Positions 1 to 64,000 of a stretch of 64,000 bases of DNA are shown in pieces. The stretch is from Mucilaginibacter empetricola (lineage in GTDB: Bacteria > Bacteroidota > Bacteroidia > Sphingobacteriales > Sphingobacteriaceae): assembly GCF_024808665.1 (NCBI RefSeq), contig NZ_JANUBZ010000003.1:1-64000 (forward strand), in the 5' to 3' direction. Each line of letters starts with the position of its first letter. The first letter of the stretch is position 1. The notes under the pieces were generated by a model, which saw only the letters and a program-made list of their open reading frames with translations, made no database searches and was not told the origin of the DNA. The position numbers and the translations under genes are program-made.

Positions 1-815
<815 letters not shown>

Positions 816-900
816 CTGAATTTTGATATATTGCGATCCGGGCATAACTCCGGAAAGTTGCTTCCAATTACCTAAAATGCAATTTGCACTCCGTTTTAAT

Positions 901-937
901 TGGACTGCAAAGATATAATTCGTTTCTTTGCAGTCCA
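901..937. repeat. Perfect 12-bp inverted repeat over the tRNA-fMet promoter
   Basis: TGGACTGCAAAG (901-912) is repeated inverted as CTTTGCAGTCCA (926-937) around a 13-nt AT-rich spacer. The right arm carries the -33 TTTG on the minus strand and the left arm covers most of the -7 box, so the palindrome covers the whole promoter. It may be an operator-like site or a coincidence of symmetrical promoter boxes. Confidence 0.6.
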
Positions 938-939
938 AA
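908..939 (-). promoter_or_regulatory. Promoter of tRNA-fMet
   Basis: On the minus strand it reads TTTG, 20 nt, TATCTTTG, an exact match to the Bacteroidota primary-sigma consensus (TTTG at -33, TAnnTTTG at -7). Transcription would start near 904, about 90 nt upstream of the mature tRNA. Confidence 0.7.
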
Positions 940-960
940 TATTATTTTAATTATTTTTCT

Positions 961-1836
961 ATGGCGCATAAGGCAGGTTTCGTGAGTATAATAGGCAAGC
1001 CAAACGCAGGTAAATCAACATTGATGAACGCGTTAGTTGGCGAAAAAATGTCCATCATAACCCCTAAGGCACAAACCACGCGCCACCGAATTTTGGGTAT
1101 TGTTAATGAAGAGGACTACCAGATTGTGTTTTCTGACACCCCCGGCGTTATCAAACCGCACTATGCCCTGCACGAAAGTATGATGCACCAGGTTGACGGC
1201 TCAATTGTGGATGCCGACCTGATTTTGCTGGTCACCGATATTTATGAAGAATATGATGAAACCGATGTACTGAAAAAACTGGAAGGTTCATCGGCACCTG
1301 TAGCGGTGCTGATTAATAAAGTTGATCAGTCGGACGAGGAAACGGTAAAAGCTAAAGTTGCATTTTGGCAGGAGAAGCTGAATCCGAAAGCCATTTTCGC
1401 CATATCTGCCCTGAAAGATTATAACGTGCTGGCCGTAATGAACTTTGCTATTGAGCACCTGCCTGAGCATCCGCCTTATTACGAGAAAGATGCGCTGACC
1501 GACAGGAACGACCGGTTTTTTGCATCAGAAATGATCCGCGCCCAAATATTAAAGCAGTATAAAAAGGAGATTCCTTATAGTACCGAGGTTATTGTAACCG
1601 CCTTTGTTGAGGGCGAAACTTTACACCGTATCAGTGCGGAGATTATAGTAGAGCGTGATTCGCAAAAAAATATCATTATCGGCAAAGGCGGGGAGATGCT
1701 GAAAATTGTTGGCACTTATGCCCGCCGGGATATGGAAGAGTTTTTTCAAAGAAAGATCTTCCTGGAAATGTTTGTAAAGGTGATACCCGACTGGCGCAGC
1801 AAGAAAAATTACCTTAAAAAGTTTGGATACGAATAA
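961..1836 (+). CDS. era: GTPase Era
   Basis: A 291-residue Ras-like GTPase that binds 16S rRNA near its 3' end and acts in 30S subunit maturation. The G1 loop GKPNAGKST is near residue 13, the switch/G3 DTPG near 60 and G4 NKVD near 120. The C-terminal KH domain is recognisable from IVERDSQKNIIIGKGG (residues ~220-240). The open frame extends upstream to a TTG at 928, but that overlaps the tRNA promoter. The ATG at 961 followed by MAHKAGFVSIIGKPN fits the family start and normal length of about 290-300. A second ribosome-assembly GTPase, der, follows 188 bp downstream. Confidence 0.95.
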   Translation: MAHKAGFVSIIGKPNAGKSTLMNALVGEKMSIITPKAQTTRHRILGIVNEEDYQIVFSDTPGVIKPHYALHESMMHQVDGSIVDADLILLVTDIYEEYDETDVLKKLEGSSAPVAVLINKVDQSDEETVKAKVAFWQEKLNPKAIFAISALKDYNVLAVMNFAIEHLPEHPPYYEKDALTDRNDRFFASEMIRAQILKQYKKEIPYSTEVIVTAFVEGETLHRISAEIIVERDSQKNIIIGKGGEMLKIVGTYARRDMEEFFQRKIFLEMFVKVIPDWRSKKNYLKKFGYE

Positions 1837-2024
1837 GAGAGCCAAGAATCAAGATCCAAGAATTAAGATGAGAGAGATAAGAGTCGAGATGGAAGGATCA
1901 GGAGTAGAGATTTAAGGGCAAAAAAATATAATAACAAAGGAAGTAAGAGGGATTTAGATTAACTTTAATGGAGTTATCTTGATTCTTGACTCTTAATTCT
2001 TGAATCTAACAAGAATCTAACAAT
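1837..2024. repeat. AAGAATCAAGA-type imperfect palindrome between era and der
   Basis: The left part is purine-rich (repeated AAGAATCAAGA-like and GAGTCGAGA-like words). The right part carries the complementary words (TTGATTCTTGACTCTTAATTC), so the region can fold back on itself. The same word family recurs near 15733-15775 and 31203-31380. No coding potential or clear promoter box is visible in it. Confidence 0.6.
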
Positions 2025-3326
2025 ATGAGTAACATAGTAGCCATTGTAGGCAGGCCCAACGTGGGTAAATCAACTTTATATAACCGTTTAACTGAAAGCC
2101 GCAAAGCTATTGTGGACGATTTTAGCGGTGTAACCCGTGACAGGCATTACGGTGTATCTGAATGGGTTGGCCGTCAGTTTACGGTAATTGATACCGGGGG
2201 CTATGTAGCCAATTCTGTTGATGTTTTTGAAGCAGCTATCCGCGAACAGGTAATTATCGCTATTGAAGAAGCGACCGTAATACTATTTATAGTTGATGTT
2301 ACTACCGGTATCACTGACCTTGACGATGAAATTGCGAGCCTTTTACGCAAGGGTAAAAAGCCGGTATTTGTAGTAGTAAACAAATTGGATAATACCTCAC
2401 AGCTGGCCGACTCGATGGTTTTTTACAGCCTTGGATTAGGCGAACTCTATAGCATCTCATCAATGACAGGCTCCGGCACCGGCGAACTGCTTGACGAAGT
2501 GGTAAAACACTTTGATGATGAGCCGCTGGAAGAAAATACACTACCTAAATATGCTATCATAGGTCGCCCCAATGTAGGTAAATCTTCCATAATCAATTCC
2601 CTGATTGGGAAAGACCGTAATATTGTTACGCCAATTGCCGGTACCACCCGCGATTCTATCCATATTCATTATAACCAGTATGGTCATAATTTTATGCTGA
2701 TTGATACCGCAGGGATGCGTAAAAAAACAAAGGTTAAAGAGAATATTGAATTTTATTCGGTTATGCGTACCATTAAGGCGCTGGAAGAAGCCGATGTAGT
2801 TATCCTGATGGTTGATGCAGTTGAAGGTTTGGAGTCGCAGGATATCAATATTTTTCACCTGGCCGAAAAGAACAAAAAAGGCGTGGTGATTGTGGTTAAC
2901 AAATGGGATTTGATTGAAAAGAACAATAAAACCATCAAGGTTTTTGAAGAGCAGATAAGAGAAAAAATTGCACCATTTACGGATGTGCCAATTGTATTTA
3001 CCTCGGTAACAGAAAAGCAGCGTGTATTAAAGGTTATTGAAACAGCTAATCTTGTTTATCAAAATAAGATCAGGAAAATACCTACATCAAAATTGAACGA
3101 GGTAATGCTGCCCATTATTGAAGCTTATCCGCCACCATCAATCAAAGGAAAATACGTAAAAATTAAGTATATCACTCAAATAGCGGGCACTTCGCCAATG
3201 TTTGCGTTCTTCTGTAATTTACCGCAATACATCAAAGAACCTTACTACCGCTTTATCGAAAACAAACTGCGCGAGCATTTTGATTTTAACGGAGCACCGG
3301 TGCAGGTGTGGTTTAGGCAGAAGTAA
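2025..3326 (+). CDS. der: GTPase Der (EngA), tandem G domains
   Basis: A 433-residue protein with two consecutive GTPase domains, the signature of Der, which is needed for 50S subunit assembly. Domain 1 begins with GRPNVGKST at residue 9 and has DTGG near 58 and NKLD near 118. Domain 2 begins with GRPNVGKSS near 181 and has DTAGM near 227 and NKWD near 292. A KH-like C-terminal domain ends in the typical [11 protein letters not shown]. Length matches the usual 430-490. The start ATG is preceded by an AT-rich repeat region without an obvious Shine-Dalgarno. Confidence 0.96.
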
Positions 3327-3670
3327 AAGGGAATTCGGAAGTCGGAATGTCGAATGCGGAATGAAATGGAGTGAATGCGGAGTTCGGAATGTTGAATTCG
3401 GAATTTTTCCTTGAAGTATTGACTTTTAAGATGAAGAGCAATTGAAAATAGAAGGGTGTCATGCTGAGGCTCTCGAAGCATGTGTGTAAAGGCCTCTACG
3501 CTCACCCTTCGAGTGCCTCAGGCTGACACCTCACACGATAAACATTCCGCAATAGGCATTTCGACCTCCGAATTTAGACAATTCCTCAATCGAATTTCCT
3601 ACTTCCTCAATCACCCCATTCCGAATTCGACATTCCGAACTCCGCATTCAATCCATTCCGACTTCCGAAA
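3327..3670. repeat. GGAATGTCGAATG-type repeat arms around a GTGTCATGCTGAG palindrome
   Basis: The 344-bp gap between der and the convergent ctpA holds only repeats. The left arm (about 3329-3412) iterates words like GGAAGTCGGAATGTCGAATG. The right arm (about 3573-3668) has the complementary words (CATTCCGACTTCCGAAAT). Between them, 3453-3530 is a palindrome that starts GGTGTCATGCTGAGGC and ends CCTCAGGCTGACACC. The outer words recur at 33686, 35490, 46201 and 46648, and the inner one near 7281-7408. No gene is seen. Confidence 0.65.
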
Positions 3671-5266
3671 TTACTCTATCGCAGCAATAGCTTTTTGCAA
3701 AGTAACATCCTCATTGTTCAAGGCTTCAAAATAAGCATTATCGCCCCATTTAAAACGGGTTGCGCAGGCTTTGAGCAATGTTTTTATGGTAGGTGCCGAT
3801 AACCGCAGTTCTTGCGAATCCATCTCTTTTATCGTTTTTGAAGCATAAACAATAAACCGGTTAAGTTCATCATCGCTAACGGCGTATTGTTTTATAAAAG
3901 CATCGCTGGTAGTAAATGTATTTAATGCAGGCTGCATATGGTCAATCACGTAAGCCGTAAAAAGCTGCTGATTGCTTAACTGCTGTATCAGGTAGGTATT
4001 CTGTGCGCTATCCTGCGGTACAAATATATCAGGCATAATGCCTCCTCCGCTGAATACTTTTTTACCACTTGCAGTATGATAAGCTGAAGTCCCTTTGAAA
4101 ATACTATCGTTCAGATTGTTTTGTGCCGAAAAGAACTCGCCTTTACGCATTCGTTCAGCTATCTCATTATGATAGCTTTCTATGCCATCCTTATACGATT
4201 TTTGAATTGAACGACCCGACGGGGTATAATACCGGGCAACAGTTAAATTAACTGCCGATCCGTCAGGAAATGCAAACTGTTGCTGAACAAGTCCCTTGCC
4301 AAAAGAACGGCGACCAACAATCACAGCGCGGTCAAGGTCCTGCAATGCACCAGCCAGTATTTCACTTGCAGAGGCCGAATATTCGTCAATCAGCACAGCA
4401 AGCTTACCATCCTGAAACGAGCCCGAATCTGTTGCAAAATAGTCTTTGCGCTCTTCATGATCGCCTTTGGTATAAACAATCAGCTTGTTTTTTGTTAAAA
4501 ATTCATCGGCAAGCGCCGTAGCAGCGTTCAAATAGCCACCGCCGTTTTCTCTTATATCTAAAATTAGTTTCTTAAGCCCCTGTGTTTTTAGTTTGTTTAA
4601 TGCCACACGGAAATCAGCATCCGTTGTGAGGGCGAACTTGCTTATTTTAATATAACCGATTGTGGGTGCCACCATGTAGGCCGCATCAATACTGCTTAAA
4701 TTAACATGTCCCCGTTTAATGGTATAAACTTTTAGGGCCGAACTATCCGGAGGTAAAACTGATAATGCTATTTCAGATGCATTTTCACCTCTAAAAATAT
4801 TATTTACTCCATCGGCAGTGAGATGTGTTCCTGAAAATGGTTTTTGATTTACCTTAATAACCCTGTCGCCGGGCGTTAATCCTGCAATAGCAGCCGGGCC
4901 GTCAGGGTAAACCATGGTTATCACCAATGTATCTCTTAATAATTGATATTCAAGGCCTATTCCGGTAAAACCGCCTTCAAGGTTTTCATTAATAAATTGC
5001 GCCTTTTGAGGTTGCAGGTAAAGCGAATGCGGATCAAGACTTTGTAAAAGATTGTTAACGGTAACACCCTGCAGGCTGTCGGTATTCACAGAGTCCACGT
5101 AGTTATTTTTAACCAGGTTAAGTACCTTGCTAACTTTATCGTTATTGCCGAGAGAAAATCCGAGGTTGTGATTGTTGTAATTATTGTCGCTGACAAAAAA
5201 GCCGATAGCAATGCCTATCAAAATTAAAATTACCGACCTGAACACTATGCCCGCTGAATTCTTCAT
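3671..5266 (-). CDS. S41 family carboxyl-terminal processing protease (CtpA-like)
   Basis: A 531-residue periplasmic serine protease. An N-terminal hydrophobic segment (residues ~7-26) acts as signal or anchor. A PDZ domain (~85-175) contains GLTPGDRVIKVN. The S41 catalytic core carries EYSASASEI (nucleophile Ser near 299) and the general-base Lys in SFGKGLVQQ near 325. The family uses a Ser-Lys dyad to trim C-termini of envelope proteins. A Bacteroidota-type C-terminal extension (~380-531) follows. It converges with der across a repeat region and diverges from murQ. Confidence 0.92.
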   Translation of the reverse strand: MKNSAGIVFRSVILILIGIAIGFFVSDNNYNNHNLGFSLGNNDKVSKVLNLVKNNYVDSVNTDSLQGVTVNNLLQSLDPHSLYLQPQKAQFINENLEGGFTGIGLEYQLLRDTLVITMVYPDGPAAIAGLTPGDRVIKVNQKPFSGTHLTADGVNNIFRGENASEIALSVLPPDSSALKVYTIKRGHVNLSSIDAAYMVAPTIGYIKISKFALTTDADFRVALNKLKTQGLKKLILDIRENGGGYLNAATALADEFLTKNKLIVYTKGDHEERKDYFATDSGSFQDGKLAVLIDEYSASASEILAGALQDLDRAVIVGRRSFGKGLVQQQFAFPDGSAVNLTVARYYTPSGRSIQKSYKDGIESYHNEIAERMRKGEFFSAQNNLNDSIFKGTSAYHTASGKKVFSGGGIMPDIFVPQDSAQNTYLIQQLSNQQLFTAYVIDHMQPALNTFTTSDAFIKQYAVSDDELNRFIVYASKTIKEMDSQELRLSAPTIKTLLKACATRFKWGDNAYFEALNNEDVTLQKAIAAIE

Positions 5267-5442
5267 AAATAATTATCACTACAAAGTTAATAATTAGTTG
5301 TTTAAGTTAGACCCGCCATACGGCCCGATTTTCAGATTAAAAAGAATTACACAAATTGTGATAATCTGTTTATCCCGAAATTATTTGTTGCAATAAACTC
5401 TCAATATTTTTAACCAATTTTGCTAAAAATCATCAACCTTAA

Positions 5443-6255
5443 ATGGAGAGAACAACAGAAAAGGATTCGCTTTACAGCAATTTGGAACAGATGTCTGTAT
5501 TGGAAGTTCTTCAAAATATAAACAAAGAAGACCAGACCGTTCCGGTAGCCGTAGCCAAAGCATTACCTCAAATTGAAGCGTTGGCAACTGTAACTGCTGC
5601 CAGGATGAAACAGGGTGGCAGGCTTTTTTATATTGGTGCCGGTACCAGCGGTAGGTTAGGAGTGGTTGATGCTTCCGAGTGCCCGCCAACTTTCGGTGTT
5701 CCGTTTGATATGGTGGTGGGTCTGATTGCCGGCGGCGATGGCGCCATCCGCAAAGCAGTTGAGTTTGCCGAAGATGATGCGGAACAAGCCTGGATTGATT
5801 TGGCCGAATACCAGATAAATGAAAAAGATGTTTTGGTGGGTATTGCAGCATCGGGCACTACGCCTTATGTAATTGGCGGACTAAAAAAAGCAAACGAAAA
5901 CAATATCACTACGGGCTGCATAGTATGCAATAGCGGCAGCCCGGTAGCAGCAGTTGCGCAATATCCTGTTGAAGTAATTACGGGCCCCGAGTTTTTAACC
6001 GGATCAACCCGCATGAAAGCAGGCACGGCGCAGAAACTGGTGTTAAATATGCTAAGTACCAGTGTGATGATTCAGCTGGGTAAAGTAAAAGGCAATAAAA
6101 TGGTGGATATGCAACTATCAAACAGCAAGCTGATTGACAGAGGCACACACATGGTAATGCAGGAAACCGGACTAAGTGAAGAAGTTGCTGCCGATTTACT
6201 AAAAAAGCACGGAAGTGTTAGAAAAGCAGTAGAGAGTTATAAGCATAATGTGTGA
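5443..6255 (+). CDS. murQ: N-acetylmuramic acid 6-phosphate etherase MurQ
   Basis: A 270-residue cytoplasmic SIS-domain enzyme that splits MurNAc-6-phosphate into GlcNAc-6-phosphate and D-lactate during cell-wall recycling. Family motifs are intact: GAGTSGRLGVVDASECPPTFG near residue 66, ASGTTPYVIGG near 140 and TGSTRMKAGTAQKLVLNMLST near 185. It is slightly shorter than E. coli MurQ (298), at the C-terminus. The ATG at 5443 matches the family N-terminus (TEKDS.Y..L..MSVLEVL). It stands alone in this strand context, without murP or anmK beside it. Confidence 0.93.
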   Translation: MERTTEKDSLYSNLEQMSVLEVLQNINKEDQTVPVAVAKALPQIEALATVTAARMKQGGRLFYIGAGTSGRLGVVDASECPPTFGVPFDMVVGLIAGGDGAIRKAVEFAEDDAEQAWIDLAEYQINEKDVLVGIAASGTTPYVIGGLKKANENNITTGCIVCNSGSPVAAVAQYPVEVITGPEFLTGSTRMKAGTAQKLVLNMLSTSVMIQLGKVKGNKMVDMQLSNSKLIDRGTHMVMQETGLSEEVAADLLKKHGSVRKAVESYKHNV

Positions 6256-6396
6256 ATGTGAAGATGTGCAAATAGGCAGATACAAAAAATATTTGACGAA
6301 GAGAGTAATAAACAGATTAATGGTAATGCAAATGTTGAATTTGTGTAAGTTTTAATAATCCACACATCTGCACATCTGCAAATTTGAAATTAGAAG

Positions 6397-6963
6397 ATGC
6401 ACGAAATAGAGCCATATTACAAATGGAGGGACGATTATGTTGCGGCAGAGGATCAATATTCTCCATTTTATGCAACACAATACAGCGAGTTTGAATTTGA
6501 TAAGCAGGTGTACAATTACCTGCTGCATCCGCAATGGGATTCATTCGGTTCCAATACATTATACCTCAAAGTATTATTTGCCGATTATGAACGCGGCTAT
6601 ACTATAATTGAGTTCATCGGCGAGTGGAACGATGCCATCAATAACGACATCATGATGCTTAAGCGCGAGTTGCTGGACCTGATGGTTGACAGCGGCATCA
6701 AATATTTTATATTGATAGGGGAGAATGTGCTTAATTTTCACTCATCAGATGATTGTTACTATGAAGAATGGTTTCAGGATATAGAAGATGGCTGGATAGC
6801 CGGGATCAATTTCAGGGAGCATGTAATAGATGAGTTTAAGCGCAATAATATCGACTACTATATCAATTTCGGCGGAGTATTGGATGATTTAGGATGGCGA
6901 ACTTTAAAGCCAGTACAGGTATTTAAATTAGTTGAAGAACAATTGGTAAAGCGATTGAGTTAG
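6397..6963 (+). CDS. Conserved hypothetical protein, 188 aa
   Basis: I do not recognise the family. The protein is acidic, rich in Tyr, Trp and Asp, with no signal peptide or membrane segment, so it is probably cytoplasmic. It starts MHEIEPYYKWRDDY and has a GWIAGINFREHVIDEF block near 125-145. It sits 141 bp downstream of murQ in the same direction. The gap contains a small inverted repeat (AGATGTGC at 6262, GCACATCT at 6370), so co-transcription is uncertain. Codon use resembles the neighbours. Confidence 0.7.
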   Translation: MHEIEPYYKWRDDYVAAEDQYSPFYATQYSEFEFDKQVYNYLLHPQWDSFGSNTLYLKVLFADYERGYTIIEFIGEWNDAINNDIMMLKRELLDLMVDSGIKYFILIGENVLNFHSSDDCYYEEWFQDIEDGWIAGINFREHVIDEFKRNNIDYYINFGGVLDDLGWRTLKPVQVFKLVEEQLVKRLS

Positions 6964-7593
6964 CGATTATACCTCATAGCGATGGGTTTTAAACGATGAG
7001 TGTTCGAAACATCAAAAAGGGTGTCATGCTGAGTATTAAAACCCGGAGGGTTTTGAAGGTGAAATGACAATGATGCGCCATAGGTGCAAAATATCGGTAG
7101 AAATATTGTTGTGACCAATTTTAGCGTGCTGTAGGTACGCCACCTTGCCAGCGTATAGGTTTCGTACCGATGGCACGAAATGATTGTTGTTTTTTCTCTA
7201 CCGATATTTGACCCCGATGGGGTCATTCACGCTGAAAAACTTACGAAATTTTTAAAATTTCGTAAGTTTAATACCGCTATATGTCATGGGTAGGCTCTCG
7301 AAGCATGTGGGCAAAGGCCTTTAACGGTATGCCTTGACGTTTTGCATCAGCGGTAATGCATTGGCGTTTACCCGACGCACACCCTTCGAGTGCCTCAGGG
7401 TGACACCCACATTAGATATTTGTCAACAAACCCAATCTTTCGAACATCCTCAGTTTTTAAACCATCGCTATGTTAATAGAAACCAATCATTAACCGTCAG
7501 CGTATAATCCATCAATTAAACTTTTTCTTATATTACCCATCTAATATCTCAAATCAATACTTAAATTTGAATAATTAATTTTTTTAATAAAAA
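6964..7593. repeat. 630-bp intergenic repeat cluster
   Basis: Three repeat modules follow one another. 7089-7209: ends form a perfect 13-bp inverted repeat (AAATATCGGTAGA at 7089-7101, its complement at 7197-7209) around a GC-richer core. 7237-7269: a 16-bp-stem palindrome. 7281-7408: a second copy of the palindrome seen at 3453-3530, sharing GGCTCTCGAAGCATGTG and CCCTTCGAGTGCCTCAG. No convincing gene is seen. The last ~100 bp before 7594 are AT-rich and hold the Bax-inhibitor promoter box TAAATTTG at 7562-7569. Confidence 0.6.
7237..7269. terminator. Perfect 16-bp palindrome, possible bidirectional terminator
   Basis: AAACTTACGAAATTTT (7237-7252) pairs with AAAATTTCGTAAGTTT (7254-7269) around a single T. 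A second copy at 13491-13523 differs by one compensated base pair. It is AT-rich, so a weak terminator or a repeat-family member are both possible. Confidence 0.45.
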
Positions 7594-8325
7594 ATGGAAA
7601 ATAACAGACCTAATTACGTTTACGACAACGTAATGCAAATAAATGATGCTGATGCATCACGTAAATTTTTAGCTAATGTATTTATGTGGATGTTTGTGGC
7701 TTTGGGCATATCTGCACTTTGCGCTTATATTTTCGCTAATAGCCCTGCATTCCTTTCAACATTAGTTGATGCAAATACCCATCAGTTAACCGGTTTTGCT
7801 TATATTATAATGTTTGCACCGCTTGCTTTTGTACTTTTAATAAGATTTGGCCTTAACCGTATTTCTTACCCTGTTTTAGCATTATTATTTGTTGCTTATG
7901 CAGCGGTAACAGGTATTAGCTTAAGCTTTATATTATTAGCTTATACTGCATCATCTGTATTAGGTGTATTCTTAACTTCTTCGGTAGTTTTTGGTGTAAT
8001 GGCAATTGCAGGTTATACAACAAAAACCGACTTAACCAAATTCGGATCTATATTGATTATGTTCCTTATCGGTATAGTTGTTGCAAGTTTAGTTAACATG
8101 TTTTTACACAGCAGCGGTTTAGATTTGATCATTACTTACATTGGTGTTGCTGTATTTGTTGGTTTAACTGCTTATGATGTTCAAAGGTTAAAAAATATAG
8201 GTGCAGGTTTAACTTATGGCGATGCAACAGCTTCAAAAATGGCGTTGATGGGCGGTTTAACACTTTATCTTGATTTTATCAATTTATTCCTGATGTTACT
8301 GCGTCTTTTCGGCAGAAGAAGATAA
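7594..8325 (+). CDS. Bax inhibitor-1/YccA family membrane protein
   Basis: A 243-residue inner-membrane protein with seven predicted transmembrane segments from residue ~25 to the end and the BI-1 family pattern (ISLSFILLAYT, AYDVQRLKNIG near 190-200, LYLDFINLFLMLLRLFG at the C-terminus). Members are linked to calcium leak and, in E. coli YccA, to modulating FtsH. The role here is not shown by sequence. The short basic tail GRRR is typical of Bacteroidota homologues. It is monocistronic, with its own box upstream and a strong terminator downstream. Confidence 0.92.
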   Translation: MENNRPNYVYDNVMQINDADASRKFLANVFMWMFVALGISALCAYIFANSPAFLSTLVDANTHQLTGFAYIIMFAPLAFVLLIRFGLNRISYPVLALLFVAYAAVTGISLSFILLAYTASSVLGVFLTSSVVFGVMAIAGYTTKTDLTKFGSILIMFLIGIVVASLVNMFLHSSGLDLIITYIGVAVFVGLTAYDVQRLKNIGAGLTYGDATASKMALMGGLTLYLDFINLFLMLLRLFGRRR

Positions 8326-8342
8326 TCAATAAAAAGATTTAT

Positions 8343-8379
8343 AAAAAAAGCTGCCTGACAAAAACAGGCAGCTTTTTTT
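8343..8379 (+). terminator. Rho-independent terminator of the Bax-inhibitor gene
   Basis: The stem AAAAAAGCTGCCTG/CAGGCAGCTTTTTTT with a short ACAAAAA-type loop, followed by a T run, lies 18 bp after the stop codon. Confidence 0.9.
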
Positions 8380-8425
8380 ATGCACTAAAATTACATCATT
8401 ATGAAGGTTAATGCCGTATAAGCCT

Positions 8426-8457
8426 ATTGCAATTTAATGGTTTATTACGCATCTTTG
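8426..8457 (+). promoter_or_regulatory. Promoter of the SAM riboswitch-metH-metF unit
   Basis: ATTG, 20 nt, CATCTTTG: each box has one mismatch from TTTG/TAnnTTTG. The predicted start near 8461 coincides with the first base of the riboswitch P1 helix, which supports the call. Confidence 0.6.
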
Positions 8458-8461
8458 CGCT

Positions 8462-8570
8462 GCTTATGGAGAAAGACGGAGGGATTAGACCCTGCGAAGT
8501 CTTGGCAACCTGTGCTTACAAGGTGCTACATTCTACTCGATCAGTCATTGTACCGGCGAGAAAGATAAGC
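8462..8570 (+). promoter_or_regulatory. SAM-I (S-box) riboswitch
   Basis: The conserved S-box core is present in order: GCTTAT (P1, 5' side), GGAGAAAGACGGAGGGATTAG, ACCCTGCGAAG, TCTTGGCAACC, then a variable arm and GAGAAAGATAAGC closing P1 (ATAAGC 8565-8570). The family binds S-adenosylmethionine and switches off methionine genes, matching metH and metF downstream. Directly after P1, CGAAAGTC (8570-8577) can pair with GACTTTTCG (from about 8591). No T run follows the hairpin, so control is more likely through translation or an unrecognised termination step. Confidence 0.93.
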
Positions 8571-8615
8571 GAAAGTCATATTATAACCCGACTTTTCGAT
8601 ATAAGCTTTTATTTT

Positions 8616-8727
8616 GATGATTACACAGATGGCAGTTGATTGCACTGATTATTTTCATTATGAAAATCGGTGAAATCAAAAAAGTAAAATCAGTGAAATC
8701 ATCCCAAAAAATCGGTGAAATCAACAC
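8616..8727. repeat. GATTACACAGAT / ATCGGTGAAATC repeat before metH
   Basis: Words GATTACACAGAT and TTGCACTGATT are followed by several copies of AATCGGTGAAATCA or AATCAGTGAAATCA, the last ending at the metH start codon. The second set is roughly the inverse of the first, so the leader can fold. It lies between the riboswitch and the ATG and may form part of the expression platform. Confidence 0.55.
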
Positions 8728-11700
8728 ATGAACATAAAAAAAGAATTAGAGAAACGCATCCTGGTAATTGACGGGGCTATGGGTACTATGATACAACGGT
8801 ACGAATTATCGGAAGATGATTTTCGTGGCGAGCGTTTCCGTGAGCATGCTTCTGATTTGAAAGGTAATAACGACCTGCTAAATATTACACGTCCCGACGT
8901 GATCAAGGCTATTCATGCTGAATACCTGGATGCCGGGGCCGATATCATTGAAACCAATACTTTCAGCACCCAACGCATTTCCCTTGCTGATTATCATCTG
9001 GAAGAGCTGGCTTATGAGCTAAGCTATGAAGGCGCGCGTTTAGCACGTGAAGTGGCTGATGAATATACCCAAAAACGACCCAACAAGCCTCGTTTTGTAG
9101 CAGGTGCAGTGGGTCCAACTAACCGGACTGCATCACTCTCGCCAGATGTAAACGACCCGGGTTACCGTGCCGTTACTTTTGATGATTTATGCGACGCTTA
9201 TTATGACCAGGTGCGTGGCTTGGTTGATGGCGGCTCTGATCTGCTGTTGATTGAAACCATATTTGATACCCTTAACGCAAAAGCAGCGCTATTTGCTGTT
9301 GAAAAATATGCTAATGAGTCCGGCAAAAAGCTGCCGATAATGATTTCAGGCACTATAACTGACGCTTCTGGTCGCACATTATCTGGTCAAACCGTTGAAG
9401 CTTTTTGGAACTCTGTACGTCATGCAAACTTACTATCGGTAGGCTTGAACTGTGCATTAGGGGCAAAAGAAATGCGTCCGCATTTGGAAGAATTATCTGC
9501 AAAAGCCGATGTGTTTATATCAGCCTATCCAAACGCAGGGTTGCCAAATGAGTTTGGTCAGTATGATGAAACTCCACATGAAACGGCCCATCAGGTTGAC
9601 GATTTTATTAAGGCTGGTTTGGTAAATATTGTGGGCGGCTGTTGCGGCACCACGCCCGATCACATTAAATGCATTGCCGAAAAAGCTGCCAAATATTCAC
9701 CCCGTTTAAGACCCGAAATTAGCCCTTACCTGCGTTTAAGCGGATTGGAAGCAGTTACTTTAACGCCCGAAACAAATTTCGTAAACGTTGGCGAACGTAC
9801 CAATATTACCGGTTCACCAAAGTTTTCAAAATTGATATTGGCCGAAGATTATGAGGCTGCTTTGGCTGTTGCCCTGCAACAGGTTGAAGGTGGCGCACAA
9901 GTCATCGACATAAATATGGACGAGGGCATGATTGATTCGGAAGCCGTAATGGTTAAGTTTTTGAACCTGGTAGCTTCTGAACCCGATATTGCCAAATTGC
10001 CCATCATGGTCGATTCATCCAAATGGACCGTTATTGAGGCTGGCTTAAAGTGTTTGCAGGGAAAAGGCATCGTTAACTCCATCTCGCTAAAAGAAGGCGA
10101 AGACAAATTCAAGGAGTACGCCGGTAAAATTTTAAGCTATGGCGCTGCCGCTGTGGTAATGGCTTTTGATGAAAAAGGACAGGCTGATTCACTGGAACGC
10201 AGAAAAGAAATCTGCGAACGCTCGTACCGTATTTTGGTTGATGAAATTGGTTTTCCGCCTCAGGATATTATTTTCGATCCAAACATATTAACTGTTGCTA
10301 CTGGTCTCGAAGAGCACAATAATTATGCGGTCGATTTTATTGAAGCCACCCGCTGGATAAAACAAAACCTGCCATATGCCAAAGTGAGCGGTGGGGTAAG
10401 TAATATATCATTTTCCTTTAGGGGAAACAATGTAGTGCGTGAGGCTATGCACTCGGCATTTTTATACCACGCTATAAAGGCCGGTATGGATATGGGTATT
10501 GTAAACGCCGGTATGCTGGAAGTTTACGAGCAAATTCCCAAAGAGCTGTTAGAGCTGGTGGAAGACGTGCTGCTGAATCGCCGTGACGATGCAACCGAGC
10601 GTTTGGTTGAATTTGCCGATACCATCAAATCAAAAGGAAAAGAAATAGTAAGGGACGAGGAATGGCGCAAGGCACCTGTTGCCGAACGCTTATCGCACTC
10701 GCTGGTAAAAGGAATTATCGAGTATCTTGATGATGATGTGGAAGAAGCAAGGCTGCAATATGCCAAGCCGCTGGAAGTGATTGAAGGTCCGCTAATGGAT
10801 GGCATGAACGTAGTAGGGGATTTGTTTGGGGCCGGAAAGATGTTTTTACCACAGGTAGTAAAATCTGCCCGTGTAATGAAAAAGGCGGTTGCTTATTTAT
10901 TGCCTTTTATTGAGTTAGAAAAACAACGCGTTATCGACGCTGGTGAAGATGCCAGCGATAGCAGGGCCAATGCCGGTAAGGTATTAATGGCTACTGTAAA
11001 AGGGGATGTGCACGATATCGGCAAAAATATAGTAGGTGTAGTTTTAGCCTGCAATAATTTTGAGGTGATTGATTTAGGGGTGATGGTGCCGGCGCAAAAG
11101 ATCATCGAAGAAGCAAAAAAACAAAACGTGGATATCATCGGTCTAAGTGGTTTAATTACTCCTTCGCTGGATGAAATGGTGCACTTTGCCAAAGAAATGG
11201 AGCGTGAAGGTTTTACCATTCCGTTAATTATTGGCGGCGCTACTACTTCCCGTATTCATGCTGCCGTAAAGGTTGATCCGCATTATTCGGGTCCGGCTAT
11301 ACATGTATTGGATGCTTCACGGAGCGTTACGGTTTGCAGCAGCTTAATGAGTAAAGAAAATCGTGGCGCATATATTCAGGGTATAAAAGACGAATATGCA
11401 AAGGCCCGCGAAGCGCATCTGAATAAAAAATCAGATAAACGCTTTAAAACCATTGAGGAAGCGAGGGAATCAAGATTCCAGATCAGTTTGGATGGCGATG
11501 TAGCGCCAAAACCGACATTTACCGGCACCAAAGTATTTGAGGATTTTTCGCTGGATGAATTAGTTCCTTATATCGATTGGACCCCATTTTTCCATACCTG
11601 GGAACTGCGCGGCAGTTATCCAAAGATATTTAATGATAAGTATGTAGGCGTTGAAGCTAAAAAGCTTTTTGACGATGCACAGGTATTATTAAACAGGGTG

Positions 11701-12417
11701 GTAAAGGAAAAACTATTCAAAGCAAAAGGAGTAATCGGTTTTTGGCCGGCTAATAGTGTTGGCGATGATATTGAACTTTATACCGATGATACCCGCACAA
11801 CCCCACTTACCCGTATCCATACTTTGCGCCAGCAGGGCGAAAAAGTAAAAGGTGAACCATATTATGCTTTATCAGACTTTATCGCTCCAAAAGAAAGCGG
11901 CGTACCCGATTACTGGGGCGGTTTTGCCGTTACAACAGGTATTGGCTGTGATGAGCTGGTAGCCGAATTTGAAAGAGACCATGACGACTATAATAGCATC
12001 ATGGCCAAAGCCATTGCCGACCGTTTAGCCGAAGCGTTTGCTGAAAAAATGCACGAACTGGTGCGTAAAGAATACTGGGGATATGCCAGTGGCGAACGGT
12101 TGGGTACTGATGAACTGATTAAAGAAGAATACCAGGGTATACGCCCGGCACCGGGTTATCCGGCCTGCCCGGATCATACCGAAAAAACAACGCTGTTTGA
12201 ATTGCTGAAAGCCGAAGAAAATGCAGACATGCAATTAACCGAAAGCCTGGCGATGTTGCCGGCAGCAGCGGTAAGTGGGTTCTATTTTGCGCATCCGCAG
12301 GCACGGTATTTTGGTTTGGGTAAAATCAGTAAAGATCAGGTGGATGACTACGCCATCCGTAAAAATATGCCAATAGAAGACGTGGAAAGATGGCTGGGGC
12401 CGAATTTGAATTATTAA
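8728..12417 (+). CDS. metH: Cobalamin-dependent methionine synthase
   Basis: A full-length 1229-residue MetH transferring a methyl group from 5-methyltetrahydrofolate to homocysteine through B12. The Hcy-binding barrel (~1-325) has its zinc cysteines in GLNCALG (~241) and [10 protein letters not shown] (~304). The pterin-binding barrel (~345-610) is marked by [11 protein letters not shown]. The cap (~640-735) precedes a B12-binding Rossmann domain with DVHDIGKN (axial His near 760) and a SAM-dependent reactivation domain (~910-1229) with ELRGSYPKI and [12 protein letters not shown]. All four modules are in one chain. It is controlled by the SAM-I riboswitch and followed by metF, which supplies its substrate. 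Confidence 0.97.
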
Positions 12418-12517
12418 CCCCCCAGCCCCCTGAAGGGGGAGCAAAACGAAGATCTATTATAATATCAAATTAAAAATAACCAAATTAAAAAATTCCCCCT
12501 TTAGGGGGCTAGGGGGT
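12418..12517. repeat. CCCCCTAGCCCCCTAAAGGGGG-type inverted pair filling the metH-metF gap
   Basis: A C-rich hairpin (CCCCAGCCCCCTGAAGGGGG, from 12418) and an inverted copy (CCCCCTTTAGGGGGCTAGGG, 12494-12513) flank an AT-rich core. Each half is itself a hairpin and the halves are complementary to each other. The right copy ends one base before the metF ATG, so AGGGGG sits in the ribosome-binding position. Confidence 0.75.
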
Positions 12518-13474
12518 ATGAAAATAACCGAACACATCAGCAACGCCAAAGGCAAAACACTTTTTTCTTTTGAATTGATTCCGCCTTTAAAGGGGCAAAG
12601 CATCCAGGGTATTTATGATGCTATTGATCCTTTGATGGAATTTAAGCCGCCGTTTATTGATGTTACTTCGCTGCGCGAGGATTTTATCTACAAAGAACAT
12701 TCAAACGGCTTGCTGGAGAAATTGAGTTACCGCAAACGACCGGGTACTATAGCCATTTGTGCGGCCATTATGAATAAGTATAAGGTAGATACTGTTCCTC
12801 ACTTATTATGTGGCGGTTTTACTAAAGACGAAACAGAAAATGGCCTGATTGATTTGCAATTTTTAGGAATTGAAAATGTGCTGGTTTTGCGCGGCGATGC
12901 CCGCCGTGGCGATGCCTCATTTGTGCCAACGCCAAACGGCCATAATTATGCTACAGATTTGCTACAGCAGGTAGTTAATTTAAACAACGGCGTTTATCTG
13001 CACGAAACTAACGACGAAATTTTAAAAACCAATTTCTGTATCGGCGTTGCAGGTTATCCCGAAAAGCATTTTGAGGCGCCAAACCTTAAAACCGACTTTA
13101 AATACCTGAAACAAAAGATTGACATGGGCGCCAATTTTATTGTTACCCAAATGTTTTTTGATAATCAGAAATATATCGACTTTGTAAATAATTGCCGGGC
13201 CAACGGTATTAATGTGCCTATTATTCCGGGTTTAAAACCGGTTACTACTTCAAAGCAATTGGTTAATCTTTCAAAAACATTTCATATTGATATGCCTGAG
13301 GATCTTTGCGATGCAGTACACAGCTGTAAATCAGAAAAAGAAGTGAGGGAGGTGGGTATTGAGTGGACGATAAACCAATGTAAAGAGCTGATAAAATTTG
13401 GCGCGCCTGTACTGCATTTTTACACCATGAGTAACGCAGGGCCAACTAAAAAAATAGCAGAGGCAATATTTTAA
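12518..13474 (+). CDS. metF: 5,10-methylenetetrahydrofolate reductase
   Basis: A 318-residue flavin-dependent TIM-barrel enzyme making 5-methyltetrahydrofolate for MetH. Family motifs seen are FSFELIPP near residue 18, VDVTSLR-like DVTSLRED near 49, VLRGDARRGD near 127, a long MGANFIVTQMFFDNQKY near 205 and PIIPGLKPV near 235. Length is typical of bacterial MetF (~300-320). It follows metH in the same direction across a palindromic repeat only 100 bp long, so it is probably in the riboswitch-controlled transcript. Confidence 0.95.
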   Translation: MKITEHISNAKGKTLFSFELIPPLKGQSIQGIYDAIDPLMEFKPPFIDVTSLREDFIYKEHSNGLLEKLSYRKRPGTIAICAAIMNKYKVDTVPHLLCGGFTKDETENGLIDLQFLGIENVLVLRGDARRGDASFVPTPNGHNYATDLLQQVVNLNNGVYLHETNDEILKTNFCIGVAGYPEKHFEAPNLKTDFKYLKQKIDMGANFIVTQMFFDNQKYIDFVNNCRANGINVPIIPGLKPVTTSKQLVNLSKTFHIDMPEDLCDAVHSCKSEKEVREVGIEWTINQCKELIKFGAPVLHFYTMSNAGPTKKIAEAIF

Positions 13475-13490
13475 AATAACCCCTCAAAAA

Positions 13491-13523
13491 AAACTTACGA
13501 AGTTTTTAAAACTTCGTAAGTTT
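13491..13523. terminator. Perfect 16-bp palindrome after metF
   Basis: AAACTTACGAAGTTTT (13491-13506) pairs with its complement at 13508-13523 around one T. It is placed between the convergent metF and M13 peptidase genes and is suited to stop both. Compared with 7237-7269 one G-C pair replaces an A-T pair, keeping the stem. Confidence 0.6.
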
Positions 13524-13544
13524 CTGTAAGCTCTCAGATTTCTT

Positions 13545-15632
13545 TTACCAAACCTTCGTTCTATCCTCTGGTTTCTTGTACATCTTATCACCAGGTTTAA
13601 TATCAAACGCGGTATACCAGGCATCAATATTAGTTAACGGTGCATTGGTACGATATTGCTCAGGCGAGTGCGGATCAACCAAAATCCTTTGAGCAGCAGC
13701 TTCCGGACGTTGTGAACCTCTCCAAACTTGTGCCCATGAAAGGAAGAAACGCTGATCAGGCGTAAATCCATCAATCTTTTTAGTTGATTGGCCTTCTTTG
13801 GTTTTCTTAAAGGCAGCGTAAGCCACATTTAATCCGCCTAAATCAGCAAGGTTTTCGCCCAGGGTTAATTTGCCGTTTACGTGTAAAGTATCTAATACTG
13901 TAAAGCCATTGTATTGTGCAACAACCTGGTCGGCACGGATTTTAAATTTATCTGCATCATCCTTGGTCCACCAGTCGCGTAAAGTTCCGTCAGCATCATA
14001 CTGCCGACCTTCGTCGTCAAAGCCGTGAGTCATTTCGTGACCAATAACGGCACCAATACCACCATAATTTACCGCGTCATCGGCCCCAAAATCAAAGAAT
14101 GGGAACTGTAAAATACCAGCCGGGAACACGATCTCATTATTTACCGGGTTATAATAAGCATTTACCGTTGGCGGCGACATGCCCCAGCGGGTTTTATCAA
14201 CCGGTTTATCAATCTGGCTAACGCCATAGTTATATCTCCAAACCGAAAGCACTCTCACGTTACCAAGGTAGTCAGTGCGGCTAATGGTTAAGCCTTCATA
14301 TAATTGCCATTTGTCTGGGTAACCAATTTTTACCGTAAATGCATTTAATTTTTTAAGGGCGCGTGCTTTGGTAGCGTCACTCATCCAGGCCAGGTTTTGA
14401 ATGCGCTCGCCTAAAGTAACTTTAAGATTATTTACCAGGTCAACCATGTATTGTTTGGCAGCCGGAGTAAAATATTTAGCTACATATAGCTGACCCAATA
14501 ATTCGCCAATGCCGCCATCAACCAGACCCGACATGCGCTCATCACGCGGCGTTTGTACTTTTTGCCCGCTTAATGCGCTTGTGAAAACAAAGTTAGCCGC
14601 CACAAAAGAACTGCTTAAAGCCGATGAAGAGCCTTTTAAAACATTCCATTTCAAATACACTTTCCAGTCATTTATCGGCGTTGCAGCCAATAAAGTATCT
14701 TCCGTTTTGAAAAATGCAGGTTGCCCAACGTTCAGGGTATCCTGACCGGCAACTTTCATCTGCGGTAACAGCTCCACCCAGTTTAGGTGAGGAGTTGTTT
14801 TGGCAAAGTCGGCAACAGCAAATTTGTTATAGGTAACATTCGGATCGCGCATAGCAACACGACTTAGTTGTGCTTTAGCCAAAGTAGCTTCAATAGCAAA
14901 TATGGTTGCTGCGTTTTTAGCGGCATCGTCGGCACTGCTGCCTGTTAATGTAAAAAGTGCAATAATATATTGTTTATAAGCTTCCTGAATCTTTTTAGTA
15001 CGGGCGTCGCTTTTTAAATAATAATCGCGATCGGGCAGGGTAGTACCACCCTGGTTTATACCGGCAACATGTTTGGTTACATGTTTTTCATCCTGGCTAA
15101 CACCAAAACCAAATAATGGACTCGCTTCGCCATTTACGCGTTCATACACAGCCTCACCAACCACACCGTTAAGGTCAGTTATTTTATCAATACGAGCTAA
15201 ATCAGCCTTAATAGGATCATAACCCAATTTCTCAATAGCAACGCTATCCATTCCGCTGGCATATAAATCGCCTACGCGTTGTTCAAGGCTGCCTGCCGGA
15301 TGTGTGGTTTTGCTTACTTCTTTTAGTATGCCTAATAGGCGATCGGTATTTTCCTGATGCAAAATGTTAAAGCTTCCCCAACGGGTTTCTTTTGCAGGTA
15401 TGGCATTTTGTTTTATCCAGCTACCATTGGCATATTCAAAAAAATTGTCGCCAGGTTTAACCGTCAGATCCATATTAGCAGGATCAATAAATTTTTTAGG
15501 AGGGATAGCTGCACTTTTTGTTTTGCTTTTCCCTTTGCTTTTTTTGCCGCCGCCGACAGCAAAAGCGTTAACCGATAAGCCTACAAGGCCTATCAGCATT
15601 AAAGTAGTTAGTTTGGTCAGTTTCAGTTTCAT
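13545..15632 (-). CDS. M13 family (neprilysin/PepO-like) zinc metallopeptidase
   Basis: A 695-residue secreted endopeptidase. The signal peptide (residues 1-26, LTTLMLIGLVGLSVNAFA) is followed by a lysine/serine-rich linker. The M13 N-terminal domain starts at DLTVKPGDNFFEYANGSW (~55). The catalytic domain has VIGHEMTHGFDDEGRQYDADG (HExxH near 534) and the third zinc ligand in GENLADLGG (~592). The C-terminus KMYKKPEDRTKVW resembles the conserved family end (usually CxVW). Presumably periplasmic or surface peptide degradation. Confidence 0.94.
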   Translation of the reverse strand: MKLKLTKLTTLMLIGLVGLSVNAFAVGGGKKSKGKSKTKSAAIPPKKFIDPANMDLTVKPGDNFFEYANGSWIKQNAIPAKETRWGSFNILHQENTDRLLGILKEVSKTTHPAGSLEQRVGDLYASGMDSVAIEKLGYDPIKADLARIDKITDLNGVVGEAVYERVNGEASPLFGFGVSQDEKHVTKHVAGINQGGTTLPDRDYYLKSDARTKKIQEAYKQYIIALFTLTGSSADDAAKNAATIFAIEATLAKAQLSRVAMRDPNVTYNKFAVADFAKTTPHLNWVELLPQMKVAGQDTLNVGQPAFFKTEDTLLAATPINDWKVYLKWNVLKGSSSALSSSFVAANFVFTSALSGQKVQTPRDERMSGLVDGGIGELLGQLYVAKYFTPAAKQYMVDLVNNLKVTLGERIQNLAWMSDATKARALKKLNAFTVKIGYPDKWQLYEGLTISRTDYLGNVRVLSVWRYNYGVSQIDKPVDKTRWGMSPPTVNAYYNPVNNEIVFPAGILQFPFFDFGADDAVNYGGIGAVIGHEMTHGFDDEGRQYDADGTLRDWWTKDDADKFKIRADQVVAQYNGFTVLDTLHVNGKLTLGENLADLGGLNVAYAAFKKTKEGQSTKKIDGFTPDQRFFLSWAQVWRGSQRPEAAAQRILVDPHSPEQYRTNAPLTNIDAWYTAFDIKPGDKMYKKPEDRTKVW

Positions 15633-15880
15633 GTTTTTTGTAAAAACTTAAAGTTAATAAATTGCCTCAAGCATCCAAAAGGCACGTTGCTGGCATTAAC
15701 CTTTTCATTGTAAAAATATTGTGGGGAAAATCTAAGAATCAAGAGTTAAGAAGCAAGAGTCAAGAACCGCGGGTTTGGAAGCAAAACCCAAGAACTATCA
15801 TCTATGAACCATGATCCATTAACTATGAACCATCAACAAAAAAAGCAATGAACCATTATTACAGAACCGCCGACAAATTG
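15633..15880. repeat. Intergenic region with AAGAATCAAGA and CTATGAACCAT repeats
   Basis: The gap between the divergent M13 peptidase and valS contains AAGAATCAAGAGTTAAGAAG-type words (about 15733-15775) and CCATGATCCATTAACTATGA-type words (about 15780-15840). No gene is seen in it. Confidence 0.5.
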
Positions 15881-15888
15881 TATTTTTG
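15881..15888 (+). promoter_or_regulatory. valS -7 box
   Basis: TATTTTTG matches TAnnTTTG and ends 6 nt before the valS ATG. No TTTG stands at the expected -33 distance. If used, the transcript would have almost no leader. Confidence 0.4.
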
Positions 15889-15894
15889 CACATT

Positions 15895-18519
15895 ATGAGT
15901 ATTTCTAAAACATATTTGCCCAAAGAGACCGAAGAAAAGTGGTACAGTTACTGGTTAGAGCATAACTTTTTTAAATCAGTGCCTGATGAGCGCGAACCTT
16001 ATACAATAGTTATTCCGCCGCCAAACGTCACCGGTGTTTTGCACATGGGCCATATGTTGAACAATACTATTCAGGATGTGCTGATCCGTCGTGCCCGTAT
16101 GAAAGGTAAAAACGCCTGCTGGGTACCCGGAACAGATCATGCCAGTATTGCTACCGAAGCAAAAGTGGTAGCCATGCTTAAAGAGCGCGGTATCAGCAAA
16201 AAAGATTTAACCCGTACCGAATTTTTAAGCTACGCCTGGGAGTGGAAAGAAAAATACGGTGGCATTATCCTCGAGCAGCTAAAAAAACTAGGCGCTTCAT
16301 GCGATTGGGATCGTACCCGTTTCACCATGGAAGATGATTTGTCTGAAGCGGTAATAGATACCTTTATCCATCTGTACAAAAAAGGCCAGATCTACCGCGG
16401 CGTACGCATGGTAAACTGGGATCCGCAGGGAAAAACTGCGGTGTCTGATGAGGAAGTTATCCGTAAGGAAGTTAATCAGAAGCTTTATTATATCCGATAT
16501 AATATTAACGACGGTTCGGGGTATCTTACCGTTGCTACCACGCGTCCGGAAACCATTATGGCCGATGCTGCTATTTGCGTTAATCCAAATGACGAAAGAT
16601 ACCTGCACCTGCATGGCAAAACGGTTTTAATACCACTAATTAACCGCGAAATACCGGTTATATTGGATGAATACGTAACCATGGATTTTGGTACCGGTTG
16701 CTTGAAAGTTACCCCGGCACATGATTTAAATGATTATGAGCTTGGCCAGAAACATAACCTGCCGGTTATTGATATTTTAAACGATGACGGAACATTAAAC
16801 GAAAACGCGCAGATATTAATAGGCGAGGATCGTTTTGCAGCCCGTAAAAAAATAGCGGTATTGCTGGAAACAGATGGTTATTTAGATAAAGTAGAGGACT
16901 ACAAATCACAAATAGGTTTTTCAGAACGTACTGATGCTGTTATTGAGCCCAAACTATCCATGCAATGGTTTTGCAAGATGGAGGATATGGCTAAACCAGC
17001 GCTTGATTATGTTTTAAAAGGCGATATTAAGCTCATTCCCGACAAATTCATTAATACCTACAAGTATTGGATGGAAAATGTGAAAGATTGGTGTATTAGT
17101 CGCCAGTTGTGGTGGGGCCAGCGTATACCTGCCTGGTATTTACCAAACGGACAGTTTGTTATAGCTAAAACTTTAGAGGAAGCTTTTGAGGCCGCTAAAG
17201 CTATACTTCCGCAGGTTAAGGCCGAAGAATTAAGGCAGGATGAAGATGTATTGGACACCTGGTTTTCTTCTTGGCTGTGGCCGATATCGGTATTTGATGG
17301 TTTCAAGGATCCTAACAATGCTGATATTAATTATTACTATCCAACCAATGATTTGGTTACTGCACCCGAGATTTTGTTTTTCTGGGTAGCCAGGATGATT
17401 ATGGCCGGGCATGAGTTTAGAGGCGAAGTTCCTTTCAAAAACGTTTACCTGACCGGCATAGTACGCGATAAAATTGGCCGCAAAATGTCCAAATCTTTAG
17501 GTAATTCGCCCGATCCGCTTGACCTGATAGATAAATATGGCGCCGATGGCGTTAGGGTAGGAATGTTGCGTAGTTCGCCGGCCGGAAACGATTTGATGTT
17601 TGATGAAAGCCATTGCGAGTGGGGACGTAACTTTTTCAATAAGGTATGGAATGCTTTCAGGCTGGTAAAAGGCTGGGAAGTTGACGATCAACTTGCCAAT
17701 ACCAATGAGACATCTATTAAATGGTTTGAAAGCAGGTTTAACGAGGCGCTGATTGAAATTGAAAGCAACTTTGCCCAATATCGTATTTCAGAAGCTTTGA
17801 TGACCACTTATAAGCTGGTATGGGATGACTTTTGCGCATGGTATCTGGAGATGATAAAGCCTGTGTATGAGCACCCTATCGACAGGGAAACACTTAACTC
17901 AACCATTGCTTTTTTTGAGAATATCTTAAAAATATTACATCCGTTTATGCCTTTTATAACTGAAGAGTTATGGCATGATGAGCTTTTTGGCGAACGGTCA
18001 GCAGATGATTGCTGCATCGTTGCGCTATTACCAAGCAATGGGCAAATTAATACCCAGCTACTTACCGAGGTTGAAATTGTAAAGCAAATTATCACCCAAA
18101 TAAGGAACGTTCGTAATAATAAACAGATTTCGCCAAAAGAAAAACTGGAACTTTCGGTAAAAGAAAACCCATCTGTTAACTATAACAATTACGAACAGAT
18201 TATTAAAAAGCTGGGTAATATTGGCAGCTTGCAAACCGCAAAAGATAAAGTAGCTGGTGCCGTGAGTTTTATGGTTACAACCGATGAGTTTTATATCCCG
18301 CTAAATGAATCTATCGATCCACAGGCAGAGTGCGAAAGGCTGCAAAAGGAGAAGGAATACTTGTTAGGTTTCCTAAAGTCGGTTAACTCAAAATTAGGGA
18401 ATGAGAAATTTATGGCAAATGCCAAGCCTGATGTTATTGAAATAGAATTGAAGAAAAAAGCTGATGCTGAAGCTAAGTTGAAAACCTTAGAAGAAAGCCT
18501 TTCAGCTTTGGCTTGCTAA
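15895..18519 (+). CDS. valS: Valyl-tRNA synthetase
   Basis: An 874-residue class I aminoacyl-tRNA synthetase. The HIGH signature reads PNVTGVLHMGH (~residue 45-50) and KMSKS reads KMSKSLGNSPDP (~530). Between them is the CP1 editing domain with TTRPETIMAD and VTPAHDLNDYELG. The C-terminal anticodon domain ends with the ValS coiled coil (~805-874). The frame can be extended to a TTG at 15886, but the ATG at 15895 (MSISKTYLPKETEEKWY) matches the family. Confidence 0.96.
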   Translation: MSISKTYLPKETEEKWYSYWLEHNFFKSVPDEREPYTIVIPPPNVTGVLHMGHMLNNTIQDVLIRRARMKGKNACWVPGTDHASIATEAKVVAMLKERGISKKDLTRTEFLSYAWEWKEKYGGIILEQLKKLGASCDWDRTRFTMEDDLSEAVIDTFIHLYKKGQIYRGVRMVNWDPQGKTAVSDEEVIRKEVNQKLYYIRYNINDGSGYLTVATTRPETIMADAAICVNPNDERYLHLHGKTVLIPLINREIPVILDEYVTMDFGTGCLKVTPAHDLNDYELGQKHNLPVIDILNDDGTLNENAQILIGEDRFAARKKIAVLLETDGYLDKVEDYKSQIGFSERTDAVIEPKLSMQWFCKMEDMAKPALDYVLKGDIKLIPDKFINTYKYWMENVKDWCISRQLWWGQRIPAWYLPNGQFVIAKTLEEAFEAAKAILPQVKAEELRQDEDVLDTWFSSWLWPISVFDGFKDPNNADINYYYPTNDLVTAPEILFFWVARMIMAGHEFRGEVPFKNVYLTGIVRDKIGRKMSKSLGNSPDPLDLIDKYGADGVRVGMLRSSPAGNDLMFDESHCEWGRNFFNKVWNAFRLVKGWEVDDQLANTNETSIKWFESRFNEALIEIESNFAQYRISEALMTTYKLVWDDFCAWYLEMIKPVYEHPIDRETLNSTIAFFENILKILHPFMPFITEELWHDELFGERSADDCCIVALLPSNGQINTQLLTEVEIVKQIITQIRNVRNNKQISPKEKLELSVKENPSVNYNNYEQIIKKLGNIGSLQTAKDKVAGAVSFMVTTDEFYIPLNESIDPQAECERLQKEKEYLLGFLKSVNSKLGNEKFMANAKPDVIEIELKKKADAEAKLKTLEESLSALAC

Positions 18520-18549
18520 TTGTATATAAATTTGTGATAAATTATTGAT

Positions 18550-18573
18550 GGGCGGGCATTCAATTATCCGCCC
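18550..18573 (+). terminator. Possible valS terminator
   Basis: The 6-bp GGGCGG/CCGCCC stem with a 12-nt loop lies 30 bp after the stop. The following TTACTTGTTATTG is only moderately T-rich. Confidence 0.4.
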
Positions 18574-18628
18574 TTACTTGTTATTGCAAATTTTAATATT
18601 CAATTTTAACTGTTAAGCCACAACCTTA

Positions 18629-20434
18629 ATGAGCAGGGAAGTCAATTTTTTTAATTTTTCAATCAATAAAATTCTTTCAAAAAATCAATCAATACTTGAT
18701 CAGGCAAAAATACGCCTTTTATATTATGGCTTTTGGATTGTAGCCGTTGCTGTTGCAGGTTTGTTTGTCAGCGTTTACTTTCAGCACCAGGTTTTATTAT
18801 CCATCACAGCAGCTATTTTATTTTTCTCGGTAGTTGTTCTGTTTAAGTATTTAACCTATCGGCCACACTGGCGTCAAATATCTCATGCGTTGCTTGTAAT
18901 TGCAACACTCATCAATTTAAATAACGTATTTATTGCTCTGCAAACTGTTGATATAATTACAATACAGATCATCCTGCTCATTATACTTTTTAGCTTTTAT
19001 ATGCTGGGCCAAAGCTGGGGATTGTTTTATTCGCTGCTTAATTTGATCCCGGTGCTTGCGTTTATGGTATTGGAATATAACTCCAATTATTTTATAGCCC
19101 TACGCCCCGAAAAGGTCGATCAGTCGACTATTATCATAGGTATTTTTGCCAATTTTATTATCATTATTTATATACATAGCCATTTTTACAGCGCATTTTT
19201 TAACAATATAAAACAGCTGAAGGAAACCGGCGATGAGCAGCAGAGGTTGAATGGGCAATTAGAGGTAGCCATTGATAAAGCCGAAAAATCATCACAGATA
19301 AAATCGGAGTTTCTATCCACTATGTCGCATGAAATCCGAACGCCGTTGAATGCTATTATTGGTATGAGCAACCTCATGATGATGGCCAATCCCAGGCCCG
19401 ATCAGCAGGAAAATCTGAACGTGTTAAAGTTTTCGGCAAACAATCTTTTATCCATCGTAAACGATGTGCTCGATTTTAACAAGATAGAATCGGGAAAGGT
19501 TATTTTCGAAAATTTGAAGTTCAACCTGGTTGATTTATTGCAAAATATTTGCGGAGCTGAAATATTAAAAGCACAACAAAAGGGTTTAAACTTCGCGCTG
19601 AAAATTGATCCGCTGCTGCAAAACAAAATACTTTTTGGTGACCCGACACGGGTAAGCCAAATACTGTTCAACCTGATCAGTAATGCCATTAAATTTACGC
19701 CGCAGGGCAACATCTGGGTAAAAGCATTTCTTTACGAGGATAAACATAACTCAATTATTATAAGCTTTATAGTTAAAGATACCGGCATCGGCATAGAGAA
19801 GAATAACCTGGAGAGCATCTTTGAACCATTTACACAAGAATCAATTACTACCACCCGCCAATACGGAGGTACAGGTTTAGGTTTGGCTATTGTTAAACGA
19901 CTGTTGGAACTACAGGGCCTGCATATGAATGTAAGCAGTAAGATTGGAGAAGGATCTGAGTTTTCATTCAACATGGAGTTTGCAGTATCAACAGAACGGG
20001 TACGATATACGGCAGATAAAAGTCTGTTATATCCGGGTAATGAACTGCTTAGTTCCTTAAAGCTTCTTATTGCCGAAGATAACCCGGTGAATGTTTTACT
20101 GATGAAGAAATTATTATCAAAGTGGAACATTATCCCAACTATAGCCGAAAACGGCGAGCGGGCCATAGAGGTTTTGCAGTACGGTAATTTCGATCTTATT
20201 TTAATGGACCTTCAAATGCCGGTAATGAATGGTTTTGACGCAGCCAAAGAAATACGCAAGCTACCCGATTCAAAAAAGGCAGGTATACCTATCATTGCAC
20301 TTACCGCCGCAGCATTAAACGACATCAAAGAACAGGTTTTAAATGCCGGTATGAATGATTACGTTTCCAAACCATTTAAGCCCGAAGAGTTGATGGAAAA
20401 AATTCAGAGCCTGGTTACTGCGGTACCTCAATAA
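18629..20434 (+). CDS. Membrane hybrid histidine kinase/response regulator
   Basis: A 601-residue sensor. About six hydrophobic segments occupy residues ~30-190. A short coiled coil leads to HisKA (FLSTMSHEIRTPLNAIIGMSN, phospho-His near 233) and HATPase_c (N box LISNAIKFTP, G1 DTGIGI, G2 TGLGLAI; ~335-450). A fused receiver (~475-597) has LLIAEDNPVN, the phosphoacceptor Asp in DLILMDLQMP (~525) and KPF. The family autophosphorylates and passes phosphate to its own receiver. No separate output regulator lies beside it and no DNA-binding domain is fused, so the downstream partner is unknown. Confidence 0.93.
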   Translation: MSREVNFFNFSINKILSKNQSILDQAKIRLLYYGFWIVAVAVAGLFVSVYFQHQVLLSITAAILFFSVVVLFKYLTYRPHWRQISHALLVIATLINLNNVFIALQTVDIITIQIILLIILFSFYMLGQSWGLFYSLLNLIPVLAFMVLEYNSNYFIALRPEKVDQSTIIIGIFANFIIIIYIHSHFYSAFFNNIKQLKETGDEQQRLNGQLEVAIDKAEKSSQIKSEFLSTMSHEIRTPLNAIIGMSNLMMMANPRPDQQENLNVLKFSANNLLSIVNDVLDFNKIESGKVIFENLKFNLVDLLQNICGAEILKAQQKGLNFALKIDPLLQNKILFGDPTRVSQILFNLISNAIKFTPQGNIWVKAFLYEDKHNSIIISFIVKDTGIGIEKNNLESIFEPFTQESITTTRQYGGTGLGLAIVKRLLELQGLHMNVSSKIGEGSEFSFNMEFAVSTERVRYTADKSLLYPGNELLSSLKLLIAEDNPVNVLLMKKLLSKWNIIPTIAENGERAIEVLQYGNFDLILMDLQMPVMNGFDAAKEIRKLPDSKKAGIPIIALTAAALNDIKEQVLNAGMNDYVSKPFKPEELMEKIQSLVTAVPQ

Positions 20435-20439
20435 TGCAA

Positions 20440-20892
20440 TTATTTGTAATCAGGCAATTCTTCAATAAATTGATAATTGCCGGCGTTAAAGTCAACGCTG
20501 CAATAAAAATGTTGAAGCCCGTTGGTAACCGCCAGTAGATTTACCTTATGCACCATATTATACCGGGCTATCTGGTCGAACGTTTTTTGGTCAATACTTA
20601 CCGAAGGTGCTTTACACTCCACAAGCAAAATTTTCTCGCCTGCTGTATTAAAAACAATAATATCAGATCTGTTGGGGCGGCCATATAGCTTATGCCCGCC
20701 TTCTATTTTTATAAGTGATTTAGGATACTTTTTATGCTGAATTAAATACTGAACAAAATGCTGGCGCACCCATTCTTCAGGCGTAAGAACAATATTCTTT
20801 TTTCTTATCACATCAAATATAAACAGCTGACCATTTTGATCGCTTATTTTAAACGGGTAAGGCGGTAAATGAAGCGGTTGCAGCAATTCCAT
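20440..20892 (-). CDS. HsdR N-terminal-like (PD-(D/E)xK) nuclease-fold protein
   Basis: A 150-residue stand-alone protein resembling the N-terminal nuclease domain of type I restriction HsdR subunits. The PD-(D/E)xK core is visible: Asp in RPNRSDIIVFN and ECKAP (E-x-K) around residues 75-105, followed by a conserved helix FDQIARYN. No HsdM, HsdS or helicase is nearby, so it is not part of a restriction system here. It ends 5 bp from the convergent kinase gene and is divergent from holA. Small proteins of this type are widespread in Bacteroidota; function unknown. Confidence 0.8.
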   Translation of the reverse strand: MELLQPLHLPPYPFKISDQNGQLFIFDVIRKKNIVLTPEEWVRQHFVQYLIQHKKYPKSLIKIEGGHKLYGRPNRSDIIVFNTAGEKILLVECKAPSVSIDQKTFDQIARYNMVHKVNLLAVTNGLQHFYCSVDFNAGNYQFIEELPDYK

Positions 20893-21021
20893 CTGCGAAA
20901 ATGGCTATTTTAAGCTTGTAATCCTAATGCGCTGTTGATGGTTTTAATGCCTCACTGATATATCGAATGTAAATAATTCGCCACTCGGCATTCACAATAA
21001 ATCTGTAATTTGCAGCCTGAA

Positions 21022-22044
21022 ATGACTGCTACGGATATACTCAAAGACCTTAAGAATAGAAAATACAAACCCCTGTACCTATTACACGGGGACGAACCCT
21101 ATTTTATTGATCTGGTGAGCAATTTTGTAGAGCATAAATTATTGTCGGATGCCGAAAAAGGGTTTAACCAAACCGTTCTGTATGGCAAGGATACCGATAT
21201 TATGACGGTGCTTAATGCGGCGAAACGTTACCCCATGATGGCGGATTACCAGGTTGTGCTGGTAAAAGAAGCCCAGGATATGAAATGGGGTAGTGATGAT
21301 GCCGACAAAAAAGGAATAAACCCTTTATTAAGTTATTTAGAGAGCCCTTTGCCCAGCACTATACTGGTGTTTTGCTATAAATACGGCAAATTTGATAAGC
21401 GAAAGAAAACCTACAAAGCCATTGAGAAAAACGGTGTGATTTTTGAATCGGCCGCTTTGTATGACAATAAAATACCTGCCTGGATTGAAGGCTTTATAGC
21501 CGAAAAAGGTTACAAAATAAACCAGCAGGCCAGCTTGATGTTATCTGAGTATTTGGGTAACGATCTATCTAAAATTGCCAATGAGCTGGAAAAACTAATG
21601 CTGAATGTTGCTGCCGGGCAGGAAATTACGCTTAAGCATATTCACGATAATATTGGCATCAGCAAGGAGTACAATGTTTTTGAATTACAAACGGCTTTGA
21701 GCAAAAAAGATGCTTTTAAAGCCAATCAGATTATTAATTATTTTGAGGCAAACCCCAAGGCTAATCCCATTGTATTGGTTTTAGGTAATTTGAATAATTT
21801 TTTTAGCAAGGTGCTTGTTTATCATTATGTGAGAGATAAATCGCAACAAAACCTTGCCCGCGAATTGGGTATCAGTCCTTTTTTTGTAAAGGATTATGAG
21901 CAGGCAGCACGTAGCTATAATTATGGTAAAACTATGCAGATTATAAGCTACCTGCGCGAGTACGATTTAAAAAGTAAAGGTGTTGATTCAACAACCGATC
22001 ATGGGGGTTTAATGAGGGAGCTGGTGTTTAAGATATTGCACTAA
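21022..22044 (+). CDS. holA: DNA polymerase III subunit delta
   Basis: A 340-residue clamp-loader subunit that opens the sliding clamp. Domain I begins with the family-typical PLYLLHGDEPYFIDL. The middle shows VVLVKEAQDMKWG near 80, and the C-terminal collar domain has SFFVKDYEQAARSYNY-like helices. The frame runs from a TTG at 21010, but the ATG at 21022 (MTATDILKDLKNRKYKPLYLLHG) gives the normal start. It stands alone on this strand. Confidence 0.9.
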   Translation: MTATDILKDLKNRKYKPLYLLHGDEPYFIDLVSNFVEHKLLSDAEKGFNQTVLYGKDTDIMTVLNAAKRYPMMADYQVVLVKEAQDMKWGSDDADKKGINPLLSYLESPLPSTILVFCYKYGKFDKRKKTYKAIEKNGVIFESAALYDNKIPAWIEGFIAEKGYKINQQASLMLSEYLGNDLSKIANELEKLMLNVAAGQEITLKHIHDNIGISKEYNVFELQTALSKKDAFKANQIINYFEANPKANPIVLVLGNLNNFFSKVLVYHYVRDKSQQNLARELGISPFFVKDYEQAARSYNYGKTMQIISYLREYDLKSKGVDSTTDHGGLMRELVFKILH

Positions 22045-22159
22045 GCGTCATTATTTTGACTCAAAAAGGTGCTGGGGCTGTTTATTTCTTTTTTTCCTTG
22101 TATTTGTGTAAAAAAAGCTTTTGTTTGGTGCTTTAAATCTGATAACTAAAACATTATAA

Positions 22160-24061
22160 ATGCTATTTCGCTCATCAGAAGAAAACAATATCAATAAAGT
22201 AGAAGATGCGCATCCTGAGTTGATAGCATTTTTTAATGCTATGGACGAGGTTTTTTTTTCTGTTGATATGACCAACTCAACCCTCATTCAGATTTCAGAC
22301 GCTTGCGAGAATTTGTATGGTTATAAGCCAATTGATTTTTTGATAAACAACAAACTTTGGTTTGAACTGATTCACCCCGACGACAAGCACCTGGCCAGCA
22401 ATGAAGACGAAATATTAAGACGTGGCGAACCGGTAAATAACGCTTATAGAATTATCCATAAAAATGGCAGTGTTAGGTGGGTTGAAAAAAAGATCATTCC
22501 CGGTTTAAACGAATCAGGTACGCTGGTTAGGGTTGATGGCATTACAAGAGATATAACGCTGCGCAAGCAAAACGAAGAAGCGCAGCTGGAAACGGATGCC
22601 AGGTATAGGCAGATTGTTGAAAACGCCCAGGAGGGCATTTGGACAATTGACGTTAACAATAAAACAAATTTTGTAAACCAAAAAATGGCCGATCTGCTGG
22701 GTTATACCCCTGCCGAAATGATTGGCAAAGAGCTGTTTGATTTTGTTGATGCTGAGGAAAAGGAATTTTTGATAGCGTGCATGGAGCGGAGAAGAAAAGG
22801 AGCACAGGAGAATCTTAACATCAGGTATAAAAGAAAAAACGGAGACGATTTTTGGGCAAACATATCTGCAAACCCTATTCTCGATGACGAAGGCCAGTAC
22901 AAAGGTGCGCTGGCAATGGTTATTGATATAACGCAGCGAATGGCTAGTGAAGAGGCGCTCAAAATATCGGAAGCCAATTTGCGCACCATATTTGAGAACA
23001 CCGATACCGCTTACATATTGTTTGATTTGGAACTGAAGATAGTTTCGTTTAATGCCCTGGCTCAAAAATATTCGGAAAGCCATAATAACCAGACGCTGGA
23101 GGTTAACAAAGCCATACAGGATTATTTTACGCCCGAAAGGTGGCTATTTATAACAGAAACGCTGAAAAAAGTTGCGGCCGGCGAAATGATTAATTATGAA
23201 CTAAGCTATACAAAAAGCGACGGCTTTGTTCAATGGCATAATGTACGCTGGCTTAACGTAAAAAATAACGAAGGTAAAAACTGGGGCTTTATTTTAGCCA
23301 ATAAAGATATAACTGAAGCAAAAAGTGCCGCCCTTGAGCGGGAACGCATTACCGCTGATTTAATACAGCACAATAACGACCTGGAACAATTTACCTATAT
23401 CATTTCGCACAACTTGCGGGCGCCTGTTGCCAATATAATGGGCCTTGCCGATATGCTTAAAGAGCACGACTTTGACCAGGAAGTAAGGAGCGAGATAGTG
23501 GAACGGGTTTCACGCTCTATAAGTAATATTGATGTTATTATTCAGGATTTAAATAGCATACTACAAGCCAGGGGAGCCGTTAACGAGAAAAAAGAAACCA
23601 TTTATTTTGATGACGTTATAAACTCCATAAAAACAAGTATCTATAATACGCTGGTTACCAAAAATGTACAATTCAAATGCTCGTTTACTGAAATTGAGTC
23701 CATTTTTAGTATTCGCAGCTATATCTACAGCATATTTTATAATCTGTCCTTAAACAGTGTAAAATATTACCGCACTGATGTTCCGCCGGTTATTACTATT
23801 AGAAGTAAGCTGGTGGACGGAGAAATGGAGATCTGTTTTACCGATAACGGCAAAGGCATCGACCTGGAAAAAAATGGCGAACACCTCTTTGGCCTTTACA
23901 AACGGTTTGACACCACTACCGAAGGCAAAGGTATGGGCCTGTTTATGGTAAAAACTCAGGTTGAAGCACTTGGAGGCTCCATCAAAGTAAAAAGCAAGCT
24001 GAATGAGGGCACTGAGTTTACCATCCGGTTTAAGCCGCGGCTGGTATTACCTGGTGTTTAA
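22160..24061 (+). CDS. Multi-PAS sensor histidine kinase (cytoplasmic)
   Basis: A 633-residue kinase without membrane segments. Three PAS domains with PAC motifs sit at ~25-130, ~145-260 and ~270-390 (GITRDITLRKQNEE, MVIDITQRMASEE, LANKDITEAKSAA end each). A dimerisation/phosphoacceptor helix reads FTYIISHNLRAPVANIMGLADML (His near 415), and HATPase_c (~510-628) has LSLNSVKYY, TDNGKGID and GMGLFMVKTQVEALGGSI. The HNLRAP form of the H box is common in Bacteroidota PAS kinases. No cognate regulator is adjacent. Confidence 0.92.
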   Translation: MLFRSSEENNINKVEDAHPELIAFFNAMDEVFFSVDMTNSTLIQISDACENLYGYKPIDFLINNKLWFELIHPDDKHLASNEDEILRRGEPVNNAYRIIHKNGSVRWVEKKIIPGLNESGTLVRVDGITRDITLRKQNEEAQLETDARYRQIVENAQEGIWTIDVNNKTNFVNQKMADLLGYTPAEMIGKELFDFVDAEEKEFLIACMERRRKGAQENLNIRYKRKNGDDFWANISANPILDDEGQYKGALAMVIDITQRMASEEALKISEANLRTIFENTDTAYILFDLELKIVSFNALAQKYSESHNNQTLEVNKAIQDYFTPERWLFITETLKKVAAGEMINYELSYTKSDGFVQWHNVRWLNVKNNEGKNWGFILANKDITEAKSAALERERITADLIQHNNDLEQFTYIISHNLRAPVANIMGLADMLKEHDFDQEVRSEIVERVSRSISNIDVIIQDLNSILQARGAVNEKKETIYFDDVINSIKTSIYNTLVTKNVQFKCSFTEIESIFSIRSYIYSIFYNLSLNSVKYYRTDVPPVITIRSKLVDGEMEICFTDNGKGIDLEKNGEHLFGLYKRFDTTTEGKGMGLFMVKTQVEALGGSIKVKSKLNEGTEFTIRFKPRLVLPGV

Positions 24062-24090
24062 TAAGGGCATACCAACCGCAGCAAAGCTCG

Positions 24091-24516
24091 TTAAGCTGCT
24101 TCTTCAAATTTAACTACTGTCACTCTTAGCCTGTCGTCGGGCATACCGTCTGTTTCAAATAAAAGGGTAACCTTGCCATCTTTACCTTCAATGGTTATGG
24201 TTACATCCCTGTCGGTACCTTGTTCGTCAGTAATGGTTGCTTTAATAACCCATTTACCATCCTTAAACGGAACTGTCCAGTTGCAGATATCAGATTTTAT
24301 TTTACCGGTCATTTTGTGCTCGTCGTTCACATTGATCGCTAAATCTGTTTTGTTAATGTCAACTATTGCTTTTTCATCTACAGTTCGCGCCACAGTACCA
24401 TCGGCATTAAGATGTTCGGTATTTGCAGTTGTAATGGTTACTTTTTTACCACATTGGGCAAAACTGATACTGCACGCAGCTATCAACGTTAAAAAGGTTA
24501 GTGTAAGAGATTTCAT
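24091..24516 (-). CDS. Secreted hypothetical protein, 141 aa
   Basis: A clear signal peptide (MKSLTLTFLTLIAACSISFA, cleavage near 20) precedes a beta-rich, charged domain of ~120 residues with no family I recognise. The only Cys residues after the signal are at ~22 and ~78. It converges closely with the PAS kinase and shares direction with another small exported protein upstream (24551-24943), 34 bp away, so the two may be co-transcribed. Confidence 0.7.
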   Translation of the reverse strand: MKSLTLTFLTLIAACSISFAQCGKKVTITTANTEHLNADGTVARTVDEKAIVDINKTDLAINVNDEHKMTGKIKSDICNWTVPFKDGKWVIKATITDEQGTDRDVTITIEGKDGKVTLLFETDGMPDDRLRVTVVKFEEAA

Positions 24517-24550
24517 GTTGTTTTTTATTTATGATTTATCAATTTGTTGT

Positions 24551-24943
24551 TTATTTTTTGGTGAGCATATCTTTTATGCCGTCACACATCTTTCTGATGC
24601 GGTAAACCGAAGCGTTTGAATTTTTCCGTTTATCAATCTCGATGTTAAGTTTCCCCGGCGATTCGTTTGCGTAAAATTCAGTCCGGTCTGTAAGGGTGGT
24701 CGTCACATCAAAATAATCATTGCCTGTTTTGGCCAAACTATTGGGCGAAATACTTTCATTAATATATTCCAGCACACTGGTGGTATTTCTATCCGGAAAA
24801 ACTGCAGTGAATTTGTATTTGTCGTTATCATCGTGCACGGCAATGGCAATGTTGTGATTGTTAACCTGGGGTAGGTTTTGCCATACTAAAAAGGTGCCCA
24901 TCGCTACCAGGCATAGGGCAGTTAAATAAAAGCTTGTTTTCAT
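24551..24943 (-). CDS. Hypothetical membrane-anchored protein, 130 aa
   Basis: An N-terminal hydrophobic segment (residues ~5-22, FYLTALCLVAMGTFLVW) is an uncleaved anchor or signal. The rest is polar with no recognised domain. The C-terminus (~100-130) is basic and then ends KMCDGIKDMLTKK. It is the first gene of a likely two-gene unit with 24091-24516, and the region upstream carries an inverted repeat at 24984-25015. Confidence 0.65.
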   Translation of the reverse strand: MKTSFYLTALCLVAMGTFLVWQNLPQVNNHNIAIAVHDDNDKYKFTAVFPDRNTTSVLEYINESISPNSLAKTGNDYFDVTTTLTDRTEFYANESPGKLNIEIDKRKNSNASVYRIRKMCDGIKDMLTKK

Positions 24944-24983
24944 TTTACCACTGTTTAAGTTTAAGATTCTTTGTTTTTATGTC

Positions 24984-25015
24984 GCTAAATAAACAAAATG
25001 TGTTGTTTGTTTAGC
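24984..25015. promoter_or_regulatory. Inverted repeat, possible operator
   Basis: TAAACAAA (24990-24997) and TTTGTTTA (25006-25013) are perfect inverted 8-mers around 8 nt. An overlapping outer pair GCTAAA/TTTAGC ends at 24984 and 25015. It sits 41 bp upstream of the minus-strand gene 24551-24943. Confidence 0.4.
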
Positions 25016-25112
25016 AAATATATATGTTTACTATGGTAATATGCAATACATAGTTCTATAAATATTAAATTTAATTTATAACTTATTGATTATAAATGAA
25101 TTGAAATTTAAA

Positions 25113-25244
25113 ATGAAAACTAATATGAAGTGGATGAAGAAAAAAAACCTTTTACGAGGCCTTTACATCAAAGGCAGCAATGTGGCAATTAAAGAAAAAC
25201 TAAAAGGATTTTATTTTCGTATAAAGGATAAGTTGTTAAAATGA
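25113..25244 (+). CDS. Small basic ORF, 43 aa
   Basis: The frame starts ATGAAAACTAAT and encodes a strongly basic peptide (many Lys and Arg) with a central NLLRGLYIKGSNVAIKEKL stretch and a C-terminal FYFRIKDKLLK. It could form an amphipathic helix. It stands 60 bp upstream of the GAF/PAS gene on the same strand. There is no homology evidence, so it may be chance; codon use is AT-rich like the surrounding non-coding DNA. Confidence 0.3.
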   Translation: MKTNMKWMKKKNLLRGLYIKGSNVAIKEKLKGFYFRIKDKLLK

Positions 25245-25303
25245 CACTTTTAAAATGTGTGCGTTAACAATGGTTTTTAACCCTGCAGGCATAATTAATT
25301 TAA

Positions 25304-26458
25304 ATGATTGACGACCTAAAGCATCAGGCTATTGAACATTTTTTACATTTTGGTCTCGAGAACGATAAAGAGCTCATCGAAATAGTAGAACTGGCGGCAG
25401 CGGTTGCTAATGTGCCTTACGCAGTTATAACTTTTTTAGATAACGATACCGTTTACTTAAAAATAGGAAAGGGGATGACGGTTACTTCATCGCCTAGGCA
25501 TTTGAGTTTTTGCACCCACATAGTTAATAAGAATGAAGTTGTTATAGTTACCGATACGCTGAAAGACGAGAGATTTTATGATCACCCTAAAGTGAGCGGT
25601 GGTCCGGGTTTGCGTTTTTTTGCCGGTATACCCATCCTGGCGCCCAATGGAAATAAAATAGGGTCACTTATTGTACTTGATAAAAAACCACACACGTTGG
25701 ATACTCATCAGCAATTGGTGCTGAAAATATTGGGTAACCAAATAATGAAAATAATAGAAGCAAGGGCGACGAGCGAGCTGCTTAATAAAAAGCAGGCAGA
25801 ATTAGAGGAGCAAAAGGTCCTTAATATTCAAGCCAATATCCGGTTGCGGTCTTTTTTTGAAAGCTCAACAAATTTCCAGGTGCTGTTGAACAGAAATGCC
25901 GAGGTTATCGACTTTAATAAAACAGCCTATAACTTTATCAGGGCGGTACACAAAACCGAAATGAAAACCGGCGACCAGTTTATCAAATACCTGCATCCGG
26001 AGTTTGTTGCAACCTTTATAGATAAATATCAGCTAACCTTACAAGGTACCAAATGCGCCGTTGAAGGGTCAACTGACTATGACGAATTGGGGATTATTTG
26101 GTGGGAGGCATCATTTGATGTTGCACGCGATGCCAATAACGAAATAATTGGTGTATCGTACATTATCCGTAATGTAACCGAGCGGAAACTTAAAGAACAA
26201 AAAATATTGGCGCAAAACGCCTCGTTAATAAAAATTGCCCATATACAGGCACATGAATTTCGTGCGCCTTTAACTACTATAATGGGTTTAATGTATTTAA
26301 TTAAAGAAGAAAACTACGAAGCGCCGTCGGAATATATCGAATTATTGGAACAGGCGGTTGATGCATTGGATACCACCATACGGCATATTGTGCGCGATAT
26401 AGATGATATGGTTATTGATAATTATGCAGAAAAAACTGCGGTAGCAGATAAAAAATAA
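25304..26458 (+). CDS. GAF-PAS-HisKA protein lacking an ATPase domain
   Basis: A 384-residue signalling protein. A GAF domain (~15-160) has SFCTHIV and the GSLIVLDKKPH end seen in bacterial GAF sensors. A PAS domain (~185-295) ends NVTERKLKEQ. A HisKA-like two-helix segment reads IAHIQAHEFRAPLTTIMGLMYLI (candidate His near 320). The frame then stops after ~60 more residues, and a terminator hairpin follows at once. The usual ~120-residue HATPase_c is therefore absent, and no downstream frame supplies it. It may be phosphorylated by another kinase or act as a dominant or sensory partner. Confidence 0.85.
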   Translation: MIDDLKHQAIEHFLHFGLENDKELIEIVELAAAVANVPYAVITFLDNDTVYLKIGKGMTVTSSPRHLSFCTHIVNKNEVVIVTDTLKDERFYDHPKVSGGPGLRFFAGIPILAPNGNKIGSLIVLDKKPHTLDTHQQLVLKILGNQIMKIIEARATSELLNKKQAELEEQKVLNIQANIRLRSFFESSTNFQVLLNRNAEVIDFNKTAYNFIRAVHKTEMKTGDQFIKYLHPEFVATFIDKYQLTLQGTKCAVEGSTDYDELGIIWWEASFDVARDANNEIIGVSYIIRNVTERKLKEQKILAQNASLIKIAHIQAHEFRAPLTTIMGLMYLIKEENYEAPSEYIELLEQAVDALDTTIRHIVRDIDDMVIDNYAEKTAVADKK

Positions 26459-26490
26459 AAGGCGGCTTATATGGGCCGCCTTCTGTTTTT
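26459..26490. terminator. Bidirectional terminator
   Basis: The stem AAGGCGGC/GCCGCCTT with a TTATATGG loop has an A run before it and a T-rich run (CTGTTTTT) after it. It serves the plus-strand kinase-like gene and the minus-strand lmo0937-type gene. Confidence 0.8.
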
Positions 26491-26503
26491 AACAACAATT
26501 AAT

Positions 26504-26659
26504 TTAAATAGTGGATGGACTTCTGATTAAGCCAATCAGGAATGCAATTATTGCAATTACCAATAATGCATGTATAATGCCGCCCGCCGAATAGGCAAAT
26601 ACGCCAATCGCCCATCCAATTACCAGGATAACTGCGATGATATAAAGAATTGATCTCAT
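26504..26659 (-). CDS. lmo0937-family small membrane protein
   Basis: A 51-residue protein read from ATG at 26659 to TAA at 26504. It starts MRSILYIIAVILVIGWAIG, followed by VFAYSAGGIIHALLVIAIIAFLIGLIRS. Two hydrophobic helices are separated by a glycine turn, exactly the layout of the short lmo0937/DUF5670 family common in Bacteroidota, often stress-induced. Longer overlapping frames on this strand have no such pattern. Function unknown. Confidence 0.85.
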   Translation of the reverse strand: MRSILYIIAVILVIGWAIGVFAYSAGGIIHALLVIAIIAFLIGLIRSPSTI

Positions 26660-26872
26660 GATGATATGTTTTTATGTTAGATGTACTAAGCATGGCTGCA
26701 AAACCGTGCCAAAGAGTGGTAATAGGGGGCTGCCGCAGTTAAAACGAGGTGTTTTGTTTAGAATAGGCTACAACTTATGAGAAAGCAAGGACATGTTGAT
26801 TTGCCTTAGAAAGAGGCCTGTTAAGTATTGCATTTGCCGGTACAATTTGTAGATTTAAAAAACTTTATCTTA

Positions 26873-27076
26873 ATGCTCTTTTTTATTGTTTGGCTTTTTT
26901 ATATCAGATTTTGTGCTTATGCAGGCTCAAAACGGGTTATAGGCGGTTTTACGGCCTTAATGTATGGGATTTGTTTTAGCTTCTTTGGGATCCTTTTCAT
27001 CTTAACGTCAAGGCGACTGGACGACGAAAGAGCAAATGCAGCTTTAATTGAAAAATTTAAACCAGCAAAAATTTAA
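26873..27076 (+). CDS. Small membrane protein, 67 aa
   Basis: The frame is open from a TTG at 26828, but the ATG at 26873 gives a protein beginning at once with a transmembrane helix (MLFFIVWLFYIRFCAYAG), then a second helix (~28-50) and a charged tail ending EKFKPAKI. I do not recognise the family. The upstream 170 bp hold no clear promoter box. Confidence 0.5.
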   Translation: MLFFIVWLFYIRFCAYAGSKRVIGGFTALMYGICFSFFGILFILTSRRLDDERANAALIEKFKPAKI

Positions 27077-27169
27077 AAGCGATCAGTATGTCTTGGCAGG
27101 GGTCTCCGAGGGGACTCTGCGCTAGGCAATAATTATTTCGTGATATAATGCCCTGTTTAATAGTTTGTT

Positions 27170-27751
27170 TTAGTTTGAAATTGCAGCGATATAGATATCA
27201 ACGGCATTTGTAGTGGGGTTTAAGTTGACAGAAAACCTTGGATCGTCTATCGGGTGATTACCAGAAAATTCCATTCTTTGAATATTTGTGTATTTTAAGT
27301 AATGGATGTAATTAAAAATTTCATCGCCATAACTTTGAGATTCAGAAAATTTATTTGAGACCCAAATGTTTACAATGACACCCTTTGGTTGTTGTTTTAA
27401 AAAATTATAGAGCTTTAAGGTGTCCTCCTTTGTTATATGTATATCGCTGGTAATGAAAGGTTGATTATAAAAAGTCGCAATTATATCTTTAGCCCTTGGG
27501 AGATGTTTTGGAGGCCCTTTAATGAGCGGACCTTTAATAAGAGTATCCTTTTCTTTTGTAATTGTTTTAACAGAATCCGCTCTCGATGAGTGAGTTTGTT
27601 TTGGCAAAAATATCGGTGAAAGGGTTTGCCAAATAACCAGGAGCCCCACAATTATTCCAACAATCCACGAAACAGTTTCTACGTTCTTTCTAAAATCGCT
27701 TTTAGTAGATCTTTCATTTTGTTCAGTAGGAGTCAATGATTTCCTTGCCAT
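27170..27751 (-). CDS. Hypothetical single-pass membrane protein, 193 aa
   Basis: One transmembrane segment (~28-50, VSWIVGIIVGLLVIW) follows a short polar N-terminus. A linker rich in Lys and Pro (~60-85, with LIKGPLIKGPPK) leads to a globular domain (~85-193) of no recognised family, with the motif VIVNIWVSNKFSESQSYGDEIFNY. It is AT-richer than housekeeping neighbours. It is isolated between two plus-strand genes. Confidence 0.6.
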   Translation of the reverse strand: MARKSLTPTEQNERSTKSDFRKNVETVSWIVGIIVGLLVIWQTLSPIFLPKQTHSSRADSVKTITKEKDTLIKGPLIKGPPKHLPRAKDIIATFYNQPFITSDIHITKEDTLKLYNFLKQQPKGVIVNIWVSNKFSESQSYGDEIFNYIHYLKYTNIQRMEFSGNHPIDDPRFSVNLNPTTNAVDIYIAAISN

Positions 27752-27815
27752 AAGATTTAGTTTAAGCTAATATAAAAAATATTCCGTTTATAACTATTGT
27801 TACAATTTTACTGCA

Positions 27816-27870
27816 CTGTTCGATTTCCTTAACTTCGATTTCTCCCGCTGTTCGATTTTCCCAACTTCGA
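27816..27870. repeat. 23-bp direct repeat, 32-bp period
   Basis: CTGTTCGATTTCC...AACTTCGA occurs at 27816-27838 and, with few changes, at 27848-27870. It lies in the 233-bp gap upstream of the EVE gene. Confidence 0.5.
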
Positions 27871-27985
27871 ACCACTATGCCTGTAGATTGTATCTACACC
27901 ATCTACACCACACATCCACACAAATACATTTTCACTTTATCACCACTTTTTAACATCTTTACCTATCTTTTTAAAATTGATACAA

Positions 27986-28393
27986 ATGCAATATTGGCTC
28001 GTAAAATCGGAACCTGTGAAATATAGTTGGGATAAATTTAACCAGGATGGTCGTACTTTTTGGGATGGCGTACGCAACTACCAGGCCCGTAATAATTTAA
28101 GAGAAATGAAGGAAGGTGACCTGGTGCTGTTTTACCATAGTAATGAGGGTAAAGCGGTTGTAGGCATAGCCAAGGTGGTAAAAGAATTTTACCAGGACCC
28201 CACCACATCTGATCCTAACTGGGTGGTGATTGATATTGCACCTGTTGAGGGTTTGAAAAGGCCGGTAACGCTTGAAGAAATAAAAGCCGACGAACGCCTT
28301 AAAGATATAGGCCTGGTTCGGCAGGGTCGACTATCGGTAATGGGCCTTAAGCGCGAAGAGTTTGATCGTATTGTTGAATTGGGCAGCAAATAA
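27986..28393 (+). CDS. EVE domain protein
   Basis: A 135-residue protein that is entirely an EVE domain (PUA-like fold related to YTH). It opens with the family hallmark YWLVKSEP...YSWD, then WDGVRNYQARNNLREM, GDLVLFYHS and a C-terminal RQGRLSVMGLKREEF. EVE proteins are thought to read modified nucleotides in DNA or RNA, and some fuse to restriction enzymes. This stand-alone form is a common chromosomal gene. The ATG at 27986 is preferred over the TTG at 27977 because MQYWLVKSEP is the family start. It ends 6 bp before the CBM9 gene. Confidence 0.92.
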   Translation: MQYWLVKSEPVKYSWDKFNQDGRTFWDGVRNYQARNNLREMKEGDLVLFYHSNEGKAVVGIAKVVKEFYQDPTTSDPNWVVIDIAPVEGLKRPVTLEEIKADERLKDIGLVRQGRLSVMGLKREEFDRIVELGSK

Positions 28394-28399
28394 AAATTA

Positions 28400-29512
28400 A
28401 TGTATAAAAAACTAAAAGCTGATCTTTTTACCGGGATCGGTACAATATTACTGTTTCTGGTTTTTGCTTCGAGCGCCAGTGCCCAGCAGGAATTTAAACC
28501 TTTCGAAAATCTATTTACCACGCCCAAAAGCTATGTAGTTAAGTATGTAAGCACACCGCCGGTTATTGATGGTGATATTAATGATGCGGTTTGGCAACAG
28601 GCACAATGGACCGACGATTTTAAGGATATCGAGGGTGATTTAAAGCCCAATCCCCCACTAAAAACTAAAGTAAAAATGCTTTGGGGCGATAGTTGCCTGT
28701 ACATAGCCGCTCAGATTAGTGACCCGGGCGTTTGGGCCACTATAAAACAGCACGATGCGGTTATTTTTTATGATAATGATTTTGAGGTTTTCATCAACCC
28801 TAATAATACTACTCATCAGTATTTTGAGATAGAATACAACGCCCTCAATACTGTTTTCGATTTGTTTATGAACAAGCCTTACCGCAATAATGGTAATGCC
28901 ATGATTAACTGGAATACGGAAGGTTTGCGATCAGCCGTCAAAATACAGGGTACCATGAACGACCCGTCGGATATTGACGAGGGCTGGACGATTGAAATGG
29001 CTATCCCATTTAAGGCTGTAAGCATAGGAAACAATGTGCAGGTGCCTCGCGATGGCAGTTTTTGGCGCATCAATTTTTCACGGGTAGAGTGGGATACCAA
29101 AGTTGTTGACGGTAAATATGTTAAACTAAAAGATAATACGGGGCGCAGTCTGCCCGAGCATAACTGGGTATGGTCGCCGCAGGGGGTAATCAACATGCAC
29201 TTTCCCGAGCGGTGGGGTTATCTGCAATTCAGTAAGGGTAACACAAATAATACAGTGTTTACTTTGCCATATTCTGAACAGCAAAAACGATATTTATGGC
29301 TCATATATTACCATCAAAAGCAATGGCAAGAGGAGCATGGTAGTTATGCAAAGTCAATTGAAGAGTTGGGTTTAAAAAGTGAAATAAACATCGGTAACAG
29401 TACCAACACCTTGCAAATAGAAGCTACTGCGCATCAGTTTATTGCATTTATTACTGATAAAACCGATAACACAACCTGGAGTATTAATCAGGATGGACTA
29501 ATCGGCAGATAA
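28400..29512 (+). CDS. Secreted CBM9-like sugar-binding protein
   Basis: A 370-residue exported protein. The signal peptide (residues ~10-29, ending SASAQ) is followed by a CBM9-type beta-sandwich (~48-265) with the family opening PPVIDGDINDAVWQQAQWTDDF, then VKMLWGDSCLYIAAQISD and DNDFEVFINP. The C-terminal ~90 residues have no clear family. It lies between an EVE gene (6 bp upstream) and a GHL10-like gene (13 bp downstream), suggesting an operon handling a glycan. Confidence 0.88.
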   Translation: MYKKLKADLFTGIGTILLFLVFASSASAQQEFKPFENLFTTPKSYVVKYVSTPPVIDGDINDAVWQQAQWTDDFKDIEGDLKPNPPLKTKVKMLWGDSCLYIAAQISDPGVWATIKQHDAVIFYDNDFEVFINPNNTTHQYFEIEYNALNTVFDLFMNKPYRNNGNAMINWNTEGLRSAVKIQGTMNDPSDIDEGWTIEMAIPFKAVSIGNNVQVPRDGSFWRINFSRVEWDTKVVDGKYVKLKDNTGRSLPEHNWVWSPQGVINMHFPERWGYLQFSKGNTNNTVFTLPYSEQQKRYLWLIYYHQKQWQEEHGSYAKSIEELGLKSEINIGNSTNTLQIEATAHQFIAFITDKTDNTTWSINQDGLIGR

Positions 29513-29525
29513 AAATTTTCGTCAA

Positions 29526-30608
29526 ATGAATAAACGTGATTTTTTAAAAGCCAGCCTGTTGGTTGGCGTGGCATCGCAATTACCTTTAAGCAGCGAAGCA
29601 GCACCATCGTCAAAGAAAAAAAGCAAAAAGTTGAAGAATTGGGTGTGGACCAACCCCAACCAAAAAGATACCGACGACGAACTCAAAACCCGTTATGCTT
29701 CTTTTAAGGCTGCCGGTATTACCGGGATGTTTTTTGAAGCCGATAGTGAAAGACATTTTCGCGCAGCCAAAGCACAGGGATTGGAGACTCACCGCTGGAT
29801 GTGGACCTTTAACCGTGCCGAATTGATTACTATACATCCCGAATGGTACAGCCAAAACAGAAACGGTGAATCGTGTGCTGATAAACCGCCGTACGTTACT
29901 TATTATCGCTGGTTATGCCCGTCGCGGCCCGAAGTGCAGCAATATCTGGAGCAACAGGTTACCGATATTTTAAGTAAAGACTATGTCGATGGCATTCACC
30001 TGGATTATGTGCGTTATTGCGATGTAATTTTGCCTTTAAACCTATGGGAGCATTATAAAATAGAACAAACCCGCGAATTGCCCCAATATGATTACTGCTA
30101 CTGTGAGGTTTGCCAGGCACATTTTAAAGATCAGTATGGCATTGAGCTTTCTTCGCTGCAATACCCCGAAGCGAGCCTTTCATGGCGTTTATTCCGTTAT
30201 GGTAATATCAGCAGGATAGTAAATAGTTTGTCGGATATTGCCCATCAGCATAAAAAACAAATTACAGCAGCTGTTTTCCCAACGCCGGAGATTGCCCGCC
30301 GCAATGTAAGGCAGGATTGGACCAACTGGCGCTTGGATGGTGTGTGCCCGATGATTTATCATGGTTTTTACAAGGAGAAACCAAGCTGGATAGGCGATGC
30401 TGTTAAAGAAGGCGTACACTTTTTAGCCGGCTCATTCCCGCTATATGCAGGTTTGTATTTGTCTGACTTTAAAGACAATGACGAAATAGGGCAGGGGATA
30501 CAATATGCATTAAAAAACGGTGCTTCCGGTGTGTCATTATTTGGCAATGTAACACAGCCCGTTCTGGATGTTTTGAAACAGCAAATAGCAGCAACGCCTT
30601 TAATTTAA
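29526..30608 (+). CDS. GHL10-like putative glycoside hydrolase
   Basis: A 360-residue protein with an N-terminal MNKRDFLKASLLVGVASQLPL export signal (Tat-like but with KR, not RR). A TIM-barrel-type domain follows, with WSYRA-like RWLCPSRPEVQQYLEQQV and DGIHLDYVRYCD near 155-170, the pattern of the glycosyl-hydrolase-like GHL10 family. The putative catalytic acids would lie in that motif, but I cannot assign them. Two CxxC-like pairs (CYCEVC) near 188-193 are unusual. It follows the CBM9 gene by 13 bp, so the pair probably binds and processes one polysaccharide. Confidence 0.72.
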   Translation: MNKRDFLKASLLVGVASQLPLSSEAAPSSKKKSKKLKNWVWTNPNQKDTDDELKTRYASFKAAGITGMFFEADSERHFRAAKAQGLETHRWMWTFNRAELITIHPEWYSQNRNGESCADKPPYVTYYRWLCPSRPEVQQYLEQQVTDILSKDYVDGIHLDYVRYCDVILPLNLWEHYKIEQTRELPQYDYCYCEVCQAHFKDQYGIELSSLQYPEASLSWRLFRYGNISRIVNSLSDIAHQHKKQITAAVFPTPEIARRNVRQDWTNWRLDGVCPMIYHGFYKEKPSWIGDAVKEGVHFLAGSFPLYAGLYLSDFKDNDEIGQGIQYALKNGASGVSLFGNVTQPVLDVLKQQIAATPLI

Positions 30609-30650
30609 GGGCGTTGTTGTCATTATATTGGCCTGGAAATCTTTAAGATT

Positions 30651-31172
30651 TTATTCCCCGTGCTCAAAAAACAATGCTTTTAATTCAGTAGCATCATTTG
30701 GCTTCATTTTGCCACCCAGTATAAGGCGTAATTGCCTGCGGCGCAACGCGCCTTCATACAAAATAATATCTTCTGCAGTTTCGGGTATCAATTCAGGCAC
30801 GGGTATAGTACGCCCGTTTTGGTCAAGCGCCACAAAGGTATAATAGGCCTCATTGCTCTTTACTTTTGAGCCCGAAGGTATATTCTCGGCCCAAACATCA
30901 AGCCTCACCTCAACAGAAGTTGTAAATGCACGAGATACTTTTGCCTCAATGGTAATTACATCACCCAGTTTAATAGGGTTTTTAAAAGAAACGTTATCAA
31001 CAGAAGCAGTAACTACAATACGGTTGCAATGTTTTTGTGCCGATATGGCTGCAGCAATATCCATCCAATGCAGTAATCGGCCTCCCATTAAATTGTTAAG
31101 TGTGTTGGTATCATTGGGTAATACCAGTTCATTCATTATAGTGTGCGAGTCCTTGGGTAGCTTTCCTTTCAT
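30651..31172 (-). CDS. Acyl-CoA thioesterase, hotdog fold
   Basis: A 173-residue YciA/ACOT-type thioesterase. The hotdog core shows the family pattern NTLNNLMGGRLLHWMDIAAAISAQKHC near residues 20-50 (catalytic Asp in WMD), followed by VTASVDNVSFKNPIKLGD and the C-terminal strand SNEAYYTFVALDQNGR. The family hydrolyses acyl-CoA in the cytoplasm; chain preference cannot be read. It converges with the GHL10 gene and is divergent from the DPP-IV gene. Confidence 0.9.
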   Translation of the reverse strand: MKGKLPKDSHTIMNELVLPNDTNTLNNLMGGRLLHWMDIAAAISAQKHCNRIVVTASVDNVSFKNPIKLGDVITIEAKVSRAFTTSVEVRLDVWAENIPSGSKVKSNEAYYTFVALDQNGRTIPVPELIPETAEDIILYEGALRRRQLRLILGGKMKPNDATELKALFFEHGE

Positions 31173-31425
31173 TACTGCAATTTTTACAAAGATAGTTTTT
31201 TGGAGTCAAGAACTAAGAATCAGGAGCCAAGATAGAAAGGTAGAATTGAATCTGACTTTTGATTCTTAGCTTTTGGGAGTCAAGAACTAAGAATCATGAG
31301 CCAAGATAGAAAGGTAGAGTCGAATCCAACTCTTGACTCTCGATTCTTAACTCTTGATTCTTTGTTCTTGCTTCTCTGAAGCAATTCCATTAGCTTTATG
31401 AGCTTAAAAAATCAATTTAGTTTTT
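31173..31425. repeat. AAGAATCAAGA-family repeat with a 42-bp direct duplication
   Basis: A 42-bp unit (GAGTCAAGAACTAAGAATCA...) occurs at 31203-31244 and again with one mismatch at 31277-31318, a 74-bp period. It is followed by inverted words (CTTGACTCTCGATTCTTAAC). The same words occur at 1837-2010 and 15733-15775. No gene is present. Confidence 0.65.
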
Positions 31426-33678
31426 ATGAAATATCAATTTGTGCGGGGCAGTTTAATAGGTATGCTCGCATTGGGCATCGTTTTGCCTTTGGGTTTAATG
31501 GCGCAGAGCAAGCAGCAATATGGCAGTTTAGCCGAAGCCTTGCGGTCTGGTCGTAGTTTGTATGGAAACCAGGGACCACAAAGCGTTAACTGGACCAACG
31601 GTGGCAACAAATATTCTTACATCGATAATGATCAAATCCACTCACTGGATCCTAAAACCCTGCAAGAGGAGTTGATATTTAAAAGCGAAGGCTTAACCTT
31701 CCCCGGTACCAGCAAAAGTTTTGATTACGAATCATTCCAATGGTCGCATGATTCTAAACACCTCGTATTTAAAACCAATTTAAGAAAGATCTATCGCCGC
31801 TCGGGCATATCAGATTACTATATCTATGATCTGGAAAGCAAGCAGCTGAAACAGGCGGCTAAGGATGCCCGCACGGCCGAGTTATCGCCCGATGGCTCAA
31901 AAGTAGGTATTGAACGCGGCGGCAATATGTTTGCTTATGATTTTGCCACAGGTAAAGAGCAACAGTTAACCAGCGACTCAACCAGCGAGAATGGTGTGTT
32001 TAACGGGCATTATGACTGGGTTTATGAAGAAGAATTTGGACAAGAACAAGCCTGGAATTGGTCGCCTGATAGTAAATACATGGCTTTTTGGCAATTTGAT
32101 GAACATAAGGTTCCCGATTTCCAGATGACCAATTATGAAGGACAACACCCCGATAATATTCATATCTCTATTCCACAGGTGGGCGATGCCAATCCAACGG
32201 TAAAAATTGGCGTTATTGACGTGGCATCAGGTAAAAAAGTTTGGCTTACTCCCGATGAAACCGGCGATTTCTATATCCCCCGTATTTACTGGACCAGCAA
32301 CCCTGATGTATTGGCCATGATGACTTTAAACAGGGCCCAAAATCACCTTAAATTGTACTTTTTTAACGTAAAAACGGGTGAACACCATGTAGTAATGGAA
32401 GAGCAAAACAGCACCTGGGTGGCCATATTTAATTTTTATACCAATGTAAACGATATGATCTACTTCCCTGAGAAATCGAAAGAGTTTTTCTGGGTGTCTG
32501 ATCGTTCGGGCTATTACCATATTTATCGTTATAACTACGATGGCAAGCTCATAAACCAGGTAACCAAAGGCAACTGGGATATGATCAAAGTATCAGGCAT
32601 CGATCCTGAAAGTAAAAAGATCTATTACCTATCGGCCGAGACTTCGGGTTTGGATCAGCAGTTTTACTCCATTAAGTTTGACGGCAGCGATAAAACCAAA
32701 CTATCAACCGTAGCCGGTTTCCACGACATCAATATGTCGCCTAATACCAAATATTACCTGGACTCGTACAGCAATGTAAACACACCGCTGCATGTTACCC
32801 TGAACGATGACAAAGGTAAAATCCTTAAAACGTTGGAAGATAACAAAGGCGTAAGTGATTTTATTAACACCCATGCTTATTCGGCACCTGAGTTCTTCAA
32901 CTTTAAAACTGCCGATGGCACCAGTCTGGATGGTTATATTATTAAGCCCTTCAACTTCGATCCAACCAAAAAATACCCGGTAGTGATGACCGTTTATGGT
33001 GGTCCCGAGTCGCACGATGTATTTAACAGCTTTTCGGCTGATACCTGGCAGCAGTGGCTGGCGCAAAACGGTTATATTGTGGCTAATGTAAACAACCGTG
33101 GTATTGCCAATTATGGCAGCGCCTTTATGAAGATTGTGTACAAGCAATTAGGCAAATACGAAAGTAATGACTTTGCCGAAACTGCAGGCTATTTGGCTAA
33201 GCTGCCCTTTGTTGATGGTTCAAAAATGGCCATTATGGGTACCAGTTATGGTGGTTACAGCACCACATTTACGTTGTTAACTCACCCGGGTGTATTTAAG
33301 GTAGGTATAGCCAATTCGCCGGTTACCGACTGGCGTTTGTATGATGACATTTATACCGAGCGTTACATGGCACCATTAGCCGACAATGAAAATGGCTACA
33401 AAAACAGTGCAGATATGACTTATGCCGCTAATTTGAAAGATCACCTGCTGCTTATCCATTCTATGAGCGATGATAACGTGCATCCATCAAATACCATGCA
33501 GTTGTTAACGGCTTTAACCAATGCCAATAAAGATGTTGATTTACGCATTTATCCACCGGGAGCACATGGTGCAGCCTATAACTGGGAAAGTTATATCCTT
33601 ATTCAAAGTGTAAGCTACCAGTATTTGGAACGCTACCTGAAAGGCAATTGCGACTTGCCTAATTTGAATGCGAAGTAG
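31426..33678 (+). CDS. Dipeptidyl peptidase IV (S9B)
   Basis: A 750-residue secreted aminodipeptidase removing X-Pro or X-Ala dipeptides. The signal peptide (~8-26) is followed by an eight-blade propeller that contains the double-Glu motif DWVYEEEFG (~195-205), which in DPP-IV anchors the substrate N-terminus. The alpha/beta-hydrolase domain has GTSYGGYS (Ser ~606), Asp in HSMSDDNVHP (~681) and His in GAHGAAY (714). All three catalytic residues are present. The family is widespread in Bacteroidota peptide utilisation. Confidence 0.94.
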   Translation: MKYQFVRGSLIGMLALGIVLPLGLMAQSKQQYGSLAEALRSGRSLYGNQGPQSVNWTNGGNKYSYIDNDQIHSLDPKTLQEELIFKSEGLTFPGTSKSFDYESFQWSHDSKHLVFKTNLRKIYRRSGISDYYIYDLESKQLKQAAKDARTAELSPDGSKVGIERGGNMFAYDFATGKEQQLTSDSTSENGVFNGHYDWVYEEEFGQEQAWNWSPDSKYMAFWQFDEHKVPDFQMTNYEGQHPDNIHISIPQVGDANPTVKIGVIDVASGKKVWLTPDETGDFYIPRIYWTSNPDVLAMMTLNRAQNHLKLYFFNVKTGEHHVVMEEQNSTWVAIFNFYTNVNDMIYFPEKSKEFFWVSDRSGYYHIYRYNYDGKLINQVTKGNWDMIKVSGIDPESKKIYYLSAETSGLDQQFYSIKFDGSDKTKLSTVAGFHDINMSPNTKYYLDSYSNVNTPLHVTLNDDKGKILKTLEDNKGVSDFINTHAYSAPEFFNFKTADGTSLDGYIIKPFNFDPTKKYPVVMTVYGGPESHDVFNSFSADTWQQWLAQNGYIVANVNNRGIANYGSAFMKIVYKQLGKYESNDFAETAGYLAKLPFVDGSKMAIMGTSYGGYSTTFTLLTHPGVFKVGIANSPVTDWRLYDDIYTERYMAPLADNENGYKNSADMTYAANLKDHLLLIHSMSDDNVHPSNTMQLLTALTNANKDVDLRIYPPGAHGAAYNWESYILIQSVSYQYLERYLKGNCDLPNLNAK

Positions 33679-33759
33679 TGCTAATGCGGAAGTCGGAATG
33701 TCGATTTCGGAATGAGGAAGTGATGGATATGTCGTCCAGAAATAAAAATAGAAATTAAT

Positions 33760-33791
33760 TTTGTAATGCGTAGTAATACGCATTACATTTG
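33760..33791 (+). promoter_or_regulatory. higBA1 promoter with palindromic operator
   Basis: TTTG (33760-33763), 20 nt, TACATTTG (33784-33791): an exact consensus match. Between and overlapping the boxes lies the perfect inverted repeat GTAATGCG (33763-33770)/CGCATTAC (33779-33786). HigA-type antitoxins bind such palindromes to repress their own operon. The box ends only 3 nt before the higB ATG. Confidence 0.75.
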
Positions 33792-33794
33792 TAT

Positions 33795-34073
33795 ATGATC
33801 GTAACAATACGCCATAAAAGTCTTCGACTTTATTACGAAGAAGGAAACGGCGCAAAATTGCCACATGATCAGCTATCGAAAATAGGTCGGATACTTACGT
33901 CCCTTGATGCTGTTTCATCTGAAAATGATATTATGGCACTTGGTTCGGGCATTCATAAATTGGCCGGTAATATGAAAGATCTTTGGTCGATAAAAGTAAG
34001 TGCAAATTATCGAATCACATTTCGGTTTGAAGATGGTGATGTTTTGGATGTTGATTATGTAGATTATCACTAA
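33795..34073 (+). CDS. higB: HigB-type (RelE superfamily) toxin
   Basis: A 92-residue ribosome-dependent mRNA interferase-like toxin. The family pattern is visible: HKSLRLYYEEGN near the N-terminus, LSKIGRILTSLDA, HKLAGNMKDLWSIKVSANYRITFRFEDGDV and the C-terminal VDYVDYH. The frame reaches a TTG at 33789, but ATG 33795 gives the usual length. The antitoxin gene starts 10 bp downstream. This toxin-first order is typical for higBA. The predicted transcription start falls on or within a few bases of the ATG, so translation may be leaderless. Confidence 0.9.
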   Translation: MIVTIRHKSLRLYYEEGNGAKLPHDQLSKIGRILTSLDAVSSENDIMALGSGIHKLAGNMKDLWSIKVSANYRITFRFEDGDVLDVDYVDYH

Positions 34074-34083
34074 AGGAGAAATT

Positions 34084-34383
34084 ATGTTAAAAAGAGGATT
34101 ACCTCCGTCTCATCCTGGGGAGATATTAAAGGAAATGTTTATCAGTGAGCGCAACTTAACCATTACGGAAGTTGCCAAAGGGTTAAATATGGCAAGAGCC
34201 AACCTGTCATCAGTTATCAATGGCCATTTAGGTATCAGTCCTGAACTGGCTGTGAAACTTTCTGAGGCCTTTGGAAATACTGCTCAATTTTGGGTTAATC
34301 TGCAAAATAATTATGAACTATGGCATGCTGAAAGAAAAGTTAATCGTTCTGCCATTCGTCATTTTGATAAAATAGCGGTGTAG
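34084..34383 (+). CDS. higA: HigA-family antitoxin (XRE HTH)
   Basis: A 99-residue addiction-module antitoxin. It opens with the HigA hallmark LPPSHPGEILKEMF, followed by an XRE helix-turn-helix (LTITEVAKGLNMARANLSSVINGHLGISPELAVKLSEAFG) and FWVNLQNNYELW. It neutralises the toxin and, with it, is expected to bind the palindrome at 33763-33786. An AAAGGAG element 5 bp before the ATG is one of the few clear Shine-Dalgarno sequences here, fitting a downstream operon gene that cannot use a leaderless start. Confidence 0.92.
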   Translation: MLKRGLPPSHPGEILKEMFISERNLTITEVAKGLNMARANLSSVINGHLGISPELAVKLSEAFGNTAQFWVNLQNNYELWHAERKVNRSAIRHFDKIAV

Positions 34384-34686
34384 TATTCACCAACCCATTG
34401 ACTTTTTATTCAAAAAACCGAAATAGATTCGCCAATTGGTAGTTCAATTTCGGAATTAGATAATTAAAGATAAAAAGTTTGTCCGTCCGCTCCCCAGGTA
34501 TCGACTCTTGCGGACGAGCGGACAAACTTTTTTTATGAGCATGGGGCATACCTGTTTAAGAAATCCACTTACTAAATTATACTCGATAAAATGATTTACT
34601 TCGTTGCTGATAAGATAATTTGATTACCAGCCCTATCCGTTATGGAATCAGTAAAATGGGCAAATGGGGTAAAATTATCTATAATT
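34384..34686. other. Intergenic stretch between higA and a convergent gene
   Basis: About 300 bp without a gene. It holds an AAATTCGGAATTAG-like fragment of the GGAATGTCG repeat family near 34440 and the strong hairpin at 34472-34534. The remaining sequence is AT-rich and featureless. Confidence 0.5.
34472..34534. terminator. GTCCGTCCG-family hairpin acting as a terminator
   Basis: The arm AAAAAGTTTGTCCGTCCGC pairs with GCGGACGAGCGGACAAACTT plus T run (one small bulge). An A run precedes it and TTTTTTT follows, so it can stop transcription from higA and from the minus-strand gene. It is the only member of the GTCCGTCCG repeat family in the window with terminator-like flanks. Confidence 0.7.
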
Positions 34687-35109
34687 CTAAGCCAAAGGAG
34701 TATGATTTTCTTTCAAAAACTCATAAAACTCTCTAATGGATCTTTTGCTTAAATAATTATCCGTAAAAATACTTTGATAACATCTAATATTTAACAAGGC
34801 AATAGTATGGGCCCAGGAAATATAAAATAAGTCTGACATTAGACGAATTGTTTCTTCATCTAATGGATTAGGTATTTCTTCTGATGTTAAAATTTTAAAA
34901 GTAGTTTTAACTCTTATAATTGCGCCTTTATTTTCCTTTCTTTGAGTTACTGTGAAACTGACGTAAAATGTATAGTTTAAGTCCTTTACAAAAGGTTCAA
35001 ATCCGTATTTAATTATTGGCAAGTCTTCATAATATTCATTTGCTTTTGTGTCGAATATTTCAAAATCATATTGTGCTATTCGTATTATCTCTACATTGAC
35101 AAAATCCAT
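34687..35109 (-). CDS. Hypothetical protein, 140 aa
   Basis: I do not recognise it. There is no signal or membrane segment. The middle reads FYVSFTVTQRKENKGAIIRVKTTFKI, an alternating beta pattern, followed by a helical half (ETIRLMSDLFYISWAHTIALL) and ending REFYEFLKENHTPLA. It is visibly AT-richer than its neighbours and lies next to a toxin-antitoxin pair, which suggests acquisition. Confidence 0.55.
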   Translation of the reverse strand: MDFVNVEIIRIAQYDFEIFDTKANEYYEDLPIIKYGFEPFVKDLNYTFYVSFTVTQRKENKGAIIRVKTTFKILTSEEIPNPLDEETIRLMSDLFYISWAHTIALLNIRCYQSIFTDNYLSKRSIREFYEFLKENHTPLA

Positions 35110-35183
35110 TTATTCGGTTTAAAAGGTTTTTATAAACCTACCAACTACAAAAACCATTAACAAAAGTATTTTTATCTAATTTT

Positions 35184-35423
35184 ATGCTGATGAAAAAGAT
35201 ATACTATTGGCTTATTGGGATATTATTGTTGCTGGTTGTTACCAATCCGAGTATCCAATCTTTTAATACATACTTGGCCGGAACACCTCATTATACCCCG
35301 CACAGACCGTTAAATCTGTTGATAGTATCGGTTTACGTTACCGGTAAGGCAACATATTTGGGTGTCTTGGGAAATTTTATTCATTTAGATAACAATAGCC
35401 CGACCTTCGTCCTTGACAAGTAA
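35184..35423 (+). CDS. Small membrane protein, 79 aa
   Basis: One N-terminal hydrophobic segment (YYWLIGILLLLVV, residues ~7-20) followed by TNPSIQSFNTYL, a pattern reminiscent of DUF4359-type small proteins, and a short second hydrophobic stretch near 45. The start may be ATG 35184 or the in-frame ATG at 35190 (MKKIYYW). Function unknown. Confidence 0.5.
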   Translation: MLMKKIYYWLIGILLLLVVTNPSIQSFNTYLAGTPHYTPHRPLNLLIVSVYVTGKATYLGVLGNFIHLDNNSPTFVLDK

Positions 35424-35670
35424 TGACGTTGTCCCCATTTGTATTTATTAATCTTATTTTTTACTTATTAATAATCAGTACTTTTCTCCCACAATTCCGC
35501 AATCGACATTCCGACTTTTTTCCTTGCGCTCGTCTGTGACGAGTGCTTAAACTGGTCAGGCGATTGCATCGCCACTGATAGTCTACTTCTGCAATTAAAA
35601 TAACTTATTAAGATTCAGCGTTTTTCTCCACAAACCCGAAATCTAGCGCCAACAAATCCGAAATTCAAAG
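35424..35670. repeat. Intergenic region with CGACATTCCGACTT repeats before dnaE
   Basis: It contains words of the GGAATGTCG family (ATTCCGCAATCGACATTCCG near 35490 and ATCCGAAATTCAAAG near 35656) and a GC-richer imperfect segment around 35521-35580 with no recognised role. Confidence 0.45.
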
Positions 35671-35678
35671 TAACTTTG
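35671..35678 (+). promoter_or_regulatory. dnaE -7 box
   Basis: TAACTTTG matches TAnnTTTG exactly and lies 30 nt before the dnaE ATG. No TTTG is at the ideal -33 spacing. Confidence 0.45.
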
Positions 35679-35708
35679 CTACTCTCAAACAAAAGGATTA
35701 TAGCTGTC

Positions 35709-38700
35709 ATGCCGGATTTTTCACACTTACACGTACACACTCAATTTTCACTGCTCGACGGTGCTGCCGATATATCAAAACTATACAAAAAGGCAGCAGC
35801 AGATGGCATGAAGGCTTTGGCCATTACCGACCATGGTAATATGTTTGGCGTGTTTAAGTTTGTGGCCGAAGCTGGTAAACATGGCGTAAAACCGATTGTA
35901 GGCTGCGAGTTTTATGTGGTTGATGATCGCCATAAAAAACAATTTACCAAAGAGAAAAAAGATAAGCGCTATCACCAGCTCATGCTGGCTAAAAACCCCG
36001 AGGGTTATAAAAACCTGGTGAAGTTATGCTCTGCCGGATACATGGAAGGCCTTTACAGTAAATGGCCGCGTATTGATAAGGAGCTGATATTAAAATACCA
36101 TAAAGGCCTTATTGCTACCACCTGTTGTTTGGGTGCATCAGTGCCGCAAGCTATTTTAAGGGGAACCGAAGAAGAGGCTGAAATTGAGTTTAAATGGTGG
36201 TTGGACCTGTTTGGCGAAGATTATTATATCGAGCTACAGCGCCATAACCTACCTGAGCAAAATACCGTTAATGCGGTCCTGCTTAAATTTGCTAAAAAAT
36301 ATAATGTAAAGGTTATCTGCTCAAACGATTCGCACTATGTGGATCAGCAGGACTCTAACGCCCACGATATTTTGCTTTGCGTAAACACTGGTGATATGCA
36401 AAGCACCCCAATTGCTACCGATGAAGAAGGTGGTAAAGGCTATCGATTTGGTTTTCCTAATGATCAGTTTTATTTTAAAACGCAGGCCGAAATGGACAAG
36501 CTGTTTCATGATCTGCCCGAATCATTAGATAACACCAACGAGATTGTAGACAAGGTGGAAGTATTGAAGCTGAAGCGCGATATCTTGCTGCCAAACTTTG
36601 TTATTCCAGATGAATTTAAGATCCACAGCACCCCCGATGCTGATACACTCAATCAGTGGGAATATTTAAAACACTTAACCTTTACCGGTGCAAAAGAGCG
36701 ATATATTGATATTTCGCCCGAAGTGGAAGAACGCATTAATTTTGAGCTCTTCACTATCCGTACCATGGGTTTTGCGGGTTACTTTTTAATTGTGGCCGAT
36801 TTTATAAAGCACGGGCGTGATATAGGTGTGTTTATTGGTCCTGGTCGTGGTTCTGCTGCCGGATCAGTAGTAGCGTATTGTACCGGGATCACCAATATCG
36901 ACCCAATGAAGTACAACCTGCTGTTCGAAAGGTTTTTGAACCCGGATCGTAAGTCGATGCCAGATATTGATACAGATTTTGACGATGCGGGTCGACAAAA
37001 AGTGATTGATTATGTGGTTGAAAAATACGGCAAGAACCAGGTAGCACAGATTATTACCTATGGTTCAATGGCTGCCCGCACCAGTATTCAGGATGTTGGC
37101 CGTGTACTGGATATGCCACTGTCTGACGTAAATGCCATTAAAAAACTCGTTCCTGATACACTTGGCATCACCCTAAAAGATGCTATTGAACAAGTTCCGG
37201 AGCTAAAAGAAATATTAAAAGGGAACGACCTGAAGGGCCAGGTATTGCGTGAAGCCGAGAAGCTGGAAGGCTCGGTACGTAACACTGGTGTACACGCAGC
37301 AGGTATTATTATTGCCCCTTACGATTTAACGGATATTGTACCCGTTGCCGTAGCCAAGGACTCTGACCTGCTGGTTACCCAATATGATGGCCGTGTAATT
37401 GAAGATGCAGGTGTAATTAAGATGGACTTTTTGGGACTAAAAACCCTTACCATTTTAAAGGACGCCTTGCGTTTGATTAAACAAAACCATGGTGTATCTA
37501 TCGATATAGATTATATTCCGCTGGATGACCTGAAAACGTTTGAGCTTTACCAGCGCGGCGATACCAACGGAACGTTTCAGTTTGAAAGTGATGGTATGCA
37601 AATGTACCTGCGCGATTTAAAGCCCGATAAGTTTGAGGATTTAATTGCCATGAATGCCCTGTACCGCCCGGGACCGATAGAGTACATACCCAACTTTATT
37701 AGCCGTAAACATGGCCGCGAACCGATCACTTTTGATTTGGCCGATATGGAAGAATACCTGGGCGAAACCTATGGTATCACCGTGTACCAGGAACAGGTGA
37801 TGCTTTTATCGCAAAAGCTGGCAGGCTTTAGTAAAGGTGATGCCGACGTATTGCGTAAAGCAATGGGTAAAAAGCAAATTGAGGTACTAAACAAAATGGA
37901 ATCGCAGTTTATGGATGGTGCCGCTGCTAAAGGTCACCCTAAAGATAAACTGACCAAAATATGGACCGATTGGAAGGCTTTTGCCCAGTACGCGTTCAAT
38001 AAGTCGCACTCTACCTGTTATGCTTTTGTGGCTTACCAAACGGCCTACCTGAAGGCACATTACCCATCCGAATACATGGCAGCGGTTTTAAACAACCAGA
38101 ACAACATGGAGAAGATCACCTTCTTTATGGAAGAATGCCGCCGTATGGGTGTGGAGGTTTTAGGGCCCGATATTAATGAAAGCGATATGTCTTTCGCGGT
38201 AAACAAAAAGGGGCAGGTGCGTTTTGGGCTAACCGGTGTTAAGGGTGTGGGCGATAAAGCTGTCGAAAGCATTATTGAGGAGCGCAATGAACGCGGTCCG
38301 TATAAATCTGTTTATGATTTTGCTCAGCGCAGCAATACCCGCAGCGTTAACCGTAAAGCGTACGAGAATTTGGTTTATGGAGGCGGCTTTGATGAGTTTG
38401 GTATTAACCGTGCCCAATTTTTTGCCAAAACAGAAAATGGTGTATTAACGGGTATAGAACGCCTGATTAAATATGCCAACGACTATCAGAATGTACAAAG
38501 CAGCTCCCAATCATCATTATTTGGTGGGGGAGTAGCATCGTATGTGCCAGAACCTGCTATGCCCGAGTCGGAAGAATGGGCACTGATAGAAAAGCTGAAA
38601 TACGAAAAAGAAGTAATCGGCATCTACCTAACCGGTCACCCGTTGGACAATTACCGCGTTGAACTGGAAAGATACTGCAATACCAATATCAGCGATCTCA

Positions 38701-39293
38701 AGATGATGCAGAAGGCCCGATCGGGCGAGGGTGGTGAGGAGATTATGACAGCCTTTGCCAACCTGCGCAAGCGTGGAGAGATTTGCATAGGTGGCCTGGT
38801 ATCAACCGTTCAGCATAAAATGACTAAAACAGGTAAACCTTTCGGCACTTTTGTTTTGGAGGATTACAATGAATCGTACGAGTTTGCTTTATTTGGCGAT
38901 GATTATGTAAAGTTCCGCAACCTGCTGGTAAGTGGTTATTTTTTGCACCTGAAAGGTATTATTGAAGAAAAATTCAGGCAGAAGGATAACTGGGATATGA
39001 AGATATTAACCATGAGCCTGCTATCAGAAATGCGTGACAGGCTGACAAAATCGCTTACTGTTTGCCTGGATTTAAATAATCTGAACAGCCAGCTGGTAGA
39101 AAATATACAGGGAATCATCGACATAAACAACCAAAAATACCCGGTAAAAAACTGTACCCTCCGTTTTTTAATTAAGGATAGAGACGATAACCTGCTGGTT
39201 GAACTCCCCTCAAAAAACATCAAAGTAAACCCCAGCGACGATTTAATGGCCGAGATTTACAGCCTTACCAACGTACAACCGGTGTTGAATTAA
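35709..39293 (+). CDS. dnaE: DNA polymerase III subunit alpha
   Basis: A 1194-residue C-family replicative polymerase. An N-terminal PHP domain begins HLHVHTQFSLLDG. The palm carries PDIDTDFDD (catalytic aspartates near 420) and the conserved YAFNKSHSTCYAFVAYQTAYLKAHYP near 760-785. A helix-hairpin-helix (~850-900) and an OB domain (~1000-1080, IGGLVSTVQHKMTKTGKPFGTF) follow. The ATG at 35709 (MPDFSHLHVHTQ) is chosen over the TTG at 35676. It is a DnaE1-type chain without an exonuclease domain. The flanking DNA on both sides is repeat-rich. Confidence 0.96.
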   Translation: MPDFSHLHVHTQFSLLDGAADISKLYKKAAADGMKALAITDHGNMFGVFKFVAEAGKHGVKPIVGCEFYVVDDRHKKQFTKEKKDKRYHQLMLAKNPEGYKNLVKLCSAGYMEGLYSKWPRIDKELILKYHKGLIATTCCLGASVPQAILRGTEEEAEIEFKWWLDLFGEDYYIELQRHNLPEQNTVNAVLLKFAKKYNVKVICSNDSHYVDQQDSNAHDILLCVNTGDMQSTPIATDEEGGKGYRFGFPNDQFYFKTQAEMDKLFHDLPESLDNTNEIVDKVEVLKLKRDILLPNFVIPDEFKIHSTPDADTLNQWEYLKHLTFTGAKERYIDISPEVEERINFELFTIRTMGFAGYFLIVADFIKHGRDIGVFIGPGRGSAAGSVVAYCTGITNIDPMKYNLLFERFLNPDRKSMPDIDTDFDDAGRQKVIDYVVEKYGKNQVAQIITYGSMAARTSIQDVGRVLDMPLSDVNAIKKLVPDTLGITLKDAIEQVPELKEILKGNDLKGQVLREAEKLEGSVRNTGVHAAGIIIAPYDLTDIVPVAVAKDSDLLVTQYDGRVIEDAGVIKMDFLGLKTLTILKDALRLIKQNHGVSIDIDYIPLDDLKTFELYQRGDTNGTFQFESDGMQMYLRDLKPDKFEDLIAMNALYRPGPIEYIPNFISRKHGREPITFDLADMEEYLGETYGITVYQEQVMLLSQKLAGFSKGDADVLRKAMGKKQIEVLNKMESQFMDGAAAKGHPKDKLTKIWTDWKAFAQYAFNKSHSTCYAFVAYQTAYLKAHYPSEYMAAVLNNQNNMEKITFFMEECRRMGVEVLGPDINESDMSFAVNKKGQVRFGLTGVKGVGDKAVESIIEERNERGPYKSVYDFAQRSNTRSVNRKAYENLVYGGGFDEFGINRAQFFAKTENGVLTGIERLIKYANDYQNVQSSSQSSLFGGGVASYVPEPAMPESEEWALIEKLKYEKEVIGIYLTGHPLDNYRVELERYCNTNISDLKMMQKARSGEGGEEIMTAFANLRKRGEICIGGLVSTVQHKMTKTGKPFGTFVLEDYNESYEFALFGDDYVKFRNLLVSGYFLHLKGIIEEKFRQKDNWDMKILTMSLLSEMRDRLTKSLTVCLDLNNLNSQLVENIQGIIDINNQKYPVKNCTLRFLIKDRDDNLLVELPSKNIKVNPSDDLMAEIYSLTNVQPVLN

Positions 39294-39314
39294 TAGGGTG
39301 TAGGCGACTTTAGC

Positions 39315-39447
39315 TCAACGTCATGGCGAGGAACGAAGCCATCTATAGGCTGTGCAAGTCGGCAGAGATTGATTTCGTTAAATAACGTAATGCTGCGCTG
39401 TTGACTGTCCTTTGTAGAGATGGCTTAGTTCCTCGCTATGACGTTTT
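39315..39447. repeat. ~130-bp palindromic element (GTCATNGCGAGGAACGAAGC family), copy 1
   Basis: It starts CGTCATGGCGAGGAACGAAG and ends GTTCCTCGCTATGACG, complementary ends around a core containing TTTCGTTAAATAA. It separates dnaE from the convergent membrane gene. Other copies: 39962, 42236, 44042, 45321 and a divergent one at 51752. Confidence 0.75.
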
Positions 39448-39452
39448 TGTAG

Positions 39453-39842
39453 TTAATCCGCCTCTATCTCCGCCTCTTCCAATTCTTCCACAGGTATCTG
39501 ATAAGGCACAAAAAGCAATATCACCGCTATCGCTTGTACAACCAGCTGCAAAAGCGACCAATAAAATGCGTTAGTCAACTTTGATTTTAATAAAACCGGC
39601 AATGCAATAGCCGTTGCCACAATGCTGAGCAGCAACATAGCCAGCATCATCCATCTTATCCAGGTATTCCCTGCCCTTACAAAATAAGCTGCGCCCATAA
39701 GTAAAACAATTGAAAGGATGGTAAGCTCCTTATCAAATGACCCCTGGTTGCTAAATATAAAAAAGCCAATAACAGTTAACAGGGCCGATAGCCTGAGCAG
39801 GTTGGATGATTTATTAGCGTTGGGATGTAATTGATTTGCCAT
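39453..39842 (-). CDS. Hypothetical four-helix membrane protein, 129 aa
   Basis: Four hydrophobic helices (~16-33, 39-55, 62-82, 92-113) with short polar loops and an acidic tail (PVEELEEAEIEAD). No family recognised. The gene is flanked on both sides by palindromic repeats. Confidence 0.65.
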   Translation of the reverse strand: MANQLHPNANKSSNLLRLSALLTVIGFFIFSNQGSFDKELTILSIVLLMGAAYFVRAGNTWIRWMMLAMLLLSIVATAIALPVLLKSKLTNAFYWSLLQLVVQAIAVILLFVPYQIPVEELEEAEIEAD

Positions 39843-40176
39843 TTGATGCTATAAGTATTTTGGGGCGAAATTAATTATAATAACCATAACTGAAAGTGTT
39901 TTGTCCGTCCGTTTGGAAGTATCGACACCTGAGAACGGACGGACAAGATTATTTTAACAAAGCGTCATTGCGAAGAATGAAGCAATCTATAAACTATGCA
40001 AATCAATGGAGACGGATTTCGTTAAATAAATAATACCGTGCTGTTGACCGTCCTTCGTAGAGATTGCTCCATTCTTCGCAATCACGCTTTGATAGATAGT
40101 AGTCTTCAAACCCCGCGCCCATGTTGGTGTTGTCACCAACATGTACCCCAAAGCTTTTAGGGAACAAAAAACCCAC
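39843..40176. repeat. Repeat-filled gap: GTCCGTCCG hairpin plus ~130-bp palindrome
   Basis: 39901-39946 is a GTCCGTCCG-family hairpin (TTGTCCGTCCG with CGGACGGACAA). 39962-40092 is copy 2 of the GTCATTGCGAAGAATGAAGC palindrome, sharing the TTTCGTTAAATAAATAAT core. The last 80 bp before the next gene's stop show nothing. Confidence 0.7.
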
Positions 40177-40965
40177 TCAATTTAACCTAACGCGGGCAGT
40201 ATCCTTATTAGCAGCATCATGAAAAGGGTTGGATGCATTAAAACCCGCTTGCTTAAATTTTTCAAAACACTTTCTAATATACACCTCCATATCGTAATCG
40301 GTATATTTTTGCGCCAGTTGATAAGTAGGGCGGTATTGAACTAAAAAGGTTGATAAAGTATCGCCCTTTAATCCGGTTATTTGGCCAACATTGCCACGGT
40401 TAAATTTATGGTCAACATAGGCCTCATGCTCGTCGCTCAGCAGGGTTTTGTTGAATTTATATTGAGGCGTACTCTTTTTGGTTAACACATCAATAACCGT
40501 TAGCAGGTTGATGGACAGCAATTCGCCAGGTTGCTTGGCATCGGTCGAAAATACATCGGTAAATTTGGGTGCCCTGTAGTTAAACTGTTTGGCATAATCC
40601 TGCCGGTTATTGATGCTGTCCTGCTTAAAGTTTCGGGTTCCGTGTATGGTAACCGCATCTAAACTGATTGCCGCAGATTCCATCTCGATATGTAAAACAG
40701 CGGTACTTTTACTACGTACTGTAACAGGTTTATAGGCAAAATGCGTAATCCGGAGGCTGTCGGCAGTATTATCAGCAGGTATTTCGAACATACCTAAAGG
40801 GTTGGTATAGGTTTTTGCCTTGCCCAGGGTAACCAATGCATTGTTGATGGGTTGCTTGCTGGCTTTATCAACCACAATGCCGGTTATGGTTTGCGCATAA
40901 CTATTTAAACAAAAGCAAAGCAGCAACACATGGAAGCTTATCCGTTTTACTATCAGCATAACCAA
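40177..40965 (-). CDS. Exported CarboxypepD_reg-like domain protein
   Basis: A 262-residue protein with a signal peptide (~9-24, VLLLCFCLNSYAQ) and a carboxypeptidase regulatory-like beta-sandwich (~25-105) showing the usual ITGIVVDKASKQPINNALVTLGKAKTYTNPLGMFEI. This domain is common at the N-terminus of TonB-dependent receptors, but no plug or barrel follows. The remaining ~150 residues are polar, with no known family. Probably an envelope protein of unknown role. Confidence 0.82.
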   Translation of the reverse strand: MVMLIVKRISFHVLLLCFCLNSYAQTITGIVVDKASKQPINNALVTLGKAKTYTNPLGMFEIPADNTADSLRITHFAYKPVTVRSKSTAVLHIEMESAAISLDAVTIHGTRNFKQDSINNRQDYAKQFNYRAPKFTDVFSTDAKQPGELLSINLLTVIDVLTKKSTPQYKFNKTLLSDEHEAYVDHKFNRGNVGQITGLKGDTLSTFLVQYRPTYQLAQKYTDYDMEVYIRKCFEKFKQAGFNASNPFHDAANKDTARVRLN

Positions 40966-41023
40966 AAATAGTAAACTGATAATGAGCAGTAAAAAGGTTT
41001 AACATCATTTAACAGATGATAGG

Positions 41024-41073
41024 TTTTGTCCGTCCGTTTGGAAGTATCGATACTCCGGGACGGACGGACAAAA
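41024..41073. repeat. GTCCGTCCG hairpin, perfect 13-bp stem
   Basis: TTTTGTCCGTCCG (41024-41036) pairs with CGGACGGACAAAA (41061-41073). The loop includes AAGTATCGATACT, itself partly palindromic. The T run is 5' and the A run 3', the opposite of a terminator. Confidence 0.75.
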
Positions 41074-41106
41074 ATGAAATACGCCAATTTCCATACATGG
41101 AATAAA

Positions 41107-41156
41107 TTTTATATTTTGAATTTTATTTTATATTTTGAAATAATGGATTAAATTTG
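41107..41156 (+). promoter_or_regulatory. higBA2 promoter region with direct repeats
   Basis: TTTTATATTTTGAA occurs twice exactly (41107-41120 and 41126-41139), offset 19 bp, about two helical turns, as expected of an antitoxin-bound operator. A consensus -7 box TAAATTTG lies at 41149-41156, 4 nt before the GTG start. No TTTG stands at the ideal -33 spacing. Confidence 0.55.
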
Positions 41157-41160
41157 ACTA

Positions 41161-41454
41161 GTGGTAATCCTTATCAAAAAAACATTATTGGCGTTTGCCG
41201 AAAAGCATCCTACGTCTGCCGTATCATTAAATACCTGGTATGGTATAGCAAAAGCAGCAGACTGGAACCAGTTGGCAGATATAAAGAAAGTATTTAACAA
41301 TGTAGATTATGTAGGGAATGACAGATATGTGTTTAATATTAAAGGAAATGATTTTAGACTGGTAGCCATGATATTTTTTGATAAACGTACTTTATTTATA
41401 CGTTTTATTGGCACCCATAGTGAGTATGATAAAATTGATTGTTCAACTATTTAG
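41161..41454 (+). CDS. higB: HigB_toxin-family mRNA interferase
   Basis: A 97-residue toxin of the HigB_toxin (PF09907-type) family, different from the RelE-like HigB at 33795. Diagnostic segments are LLAFAEKHPTSAVSLNTWYGIAKAADWNQLADIKKVFNNVDYVGNDRYVFNIKGNDFRLVAMI and the end FIRFIGTHSEYDKID. It begins with GTG, preceded at 4 nt by a TAAATTTG box. The antitoxin gene follows after 5 bp. Confidence 0.9.
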   Translation: MVILIKKTLLAFAEKHPTSAVSLNTWYGIAKAADWNQLADIKKVFNNVDYVGNDRYVFNIKGNDFRLVAMIFFDKRTLFIRFIGTHSEYDKIDCSTI

Positions 41455-41459
41455 ATAAG

Positions 41460-41849
41460 ATGATGATTGACAAGATAAGAAACGAAGAGCAATATAACCA
41501 GGTAATGGTTTTGATAGAGAAGTTTATTGCAAAGGCAACAGAAGGTGGTAGTTTTAGTATGCTATCAGTATCAGAAGCTGAAGAATTAGCCCATTTGAGT
41601 GTATTGGCGGAGCAATATGAAGATACTGTTTTAAAGGTGATGCCTTTGCCTGTTACCATCAGTACAGTTGTACAGCATAAAATAAAAGAGATGAATCTGA
41701 CACAAGCCAAACTTGCTGAAATGCTGGGTTTGGGTACATCCAAACTATCGCAAATATTAAATGGCAAACGCGAACCTGATGTGATGTTTCTGAAAGCGGT
41801 TCATAACAAATTGGGTATCAGCGGAGATTTTTTGCTGGAGAATGTTTGA
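41460..41849 (+). CDS. higA: HigA-like antitoxin (XRE HTH)
   Basis: A 129-residue antitoxin. The N-terminal half is helical and acidic, typical of the partner of HigB_toxin-family toxins (…LIEKFIAKATEGG…SEAEELAHLSVLAEQYED…). An XRE helix-turn-helix (MNLTQAKLAEMLGLGTSKLSQILNGKREPDVMFLKAVHNKLGI) forms the C-terminus. ATG 41460 or 41463 is preferred over the TTG at 41439, which would overlap the toxin. Confidence 0.9.
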   Translation: MMIDKIRNEEQYNQVMVLIEKFIAKATEGGSFSMLSVSEAEELAHLSVLAEQYEDTVLKVMPLPVTISTVVQHKIKEMNLTQAKLAEMLGLGTSKLSQILNGKREPDVMFLKAVHNKLGISGDFLLENV

Positions 41850-42545
41850 GAAAATTTAACAGATTAAATTCTTCAATGATGCTTTGAGAGATAGCAATAT
41901 TTGAAAGCTGATAATTTATCTAATCAGGTTGTGTTTTGATAATCATCAAATTTATAATGCTAATTATAAAAATACCCTTCCCTTACCCACTTACTTATAA
42001 GTGTAAAGGACGGCTGTTGTTATTGGGTGCCGATCCACCAATTGGCGGACGGCATGACGAAAATGGGGATATATTTAGCGGCTTGCTATACTAACAAAGT
42101 TAGCAAAAAGAATATTTATTTGCAATAAGAAAGGCGTAAATATTTTTATGCTGATAGATATGCCATTAACTAACAAAATCTTGTCCGTCCGTTTACAAGT
42201 GCCGGTACATCCAAACGGACGGACAAAATTAGCACCTCGTCCTTGCGAAGAATTGCCTTTCCCGAACTTGTTTCGGGAAAGCAACCTATAAGCTATGTAA
42301 ATCAATAGAGATAAATTTCGTTAAATAAATAATGCCGGGTTGTTGATTATCCTATGTAGAGATGGCTTCGTACCTCGCCATGACGCTCGGTGATTTTGTC
42401 CGTCCGTTTGCAAGTGCCGGTACCTCCAAACGGACGGAAAAAACCAACCAGTAAAGCTTTCAGCCTTCAGCTCTCTGCTTTCCGCTCCAAGTCTTTTAAA
42501 CTTCTCCTTTTGCACTTTCCTGTTAAAAACTATCTTTGCCTCATT
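41850..42545. repeat. 696-bp repeat cluster before glyS
   Basis: In order: AT-rich sequence; a GTCCGTCCG hairpin at 42181-42226 (14-bp stem arms TTGTCCGTCCGTTT); copy 3 of the ~130-bp palindrome at about 42236-42391, which carries a small extra hairpin CCCGAACTTGTTTCGGG; another GTCCGTCCG hairpin at 42394-42441; and the glyS promoter. No gene is seen. Confidence 0.65.
42509..42538 (+). promoter_or_regulatory. glyS promoter
   Basis: TTTG (42509-42512), 18 nt, TATCTTTG (42531-42538): both boxes match the consensus. The ATG is 7 nt beyond the -7 box, so the leader should be only a few nucleotides. Confidence 0.7.
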
Positions 42546-44027
42546 ATGAGCAAATCAACCGACGAACTTTTTAAAAATGTTATCTCACACGCTAAAGAAT
42601 ATGGCTTTGTTTTCCAGTCGAGCGAAATTTATGATGGTTTAAGTGCTGTTTATGATTACGGGCAATTTGGCTCGGAGTTAAAAAATAATCTCAAAACCTA
42701 CTGGTGGAAAGCCATGGTGCAAATGAATGATAACATTGTTGGTATTGATTCGGCCATATTCATGCACCCTAAAATATGGAAAGCCAGCGGCCACGTTGAT
42801 GGTTTCAGCGATCCGATGATTGATAACAAGGACAGCAAAAAACGCTACCGTGCTGATCAGTTATTAGAGGATAAGATTGCCCGTTATGATAAAGACGGCA
42901 AAACCGATAAAGCCGAAGAGTTGCAGCTGGAAATGGATACAGCCCTTAAAAATGAGGACCTTGCCCGTTTAAAAGAACTGATAGTAGAACACGAAATAGC
43001 CGACCCGGTTAGCGGTACCCGCAACTGGACCGATGTACGCCAGTTTAACCTGATGTTTAGCACCCAAATGGGAGCAGTGGCCGATGATGCCGATGTGGTT
43101 TACCTTCGCCCCGAAACAGCGCAGGGTATATTTGTAAACTATTTGAACGTACAAAAATCGGGCAGGATGAAAATTCCTTTTGGTATTGCGCAAATAGGTA
43201 AAGCGTTCCGTAATGAGGTAATTGCCCGCCAGTTTATTATCCGTATGCGCGAGTTTGAGCAAATGGAAATGCAGTTTTTTGTTCGCCCCGGCACGCAAAA
43301 AGAGTGGTTTAACAAATGGAAAGAAACCCGCTTGCAATGGCACCTGGCATTGGGTACCGATGCTGCCAAATACCGCTACCACGAACATACCAAGCTGGCC
43401 CATTATGCCGATGCTGCTTATGATATTGAATTTGATTTTCCTTTCGGCTTTAAAGAGGTTGAAGGCATCCACAGTCGTACCGATTTTGATTTAAGTCAGC
43501 ATCAGAAGTTTTCGGGCAAAAAGATGCAATACTTTGATCCGGAGATAGACCCGGCAACCGAAAAACCTTACGGTAACTATATCCCTTACGTTATTGAAAC
43601 GTCGATAGGTTTAGACAGGATGTTTTTACTAACGATGATCAACGCCTTTGAAGAAGAGGACCTGAGCACCGAAGAAAAACAGGATAGCCGTACTGTATTG
43701 AAGCTGCACCCTTGTTTAGCACCAGTAAAGGCAGCTATCTTTCCGTTAATTAAGAAAGACGGATTGCCCGAAAAAGCACGCGAGATAATGGATACGCTGA
43801 AGCTTGACTTTAACCTGCAATACGAAGAGAAAGATGCTATCGGTAAACGCTACCGTCGTCAGGATGCTATTGGTACGCCTTTCTGCATCACGGTTGATCA
43901 CCAAACGCTGGAAGACAATACCGTAACCATCCGCTACCGCGATTCGATGAAACAGGAACGTGTAAATGCCGCTGATCTCCAAAAAATAATAGGCGACCAG
44001 GTAAGCTGGAAGAATTTGTTGGGGTAA
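42546..44027 (+). CDS. glyS: Glycyl-tRNA synthetase (alpha2 type)
   Basis: A 493-residue class II synthetase of the dimeric eukaryote-like type used by Bacteroidota. Class II motifs are visible: motif 2 region FGIAQIGKAFRNEVIARQFIIRMREFEQMEMQFF and motif 3 region VIETSIGLDRMFLLTMINAF. The C-terminal anticodon-binding domain starts near LHPCLAPVKAAIFPLIKKDG. The open frame extends upstream through repeat sequence to 42390, but MSKSTDELFKNVISHAKEYGFVFQSSEIYDG is the family start. Confidence 0.95.
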   Translation: MSKSTDELFKNVISHAKEYGFVFQSSEIYDGLSAVYDYGQFGSELKNNLKTYWWKAMVQMNDNIVGIDSAIFMHPKIWKASGHVDGFSDPMIDNKDSKKRYRADQLLEDKIARYDKDGKTDKAEELQLEMDTALKNEDLARLKELIVEHEIADPVSGTRNWTDVRQFNLMFSTQMGAVADDADVVYLRPETAQGIFVNYLNVQKSGRMKIPFGIAQIGKAFRNEVIARQFIIRMREFEQMEMQFFVRPGTQKEWFNKWKETRLQWHLALGTDAAKYRYHEHTKLAHYADAAYDIEFDFPFGFKEVEGIHSRTDFDLSQHQKFSGKKMQYFDPEIDPATEKPYGNYIPYVIETSIGLDRMFLLTMINAFEEEDLSTEEKQDSRTVLKLHPCLAPVKAAIFPLIKKDGLPEKAREIMDTLKLDFNLQYEEKDAIGKRYRRQDAIGTPFCITVDHQTLEDNTVTIRYRDSMKQERVNAADLQKIIGDQVSWKNLLG

Positions 44028-44041
44028 ACACACCTTCTTTT

Positions 44042-44170
44042 TCGATCGTCCTTGGAGGAACGAAGCAATCTCTACGTTGGACAATCAACCAAACGTAAAG
44101 TATTTGCTGTGCGCTATAAACTTTCTGCTCCTTTATCTGCATAGTTTATAGATTGCTTCGCAAGGACGAG
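44042..44170. repeat. ~130-bp palindromic element, copy 4
   Basis: It starts CGTCCTTGGAGGAACGAAGC and ends GATTGCTTCGCAAGGACG. The core differs from copies 1-3 and instead matches the core of copy 5 (TGCTCCTTTATCTGCATAGT). Confidence 0.7.
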
Positions 44171-44292
44171 TTGTATTTCCATCCCCTCAAAACCACCCTT
44201 CGTCTATAAATTCAACCCCCTTATAGATCGTCCAGAAAAAACACAACATTCATTCTTAATATTGATATCAAAATCAATAAACCTCATTTAAA

Positions 44293-45303
44293 ATGAAGAA
44301 GATCATCACTTTAGCAGCAATATTTTCTACCGTATTGGTTACAGCTGCATCTGCTCAAAATAAGCCCGAATATCATATCATCAAAACCTTCCACATCAAT
44401 AGTGCCGGCGGTTATGACTATACCACTGTGGATTCGGCCTCCAACCGTTTATACCTTTCGCACGGCACACAGGTTAATGTGTTGGATAAAACTACCGGCG
44501 ATTCGATAGCCGTTATTGCTACCGATAAAGATGTACACGGTATAGCCCTGGTGCATGATTTGGGCAAGGGCTATATCACCAACGGATCGGCAAATAGTGT
44601 ATTGGTATTTGATTTAGCAACCTTTAAAGTACTGGCCCATGTACCTGCAGGTACTTTTGCAGATGGTATTTTGTATGATGACTATTCCAAAAAGATTATC
44701 AGCTGCAATGGCCGAAGCAAAAACATGACGGTTATTGACCCTGTAACAGACAAAGCCATAGCCACCATACAGCTAACCGGCTGGCCCGAAACAGCAACCA
44801 GCGATGGCAAAGGCAAAATATACGTTAACAATGCCGAAAAAAGCGAGATAGATGTAATTGATGCCACTACCTTTAAGGTGATCAACAGCTGGCCCATTGC
44901 ACCGGGCAAAAGCGCATCGGGCCTGGCTATTGACCGCAGCACCATGCGTCTGTTTGCAGGCTGCGATAACAGCTTGCTGATTGTAATGGATGCTACCAAC
45001 GGCAAAGTAGTTGCCAGCTTGCCAATTGGCGACGAGTGCGATGCGGTCGGTTTCGACAAAAAGCTTAAAACCGTGTACTCATCAAACGGCGATGGTACTT
45101 TAACCATCATAAAGGAATTACCAGACGATAAATTTACCGTTGTTCAAAACTTGAAAACCTTGAAAGGTGCCCGTACCAACGCCGTAGATCAGTTAACCCA
45201 TTTGGTTTATTTGCCAACAGCAGAATTTGTACCCAAAAAACCGGGCCAATTCAGACCGGCAGCTATACCGGGAACGTTTAAGGTGTTAGTGGTAGGGAAG
45301 TAG
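44293..45303 (+). CDS. YncE-like beta-propeller protein, exported
   Basis: A 336-residue protein with a signal peptide (cleavage after ASAQ near 21) and a seven-bladed YVTN/YncE-type propeller built from repeats such as LYLSHGTQVNVLDKTTGD, GYITNGSANSVLVFDLATFK and IYVNNAEKSEIDVIDATTFK. YncE-type propellers bind DNA or other ligands in some species; the role here is unknown. It is flanked by two copies of the same palindromic repeat. Confidence 0.88.
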   Translation: MKKIITLAAIFSTVLVTAASAQNKPEYHIIKTFHINSAGGYDYTTVDSASNRLYLSHGTQVNVLDKTTGDSIAVIATDKDVHGIALVHDLGKGYITNGSANSVLVFDLATFKVLAHVPAGTFADGILYDDYSKKIISCNGRSKNMTVIDPVTDKAIATIQLTGWPETATSDGKGKIYVNNAEKSEIDVIDATTFKVINSWPIAPGKSASGLAIDRSTMRLFAGCDNSLLIVMDATNGKVVASLPIGDECDAVGFDKKLKTVYSSNGDGTLTIIKELPDDKFTVVQNLKTLKGARTNAVDQLTHLVYLPTAEFVPKKPGQFRPAAIPGTFKVLVVGK

Positions 45304-45320
45304 TCGCAGAAATTCTTTAT

Positions 45321-45457
45321 CGCACGTCTTTGAGGAACGAAGCAATCTCTACGCTGGATGGTCAGCCAAACGTGATGCTCTTTCTGTGCCTCATTAATAA
45401 ACTTTTTGCTCCTTTATCTGCATAGTTTATAGATTGCTTCGTACCTCAAAGACGGGT
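45321..45457. repeat. ~130-bp palindromic element, copy 5
   Basis: It starts CGTCTTTGAGGAACGAAGCA and ends GATTGCTTCGTACCTCAAAG. It is closely related to copy 4 on the other side of the YncE-like gene, in the same orientation. Confidence 0.7.
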
Positions 45458-45500
45458 AGAAGAGAGTTTGTACATTTGATTTTTTTCCTAACTTAAACCC

Positions 45501-46199
45501 ATGAATTCGTATGACACCAAAATCGGCATAAAATCATGGGCAGAAGAGGATCGTCCACGGGAGAAGCTGAGCGCACAGGGCAGGCGGGCTTTAACAGATG
45601 CTGAGCTGATTGCCATTTTAATAGGCTCGGGCAGTAGGGATGAAACGGCAGTTGAGCTGAGCAAACGTATTCTGCATCATTACGATAATGATTTAAATAA
45701 ACTGGGCAAAGCATCCATCAACGAGCTATCAAACTTTAAAGGCATCGGCGAAGCCAAAGCAATCTCTATTATAGCCGCATTGGAAATAGGTCGCAGAAGA
45801 AACGATTTTGAAACCAAACCGACAGACGTGATCAGCAGCAGTAAGGATGCCTATAACATTATGCGCCGTCACCTGGTTGATTTAAACCACGAAGAATTCT
45901 GGATCATATTAACCGGCAGATCGCAAAAAGTACTGACCAAAGAACTGGTAAGCAAAGGCGGATTATCTGAAACGGTGGTTGACCCCAAGATCATATTCGG
46001 TATGGCTTTACAGCACCAGGCAAGCGGTATTATCCTTATTCATAATCATCCTTCAGGCAGTTTAAAACCCAGTCAGAATGATGTTTATCTTACCAAACGA
46101 TTATCGGATGCAGGCAAGATATTAGGCATCAATATAATGGATCATTTAATCATCAGCGACAACGGCTATTTGAGTTTTGGCGATGAAGGGATTATTTGA
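45501..46199 (+). CDS. radC: RadC/JAB-domain DNA repair-like protein
   Basis: A 232-residue protein. An N-terminal UPF0758 helix-hairpin-helix part begins WAEEDRPREKLSAQGRRALTDAELIAILIGSGS. The JAB metalloprotease-like domain (~105-230) has the zinc motif IIHNHPSGSLKPSQNDVYLTKRL-like HNHPSG...D and a Glu upstream in NHEEFW. The biochemical role of RadC is unsettled. Length is normal. Confidence 0.94.
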   Translation: MNSYDTKIGIKSWAEEDRPREKLSAQGRRALTDAELIAILIGSGSRDETAVELSKRILHHYDNDLNKLGKASINELSNFKGIGEAKAISIIAALEIGRRRNDFETKPTDVISSSKDAYNIMRRHLVDLNHEEFWIILTGRSQKVLTKELVSKGGLSETVVDPKIIFGMALQHQASGIILIHNHPSGSLKPSQNDVYLTKRLSDAGKILGINIMDHLIISDNGYLSFGDEGII

Positions 46200-46330
46200 T
46201 TGCGGAAGTCGGAATGCCAAATGCGGAATTTTTGGCTTGAATGTTAAATGATAATCAGATTTGTCGACCTATGTGAATATCCCAAACAAAGTGCTTAATT
46301 TTATGGTTATAAGAAACAACTAAAAAAGCC

Positions 46331-46561
46331 ATGATTATACCAGACAATCAAATCCCTTACGACGACGAAGATAAATCAGAAGCCGACGATCAGCAGAGCC
46401 AGAAAGACATACATGCCAGCGGCCTGGAAGATGCCCCGGAACCCGGAGATACTGTTGATTTTGATGAAGCGGATAAATTAAAGCAGGCTTATGATGCCTC
46501 AGAATCATCATACACCTTAAACCTGGGTGATGCACCTAAGCCAAAGAAAGAAAAAGAATAA
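46331..46561 (+). CDS. Small acidic hypothetical protein, 76 aa
   Basis: A very acidic, low-complexity protein (MIIPDNQIPYDDEDKSEADDQQSQKD…), probably disordered, ending LNLGDAPKPKKEKE. No domain. It lies between radC and pheT. The start ATG is in an AT-rich context without a clear promoter box. Confidence 0.55.
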   Translation: MIIPDNQIPYDDEDKSEADDQQSQKDIHASGLEDAPEPGDTVDFDEADKLKQAYDASESSYTLNLGDAPKPKKEKE

Positions 46562-46585
46562 TTGACCAACCAGTCGCCATAAAAG

Positions 46586-46768
46586 TTTTGTCCGCCCGTC
46601 CTAAAGTGCAACGCACCTGAAAGCGGACGGACACATTAATATTAAAAATTCCGCAATCGGCATTCCGACTTCCGCATTCAAAGATTCCGCAATCGACATT
46701 CCGACTTCAAAAAAATTCCGAAATCGAACATCCGACTTCCGAAATCCAATACCCCACTTCCGAAATCT
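46586..46768. repeat. GTCCG hairpin and ATTCCGACTTCCG repeats before pheT
   Basis: 46586-46634 is a degenerate GTCCGTCCG-family hairpin (TTTTGTCCGCCCG with GCGGACGGACA). 46648-46768 iterates ATTCCGCAATCGACATTCCG-like words about six times, the same family as at 3573-3668. They directly abut the pheT -7 box. Confidence 0.65.
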
Positions 46769-46771
46769 TTA

Positions 46772-46779
46772 TATCTTTG
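46772..46779 (+). promoter_or_regulatory. pheT -7 box
   Basis: TATCTTTG, an exact consensus match 21 nt before the pheT ATG, immediately after the repeat array. No -33 TTTG is found at 18-22 nt. Confidence 0.5.
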
Positions 46780-46800
46780 CCGGATTATCGTACTGCAATA

Positions 46801-49200
46801 ATGAAGATATCTTATAATTGGCTCAAAGAATTTATTGAAACGGATAAAACTCCCGAAGAAATTTCCAAAATATTAACCGGTACCGGTTTAGAGGTGGAGA
46901 GTCTGGAGAAAGTACAAACCATACCCGGCGGATTAGAAGGACTGGTGATTGGTTATGTTAAAGAGTGCATTGATCACCCTAATTCTGATCATTTACATAT
47001 CACCAAAGTTGATGTTGGCACAGGCACCGATTTGCAGGTAGTATGCGGTGCTACAAACGTTGCTGCGGGGCAAAAAGTAGTAGTGGCAACTGTGGGTACA
47101 ACCGTACATCCGCTTACCGGTGAGCCATTTAAAATCAATAAATCAAAAATAAGGGGCGAAGTATCTGAAGGGATGATTTGCGCCGAAGACGAAATTGGTT
47201 TAGGAAGCAGTCATGAAGGTATTATGGTACTTGCCGCTGATGCTGTTGTAGGCACCCCTGCCAAAGAATATTTCAATGTAAACGACGATTACCTGTACGA
47301 GATAGGCTTAACCCCTAACCGTGCCGATGCCGCTTCGCATTTAGGTACAGCCAGGGATATAGCTGCATTCTTAAAAATTGCGGTTAAAAGGCCTGATGTT
47401 TCTGCCTTTAAGGTTGATAACACCAGCCGTACTGTTAAGGTGGTTGTGGAGAACGAGCAGGCAAGTCCACGATATTCAGGCTTAACCATATCGGGTATTG
47501 AAGTTAAAGAATCGCCTAAATGGCTTAAAGAGCGTTTGGCGGTAATAGGTATCCGCAGTATTAATAATGTGGTGGATGTTACCAATTATGTACTGCATGA
47601 TTTAGGCCAGCCCTTGCATGCATTTGATGCTGATGCGATAAAAGGCAACACGGTGCTGGTGAAAAATACAGCAGAAGGTACTTTATTTAAAACTTTGGAT
47701 GATGTAGAGCGTAAACTCTCTGCTGATGATCTGATGATTAGCGATGCCGAAGAACCGATGTGTATAGCAGGTGTTTTTGGTGGAGCAAAATCAGGCGTTA
47801 AGGAAACTACCAAAGCCATCTTTTTAGAGAGTGCTTACTTTAATGCCGTTTCGGTGCGTAAAACCTCCAAACGTCACGGTTTGAAAACAGATGCTTCGTT
47901 CAGGTTTGAGCGTGGAACCGATCCGGATATGACGGTTTTTGCCTTGAAACGCGCTGCATTATTGATTCAAGAAGTTGCAGGCGGTCAAATCACTTCCGAA
48001 ATTTTTGATCATTATCCTGCTCCGGTAGCGCCTTTTGAAATTGAGGTTACCTACAAAAACATTCACAGGCTAATTGGCAAAGAGATTCCGCATGGCGAAA
48101 TGAAAGCTATCATCCAGGCATTGGATATTGAAGTTGTTGGTGAAACAGGTGAAGGTTTATCATTAAAAGTGCCACCATACCGTGTGGATATTACCCGTGA
48201 GGTAGATATTGTGGAAGAGATATTGCGCATTTACGGTTACAACAACATCGAAATACCTACACAAGTAAGGGCGTCGTTAAACAATTCAAACAGGCCCGAG
48301 AAGGATAATGTACAGAACCTGATCTCTGATTTGCTTACCGCAAATGGTTTTAATGAGATCATGTCGAACTCGTTAACCAAATCGGCTTATTCATCTGATC
48401 TGGATAAAGCGGTTAAGATATTAAACCCATTAAGCAGCGATCTGGATGTAATGCGTCAAACACTGTTATACTCAGGGCTGGAAGCTGTTGCCTATAACCA
48501 AAACCGCCGCAATGCTGATTTGAAAATGTACGAGTTTGGTAAAGTGTATGAGATTGATGAGGAGAAATACAAGGAAACACAACGCTTCGCCATCTTTTTA
48601 TCAGGTGCCGATAGGCCCGAGCAATGGAATCAAAAAGCCAAACCGGTTTCTTTTTACAACCTAAAGGCTATTGTTGATGGATTACTGGCCAAGCTGAATA
48701 TTACAGATACCGTATTGGAAGATGCTACCTGTAAAAAGCTTGCCTACGGTTTACAATACAAAAAGAACAACAAGCAATTGGTTAAATTTGGTGCTGTTGC
48801 TAAAGATGCCCTGAAAAAAGTTGATGTAGACAAAGAGGTTTTTTATGCCGATTTTAATTTCGATCTGATTTTAACGGCAGTTAGGAAGAACAAAATCGTT
48901 TACGAAGAAATATCCAAATACCCGGCAGTAAGAAGAGATTTGTCGATGCTGATTGATGAATCTGTAACATTTGGCCAATTGAAACAGATCGCCCAAAAAA
49001 CAGAAAGAAAGTTATTGCAGGATGTGAGTGTGTTTGACGTTTACCAGGGCGATAAGCTCCCGGCAGGTAAAAAATCATATGCGCTAAGCTTTATTTTGCA
49101 GGATAGCGAAAAAACCTTAACCGATAAGGCTATCGACAGCATTATGCAAAAGCTGATTTATAATTTGAGCAAAGAAGCAGGGGCGGAGATAAGAAAGTAG
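46801..49200 (+). CDS. pheT: Phenylalanyl-tRNA synthetase beta subunit
   Basis: A 799-residue subunit. A tRNA-binding OB domain (~40-150) shows CIDHPNSDHLHITKVDVG and VVCGATNVAAGQKVVVATVG. B3/B4 (~200-390) has RHGLKTDASFRFERGTDPD. B5 (~400-475), a core domain and the FDX-ACB anticodon domain (~705-799, KYPAVRRDLSMLIDE) follow. The ATG at 46801 (MKISYNWLKEFIE) is the family start; an upstream TTG at 46777 falls in the promoter. pheS is not adjacent, as often in Bacteroidota. Confidence 0.95.
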   Translation: MKISYNWLKEFIETDKTPEEISKILTGTGLEVESLEKVQTIPGGLEGLVIGYVKECIDHPNSDHLHITKVDVGTGTDLQVVCGATNVAAGQKVVVATVGTTVHPLTGEPFKINKSKIRGEVSEGMICAEDEIGLGSSHEGIMVLAADAVVGTPAKEYFNVNDDYLYEIGLTPNRADAASHLGTARDIAAFLKIAVKRPDVSAFKVDNTSRTVKVVVENEQASPRYSGLTISGIEVKESPKWLKERLAVIGIRSINNVVDVTNYVLHDLGQPLHAFDADAIKGNTVLVKNTAEGTLFKTLDDVERKLSADDLMISDAEEPMCIAGVFGGAKSGVKETTKAIFLESAYFNAVSVRKTSKRHGLKTDASFRFERGTDPDMTVFALKRAALLIQEVAGGQITSEIFDHYPAPVAPFEIEVTYKNIHRLIGKEIPHGEMKAIIQALDIEVVGETGEGLSLKVPPYRVDITREVDIVEEILRIYGYNNIEIPTQVRASLNNSNRPEKDNVQNLISDLLTANGFNEIMSNSLTKSAYSSDLDKAVKILNPLSSDLDVMRQTLLYSGLEAVAYNQNRRNADLKMYEFGKVYEIDEEKYKETQRFAIFLSGADRPEQWNQKAKPVSFYNLKAIVDGLLAKLNITDTVLEDATCKKLAYGLQYKKNNKQLVKFGAVAKDALKKVDVDKEVFYADFNFDLILTAVRKNKIVYEEISKYPAVRRDLSMLIDESVTFGQLKQIAQKTERKLLQDVSVFDVYQGDKLPAGKKSYALSFILQDSEKTLTDKAIDSIMQKLIYNLSKEAGAEIRK

Positions 49201-49347
49201 TTGATTGGGTTGACTAAGTGAGTTGTTGATTAAGTTTTGAAAAATTATCAATATATTTCCAATGATAAATGTTTGGAAGGCTTTACAAGATAAATAACAA
49301 TTATTAATTCAATAACTTAATCAACCCAATCCAACATAATCAACCAA
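49201..49347. repeat. Inverted repeat between pheT and the zapA pair
   Basis: GATTGGGTTGA (49203-49213) is inverted at TCAACCCAATC (49321-49331), with further related words (GTTGATTAAG and CTTAATCAA) inside. It may fold into a long imperfect hairpin. Confidence 0.55.
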
Positions 49348-49353
49348 AAACAA

Positions 49354-49641
49354 ATGGCATTAGCAGATCAATTAGATAACATTGTAGAGAGAACAGAGCA
49401 CTTAATAGCGCTTTGCGGAGCTTTGCAAGAGGAAAACGACCTGTTAAAATTAGAGAGTGAAGCACTTACAGTAGCGCTGGATGCTAGCAAAAAAAAGACG
49501 AAAGAACTGGACGAAAAGCTCCGCGCATTGAAGATGGCCAAATCTTTTTCAGAAACAAATGAAAAAAGTCTTGATATAAAGCAAAAAATTAACGAATTTG
49601 TGCAGGAAATAGATAAGTGCATTGTATTGTTGAAGAAATAG
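49354..49641 (+). CDS. Coiled-coil protein preceding zapA
   Basis: A 95-residue protein that is almost wholly coiled coil (residues ~5-75, heptads with L and A, ELDEKLRALKM). It resembles the ZapB-like or hypothetical small proteins that precede zapA in Bacteroidota. The following zapA starts 21 bp downstream on the same strand, suggesting a joint role at the division ring. No direct evidence of function. Confidence 0.75.
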   Translation: MALADQLDNIVERTEHLIALCGALQEENDLLKLESEALTVALDASKKKTKELDEKLRALKMAKSFSETNEKSLDIKQKINEFVQEIDKCIVLLKK

Positions 49642-49662
49642 TACAAAAAGTGAAAAGCTCAG

Positions 49663-49956
49663 ATGGGAGAAATCTCTATAAAAATAAATATTGCTGACAG
49701 AGTTTACCCCTTAAAGGTAAACATGGAAGAGGAAGAAATAATACGAAGGGCAGCCAAACTGATTAATGACCGGATAAAGGAATATCAGGAAAATTATGCA
49801 GTTAGGGATAAACAGGATTTGTTGGCAATGAGCGTGTTGCACTATGCAACATCATCATTAAAGGCGGATATGAAGGTTACAACTGAAGATACAGAAGTGG
49901 CTGAAAAGGTTTACCAGCTGGATTATTTATTAACAGATTTTTTTTCAAAGCAATAA
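49663..49956 (+). CDS. zapA: Cell division protein ZapA
   Basis: A 97-residue ZapA that binds FtsZ and bundles protofilaments. The N-terminal beta-hairpin head (MGEISIKINIADRVYPLKVNMEEEEIIRRAAKLINDRI) is typical, followed by a C-terminal coiled coil. In many bacteria zapA is followed by 6S RNA; here a structured RNA candidate starts 33 bp after the stop. Confidence 0.88.
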   Translation: MGEISIKINIADRVYPLKVNMEEEEIIRRAAKLINDRIKEYQENYAVRDKQDLLAMSVLHYATSSLKADMKVTTEDTEVAEKVYQLDYLLTDFFSKQ

Positions 49957-49988
49957 CGTTCTTTACATAATAAGAGCAATTAAGATTT

Positions 49989-50152
49989 AACCGCAGTTAA
50001 ATTTTAAGTTTCACTATTAAAAACTTAACGCTTCAATATTAGCGGATCAAAGCGGCATGCATTACTCAACAAAGTTTAATGTACACCGTGATTCCATATC
50101 CGAAATGAGGTTTTAAATACATGAAACTTAGAAGTTTAGTTGCGGTTTTTTT
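49989..50152 (+). ncRNA. Candidate 6S-like (6S-Flavo type) RNA
   Basis: The ends are strongly complementary: AACCGCAGTTAAATTTTAAG (from 49989), followed by TTTCA, can pair with TGAAACTT...TTTAG TTGCGGTT (50122-50147), followed by a T run, giving an intrinsic terminator. The ~108-nt interior can extend the rod (ATTAAAAAC with GTTTTAAAT) around a large open centre, the architecture of 6S RNA. Its place between zapA and rny supports that. No start codon or coding frame fits. The alternative is another structured regulatory RNA or the rny leader. Confidence 0.55.
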
Positions 50153-50173
50153 ATATATACCAATTTATAAACA

Positions 50174-51739
50174 ATGAATTCAATATTATATTTAATCATA
50201 GGCGTGCTTATAGGCGGCCTTCCGGGAGTGCTTGTAGGGCGCTTCTTACTCAGAAAACTATTTAAAGACCAGGAAATAGCGGCTCAAAATAAAGTAAAAA
50301 AGATTTTAAAGGATGCTGAAGGCAATGCCGAAATCCTGAAAAAGAACAAATTGCTGGAAGCCAAAGAGAAATTTTTGCAGATGAAGGCTGAGCATGAGCA
50401 GGAAATAAATGCAAAAAACAATAACATCAATCAACGTGAAAACGGTGTAAAGCAAAAAGAGCAATCGCTTAACTCACGTTTGGAAAACATGAACCGCAAG
50501 GAGACTGAGCTTGATAACGTGCGCAAGAATCTTGAGCGTCAAACCGAAATTGTGGTTAAGAAACAGGAAGAGGTTGAGATACTGAAAAATTCACACGTTC
50601 AGCAACTGGAAACCATCGCAGGCTTATCTGCCGAGGATGCCAAAAATCAACTGATTGATACCTTGCGCGAAGAGGCACGCAGTAAGGCAATGGTACAGAT
50701 AAAAGATATTGTTGACGAAGCCAAGCTTACTGCAACCAAAGAGGCCAAAAAGATAGTTATTCAAACCATACAGCGTACCGCTACTGAAAGTGCTATTGAA
50801 AACACCGTTTCTATTTTCAATATAGAAAATGATGAGATAAAGGGTCGTATTATTGGTCGCGAAGGTAGAAATATCCGTGCGCTGGAAGCAGCTACCGGCA
50901 TTGAGATTATTGTGGATGATACGCCGGAGGCTATTATTCTTTCGGGCTTTGATCCGGTTAGGCGTGAGATTGCCCGTTTAGCCATGCACCGCCTGGTAAC
51001 AGACGGACGTATACACCCGGCCCGTATTGAAGAGGTTGTTGCCAAAACCAAAAAGCAAATTGAAGAAGAAATTGTTGAAATAGGTGAGCGTACTGTAATT
51101 GATTTAGGTATTAATGGTCTGCATCCGGAATTGATCCGTATGGTTGGCCGTATGCGTTACCGTTCATCATACGGGCAAAACCTGTTACAACACTCGCGCG
51201 AAGTAGCCAATTTCTGCGCCACCATGGCTGCTGAATTAGGTTTGAATGTAAAACTGGCTAAACGCGCAGGTTTGCTACATGACATTGGTAAAGTGCCTGA
51301 TGATAATCCTGAATTGCCACACGCTATTTTAGGTATGCAATTGGCCGAGAAATATAAAGAACATCCCGAAGTATGCAACGCCATTGGCGCTCACCACGAC
51401 GAAATTGAGATGACTTCAATGTTATCGCCAATTATACAGGTATGTGACGCTATATCAGGCGCAAGGCCAGGCGCACGCCGTGAGGTGGTTGAAAGCTACA
51501 TTAAACGCTTAAAAGAGCTGGAAGAGCTGGCATTATCATACCCAGGTGTTGAAAAAACATTTGCAATACAGGCTGGTCGTGAGTTGCGCGTAGTGGTGGA
51601 GAGCGAAAAGATAACTGATGCACAGTCGGAAGTACTGGCAGCTGATATATCAAACCGTATACAAACAGAAATGACCTATCCGGGACAGATCAAAGTTACC
51701 GTTATCAGGGAAACCAGGTCTGTAGCGTTTGCAAAATAG
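50174..51739 (+). CDS. rny: Ribonuclease Y
   Basis: A 521-residue membrane-bound endoribonuclease initiating mRNA decay. The N-terminal transmembrane helix (~3-22, [18 protein letters not shown]) is followed by a long coiled coil (~30-160), a KH domain ([31 protein letters not shown], ~218-250) and an HD domain with HSREVAN and LLHDIGK (~340-375). Length and order match B. subtilis RNase Y. Confidence 0.96.
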
Positions 51740-51751
51740 ATAAACATTAAC

Positions 51752-51880
51752 ACTTTGTCATTTCGACGAGGTACGAGGAGAAATCTTTTACGTCTTGCAA
51801 AGTTCGCATGGTATGTTGAGGAAGTTTTTTCGCTATGCTCAAGAGATAGTTTCTCTCTATCGTTCGAAATGACAAAGTTT
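51752..51880. repeat. Divergent ~130-bp palindrome (GTCATTTCGACGAGGTACGAGG)
   Basis: It starts CTTTGTCATTTCGACGAGGT and ends CGTTCGAAATGACAAAG. Related in plan to the GTCATTGCGAGGAACG family but with different internal words (AGAAATCTTTTACG / AGATAGTTTCTCTC). Confidence 0.65.
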
Positions 51881-51911
51881 TTTTATTTTTAGGCTTATTT
51901 AAAATCCCAAA

Positions 51912-52445
51912 GTGAGTAATCCTTCAAATAAAAAAAACGCCACTTCAACGGCTACAGACAAACGCCCGGTTGATATTTACTTTGATAAATATGCCGAGAG
52001 CCATCAGAATCATACCAATAAAACAATTCACTGGATATGTGTACCACTGATTGTTTTTAGTCTGCTGGGTTTGGTTTGGGCCATACCATTTCCTTATATT
52101 AAATTTTTAGGGCAGTATAACGGCTTCTTTAACTGGGCCTCATTTTTAATTGGATTCAGCATTTATTATTACTATAAGCTTTCCCCTGTTTTATCCTACC
52201 TGATGCTGCTCATCATTTTTGCATTTTGTTACGGCATAATGGAGCTGGATAATGTTCAAAAAGCCGGCGGCCCTGCACTATGGCTGGTGTGCCTCATTAT
52301 TTTTGTAATCTCGTGGATCGGACAGTTCATCGGCCACAAAATTGAAGGCAAAAAGCCGTCATTTTTGGATGATATAAAGTTTTTACTCATTGGCCCCATA
52401 TGGCTGCTCCATTTTATATTGAATAAATTTAAACTGAAGTATTAA
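51912..52445 (+). CDS. Mpo1-like (DUF962) membrane protein
   Basis: A 177-residue protein of the Mpo1/YGL010w family. YFDKYAESHQNHTNKTIHWICVPLIVFSLLGL, with conserved His in the first helix region, and the C-terminal GHKIEGKKPSFLDD with a third conserved His are diagnostic. About four transmembrane segments. The yeast member is a dioxygenase of 2-hydroxy fatty acids; the same reaction in bacteria is inferred. The start is GTG (51912), because no ATG exists until the middle of the protein. Confidence 0.85.
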   Translation: MSNPSNKKNATSTATDKRPVDIYFDKYAESHQNHTNKTIHWICVPLIVFSLLGLVWAIPFPYIKFLGQYNGFFNWASFLIGFSIYYYYKLSPVLSYLMLLIIFAFCYGIMELDNVQKAGGPALWLVCLIIFVISWIGQFIGHKIEGKKPSFLDDIKFLLIGPIWLLHFILNKFKLKY

Positions 52446-52504
52446 GAGCCAACAAACAAAAATCACGAAGAAGATATTGTTGGCAAATGATTCGTCTACA
52501 TACT

Positions 52505-52549
52505 AAATAACATCAATTTGGTGTAGCATATTTGGCTTTGTTTTCGTAT
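52505..52549 (+). promoter_or_regulatory. Duplicated upstream element, copy 1
   Basis: AAATAACATCAATTT begins 53 nt before the ATG of the first lipoprotein gene and TTTTCGTAT begins 17 nt before it. Both words recur at identical distances before the second lipoprotein gene (53134 and 53170). Confidence 0.65.
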
Positions 52550-52557
52550 GGCTTAAT

Positions 52558-53073
52558 ATGAAAACTAAAGCCATAACCCTGTTTATTTTAGTTGCTACAC
52601 TTTTGGGCTGTAGTAAAGATAAATCCAGTATCACACTCAGCGGGCCATCAAACAGTTGCCCGGTAAATAGCAGTTGTTCATACATTTATTATGATAATGC
52701 TAATTTTAACAATACAGCCAGCGTTCAGGCAGGGCCAAACCGTGTTTTCACTTACGTCGTAGTAAATAGCCAGATTTGTAATTTATCTACCTCCGTTTAT
52801 TTTAAAACAGCCTTAAGTAACAATGATTTTGAAATCAACGACCAGCAGATTGCTTCGGGGCAGGTTGTAGCCTATGGAGAAGTATGTACCTGCTGCGATC
52901 TGTTAGCCAATACCAAAGTGATAGGCGGCGATATAAAAGGAAAAAAGACAGGTACCAATACATGGCTGATTAATGCTACAGTAATTATAGGAAATAGTAG
53001 TGGCACGCCCATTGACACCGTAGCAGTGAATCAGTATTTTAATTTGACAACAATGAATGCTGTTGCTTTATAA
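52558..53073 (+). CDS. Lipoprotein of unknown family, copy 1
   Basis: A 171-residue protein with a lipobox (LVATLLGC, Cys near 18), so probably acylated and held at a membrane. The mature part has NSCPVNSSCSYIYYDNA, CTCCDLLANTKVIGGDIKGKKTGTNTWLINA and VDTVAVNQYFN-like blocks, six or more cysteines and likely disulphides. The gene immediately downstream encodes a clear paralogue. Family not recognised. Confidence 0.75.
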   Translation: MKTKAITLFILVATLLGCSKDKSSITLSGPSNSCPVNSSCSYIYYDNANFNNTASVQAGPNRVFTYVVVNSQICNLSTSVYFKTALSNNDFEINDQQIASGQVVAYGEVCTCCDLLANTKVIGGDIKGKKTGTNTWLINATVIIGNSSGTPIDTVAVNQYFNLTTMNAVAL

Positions 53074-53133
53074 TCTTAACACAAATTATTCAAATAAGGC
53101 GTTTGGTAGCAGGAGCATCGAATTTAAATATTA

Positions 53134-53178
53134 AAATAACATCAATTTATTGCAGCCAAAAGGTAAGGGTTTTCGTAT
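53134..53178 (+). promoter_or_regulatory. Duplicated upstream element, copy 2
   Basis: AAATAACATCAATTT (53134-53148) and TTTTCGTAT (53170-53178) stand 53 and 17 nt before the second lipoprotein ATG, the same offsets as copy 1. Confidence 0.65.
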
Positions 53179-53186
53179 AAGGGCGT

Positions 53187-53693
53187 ATGAAAATTAAAGC
53201 GGCAACGTTTGTTTTGCTTATTTGCATACTTTTTGGCTGTAAGAAGGGTGATAATATAGTACTTAACGGCACTTTTACCGATTGCCCTCCCGGTGGTTCA
53301 TGCAGCTACTTTTATCATGAAAATGTTGATTATACCAACCTATATGCGCTTACCAGCGGACAAGAAAGAGTATTCATTTATAAATGCGTTACTAACGACC
53401 ATTGCACCTCAACCCAATCGTTTTATTTTAAAACCAGCATGGGTAACAGTAGTTTTGAGATAGATTCAGTACAAGTTCTTGCAGCCAAGGTTGCTACTGT
53501 GGGTCTTGTATGCCCCTGCTGCGATGTTCCCGCTAACCTAAAGCAAGTTCATGGCGATATAAGAGGGAAAAAAACAGGCAACAACACCTGGCTCATAAAT
53601 GCCTACCTGGTACAGAATGATGCAAGCGGCCAACCCGTTGATACCGTGGTGGTGAATCAATATTTCACCCTGGCGCCTAACGGAACTTTATAG
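53187..53693 (+). CDS. Lipoprotein of unknown family, copy 2
   Basis: A 168-residue paralogue of the preceding gene, with lipobox LLICILFGC (Cys ~18). Shared blocks are FTDCPPGGSCSYFYHENVDY, CPCCDVPANLKQVHGDIRGKKTGNNTWLINA and VDTVVVNQYF. The cysteine pattern is the same, but the rest has diverged considerably, so the duplication is not recent. The last 6 bp overlap the 3' end of the convergent acyltransferase gene. Confidence 0.75.
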   Translation: MKIKAATFVLLICILFGCKKGDNIVLNGTFTDCPPGGSCSYFYHENVDYTNLYALTSGQERVFIYKCVTNDHCTSTQSFYFKTSMGNSSFEIDSVQVLAAKVATVGLVCPCCDVPANLKQVHGDIRGKKTGNNTWLINAYLVQNDASGQPVDTVVVNQYFTLAPNGTL

Positions 53694-55442
53694 ATTTTTG
53701 CCCAGCTTATCTAAAATATCCTGAGGTACTTTCTCTAAATCGAGCACCAGGAAACCATCCAGACAATCAGCAAACTTAGGGTCGATATTAAAGCAAATGA
53801 TTTTGGCATTCAGCGCAATATACTGACGAAGCAATACCGGTACCTTCATGCTGCGGGTTTCCACTTCCGATATCAGGTTATCCAGCCCTTTAAAACTATC
53901 TTCGCCGGCCATCAGTAAATCGGTATCAATACTCGAAAAATCAACCTTAAACTTTTTACGCGGCTTTACATATTGCGCCATATCATGATCGAAATGATTA
54001 CGGTTGATGTAATCAACAATTAATGATTTGGAGAATTTAGAGAAAGAGTTGCTGATGCTTACCGGCCCTATTAAATAACGATAACGCGGGTTATCGATCA
54101 GGTATTTTAAAATACCTTTCCATAATAGGAATAATGGCAAAGGTTTTTGCTGATATTCTTTACGTATCCACGAGCGGCCAAGTTCAATACTCTTTTTTAG
54201 TACCGGGGTAAATTGTGTTTTTATTTTAAACAGCTCTGATACATAAAACCCTTTTTTGCCAACGCTGTAAAATATCTCATCGCCTAAACCTAAACGATAG
54301 GCACCAACCAGCATTTTAGCTTCCACATCCCAAATAAATAAATGGTTGTAGTAAATGTCGTATTCGTCAAGGTCAGTAGCCTTATTTGTGCCTTCGCCAA
54401 TCTCACGGAAAGTTAACTCACGCAGTCTGCCAATTTCGCGGATTACGTTGGGGATTAATGAAGTAGGTGCAATAAATACTTCGTAATTCTTTTCAATCCA
54501 TATGCGGTAATCTTCGCGTAGGGGTTCAATGTCTTTCTCCAGCAATGCTGTGCTTGTTTCGGAAACTATAGCCTCTGGCGATTTTTTTATTTTAAACAGA
54601 TTGCGTGGTCTGAATATCTTTTTCTCTTCTTCCAGCCCGGTTCCTAAAGCATAGGTACGGGCTCTTAAATAGCTCAGCAGTTTAGCGCTGTTGTTATAAT
54701 CAGGAATTTCCTGAACATTGATAGGCTTTCCAATCCGCAACTTAATAGTATGGCCATGCTTGTTAAACAACTCTGATGGTAACTTAGCCGTACGCAAAGC
54801 AGGGTGTATTAAACTGAGCAGATTAAACAGTAAGCCATTATTGCCATGAAAATAAATAGGTACAACAGGCACTTTTGCCTTGGCAATAATTTTACCTACC
54901 ACCGGGTGCCACATCCGGTCGGTTACTTCTTTTTTATCAAGCTTAAACGTTGAAACTTCCCCGGCAGGGAAAATGCCTATTGGCGTTCCTTTTGCCAGTA
55001 ACTCCAGCGTGCTTTTTAAACCACTTATGCTCGATGAGTGTTCAACATTCTCAAAAGGGTTTACTGCAACAAAATAATCGCTCAGGTTAGGGATTTTTTT
55101 CAGCAGAAAGTTGGCCATCAGTTTTGCATCTGGTCTGGCCATGCATAATATTTTCAATAAAACCATGCCCTCAATACCGCCGTAAGGGTGGTTTGCAATA
55201 GCTATAAAGGCGCCATCGGCAGGCAGGTTTTTTAGTTCACGTTCGTCAAACTCAATATCAATACCGCAGCCTTCTAAAATAGCATCTACAAAATCGGGAC
55301 CTTGTTTGGGCTGCGCCTGGGCAAACAAATCGTTTACCTGGTTAATTTTCATGAGCTCCATCAATAAAGCGGCCAGCCCTGGCATTTTTAATTTATCCAG
55401 TTTTGTGGCTTTGGCAAACTCTTCGGTGGTAATTACTTTCAT
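53688..55442 (-). CDS. OlsF-like bifunctional acyltransferase (aminolipid synthesis)
   Basis: A 584-residue fusion. The N-terminal PlsC-like O-acyltransferase (~60-265) has IANHPYGGIEG (an HxxxxE/D-type active site near 86) and FPAGEVS (~160). The C-terminal half (~320-584) resembles the OlsB/GNAT-type N-acyltransferase seen in ornithine- or glycine-lipid synthesis (YDIYYNHLFIWDVEAKMLVGAYRLG, GRSWIRKEYQQKPLPLFLLWKGI). OlsF proteins with this order make ornithine lipids in Flavobacterium and Serratia. Substrate (ornithine or glycine) cannot be read here. Cytoplasmic or membrane-associated. Confidence 0.78.
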   Translation of the reverse strand: MKVITTEEFAKATKLDKLKMPGLAALLMELMKINQVNDLFAQAQPKQGPDFVDAILEGCGIDIEFDERELKNLPADGAFIAIANHPYGGIEGMVLLKILCMARPDAKLMANFLLKKIPNLSDYFVAVNPFENVEHSSSISGLKSTLELLAKGTPIGIFPAGEVSTFKLDKKEVTDRMWHPVVGKIIAKAKVPVVPIYFHGNNGLLFNLLSLIHPALRTAKLPSELFNKHGHTIKLRIGKPINVQEIPDYNNSAKLLSYLRARTYALGTGLEEEKKIFRPRNLFKIKKSPEAIVSETSTALLEKDIEPLREDYRIWIEKNYEVFIAPTSLIPNVIREIGRLRELTFREIGEGTNKATDLDEYDIYYNHLFIWDVEAKMLVGAYRLGLGDEIFYSVGKKGFYVSELFKIKTQFTPVLKKSIELGRSWIRKEYQQKPLPLFLLWKGILKYLIDNPRYRYLIGPVSISNSFSKFSKSLIVDYINRNHFDHDMAQYVKPRKKFKVDFSSIDTDLLMAGEDSFKGLDNLISEVETRSMKVPVLLRQYIALNAKIICFNIDPKFADCLDGFLVLDLEKVPQDILDKLGKNL

Positions 55443-55524
55443 CTATATAAAAAAATAAACCCTTTGTAAGGGGTGTTAAATATCTTGAAAAATTATTTAA
55501 TTTAAACGCCGATAAACCTTATAA

Positions 55525-56394
55525 ATGAAAGCGCGGATAAAAAATTACCTGTCAATAACCAAAAAGGAATGGAACGGCATGGTAGTCCTTGTTGTGTTGA
55601 TAGCATTGGTATTGGCTGCGCCCTATGTTTATCAATTGTTGCACAAAGATAATACAATAAATTTTAAAGATTTTGATAAAGCGATAGTACAGCTTAGCAA
55701 GATAGAACAAGTTAAGGGATATGCTGATGATAAGCCGGTTTCTGACGATAAATTGCTGCATCCGGTAATGTTCCCTTTCAACCCTAATAGCCTTTCTGTA
55801 GCACAATGGAAGCAATTGGGACTCAGCGAACGGCAGGCAAATGTAATTATACATTACGAAGCAAAAGGAGGCAAGTTTTATAGAAAAGAAGATGTAAAGA
55901 AAATTTATGCTATAACTGCCGATGATTATACCCGGCTTGAACCCTATATCAATATCCCGGAGTTGGAATACACTTCCAAAAAAGCTAAACCTGGCGAAAT
56001 TATAGAATTAAATGCCGCAGATTCTGCACGAATGACCATGATAAGAGGAGTGGGGCCGTCATTTGCTGTACGTATTATCAGGTACCGCAATCGTTTGGGC
56101 GGCTTTTATAATAAAGAACAGCTAAAAGAGATTTATGGCGTCGACTCCATCATGTATGCGGGAATTAAAGATGAAGTTTCGGTAAACCCGGCAAAAGTAA
56201 AAAAGATTGATATCAATAAGATTTCTTTTGATCAGCTGCGCATATTCCCTTACCTGGGTTATAAACAAGTAAATGCTATTATGCAATACCGAACGCAGCA
56301 TGGTAATTACAATTCCATAGCCGATATGAAAAATATTGCCATACTGGATGACGGAATTTTGCGTAAAATTGAGCCTTATTTAAGTTTTCAATGA
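55525..56394 (+). CDS. Helix-hairpin-helix (ComEA-like) protein
   Basis: A 289-residue protein. One N-terminal transmembrane segment (~20-37) is followed by three HhH units: LGLSERQANVIIHYEAKGGKFYRKEDVKKIYAI (~95-130), MIRGVGPSFAVRIIRYRNRLGGFYNKEQLKEIYGV (~175-210) and FPYLGYKQVNAIMQYRTQHGNYNSIADMKNI (~240-275). HhH repeats bind DNA non-specifically in ComEA, but in Bacteroidota such anchored proteins have no proven role. The stop codon overlaps the apt ATG by 4 bp, implying translational coupling. Confidence 0.85.
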   Translation: MKARIKNYLSITKKEWNGMVVLVVLIALVLAAPYVYQLLHKDNTINFKDFDKAIVQLSKIEQVKGYADDKPVSDDKLLHPVMFPFNPNSLSVAQWKQLGLSERQANVIIHYEAKGGKFYRKEDVKKIYAITADDYTRLEPYINIPELEYTSKKAKPGEIIELNAADSARMTMIRGVGPSFAVRIIRYRNRLGGFYNKEQLKEIYGVDSIMYAGIKDEVSVNPAKVKKIDINKISFDQLRIFPYLGYKQVNAIMQYRTQHGNYNSIADMKNIAILDDGILRKIEPYLSFQ

Positions 56395-56918
56395 TAGAGC
56401 AACAGATAAAAGCCGCCATACGCGATATTCCTGATTTTCCGAAACCCGGAATCATCTTTAAAGATATTACACCCATTTTAAAAGACCCTCAACTATGCCT
56501 TGATGTTGTTGACGCATTTGTGGAACAATTAAAAGGAATAAAAATAGATGCCGTTGCCGGGATTGAAAGTCGCGGGTTTTTATTTGGATTAACATTGGCA
56601 ACCAAACTGGGCGTGCCTTTTGTGCCGGTGCGTAAAGCCGGAAAATTACCGTTTACCATTAAACAAAAAGCCTATAAGCTGGAATACGGTACCGCTGTTA
56701 TTGAATTACATACAGATGCTTTTGAACCAGGGCAACATATTTTGATTCATGATGACCTGTTAGCCACCGGCGGTACTGCACTGGCTGCCAGCGAGCTGAT
56801 TAAAGAAATGGGTGGCGAAGTGGCCGGATTTTCGTTTGTGGTTGGATTGGGTTTTTTGAATGGAAAAGAAAGACTACAGCCTATTTCGGAGAACTTGATT
56901 GTACTGGCAGACTATTAA
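56391..56918 (+). CDS. apt: Adenine phosphoribosyltransferase
   Basis: A 175-residue purine-salvage enzyme making AMP from adenine and PRPP. The family shows IRDIPDFPKPGIIFKDITPIL at the N-terminus, VAGIESRGFLFG (~58) and the PRPP-binding loop HDDLLATGGTA (~122). Its ATG overlaps the preceding stop codon (ATGA). Confidence 0.96.
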   Translation: MIEQQIKAAIRDIPDFPKPGIIFKDITPILKDPQLCLDVVDAFVEQLKGIKIDAVAGIESRGFLFGLTLATKLGVPFVPVRKAGKLPFTIKQKAYKLEYGTAVIELHTDAFEPGQHILIHDDLLATGGTALAASELIKEMGGEVAGFSFVVGLGFLNGKERLQPISENLIVLADY

Positions 56919-56938
56919 CCGAATAATAACCCTGACTA

Positions 56939-58183
56939 ATGAAACGTCTCCTTATACTTTTATGGATTATAACTGGCAGTATTTCCGTTTGGGCACAGTC
57001 GCCAACAAATGGTTATCAACCCGTAGGTAATGGCAGCGTACAAGCCAAAAACTTTTACCTGTTAACATTACTGCAACATAATGATAAGGTGCGCCGATTG
57101 TTGGAGGGTGATTCTGTTTTAAGCAGTTTGGCCGAATTGCAAAATAGAAATATAAAACAAAGCCTTGAAAACTGTAGCGCTTATACTTGTATAACAGCTC
57201 AGCTAAAATTAAATGATAAACAGGTCCATTTAGCCATGGCAAGGCTGATAGAATTGTATTATTACAGCAGCGAGTTACAGGATTTAGTAAACAATGAACT
57301 GATACCCAGTAATGCATACGGTCAGTATAATGATATGCAGCCCATTGATTACCTGATAAGTGCATGGAGACAGGATGCCTTGGATATAAATCATACGATA
57401 GCTGTTTATGCAGATGGCGCCAAACCCAATTATCCCGATATTGATTCTATCAGTTTTAATGTCCACAGCCCGCAATATATTAGGGTGGTGCAACAGGCAA
57501 CGCAGCAGGTAATCGCTACGGCCGGGCATTCACACTTGTTCTTTATGCCTTCAATGACGGCTGCTCTTACCTTTTTAAATGTCAACGGCCGCAATAATGC
57601 CGGTGATTATGAGCCAATGGAGCTTACGGTAAACAAAGCCGCGTTACAAAAAGCCAAAGGCATTAGCTGGGCCAATTACAGTTATACTGTATTACTAATA
57701 CCGGGTGAAGGCCCCGAGGCAGACAACACACCTATAAGCAGCGGTAGCAAAAACAGATGCCGCATTGCCGCAGCGGTTTACCATCAACCCAATTCGGCTC
57801 CTTTTATTATGGTATCGGGTGGTAAGGTACATCCCTACAAAACACCGTACTGCGAGGCTGAAGAGATGAAAAAGTTTTTGATTGATAGTCTGCAAATACC
57901 GGATAGTGCCATTATTATGGAACCGCACGCTCGGCACACTACTACTAATATGCGCAACGGGGCAAGACTACTGATGCAATATAATTTCCCTTTGTTAAAA
58001 CCGGCATTAGTGGTGAGTGATCCCTCGCAAAGCGCCTACATCAGTGGTATGAAACAGCGTTGTATTGATCAGTTGGGAGATGTTCCTTACAAATTAGGTA
58101 AACGAATTTCGGCTAATAGTCAAGAGTTTTATGCTGTACCGGTTGCCGGACAAATTAACCCAACAGAACCGCTTGACCCGTAG
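56939..58183 (+). CDS. YdcF-family (DUF218) exported protein
   Basis: A 414-residue protein with a signal peptide (~1-19). An extended N-terminal part without known family precedes a DUF218/YdcF domain (~235-400) with VLLIPGEG, FIMVSGGKVHPY and EPHARHTTTNMRNGARLL, the arginine/asparagine pattern of the family. Enzymatic activity is not established for the family; envelope roles are suspected. It follows apt by 20 bp, likely in the same operon. Confidence 0.85.
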   Translation: MKRLLILLWIITGSISVWAQSPTNGYQPVGNGSVQAKNFYLLTLLQHNDKVRRLLEGDSVLSSLAELQNRNIKQSLENCSAYTCITAQLKLNDKQVHLAMARLIELYYYSSELQDLVNNELIPSNAYGQYNDMQPIDYLISAWRQDALDINHTIAVYADGAKPNYPDIDSISFNVHSPQYIRVVQQATQQVIATAGHSHLFFMPSMTAALTFLNVNGRNNAGDYEPMELTVNKAALQKAKGISWANYSYTVLLIPGEGPEADNTPISSGSKNRCRIAAAVYHQPNSAPFIMVSGGKVHPYKTPYCEAEEMKKFLIDSLQIPDSAIIMEPHARHTTTNMRNGARLLMQYNFPLLKPALVVSDPSQSAYISGMKQRCIDQLGDVPYKLGKRISANSQEFYAVPVAGQINPTEPLDP

Positions 58184-58212
58184 ATAGGGCAAACGCTTGG
58201 TTGTTCAGCCAG

Positions 58213-58683
58213 TCAGAATGATCTAAACAAAGGTCTGCTTATCAATGGAGAAAATGACCAGGGCACAGAGCTTAAAATAACCAATAAGCCAATAGTAAAC
58301 CAGATGGCTGTAGTCTTAAACTTTTGCTGATCGGTTACTGCTCTTTTTGCTTTGGCAGCGCCGATAGTGATAAGGATGATAGCCGTAATCATCATAGTAA
58401 CATGTTCCATCCCAAAAAACCTGATTTGCCGGTTATGCACCGCATCCTTAAAATTATGCATAAAATAATTGACTATAGGGCTGATGAAATATAACCATAA
58501 CCCGATAATCAATTGCGTATGCGCAATGATCAGCGTTATTATTCTTATCAAATTATCCTTTTGAGTATAGCTTTTATGCAGGAACCAGCCTCTATAGGCA
58601 CTGAAAATGGAGATAAGCAGACTTGCCAGCACAAACCAGCGGATTAATGAATGAAATGCAAGTATAAATGAATACATAAACAA
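58213..58683 (-). CDS. Four-helix membrane protein, cytochrome b-like, 156 aa
   Basis: Four transmembrane helices (~5-28, 43-65, 90-110, 125-145) with conserved-looking His residues near the membrane faces (FHSLIRW, HTQLIIGLW, MEHVTMM). The pattern is usual in Bacteroidota proteins annotated as cytochrome b-like. Haem binding is not proven. It converges with the YdcF gene. Confidence 0.65.
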   Translation of the reverse strand: MFMYSFILAFHSLIRWFVLASLLISIFSAYRGWFLHKSYTQKDNLIRIITLIIAHTQLIIGLWLYFISPIVNYFMHNFKDAVHNRQIRFFGMEHVTMMITAIILITIGAAKAKRAVTDQQKFKTTAIWFTIGLLVILSSVPWSFSPLISRPLFRSF

Positions 58684-58807
58684 AGGTATACCAGGCAGAC
58701 GAATGACTAAGGAGAAAATTTTAAAGAAATTTAAAATAAGTGCATAAACTTAAATTCATAAATGCTCATTGTTTCGTCGATTGACTGACCGTTTCGAACA
58801 GAAATCG
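58684..58807. other. AT-rich gap left of the fold-back element
   Basis: No gene or clear motif. It is sequence between the start of the membrane protein and the fold-back palindrome. Confidence 0.4.
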
Positions 58808-59175
58808 TTCCGCTCATGGCCGCGGAGGGCCTAGTTACTTTTGTCTTGACACAAAAGTAACCAAAAAGTCAAGTCAGAAAAAAGCTTCTGCCCGCAGGCT
58901 ATACTCCCGGCCCGCTTTTCTGACTGGCCAACGCTTTTTGCATTGTAATTAATTAAAATATTCTTTGTCAGCAGATAAGCTTCGGCCAAAATCTGGCAAA
59001 ACAATGAGGGCTGGGAGCGCAATGGCAGGGCATAGCAAATTTTCGCATAAAGGGTCTGCGAGTTTCAGGTTATAACGGCGAAAAGATTGCAGCCCAGGTT
59101 TTGTCTGATTTGCAGGGCAAAGGCCCCGAGCGCTAAGAAGCCTTTCTGCTGACTTGATTTTTTTGGTCCTTTTTG

Positions 59176-59183
59176 TATCAAGA
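59176..59183 (+). repeat. Target site duplication, left (TATCAAGA)
   Basis: The 8-bp TATCAAGA lies directly outside the left terminal repeat and is repeated exactly at 63229-63236. Confidence 0.93.
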
Positions 59184-59207
59184 GGAGACTATATACGTGT
59201 TAGACCA
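59184..59207 (+). repeat. Left terminal inverted repeat
   Basis: 24 bp starting GGAGACTATATACGTG and ending TTAGACCA, perfectly matched in inverse at 63205-63228. The stop codon of the zinc-ribbon gene lies 15 bp inside. Confidence 0.93.
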
Positions 59208-59221
59208 TCTGGACTAAAAAA

Positions 59222-59440
59222 TTATTCTTTTTCAGAAACATCAACAGTGTGTCCGTTGGGGCATTCGTACTTTGATACCGTAACTTTCCCATTCTTTAGG
59301 GGTGGCTCAGTCAATTTCATTGGTAACTCACAATAAAGGCAAATCTTTTCAGCCGTCACTGTAGCTTTTTTACTAACGCTGGCTTTCATAATGCTATGAA
59401 AGATGTTGCTTGCTTCTTTGGGGTTCTTTTCGTCTGACAT
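59222..59440 (-). CDS. Small zinc-ribbon protein, 72 aa (transposon cargo)
   Basis: A 72-residue protein with CLYC (34-37) and CPNGH (Cys 60, His 64), four likely zinc ligands, after a helical, charged N-terminus (KNPKEASNIFHSIMKASVSKK). I do not recognise the family. It lies 76 bp downstream of the PIN gene on the same strand and may be the third gene of that transcript. Confidence 0.65.
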   Translation of the reverse strand: MSDEKNPKEASNIFHSIMKASVSKKATVTAEKICLYCELPMKLTEPPLKNGKVTVSKYECPNGHTVDVSEKE

Positions 59441-59516
59441 AATGTAAAATTACGGCAATTGAATTGCAATTTGATAAAAAAATGGGATAACTATTTATCC
59501 AATCATATAAGAGTCA

Positions 59517-60263
59517 TTATAATGGGTCTTCTTCGACATCTAACGCCTTAGTATTCGAGTCGGATAAATCTTCAGCGAAAAGCTCCCCCTGCGTAGCATT
59601 TTTGGGGTTTTCAGCGTCAAATTGATTGAGTGTTTTGAAAGAAATTCTTTTTATATAATTATCGACATTGGCATAATCATAGTCGAAAAAATGGCTCTCT
59701 GAAAATCTAAACAATTCTGGGTAGGTCAATATGCAATTTGCGTCTGGCACATCTTTTATAACGGGGTAAAATGTATTCTTATCAAGAGTTAATATTGCGT
59801 CCGCTTCTTTAATGACGCCATTAAGAGCAATCATATAATCTCTTGTTATCCATTCTCTTGCCATCATATATTCCCCTGTTTTAAATCCTATTTCAGCGGC
59901 CTTTGCATGAAGATTTGTTTTGTCAAGATATGGCTTCAATAAATGATTAAACGCCAATGATGTTGTAGTATCAAAACTTATAAAACGAACGTTATTACTA
60001 TTCAACACTCTCGAAATTAGCTTTATTTTATCCTGATCTTGTTCCTTCGTTAATAATTCAGTTAGGGTAATGGTAGTAATTAGAAAAACTCTTTCAGACC
60101 TGTCCGATGCTTTAGATTGTGACAGATAATCGATTAATTTTGAAACAAAAGCATCGCTTGTGTTATTTATATTAGGGTGCTGAAACCTAAATAGTGAGCA
60201 TATTATGCTCGTATCGATTAATATTTTTTTCCAATCCCTAATGGGTTTATTACTTGATTGCAT
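59517..60263 (-). CDS. PIN-domain nuclease-like protein (transposon cargo)
   Basis: A 248-residue protein. The PIN core (~12-180) keeps the acidic residues: D17 in ILIDTSIICSLF, E69 in TLTELL, D142 in TRDYMIALNGVIKEADA, and D155/D161 in ADAILTLDKNTF. PIN proteins are metal-dependent RNases, most often VapC-type toxins. This one is much longer than VapC (~130) owing to inserts (~28-58, ~105-130) and an acidic C-terminal tail (~180-248). The start overlaps the stop of the upstream gene by 14 bp, which suggests coupled translation. Confidence 0.85.
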   Translation of the reverse strand: MQSSNKPIRDWKKILIDTSIICSLFRFQHPNINNTSDAFVSKLIDYLSQSKASDRSERVFLITTITLTELLTKEQDQDKIKLISRVLNSNNVRFISFDTTTSLAFNHLLKPYLDKTNLHAKAAEIGFKTGEYMMAREWITRDYMIALNGVIKEADAILTLDKNTFYPVIKDVPDANCILTYPELFRFSESHFFDYDYANVDNYIKRISFKTLNQFDAENPKNATQGELFAEDLSDSNTKALDVEEDPL

Positions 60264-60996
60264 AGATACGGTTTAGTATATCTTCAATTGTATGCGTGTT
60301 TTTTATAAGTTCAAAATCAACATATCCTTCACTTTTCAAGTTTTCAGTTAAACTGTTTTCGCTCAATATCACAAAGTCTTCTAATTCACAACTCACAATT
60401 CTTCCATCTATTATTGATCTTTTTTGCCGAACCTCAACTCTAAGTTGATGAGAGCCGTAATACTGTTTTAAATCTATATCTTGTTCTTTGGAAATAGAAA
60501 TTCTATTACTAAATCCGTCTATGCAGATGTGTTTTTTCTTAGCTGAAAGTCGGTTACCACTCCCCAGCTCTGATACCACACCATAAATAGTGTCAGATGT
60601 ATAATAAAATTGAATTAAGCTGGCTGGCTCTATATTAGCTATTACGGCCAGCTCTTTACTCTCACTATCGTAAGCGGTTAGATAATATTTATTACCCAAT
60701 ACAGTTTTTAAATTAGAGGCGTATTTTTGTTGTTCGGGCTCTAAGTCTTCTAAAGAAATCTCTTGTATATTCCTGTGTACAGCCGTAAAATTATTTAGAT
60801 AACCAGCATCCTCGCTGTAAAAATCGAGGGCATAACAATTACCCCTAACCTGTCCCAATGTTAATTTTTCACCACTCCCAGTATCAATGGCATTAAATAA
60901 CGATGCCAGCAAAGGGGCAATTTCATTGATAGGAATACCATTTTCTTTAGAAAGAGTATGGTCTTCGTCATCGATTTTAATTGAAAACTTTATCAT
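60250..60996 (-). CDS. Unrecognised partner of the PIN gene (transposon cargo)
   Basis: A 248-residue cytoplasmic protein with no signal or membrane segment and no family I recognise. The first half begins MIKFSIKIDDEDHTLSKENGIPINEIAPLLASLFNAI and contains QVRGNCYALDFYSED. The second half looks beta-rich (HQLRVEVRQKRSIIDGRIVSCELEDFVIL). No HTH or AbrB motif is seen, so it is not a typical VapB. Its gene is first in the operon and overlaps the PIN gene, the usual place of an antitoxin or a sensor partner. Confidence 0.8.
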   Translation of the reverse strand: MIKFSIKIDDEDHTLSKENGIPINEIAPLLASLFNAIDTGSGEKLTLGQVRGNCYALDFYSEDAGYLNNFTAVHRNIQEISLEDLEPEQQKYASNLKTVLGNKYYLTAYDSESKELAVIANIEPASLIQFYYTSDTIYGVVSELGSGNRLSAKKKHICIDGFSNRISISKEQDIDLKQYYGSHQLRVEVRQKRSIIDGRIVSCELEDFVILSENSLTENLKSEGYVDFELIKNTHTIEDILNRIYAIK

Positions 60997-61003
60997 GGCT
61001 TAA

Positions 61004-61011
61004 CAAATATA
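61004..61011 (-). promoter_or_regulatory. -7 box of the partner/PIN operon
   Basis: The minus strand reads TATATTTG, an exact TAnnTTTG match, 7 nt before the start codon at 60996. A TTTG lies 22 nt upstream of it, slightly longer than the usual spacing. The predicted leader is only a few nucleotides. Confidence 0.55.
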
Positions 61012-61087
61012 TGTTTTTATTGACATAAATATACAAATTTATAACAATTTGACTATCAATTATTTGTAATATTTTAATTGAGATAAT

Positions 61088-61118
61088 TTTGGATTGACAC
61101 AAAATTTTACTATCTTTA
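61088..61118 (+). promoter_or_regulatory. Transposase promoter
   Basis: TTTG (61088-61091), 19 nt, TATCTTTA (61111-61118). Only the final base deviates from consensus. It is back-to-back with the cargo promoter, so transposase and cargo are transcribed divergently. Confidence 0.6.
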
Positions 61119-61137
61119 ATTAACAAAAAATAAGGCA

Positions 61138-62076
61138 GTGAAAACGTTCAAAAACATATTCGACTTTCAAGCACACTTCAATACAGAGGATAAGTGCAGA
61201 GAATATTTAGAAGCTCAAAGGTGGGGTAATACTCCAGCTTGCCCTTGTTGCGCATCAACAAACGTTCGCCGGTTTGCTACTAATAACAGAATTTTTAAAT
61301 GCCGTGAAAAAGAGTGTCGCAAAAAATTCAGCGTTACCGTTGGCACTATTTATGAAAATACTAAAATTCCATTAACCAAATGGTTTTTGGCAACTTACAT
61401 TTTATCAGTTCATTCTAAAGGTATAAGCAGTTTACAATTGGCAGCATGGCTGGGCGTAACTCAAAAAACCGCATGGCATTTAAACCACAGGATTAGAGAA
61501 ATGCTGACAGTTACCGCACCTGAATTGTTAGAGGGAATTGTAGAAATTGATGAAAGTTATGTTGGTGGCTCTGAATCAAACAAACATGCAAGCAAAAGAA
61601 CTGTAAGAGGTGGTGCAGGTAATAAAGCTATGGTCTTAGGTGCTGTTCAAAGGGGTGGCAATGTAAAAACTAAGGTTATAGCTAAAACAGATGCACATAA
61701 CGTAATTCCTACTATTAAAGAATTTGTTGCTAAGGATAGTATTATGGTAACAGATGAACATAATGCTTATAACAAACTTCATTTGGATTATACACATAAG
61801 AGAGTAAATCACAGAGAGAAAGAGTATGTGCGTTATGAAGATATAAAGGTACATACAAACTCTATTGAGGGATTTTGGAACATCTTAAAAAAGCAAATTA
61901 ACGGCATACATCATTCGGTAAGTGCAAAGCATTTACAACGCTATTGCGATGAATCTGCATTCCGTTACAATCGCCGTAAGGCTTTACAGGATGAAAGATT
62001 TGCCGATGCTTTAGCCAATTGTGAGGGTACATTAAAATACGAAAAATTGACAGGCAAACCCAAAAAGAAAAAATGA
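61138..62076 (+). CDS. IS1595-family (ISXO2-like) transposase
   Basis: A 312-residue transposase. An N-terminal zinc ribbon (C35-C38 in CPCC; C55 and C60 in CREKEC) and a helix-turn-helix-like region (ISSLQLAAWLGVTQKTAWHLNHRIRE) precede the ISXO2-like catalytic core. That core has GIVEIDESYVGG (D138), MVTDEHNAY (D206) and HTNSIEGFWNILKKQ (N241/E244), followed by YRCDESAFRYNRR-like RYCDESAFRYNRRK. The start is GTG. The stop overlaps the next gene's ATG (ATGA). No frameshift or loss, so it is probably active. Confidence 0.95.
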   Translation: MKTFKNIFDFQAHFNTEDKCREYLEAQRWGNTPACPCCASTNVRRFATNNRIFKCREKECRKKFSVTVGTIYENTKIPLTKWFLATYILSVHSKGISSLQLAAWLGVTQKTAWHLNHRIREMLTVTAPELLEGIVEIDESYVGGSESNKHASKRTVRGGAGNKAMVLGAVQRGGNVKTKVIAKTDAHNVIPTIKEFVAKDSIMVTDEHNAYNKLHLDYTHKRVNHREKEYVRYEDIKVHTNSIEGFWNILKKQINGIHHSVSAKHLQRYCDESAFRYNRRKALQDERFADALANCEGTLKYEKLTGKPKKKK

Positions 62077-62282
62077 AACAGGATATATTCCTTATAGAAA
62101 TGGGGCAAAAGATCAGGACAGCCCGCAAAGCAAAAAAAATGCCCATTAATATAATGGCCGATCTTACAAAGATTGATATGTCTAATCTATCGTTTTTAGA
62201 GCGTGGTATGCGCAACTGTCACATACTTAGTTTAAAGAGCATTGCGGATGTATTGGATATGGATGTGAAAGATTTTCTTTAA
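62073..62282 (+). CDS. XRE-type HTH protein, 69 aa (transposon)
   Basis: A single helix-turn-helix of the Cro/CI type (MGQKIRTARKAKKMPINIMADLTKIDMSNLSFLERGMRNCHILSLKSIADVLDMDVKDFL) fills the protein. The ATG overlaps the transposase stop by 4 bp, so the two are translationally coupled. It could regulate transposition or serve as an antitoxin for the cargo. Such an HTH fused by overlap to an IS1595 transposase is not part of the minimal element. Confidence 0.85.
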   Translation: MKQDIFLIEMGQKIRTARKAKKMPINIMADLTKIDMSNLSFLERGMRNCHILSLKSIADVLDMDVKDFL

Positions 62283-62290
62283 ATACTGTT

Positions 62291-62830
62291 TTAAGCCCCG
62301 TGACAGTGTTTATATTTCCTACCACTACCACATGGACATTTGTCATTCCTCCCAACTTTTGGAATATTATTACTGTTTGAATCGTTAATAATAGTTTTCG
62401 GGGCAGGTAACTTAAATTCGAAAACGTGCTTATAGTTTTCATGGATAAGTGTAAACTCACCCTGTGCAATTATATCCATACCTATAAGTACATCGAAGTC
62501 CTTAAGCTTTCCCTCAGACACCCGTAAATATTGGAACCCTACATTGTTTGGAAGAAGTATATTTATGTAATAGGTTTCAACATTCGTTTGACCATCAGCG
62601 TGGAAACTAGTGATTTTGCCACGAGGGATAAGGTTTAATTCGGTTGCAACTTTTTTTGTTATTACAGTATTAGTCGCTCCTGTATCCCAAAGCGCATTAT
62701 ATTGAATCGTTTTAGGATGAGGTATTATAGTGGGATCGAAAGCTTCAGAAATGTGACATTCAGTAATTATAGTTGCAAAGTTTTTATTAATTGGGCTTTC
62801 CCTTTTAAACCCTTGATATGACTTACTCAT
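62291..62830 (-). CDS. Retropepsin-like aspartic protease with SEC-C motif (transposon cargo)
   Basis: A 179-residue protein. The retropepsin-like domain (~40-135) has the active-site motif WDTGATNT (D49) and the family's second hallmark DVLIGMDII (~113-121). A C-terminal zinc SEC-C motif (160-178, [19 protein letters not shown]165/C167/C176/H177) resembles that of SecA and is used to bind partners. One D-T-G per chain implies a homodimer. The gene overlaps the DUF5678-like gene by one base at 62830. It converges with the HTH gene 8 bp away. Confidence 0.85.
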
Positions 62831-63087
62831 TAAGCAAATGTAACTCTCGAGTGAAAATGCTGGGTTGTAGATGTGTCACCCGACTCACAATATTGCACTA
62901 AAAATGTTCCCGCTCCAAGTGTTTTATCCGATTCAGAAATAGCTTGAACAACCGTATCGTAAGCTTTAACAACAGATTCATTCTTAATAACTAAGAACTT
63001 CTTATTGTATTTTTTTACGAGTTCGTCTTGGTGATCAATATAATATTTAAACTCTTTATCTAACATAGCTGCAAAGGTAACACTCAT
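62830..63087 (-). CDS. DUF5678-like small protein (transposon cargo)
   Basis: An 85-residue protein resembling DUF5678 (residues ~14-65, [37 protein letters not shown]). The start may be 63087 or the internal ATG at codon 8. It precedes and overlaps the retropepsin-like gene, so the pair is one translational unit. I know of this kind of small protein next to retropepsin-like genes only as a genomic association. No function is established. Confidence 0.72.
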
Positions 63088-63204
63088 TTACGGTTTAAGT
63101 TTAATACGAATGTAATTTACAATTAGTTTTAATATATACAATGGGGTTATTACACCATTTCAATATTCGGGTTTTACGCTATTTTTTAAAAAAATACACC
63201 CCGC

Positions 63205-63228
63205 TGGTCTAACACGTATATAGTCTCC
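63205..63228 (-). repeat. Right terminal inverted repeat
   Basis: 24 bp, TGGTCTAACACG to TAGTCTCC, the exact inverse of 59184-59207. The 117 bp between the DUF5678-like gene and this repeat hold no gene. Confidence 0.93.
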
Positions 63229-63236
63229 TATCAAGA
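63229..63236 (+). repeat. Target site duplication, right (TATCAAGA)
   Basis: Exact copy of 59176-59183, directly outside the right terminal repeat. Confidence 0.93.
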
Positions 63237-63343
63237 CAAAAAGGACTAGCCCTTCCGCGGCAATTGAGCGGGACGATGATTGCATGAACCAATCAGTCAA
63301 TACAAATAATAACAACGTATGATTTCAAAAGGAAATATTCAAT

Positions 63344-64000
63344 TTACTCCAAAAACAACGTATCATCCTCATCCCCCAAACTCAAATGAATCATATCACT
63401 ACCCGCTATACCTTCAATAGACCCTTTGATATGAGCAGCGTTTAATAAAACCTTTTCCAATTGCTTTTCGCGGGCCTTCCATAGTTTTTCCATAGCGTCA
63501 CGCTCTTTTTGTATAGAGATACGCATGCTCATATAGCCCTCGCGGATGGCTTTCCATTGTTCAGAGAATTCATTACTTATCAGATAGTCATAAAGGAGAT
63601 GCATTTTATCACCTTTATTATCCTGGGCTTTGGCCAGGTTAGCCAGTTTAATAATGCCATCGCGCAGAATGTAGGACACAGCCTTTACTTCGTCGAATGA
63701 GCATATCCACACACCGTCGCGTTCGCCAAAACAATCCATCCCTTTTGGGTAACATTGGGTAACAATAACAGCAACATCCACGCCAATGGCGCGCATATCT
63801 TTTTTCAGCTTATCAATCCAGTCCATGGAGAAATCCTTGGTGCGCTTGCTCTCATAAATAATCCGACCGCATTCCTGTCCAAACTGATTGCGTACGGTTT
63901 GCACACAATCGGCACCGCGTACACCTTTGCCCACCTCGCTAATCATATCAAAAGGGAAATTATCACGCAGCAACTCCTCTAAAATTAATTCCTGCACTTC
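63344..64000 (-). CDS. DUF2130 protein, C-terminal part (5' end outside window)
   Basis: The open frame enters from beyond the right edge. The visible ~218 residues match the DUF2130 domain: GKGVRGADCVQTVRNQFGQECGRIIYESKRTKDFSMDWIDKLKKDMR, VAVIVTQCYPKGMDCFGERDGVWICSFDEVKAV, then a coiled C-terminal segment and an acidic tail (LSLGDEDDTLFLE). The E-S-K and D motifs suggest a PD-(D/E)xK-like fold. Function unknown; members often have a long N-terminal coiled coil, which would lie outside the window. Confidence 0.88.
   Translation of the reverse strand, partial: EVQELILEELLRDNFPFDMISEVGKGVRGADCVQTVRNQFGQECGRIIYESKRTKDFSMDWIDKLKKDMRAIGVDVAVIVTQCYPKGMDCFGERDGVWICSFDEVKAVSYILRDGIIKLANLAKAQDNKGDKMHLLYDYLISNEFSEQWKAIREGYMSMRISIQKERDAMEKLWKAREKQLEKVLLNAAHIKGSIEGIAGSDMIHLSLGDEDDTLFLE

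Follow-up and report, generated by a model that had tools for sequence, protein, structure and literature searches.

The window analysed here, a 64,000-nucleotide stretch of DNA, contains a complete IS1595-family transposon in a Bacteroidota genome. The 4,045-bp element (59184–63228) is bounded by inverted terminal repeats that are identical at 24 of 24 positions (left, 59184–59207, plus strand; right, 63205–63228, minus strand) and is flanked on either side by the 8-bp target duplication TATCAAGA (59176–59183 and 63229–63236), bearing out the initial annotation in its delimitation of the element to the base. Only one transposase ORF is present (312 aa; 61138–62076, plus strand), the remaining ORFs being additional genes. 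Its C-terminal domain is of the DDE_Tnp_IS1595 type (PF12762, 1.4e-42; NF033547, 195 bits against a cut-off of 75), and these matches, together with the ends and the duplication, uphold the identification of an intact IS1595-type transposon with passengers. The N-terminus of the transposase forms a zinc ribbon (PF12760, 3.2e-10), a feature that an excerpt of PMC8101967 gives as common to all IS1595 groups except IS1016; passenger-bearing members of IS families are termed tIS in an excerpt of PMC7986276. A 141-bp gap (60997–61137) separates the transposase gene from a divergent cargo gene. A sigma-70 scan of the whole window, for a promoter type that is ill-suited to Bacteroidota, returned 28 sites where shuffled sequences gave 18.7 (sd 4.3), and an Rfam search of the element gave a single match, below the curated cut-off.

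The HTH gene and a microprotein belong to the element backbone

Two genes that had been listed as cargo proved to be part of the backbone across the clade. The first encodes a Cro/C1-type HTH protein of 69 aa (62073–62282, plus strand) and overlaps the transposase gene by 4 nt. All six members of the closest clade (the study element and five others) have it after their transposase gene, and it is therefore backbone rather than cargo; its product would repress the transposase operon. The second, annotated as a zinc-ribbon gene, is a left-arm microprotein of 72 aa (59222–59440, minus strand) in which the motif KNPKEASNIFHSIMKASV is followed by a variable, zinc-ribbon-like tail. Both the motif and the HTH gene occur in 5/5 members of the clade whose transposase is near-full, the study element counted. 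Relatives of the microprotein number 81 at E ≤ 0.01 (query included), and a Pfam domain, sought in all of them, was found in none. The idea of the motif as a mobile tag attached to host genes was not supported: most of the copies inspected begin with their own ATG and several odd N-termini resemble frameshifts, although in a few proteins, P0156 among them, the motif comes far along a longer chain. The layout of the lineage runs from one end through the microprotein, exchangeable cargo, the transposase/HTH operon and further exchangeable cargo to the other end. The conserved microprotein may take part in target choice or in transposition.

Repeated insertion of the clade into a palindrome loop

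The duplicated 8 bp of the study element are the loop of a palindrome with 10-bp arms that lies in a dispersed host repeat. The left arm, GTCCTTTTTG (59166–59175), is complementary at 10/10 positions to the right arm, CAAAAAGGAC (63237–63246). Three near relatives from two other genomes (L058, L059 and L060) are inserted at the same loop, such that in all four cases the duplication equals the loop between CTTTTG..CAAAAG-type arms of the same repeat. A search for the host repeat in the element's own genome gave 11 rows. The arms pair in all nine unoccupied copies, with one mispair in L133, and these copies vary in both arm and loop sequence (GTTAC/GTAAC, GTCCT/AGGAC, TTTTGG/CCAAAA and CTTTTTC/GAAAAAG). 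The suggestion that a resident RAYT makes the target repeat found no support, the repeat being unmatched at the genome's seven Y1 transposase loci with their 1.5-kb flanks. Among the titles and passages available on IS1595 target sites, palindromes and passengers, no account of hairpin targeting by this family was found.

Over 34 IS1595 sites the mean palindrome score is 6.29, compared with 4.19 at 6,201 intergenic control positions, and none of 20,000 resamplings reaches the observed value; when each repeated target is counted only once (26 sites) the mean is 5.63, which again no resampling reaches. Despite this overall enrichment, the score is low at 20 of the 34 sites. The set includes L056, entered manually and with a duplication of 7 bp; a RAYT-like gene adjoins this locus. 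The target-site sets leave out the candidate ends of L010 (a 17/24 match, spanning 5,986 bp that run through neighbouring genes), those of L062 (an offset match) and lower-ranked alternatives in L063, L074 and L084. Most of the end loci inspected (27/30) abut one of three arm types, namely CAAAA (13), CCAAC/T (12) and CTAC (2), whereas these starts follow only 0.35%, 0.23% and 0.26%, respectively, of 95,856 control positions in both coding and non-coding DNA.

We propose that the transposase, perhaps together with the microprotein, chooses hairpin-forming repeats and inserts at their loop, a preference that would keep the element mostly between genes. In the clade the duplication corresponds exactly to the loop, with 6–10 arm pairs and with unrelated arm sequences (CTTTTG-type and TGGTTCG), and arm types unrelated in sequence recur. 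These observations argue against the most serious competing account, according to which the transposase only prefers symmetric, flexible or AT-rich B-form DNA and the hairpin is not read, hairpins being the commonest symmetric intergenic sequences of these genomes. That account, a preference like that of many DDE dimers, nonetheless retains a substantial, if minority, share of the probability, since within the genus other members of the family insert at short, symmetric, AT-rich sequences (e.g. tgtcaAATATATTtgaca) or at the off-centre CCCCTCTCAAGAGGGG, and an excerpt of PMC12561309 has ISApl4 making preferably A/T-rich 8-bp duplications. Loop selection can also be put in a bolder form, which we offer tentatively: this DDE lineage would target the loops of hairpin repeats whatever their arm sequence, with the highly conserved microprotein beside one end contributing to target choice or to transposition, and would shuttle exchangeable conflict modules including the unnamed OB-fold/PIN pair. 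With the loop chosen regardless of arm sequence, it would then be DNA shape and not sequence that is read. If true, precise hairpin-loop insertion in dispersed repeats would constitute a safe-harbour rule for a DDE transposon.

Two two-gene cargo modules

The cargo comprises two two-gene modules: a PIN nuclease with an OB-fold-like partner, and a retropepsin/SEC-C protein preceded by a DUF5678-related one. The initial annotation was right in recognising a PIN pair. Its genes are overlapping ORFs, those of a PIN-fold nuclease (248 aa; 59517–60263, minus strand) and of a partner, also of 248 aa (60250–60996, minus strand), which share 14 nt. Residues D17, E69, D142, D155 and D161 of the nuclease are invariant in 25 aligned rows of a sequence alignment, and the partner consists of an N-terminal alpha/beta part and an OB-fold-like part (residues 130–216). 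No antitoxin family was matched by the partner in Pfam, NCBIfam, PADLOC or PHROGs, and searches of PDB sequences, run with the two cargo alignments and with a single PIN relative, returned nothing credible. Pfam has no name for the partner or for most PIN members and PADLOC names neither protein, which makes the pair a candidate for a toxin or a phage-defence system; its most probable role is that of a toxin-antitoxin or phage-defence module. As an RNA nuclease, the PIN protein would be checked or directed in its activity by the OB-fold-like partner of the same overlapping operon through nucleic acid binding, and the pair may act like a toxin-antitoxin system or an abortive phage defence.

We consider it unlikely that the pair instead serves RNA processing, as a housekeeping nuclease and its substrate-binding subunit. 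Its distribution is sparse (2/149 genomes searched, its own among them; seven loci in a scan of genome contigs with two patterns) and it is carried on transposons and among phage genes, although the partner appears from its model to resemble a nucleic-acid-binding OB protein and the PIN model, in structure comparisons via VIA (families absent there are not thereby excluded), also finds RNase P-like and exosome proteins, with lower Z scores (8.1 and 7.8).

The retropepsin/DUF5678-type pair was likewise rightly recognised. The protease (179 aa; 62291–62830, minus strand) is a retropepsin-like aspartyl protease (PF13975, 7.7e-9) which contains DTGA and ends in a SEC-C motif (PF02810, 1.7e-10). 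Its upstream partner, a DUF5678-related protein of 85 aa (62830–63087, minus strand), has no Pfam match at E ≤ 1. A DUF5678-type gene directly upstream of the protease was matched at eight of nine other loci and assigned by position at the ninth (L122); in the eight relatives, DUF5678 itself scores above the cut-off in L115 and L118, below it in L119, L120, L121 and L123, and gives no match in L116 and L117. A literature search on DUF5678 and aspartyl proteases brought up only a paper on a plant disease. The two proteins may form a second module, with the partner being either a substrate of the protease or the protein that holds it.

We found no other element carrying this cargo set, in keeping with the initial view that the combination is not known to have been described. 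Whether other copies with the same ends always lack these genes has a different answer for the two pairs: among the five other clade elements the PIN pair occurs in one (L056, which has near-identical ends), whereas the protease pair is missing from all five. Further genera have the PIN pair on IS1595 backbones of other kinds: it lies on or beside IS1595 at four other loci (L008, L010, L011 and L056), and it recurs at some prophage-like loci. Where no transposase is nearby, its neighbours in L014, L016 and L017 are phage genes, and the notion of an ordinary chromosomal block keeps a footing at L009 and L012, where no phage gene was seen by eye. Cargo and transposase relationships disagree: identity of the study element to L056 is 70% for the transposase but 29% for the partner and 34% for the PIN protein, while to L008 it is 42% for the transposase (a fragment) but 63% and 59%, respectively. 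The PIN pair therefore moves between carriers. Twenty proteins picked for scanning from other IS1595 cargo included one Fic/Doc, three SocA-Panacea, three P63C and one SecB-like protein; the excerpt of PMC7371123 available to us contains nothing on IS1595 passengers. We rejected the view of one-ended copies as short two-ended elements, a second end being found only in L181 (862 bp, with an exact duplication), where it consists of the first 8 bases of the end. An Rfam search of a non-coding box in L168 gave a single match, below the curated cut-off.

The cargo would represent compact conflict modules that help their carrier persist. Chance capture without selected function, leaving the genes between the ends as bystanders bound to decay, is unlikely: cargo does vary from copy to copy, several copies are decayed or one-ended and the PIN gene of L009 is broken, but the PIN module retains its gene order and ORF overlap in distant genera, the DUF5678-type gene stands directly upstream of the protease at those eight of nine loci, and some cargos are recognisable toxin-antitoxin families. 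Our joint reading, to which we give a probability of about 0.68, is of an IS1595 transposon with a loop-targeting transposase, an HTH/microprotein backbone and exchangeable conflict-module cargo. Through the study element and its near relatives, a known transposon family becomes linked both with targeting of unusual precision and with mobile toxin-like modules, of which the OB/PIN pair is a compact, recurring example.

Relation to known systems

The IS1595 family, including members with passenger genes, was reportedly described by Siguier et al. in 2009. Passenger-carrying IS1595 elements are a known kind, and the new parts are the targeting, the microprotein and the cargo. The study element shares with the family its DDE_Tnp_IS1595 domain, N-terminal zinc ribbon, 8-bp duplication and passengers, but differs in its position in the loop of a host palindrome that is repeated, in a backbone that includes the HTH and motif microprotein genes, and in its OB/PIN and DUF5678/retropepsin cargo.

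The VapC-like PIN-fold protein recalls VapBC type II toxin-antitoxin systems. However, its partner is a 248-aa protein with alpha/beta and OB-like parts rather than a short DNA-binding VapB, the two ORFs overlap by 14 nt, and the PIN protein is too distant for Pfam. The protease pair resembles the PADLOC candidate PDC-M08 (member B), a name under which a literature search found no paper, in combining a retropepsin-like protein (weak match, 0.0014) with a DUF5678-type partner; the stronger PADLOC matches of the protease (6.8e-7 and 1.6e-6) cover only the SEC-C tail, and the pair here rides on an IS1595 transposon. Other IS families target REP palindromes, and insertion into dispersed palindromes is what the study element has in common with REP-targeting ISs and RAYT/REP systems; here, in contrast, an IS1595 element is inserted and its duplication coincides with the loop.

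Architecture of the element and the backbone of its clade

The IS1595 transposon occupies 4,045 bp (window positions 59184 to 63228), is bounded by identical, inverted 24-bp ends and is flanked on both sides by TATCAAGA. Its transposase contains both diagnostic IS1595 domains, and the genome holding the window (5.83 Mb, 39 contigs) has one full copy. Directly past the right flank, a gene for a DUF2130 protein (63344-63997, reverse strand) runs to the window end.

Transposase searches (E<=1e-60) found matches in 16 of 395 genomes from the phylum and 23 of 149 from the genus, the genome holding the window being counted. Six of the elements recovered, namely that of the window and those at loci L055, L056, L058, L059 and L060, form a clade with transposases at least 70% identical to that of the window; L060 is a deletion derivative of 1,327 bp, and L055 has a frameshift near the start of the transposase gene and a left end that was looked for and not found. 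An HTH gene (62073..62282, forward strand, in the window) directly follows the transposase in all six. All five elements with a near-full transposase also encode a microprotein (in the window 72 residues; 59222..59440, reverse strand) on the opposite arm, its gene pointing away from that of the transposase. It displays the motif xPKEASNIFHSIMKASV (AQASNIFHNIMAASV in L056), followed by a tail that is zinc-ribbon-like in the window and lysine-rich or an unrelated stretch elsewhere.

A protein search with the microprotein, biased towards conserved copies by its requirement for shared 5-residue words, returned 81 proteins at E<=0.01 (query counted), and an alignment of 21 short proteins of our choosing has 17 invariant positions. 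Across 12 distinct DNA versions among the fetched loci pN/pS is 0.20 and pS 0.69, but the pattern used to select the versions holds many residues constant and thereby lowers pN, so that the ratio mainly shows that synonymous sites vary freely. The 149 genus genomes yielded 26 microprotein rows in 19 genomes (two places counted twice). In 24 of these rows a terminal repeat lies inside the 3-kb locus, with at most three substitutions in 23 and six in L153; none was found within the 3-kb loci L151 and L165. Upstream of the microprotein operon (L168:9437, L170:9002, L058:11218, L177 and L178) lies a conserved box, non-coding and about 115 nt long, which precedes another gene in L180; its L168 copy has no Rfam match above cut-off.

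A palindromic host repeat as target

The element sits in the loop of a palindromic host repeat, with arms at 59166..59175 and 63237..63246; without the element the site is GTCCTTTTTG-TATCAAGA-CAAAAAGGAC, in which the 8 bp found duplicated form the loop. The loop of this repeat is also where L058, L059 and L060 are inserted. At L056 the palindrome is a different one, its arms TGGTTCG and CGAACCA enclosing a 7-bp duplication, TGGCCGA. Near the L056 element (L056:5454-6008) is a gene that, judged by eye, resembles a REP-associated Y1 transposase.

Palindrome scores average 6.29 over 34 delimited IS1595 insertions, compared with 4.19 over 6,201 intergenic positions of the same loci; the observed mean was reached in none of 20,000 resamplings. 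When each repeated target is represented by a single site (26 of the 34), the mean is 5.63, likewise reached by 0 of 20,000. Scores are 7 or more in 14 insertions and below 7 in 20.

Searching the genome of the window with the repeat copy neighbouring the occupied one returned 11 rows, comprising nine unoccupied copies, a partial copy and the occupied copy. The arms pair in all nine unoccupied copies, with one mispair (L133), and their sequences change from copy to copy (GTTAC/GTAAC, GTCCT/AGGAC, TTTTGG/CCAAAA, CTTTTTC/GAAAAAG); the loops also differ, those of L137 and L140 being shorter. The loop-and-arm pattern has four exact unoccupied matches, one at window 58839-58856; at up to two mismatches it matches nine times versus six for the reversed pattern, so that the loose pattern alone proves little. 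An unoccupied copy with an intact hairpin (58767-58926, reverse strand) lies about 330 bp from the occupied one and inverted to it, and comparable pairs, likewise inverted and spaced by about 300 bp, occur on contigs C7 and C11.

The end pattern occurs at 43 places in 26 of the 149 genus genomes; ten of these ends form five pairs, and for the other 33 no partner fits the pattern. Loci were available for 30, and on inspection 27 adjoin one of three arm types, the exceptions being L186, L198 and L208. Many loci (L168-L182, L183-L212) hold one-ended copies, in which a terminal repeat stands beside half a target hairpin, often together with the microprotein. No second end was found within several kb of these where looked for; among 15 wider regions, a biased sample in that all were chosen by the microprotein, one was found only for L181. 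Two one-ended units lie in tandem at L170:9000-9700, the first stopping just before the second microprotein's motif.

Cargo exchange

Among 33 elements with ends, whose open reading frames were counted mechanically, only L085 (964 bp) lacks one of at least 60 residues beyond the transposase. We scanned 20 cargo proteins against Pfam, a non-random sample of ten from the clade and ten that looked promising. Eight matched a family above cut-off: Fic/Doc (L065), SocA-Panacea (L068, L071, L084), P63C (L058, L074, L084) and SecB (L059). The other 12 did not, one of them (L082) having a UDG match just below cut-off. Within this picked set, therefore, toxin-antitoxin-like cargo recurs, but most cargo has no family above cut-off. 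In L059 (9909-10612) the SecB-like protein lies downstream of an 88-aa gene, an arrangement which we take to be reminiscent of chaperone-linked toxin-antitoxin systems.

The window element carries a retropepsin/SEC-C protease gene (62291..62830) and an 85-aa gene (62830..63087), both on the reverse strand. We fetched nine relatives, the phylum search (E<=1e-15) supplying eight and the genus search one. Eight of them have a protein resembling the 85-aa one matched immediately upstream of the protease, and L122 has an 85-aa open reading frame without a match at that position. The initial annotation had labelled this partner DUF5678, and a scan of the eight upstream proteins supports the label, with two above cut-off and four below. 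The L115 locus adjoins phage portal and terminase genes, and that of L123 adjoins a transposase fragment (50% identity). In PADLOC the protease domain matches PDC-M08B weakly (0.0014), and the better matches of the protein are to its SEC-C tail.

Proposed working and relation to known elements

The transposase would cut at the 24-bp ends and insert at a hairpin loop. Repression of the operon is the probable role of the HTH protein, the microprotein may assist either at the end or at the target, and the cargo modules would aid the persistence of their carrier. Only the anatomy, the targeting statistics and the cargo exchange have been shown; the rest of this mechanism is a proposal.

PMC8101967 describes 8-bp duplications and a single transposase gene for the IS1595 family, with an N-terminal zinc finger except in IS1016. 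Passenger-carrying members of IS families are named tIS in PMC7986276, and PMC12888890 adds such members for IS66; the 8-bp duplications of ISApl4 are preferably A/T-rich according to PMC12561309. The element is therefore a variant within a known kind of transposon.
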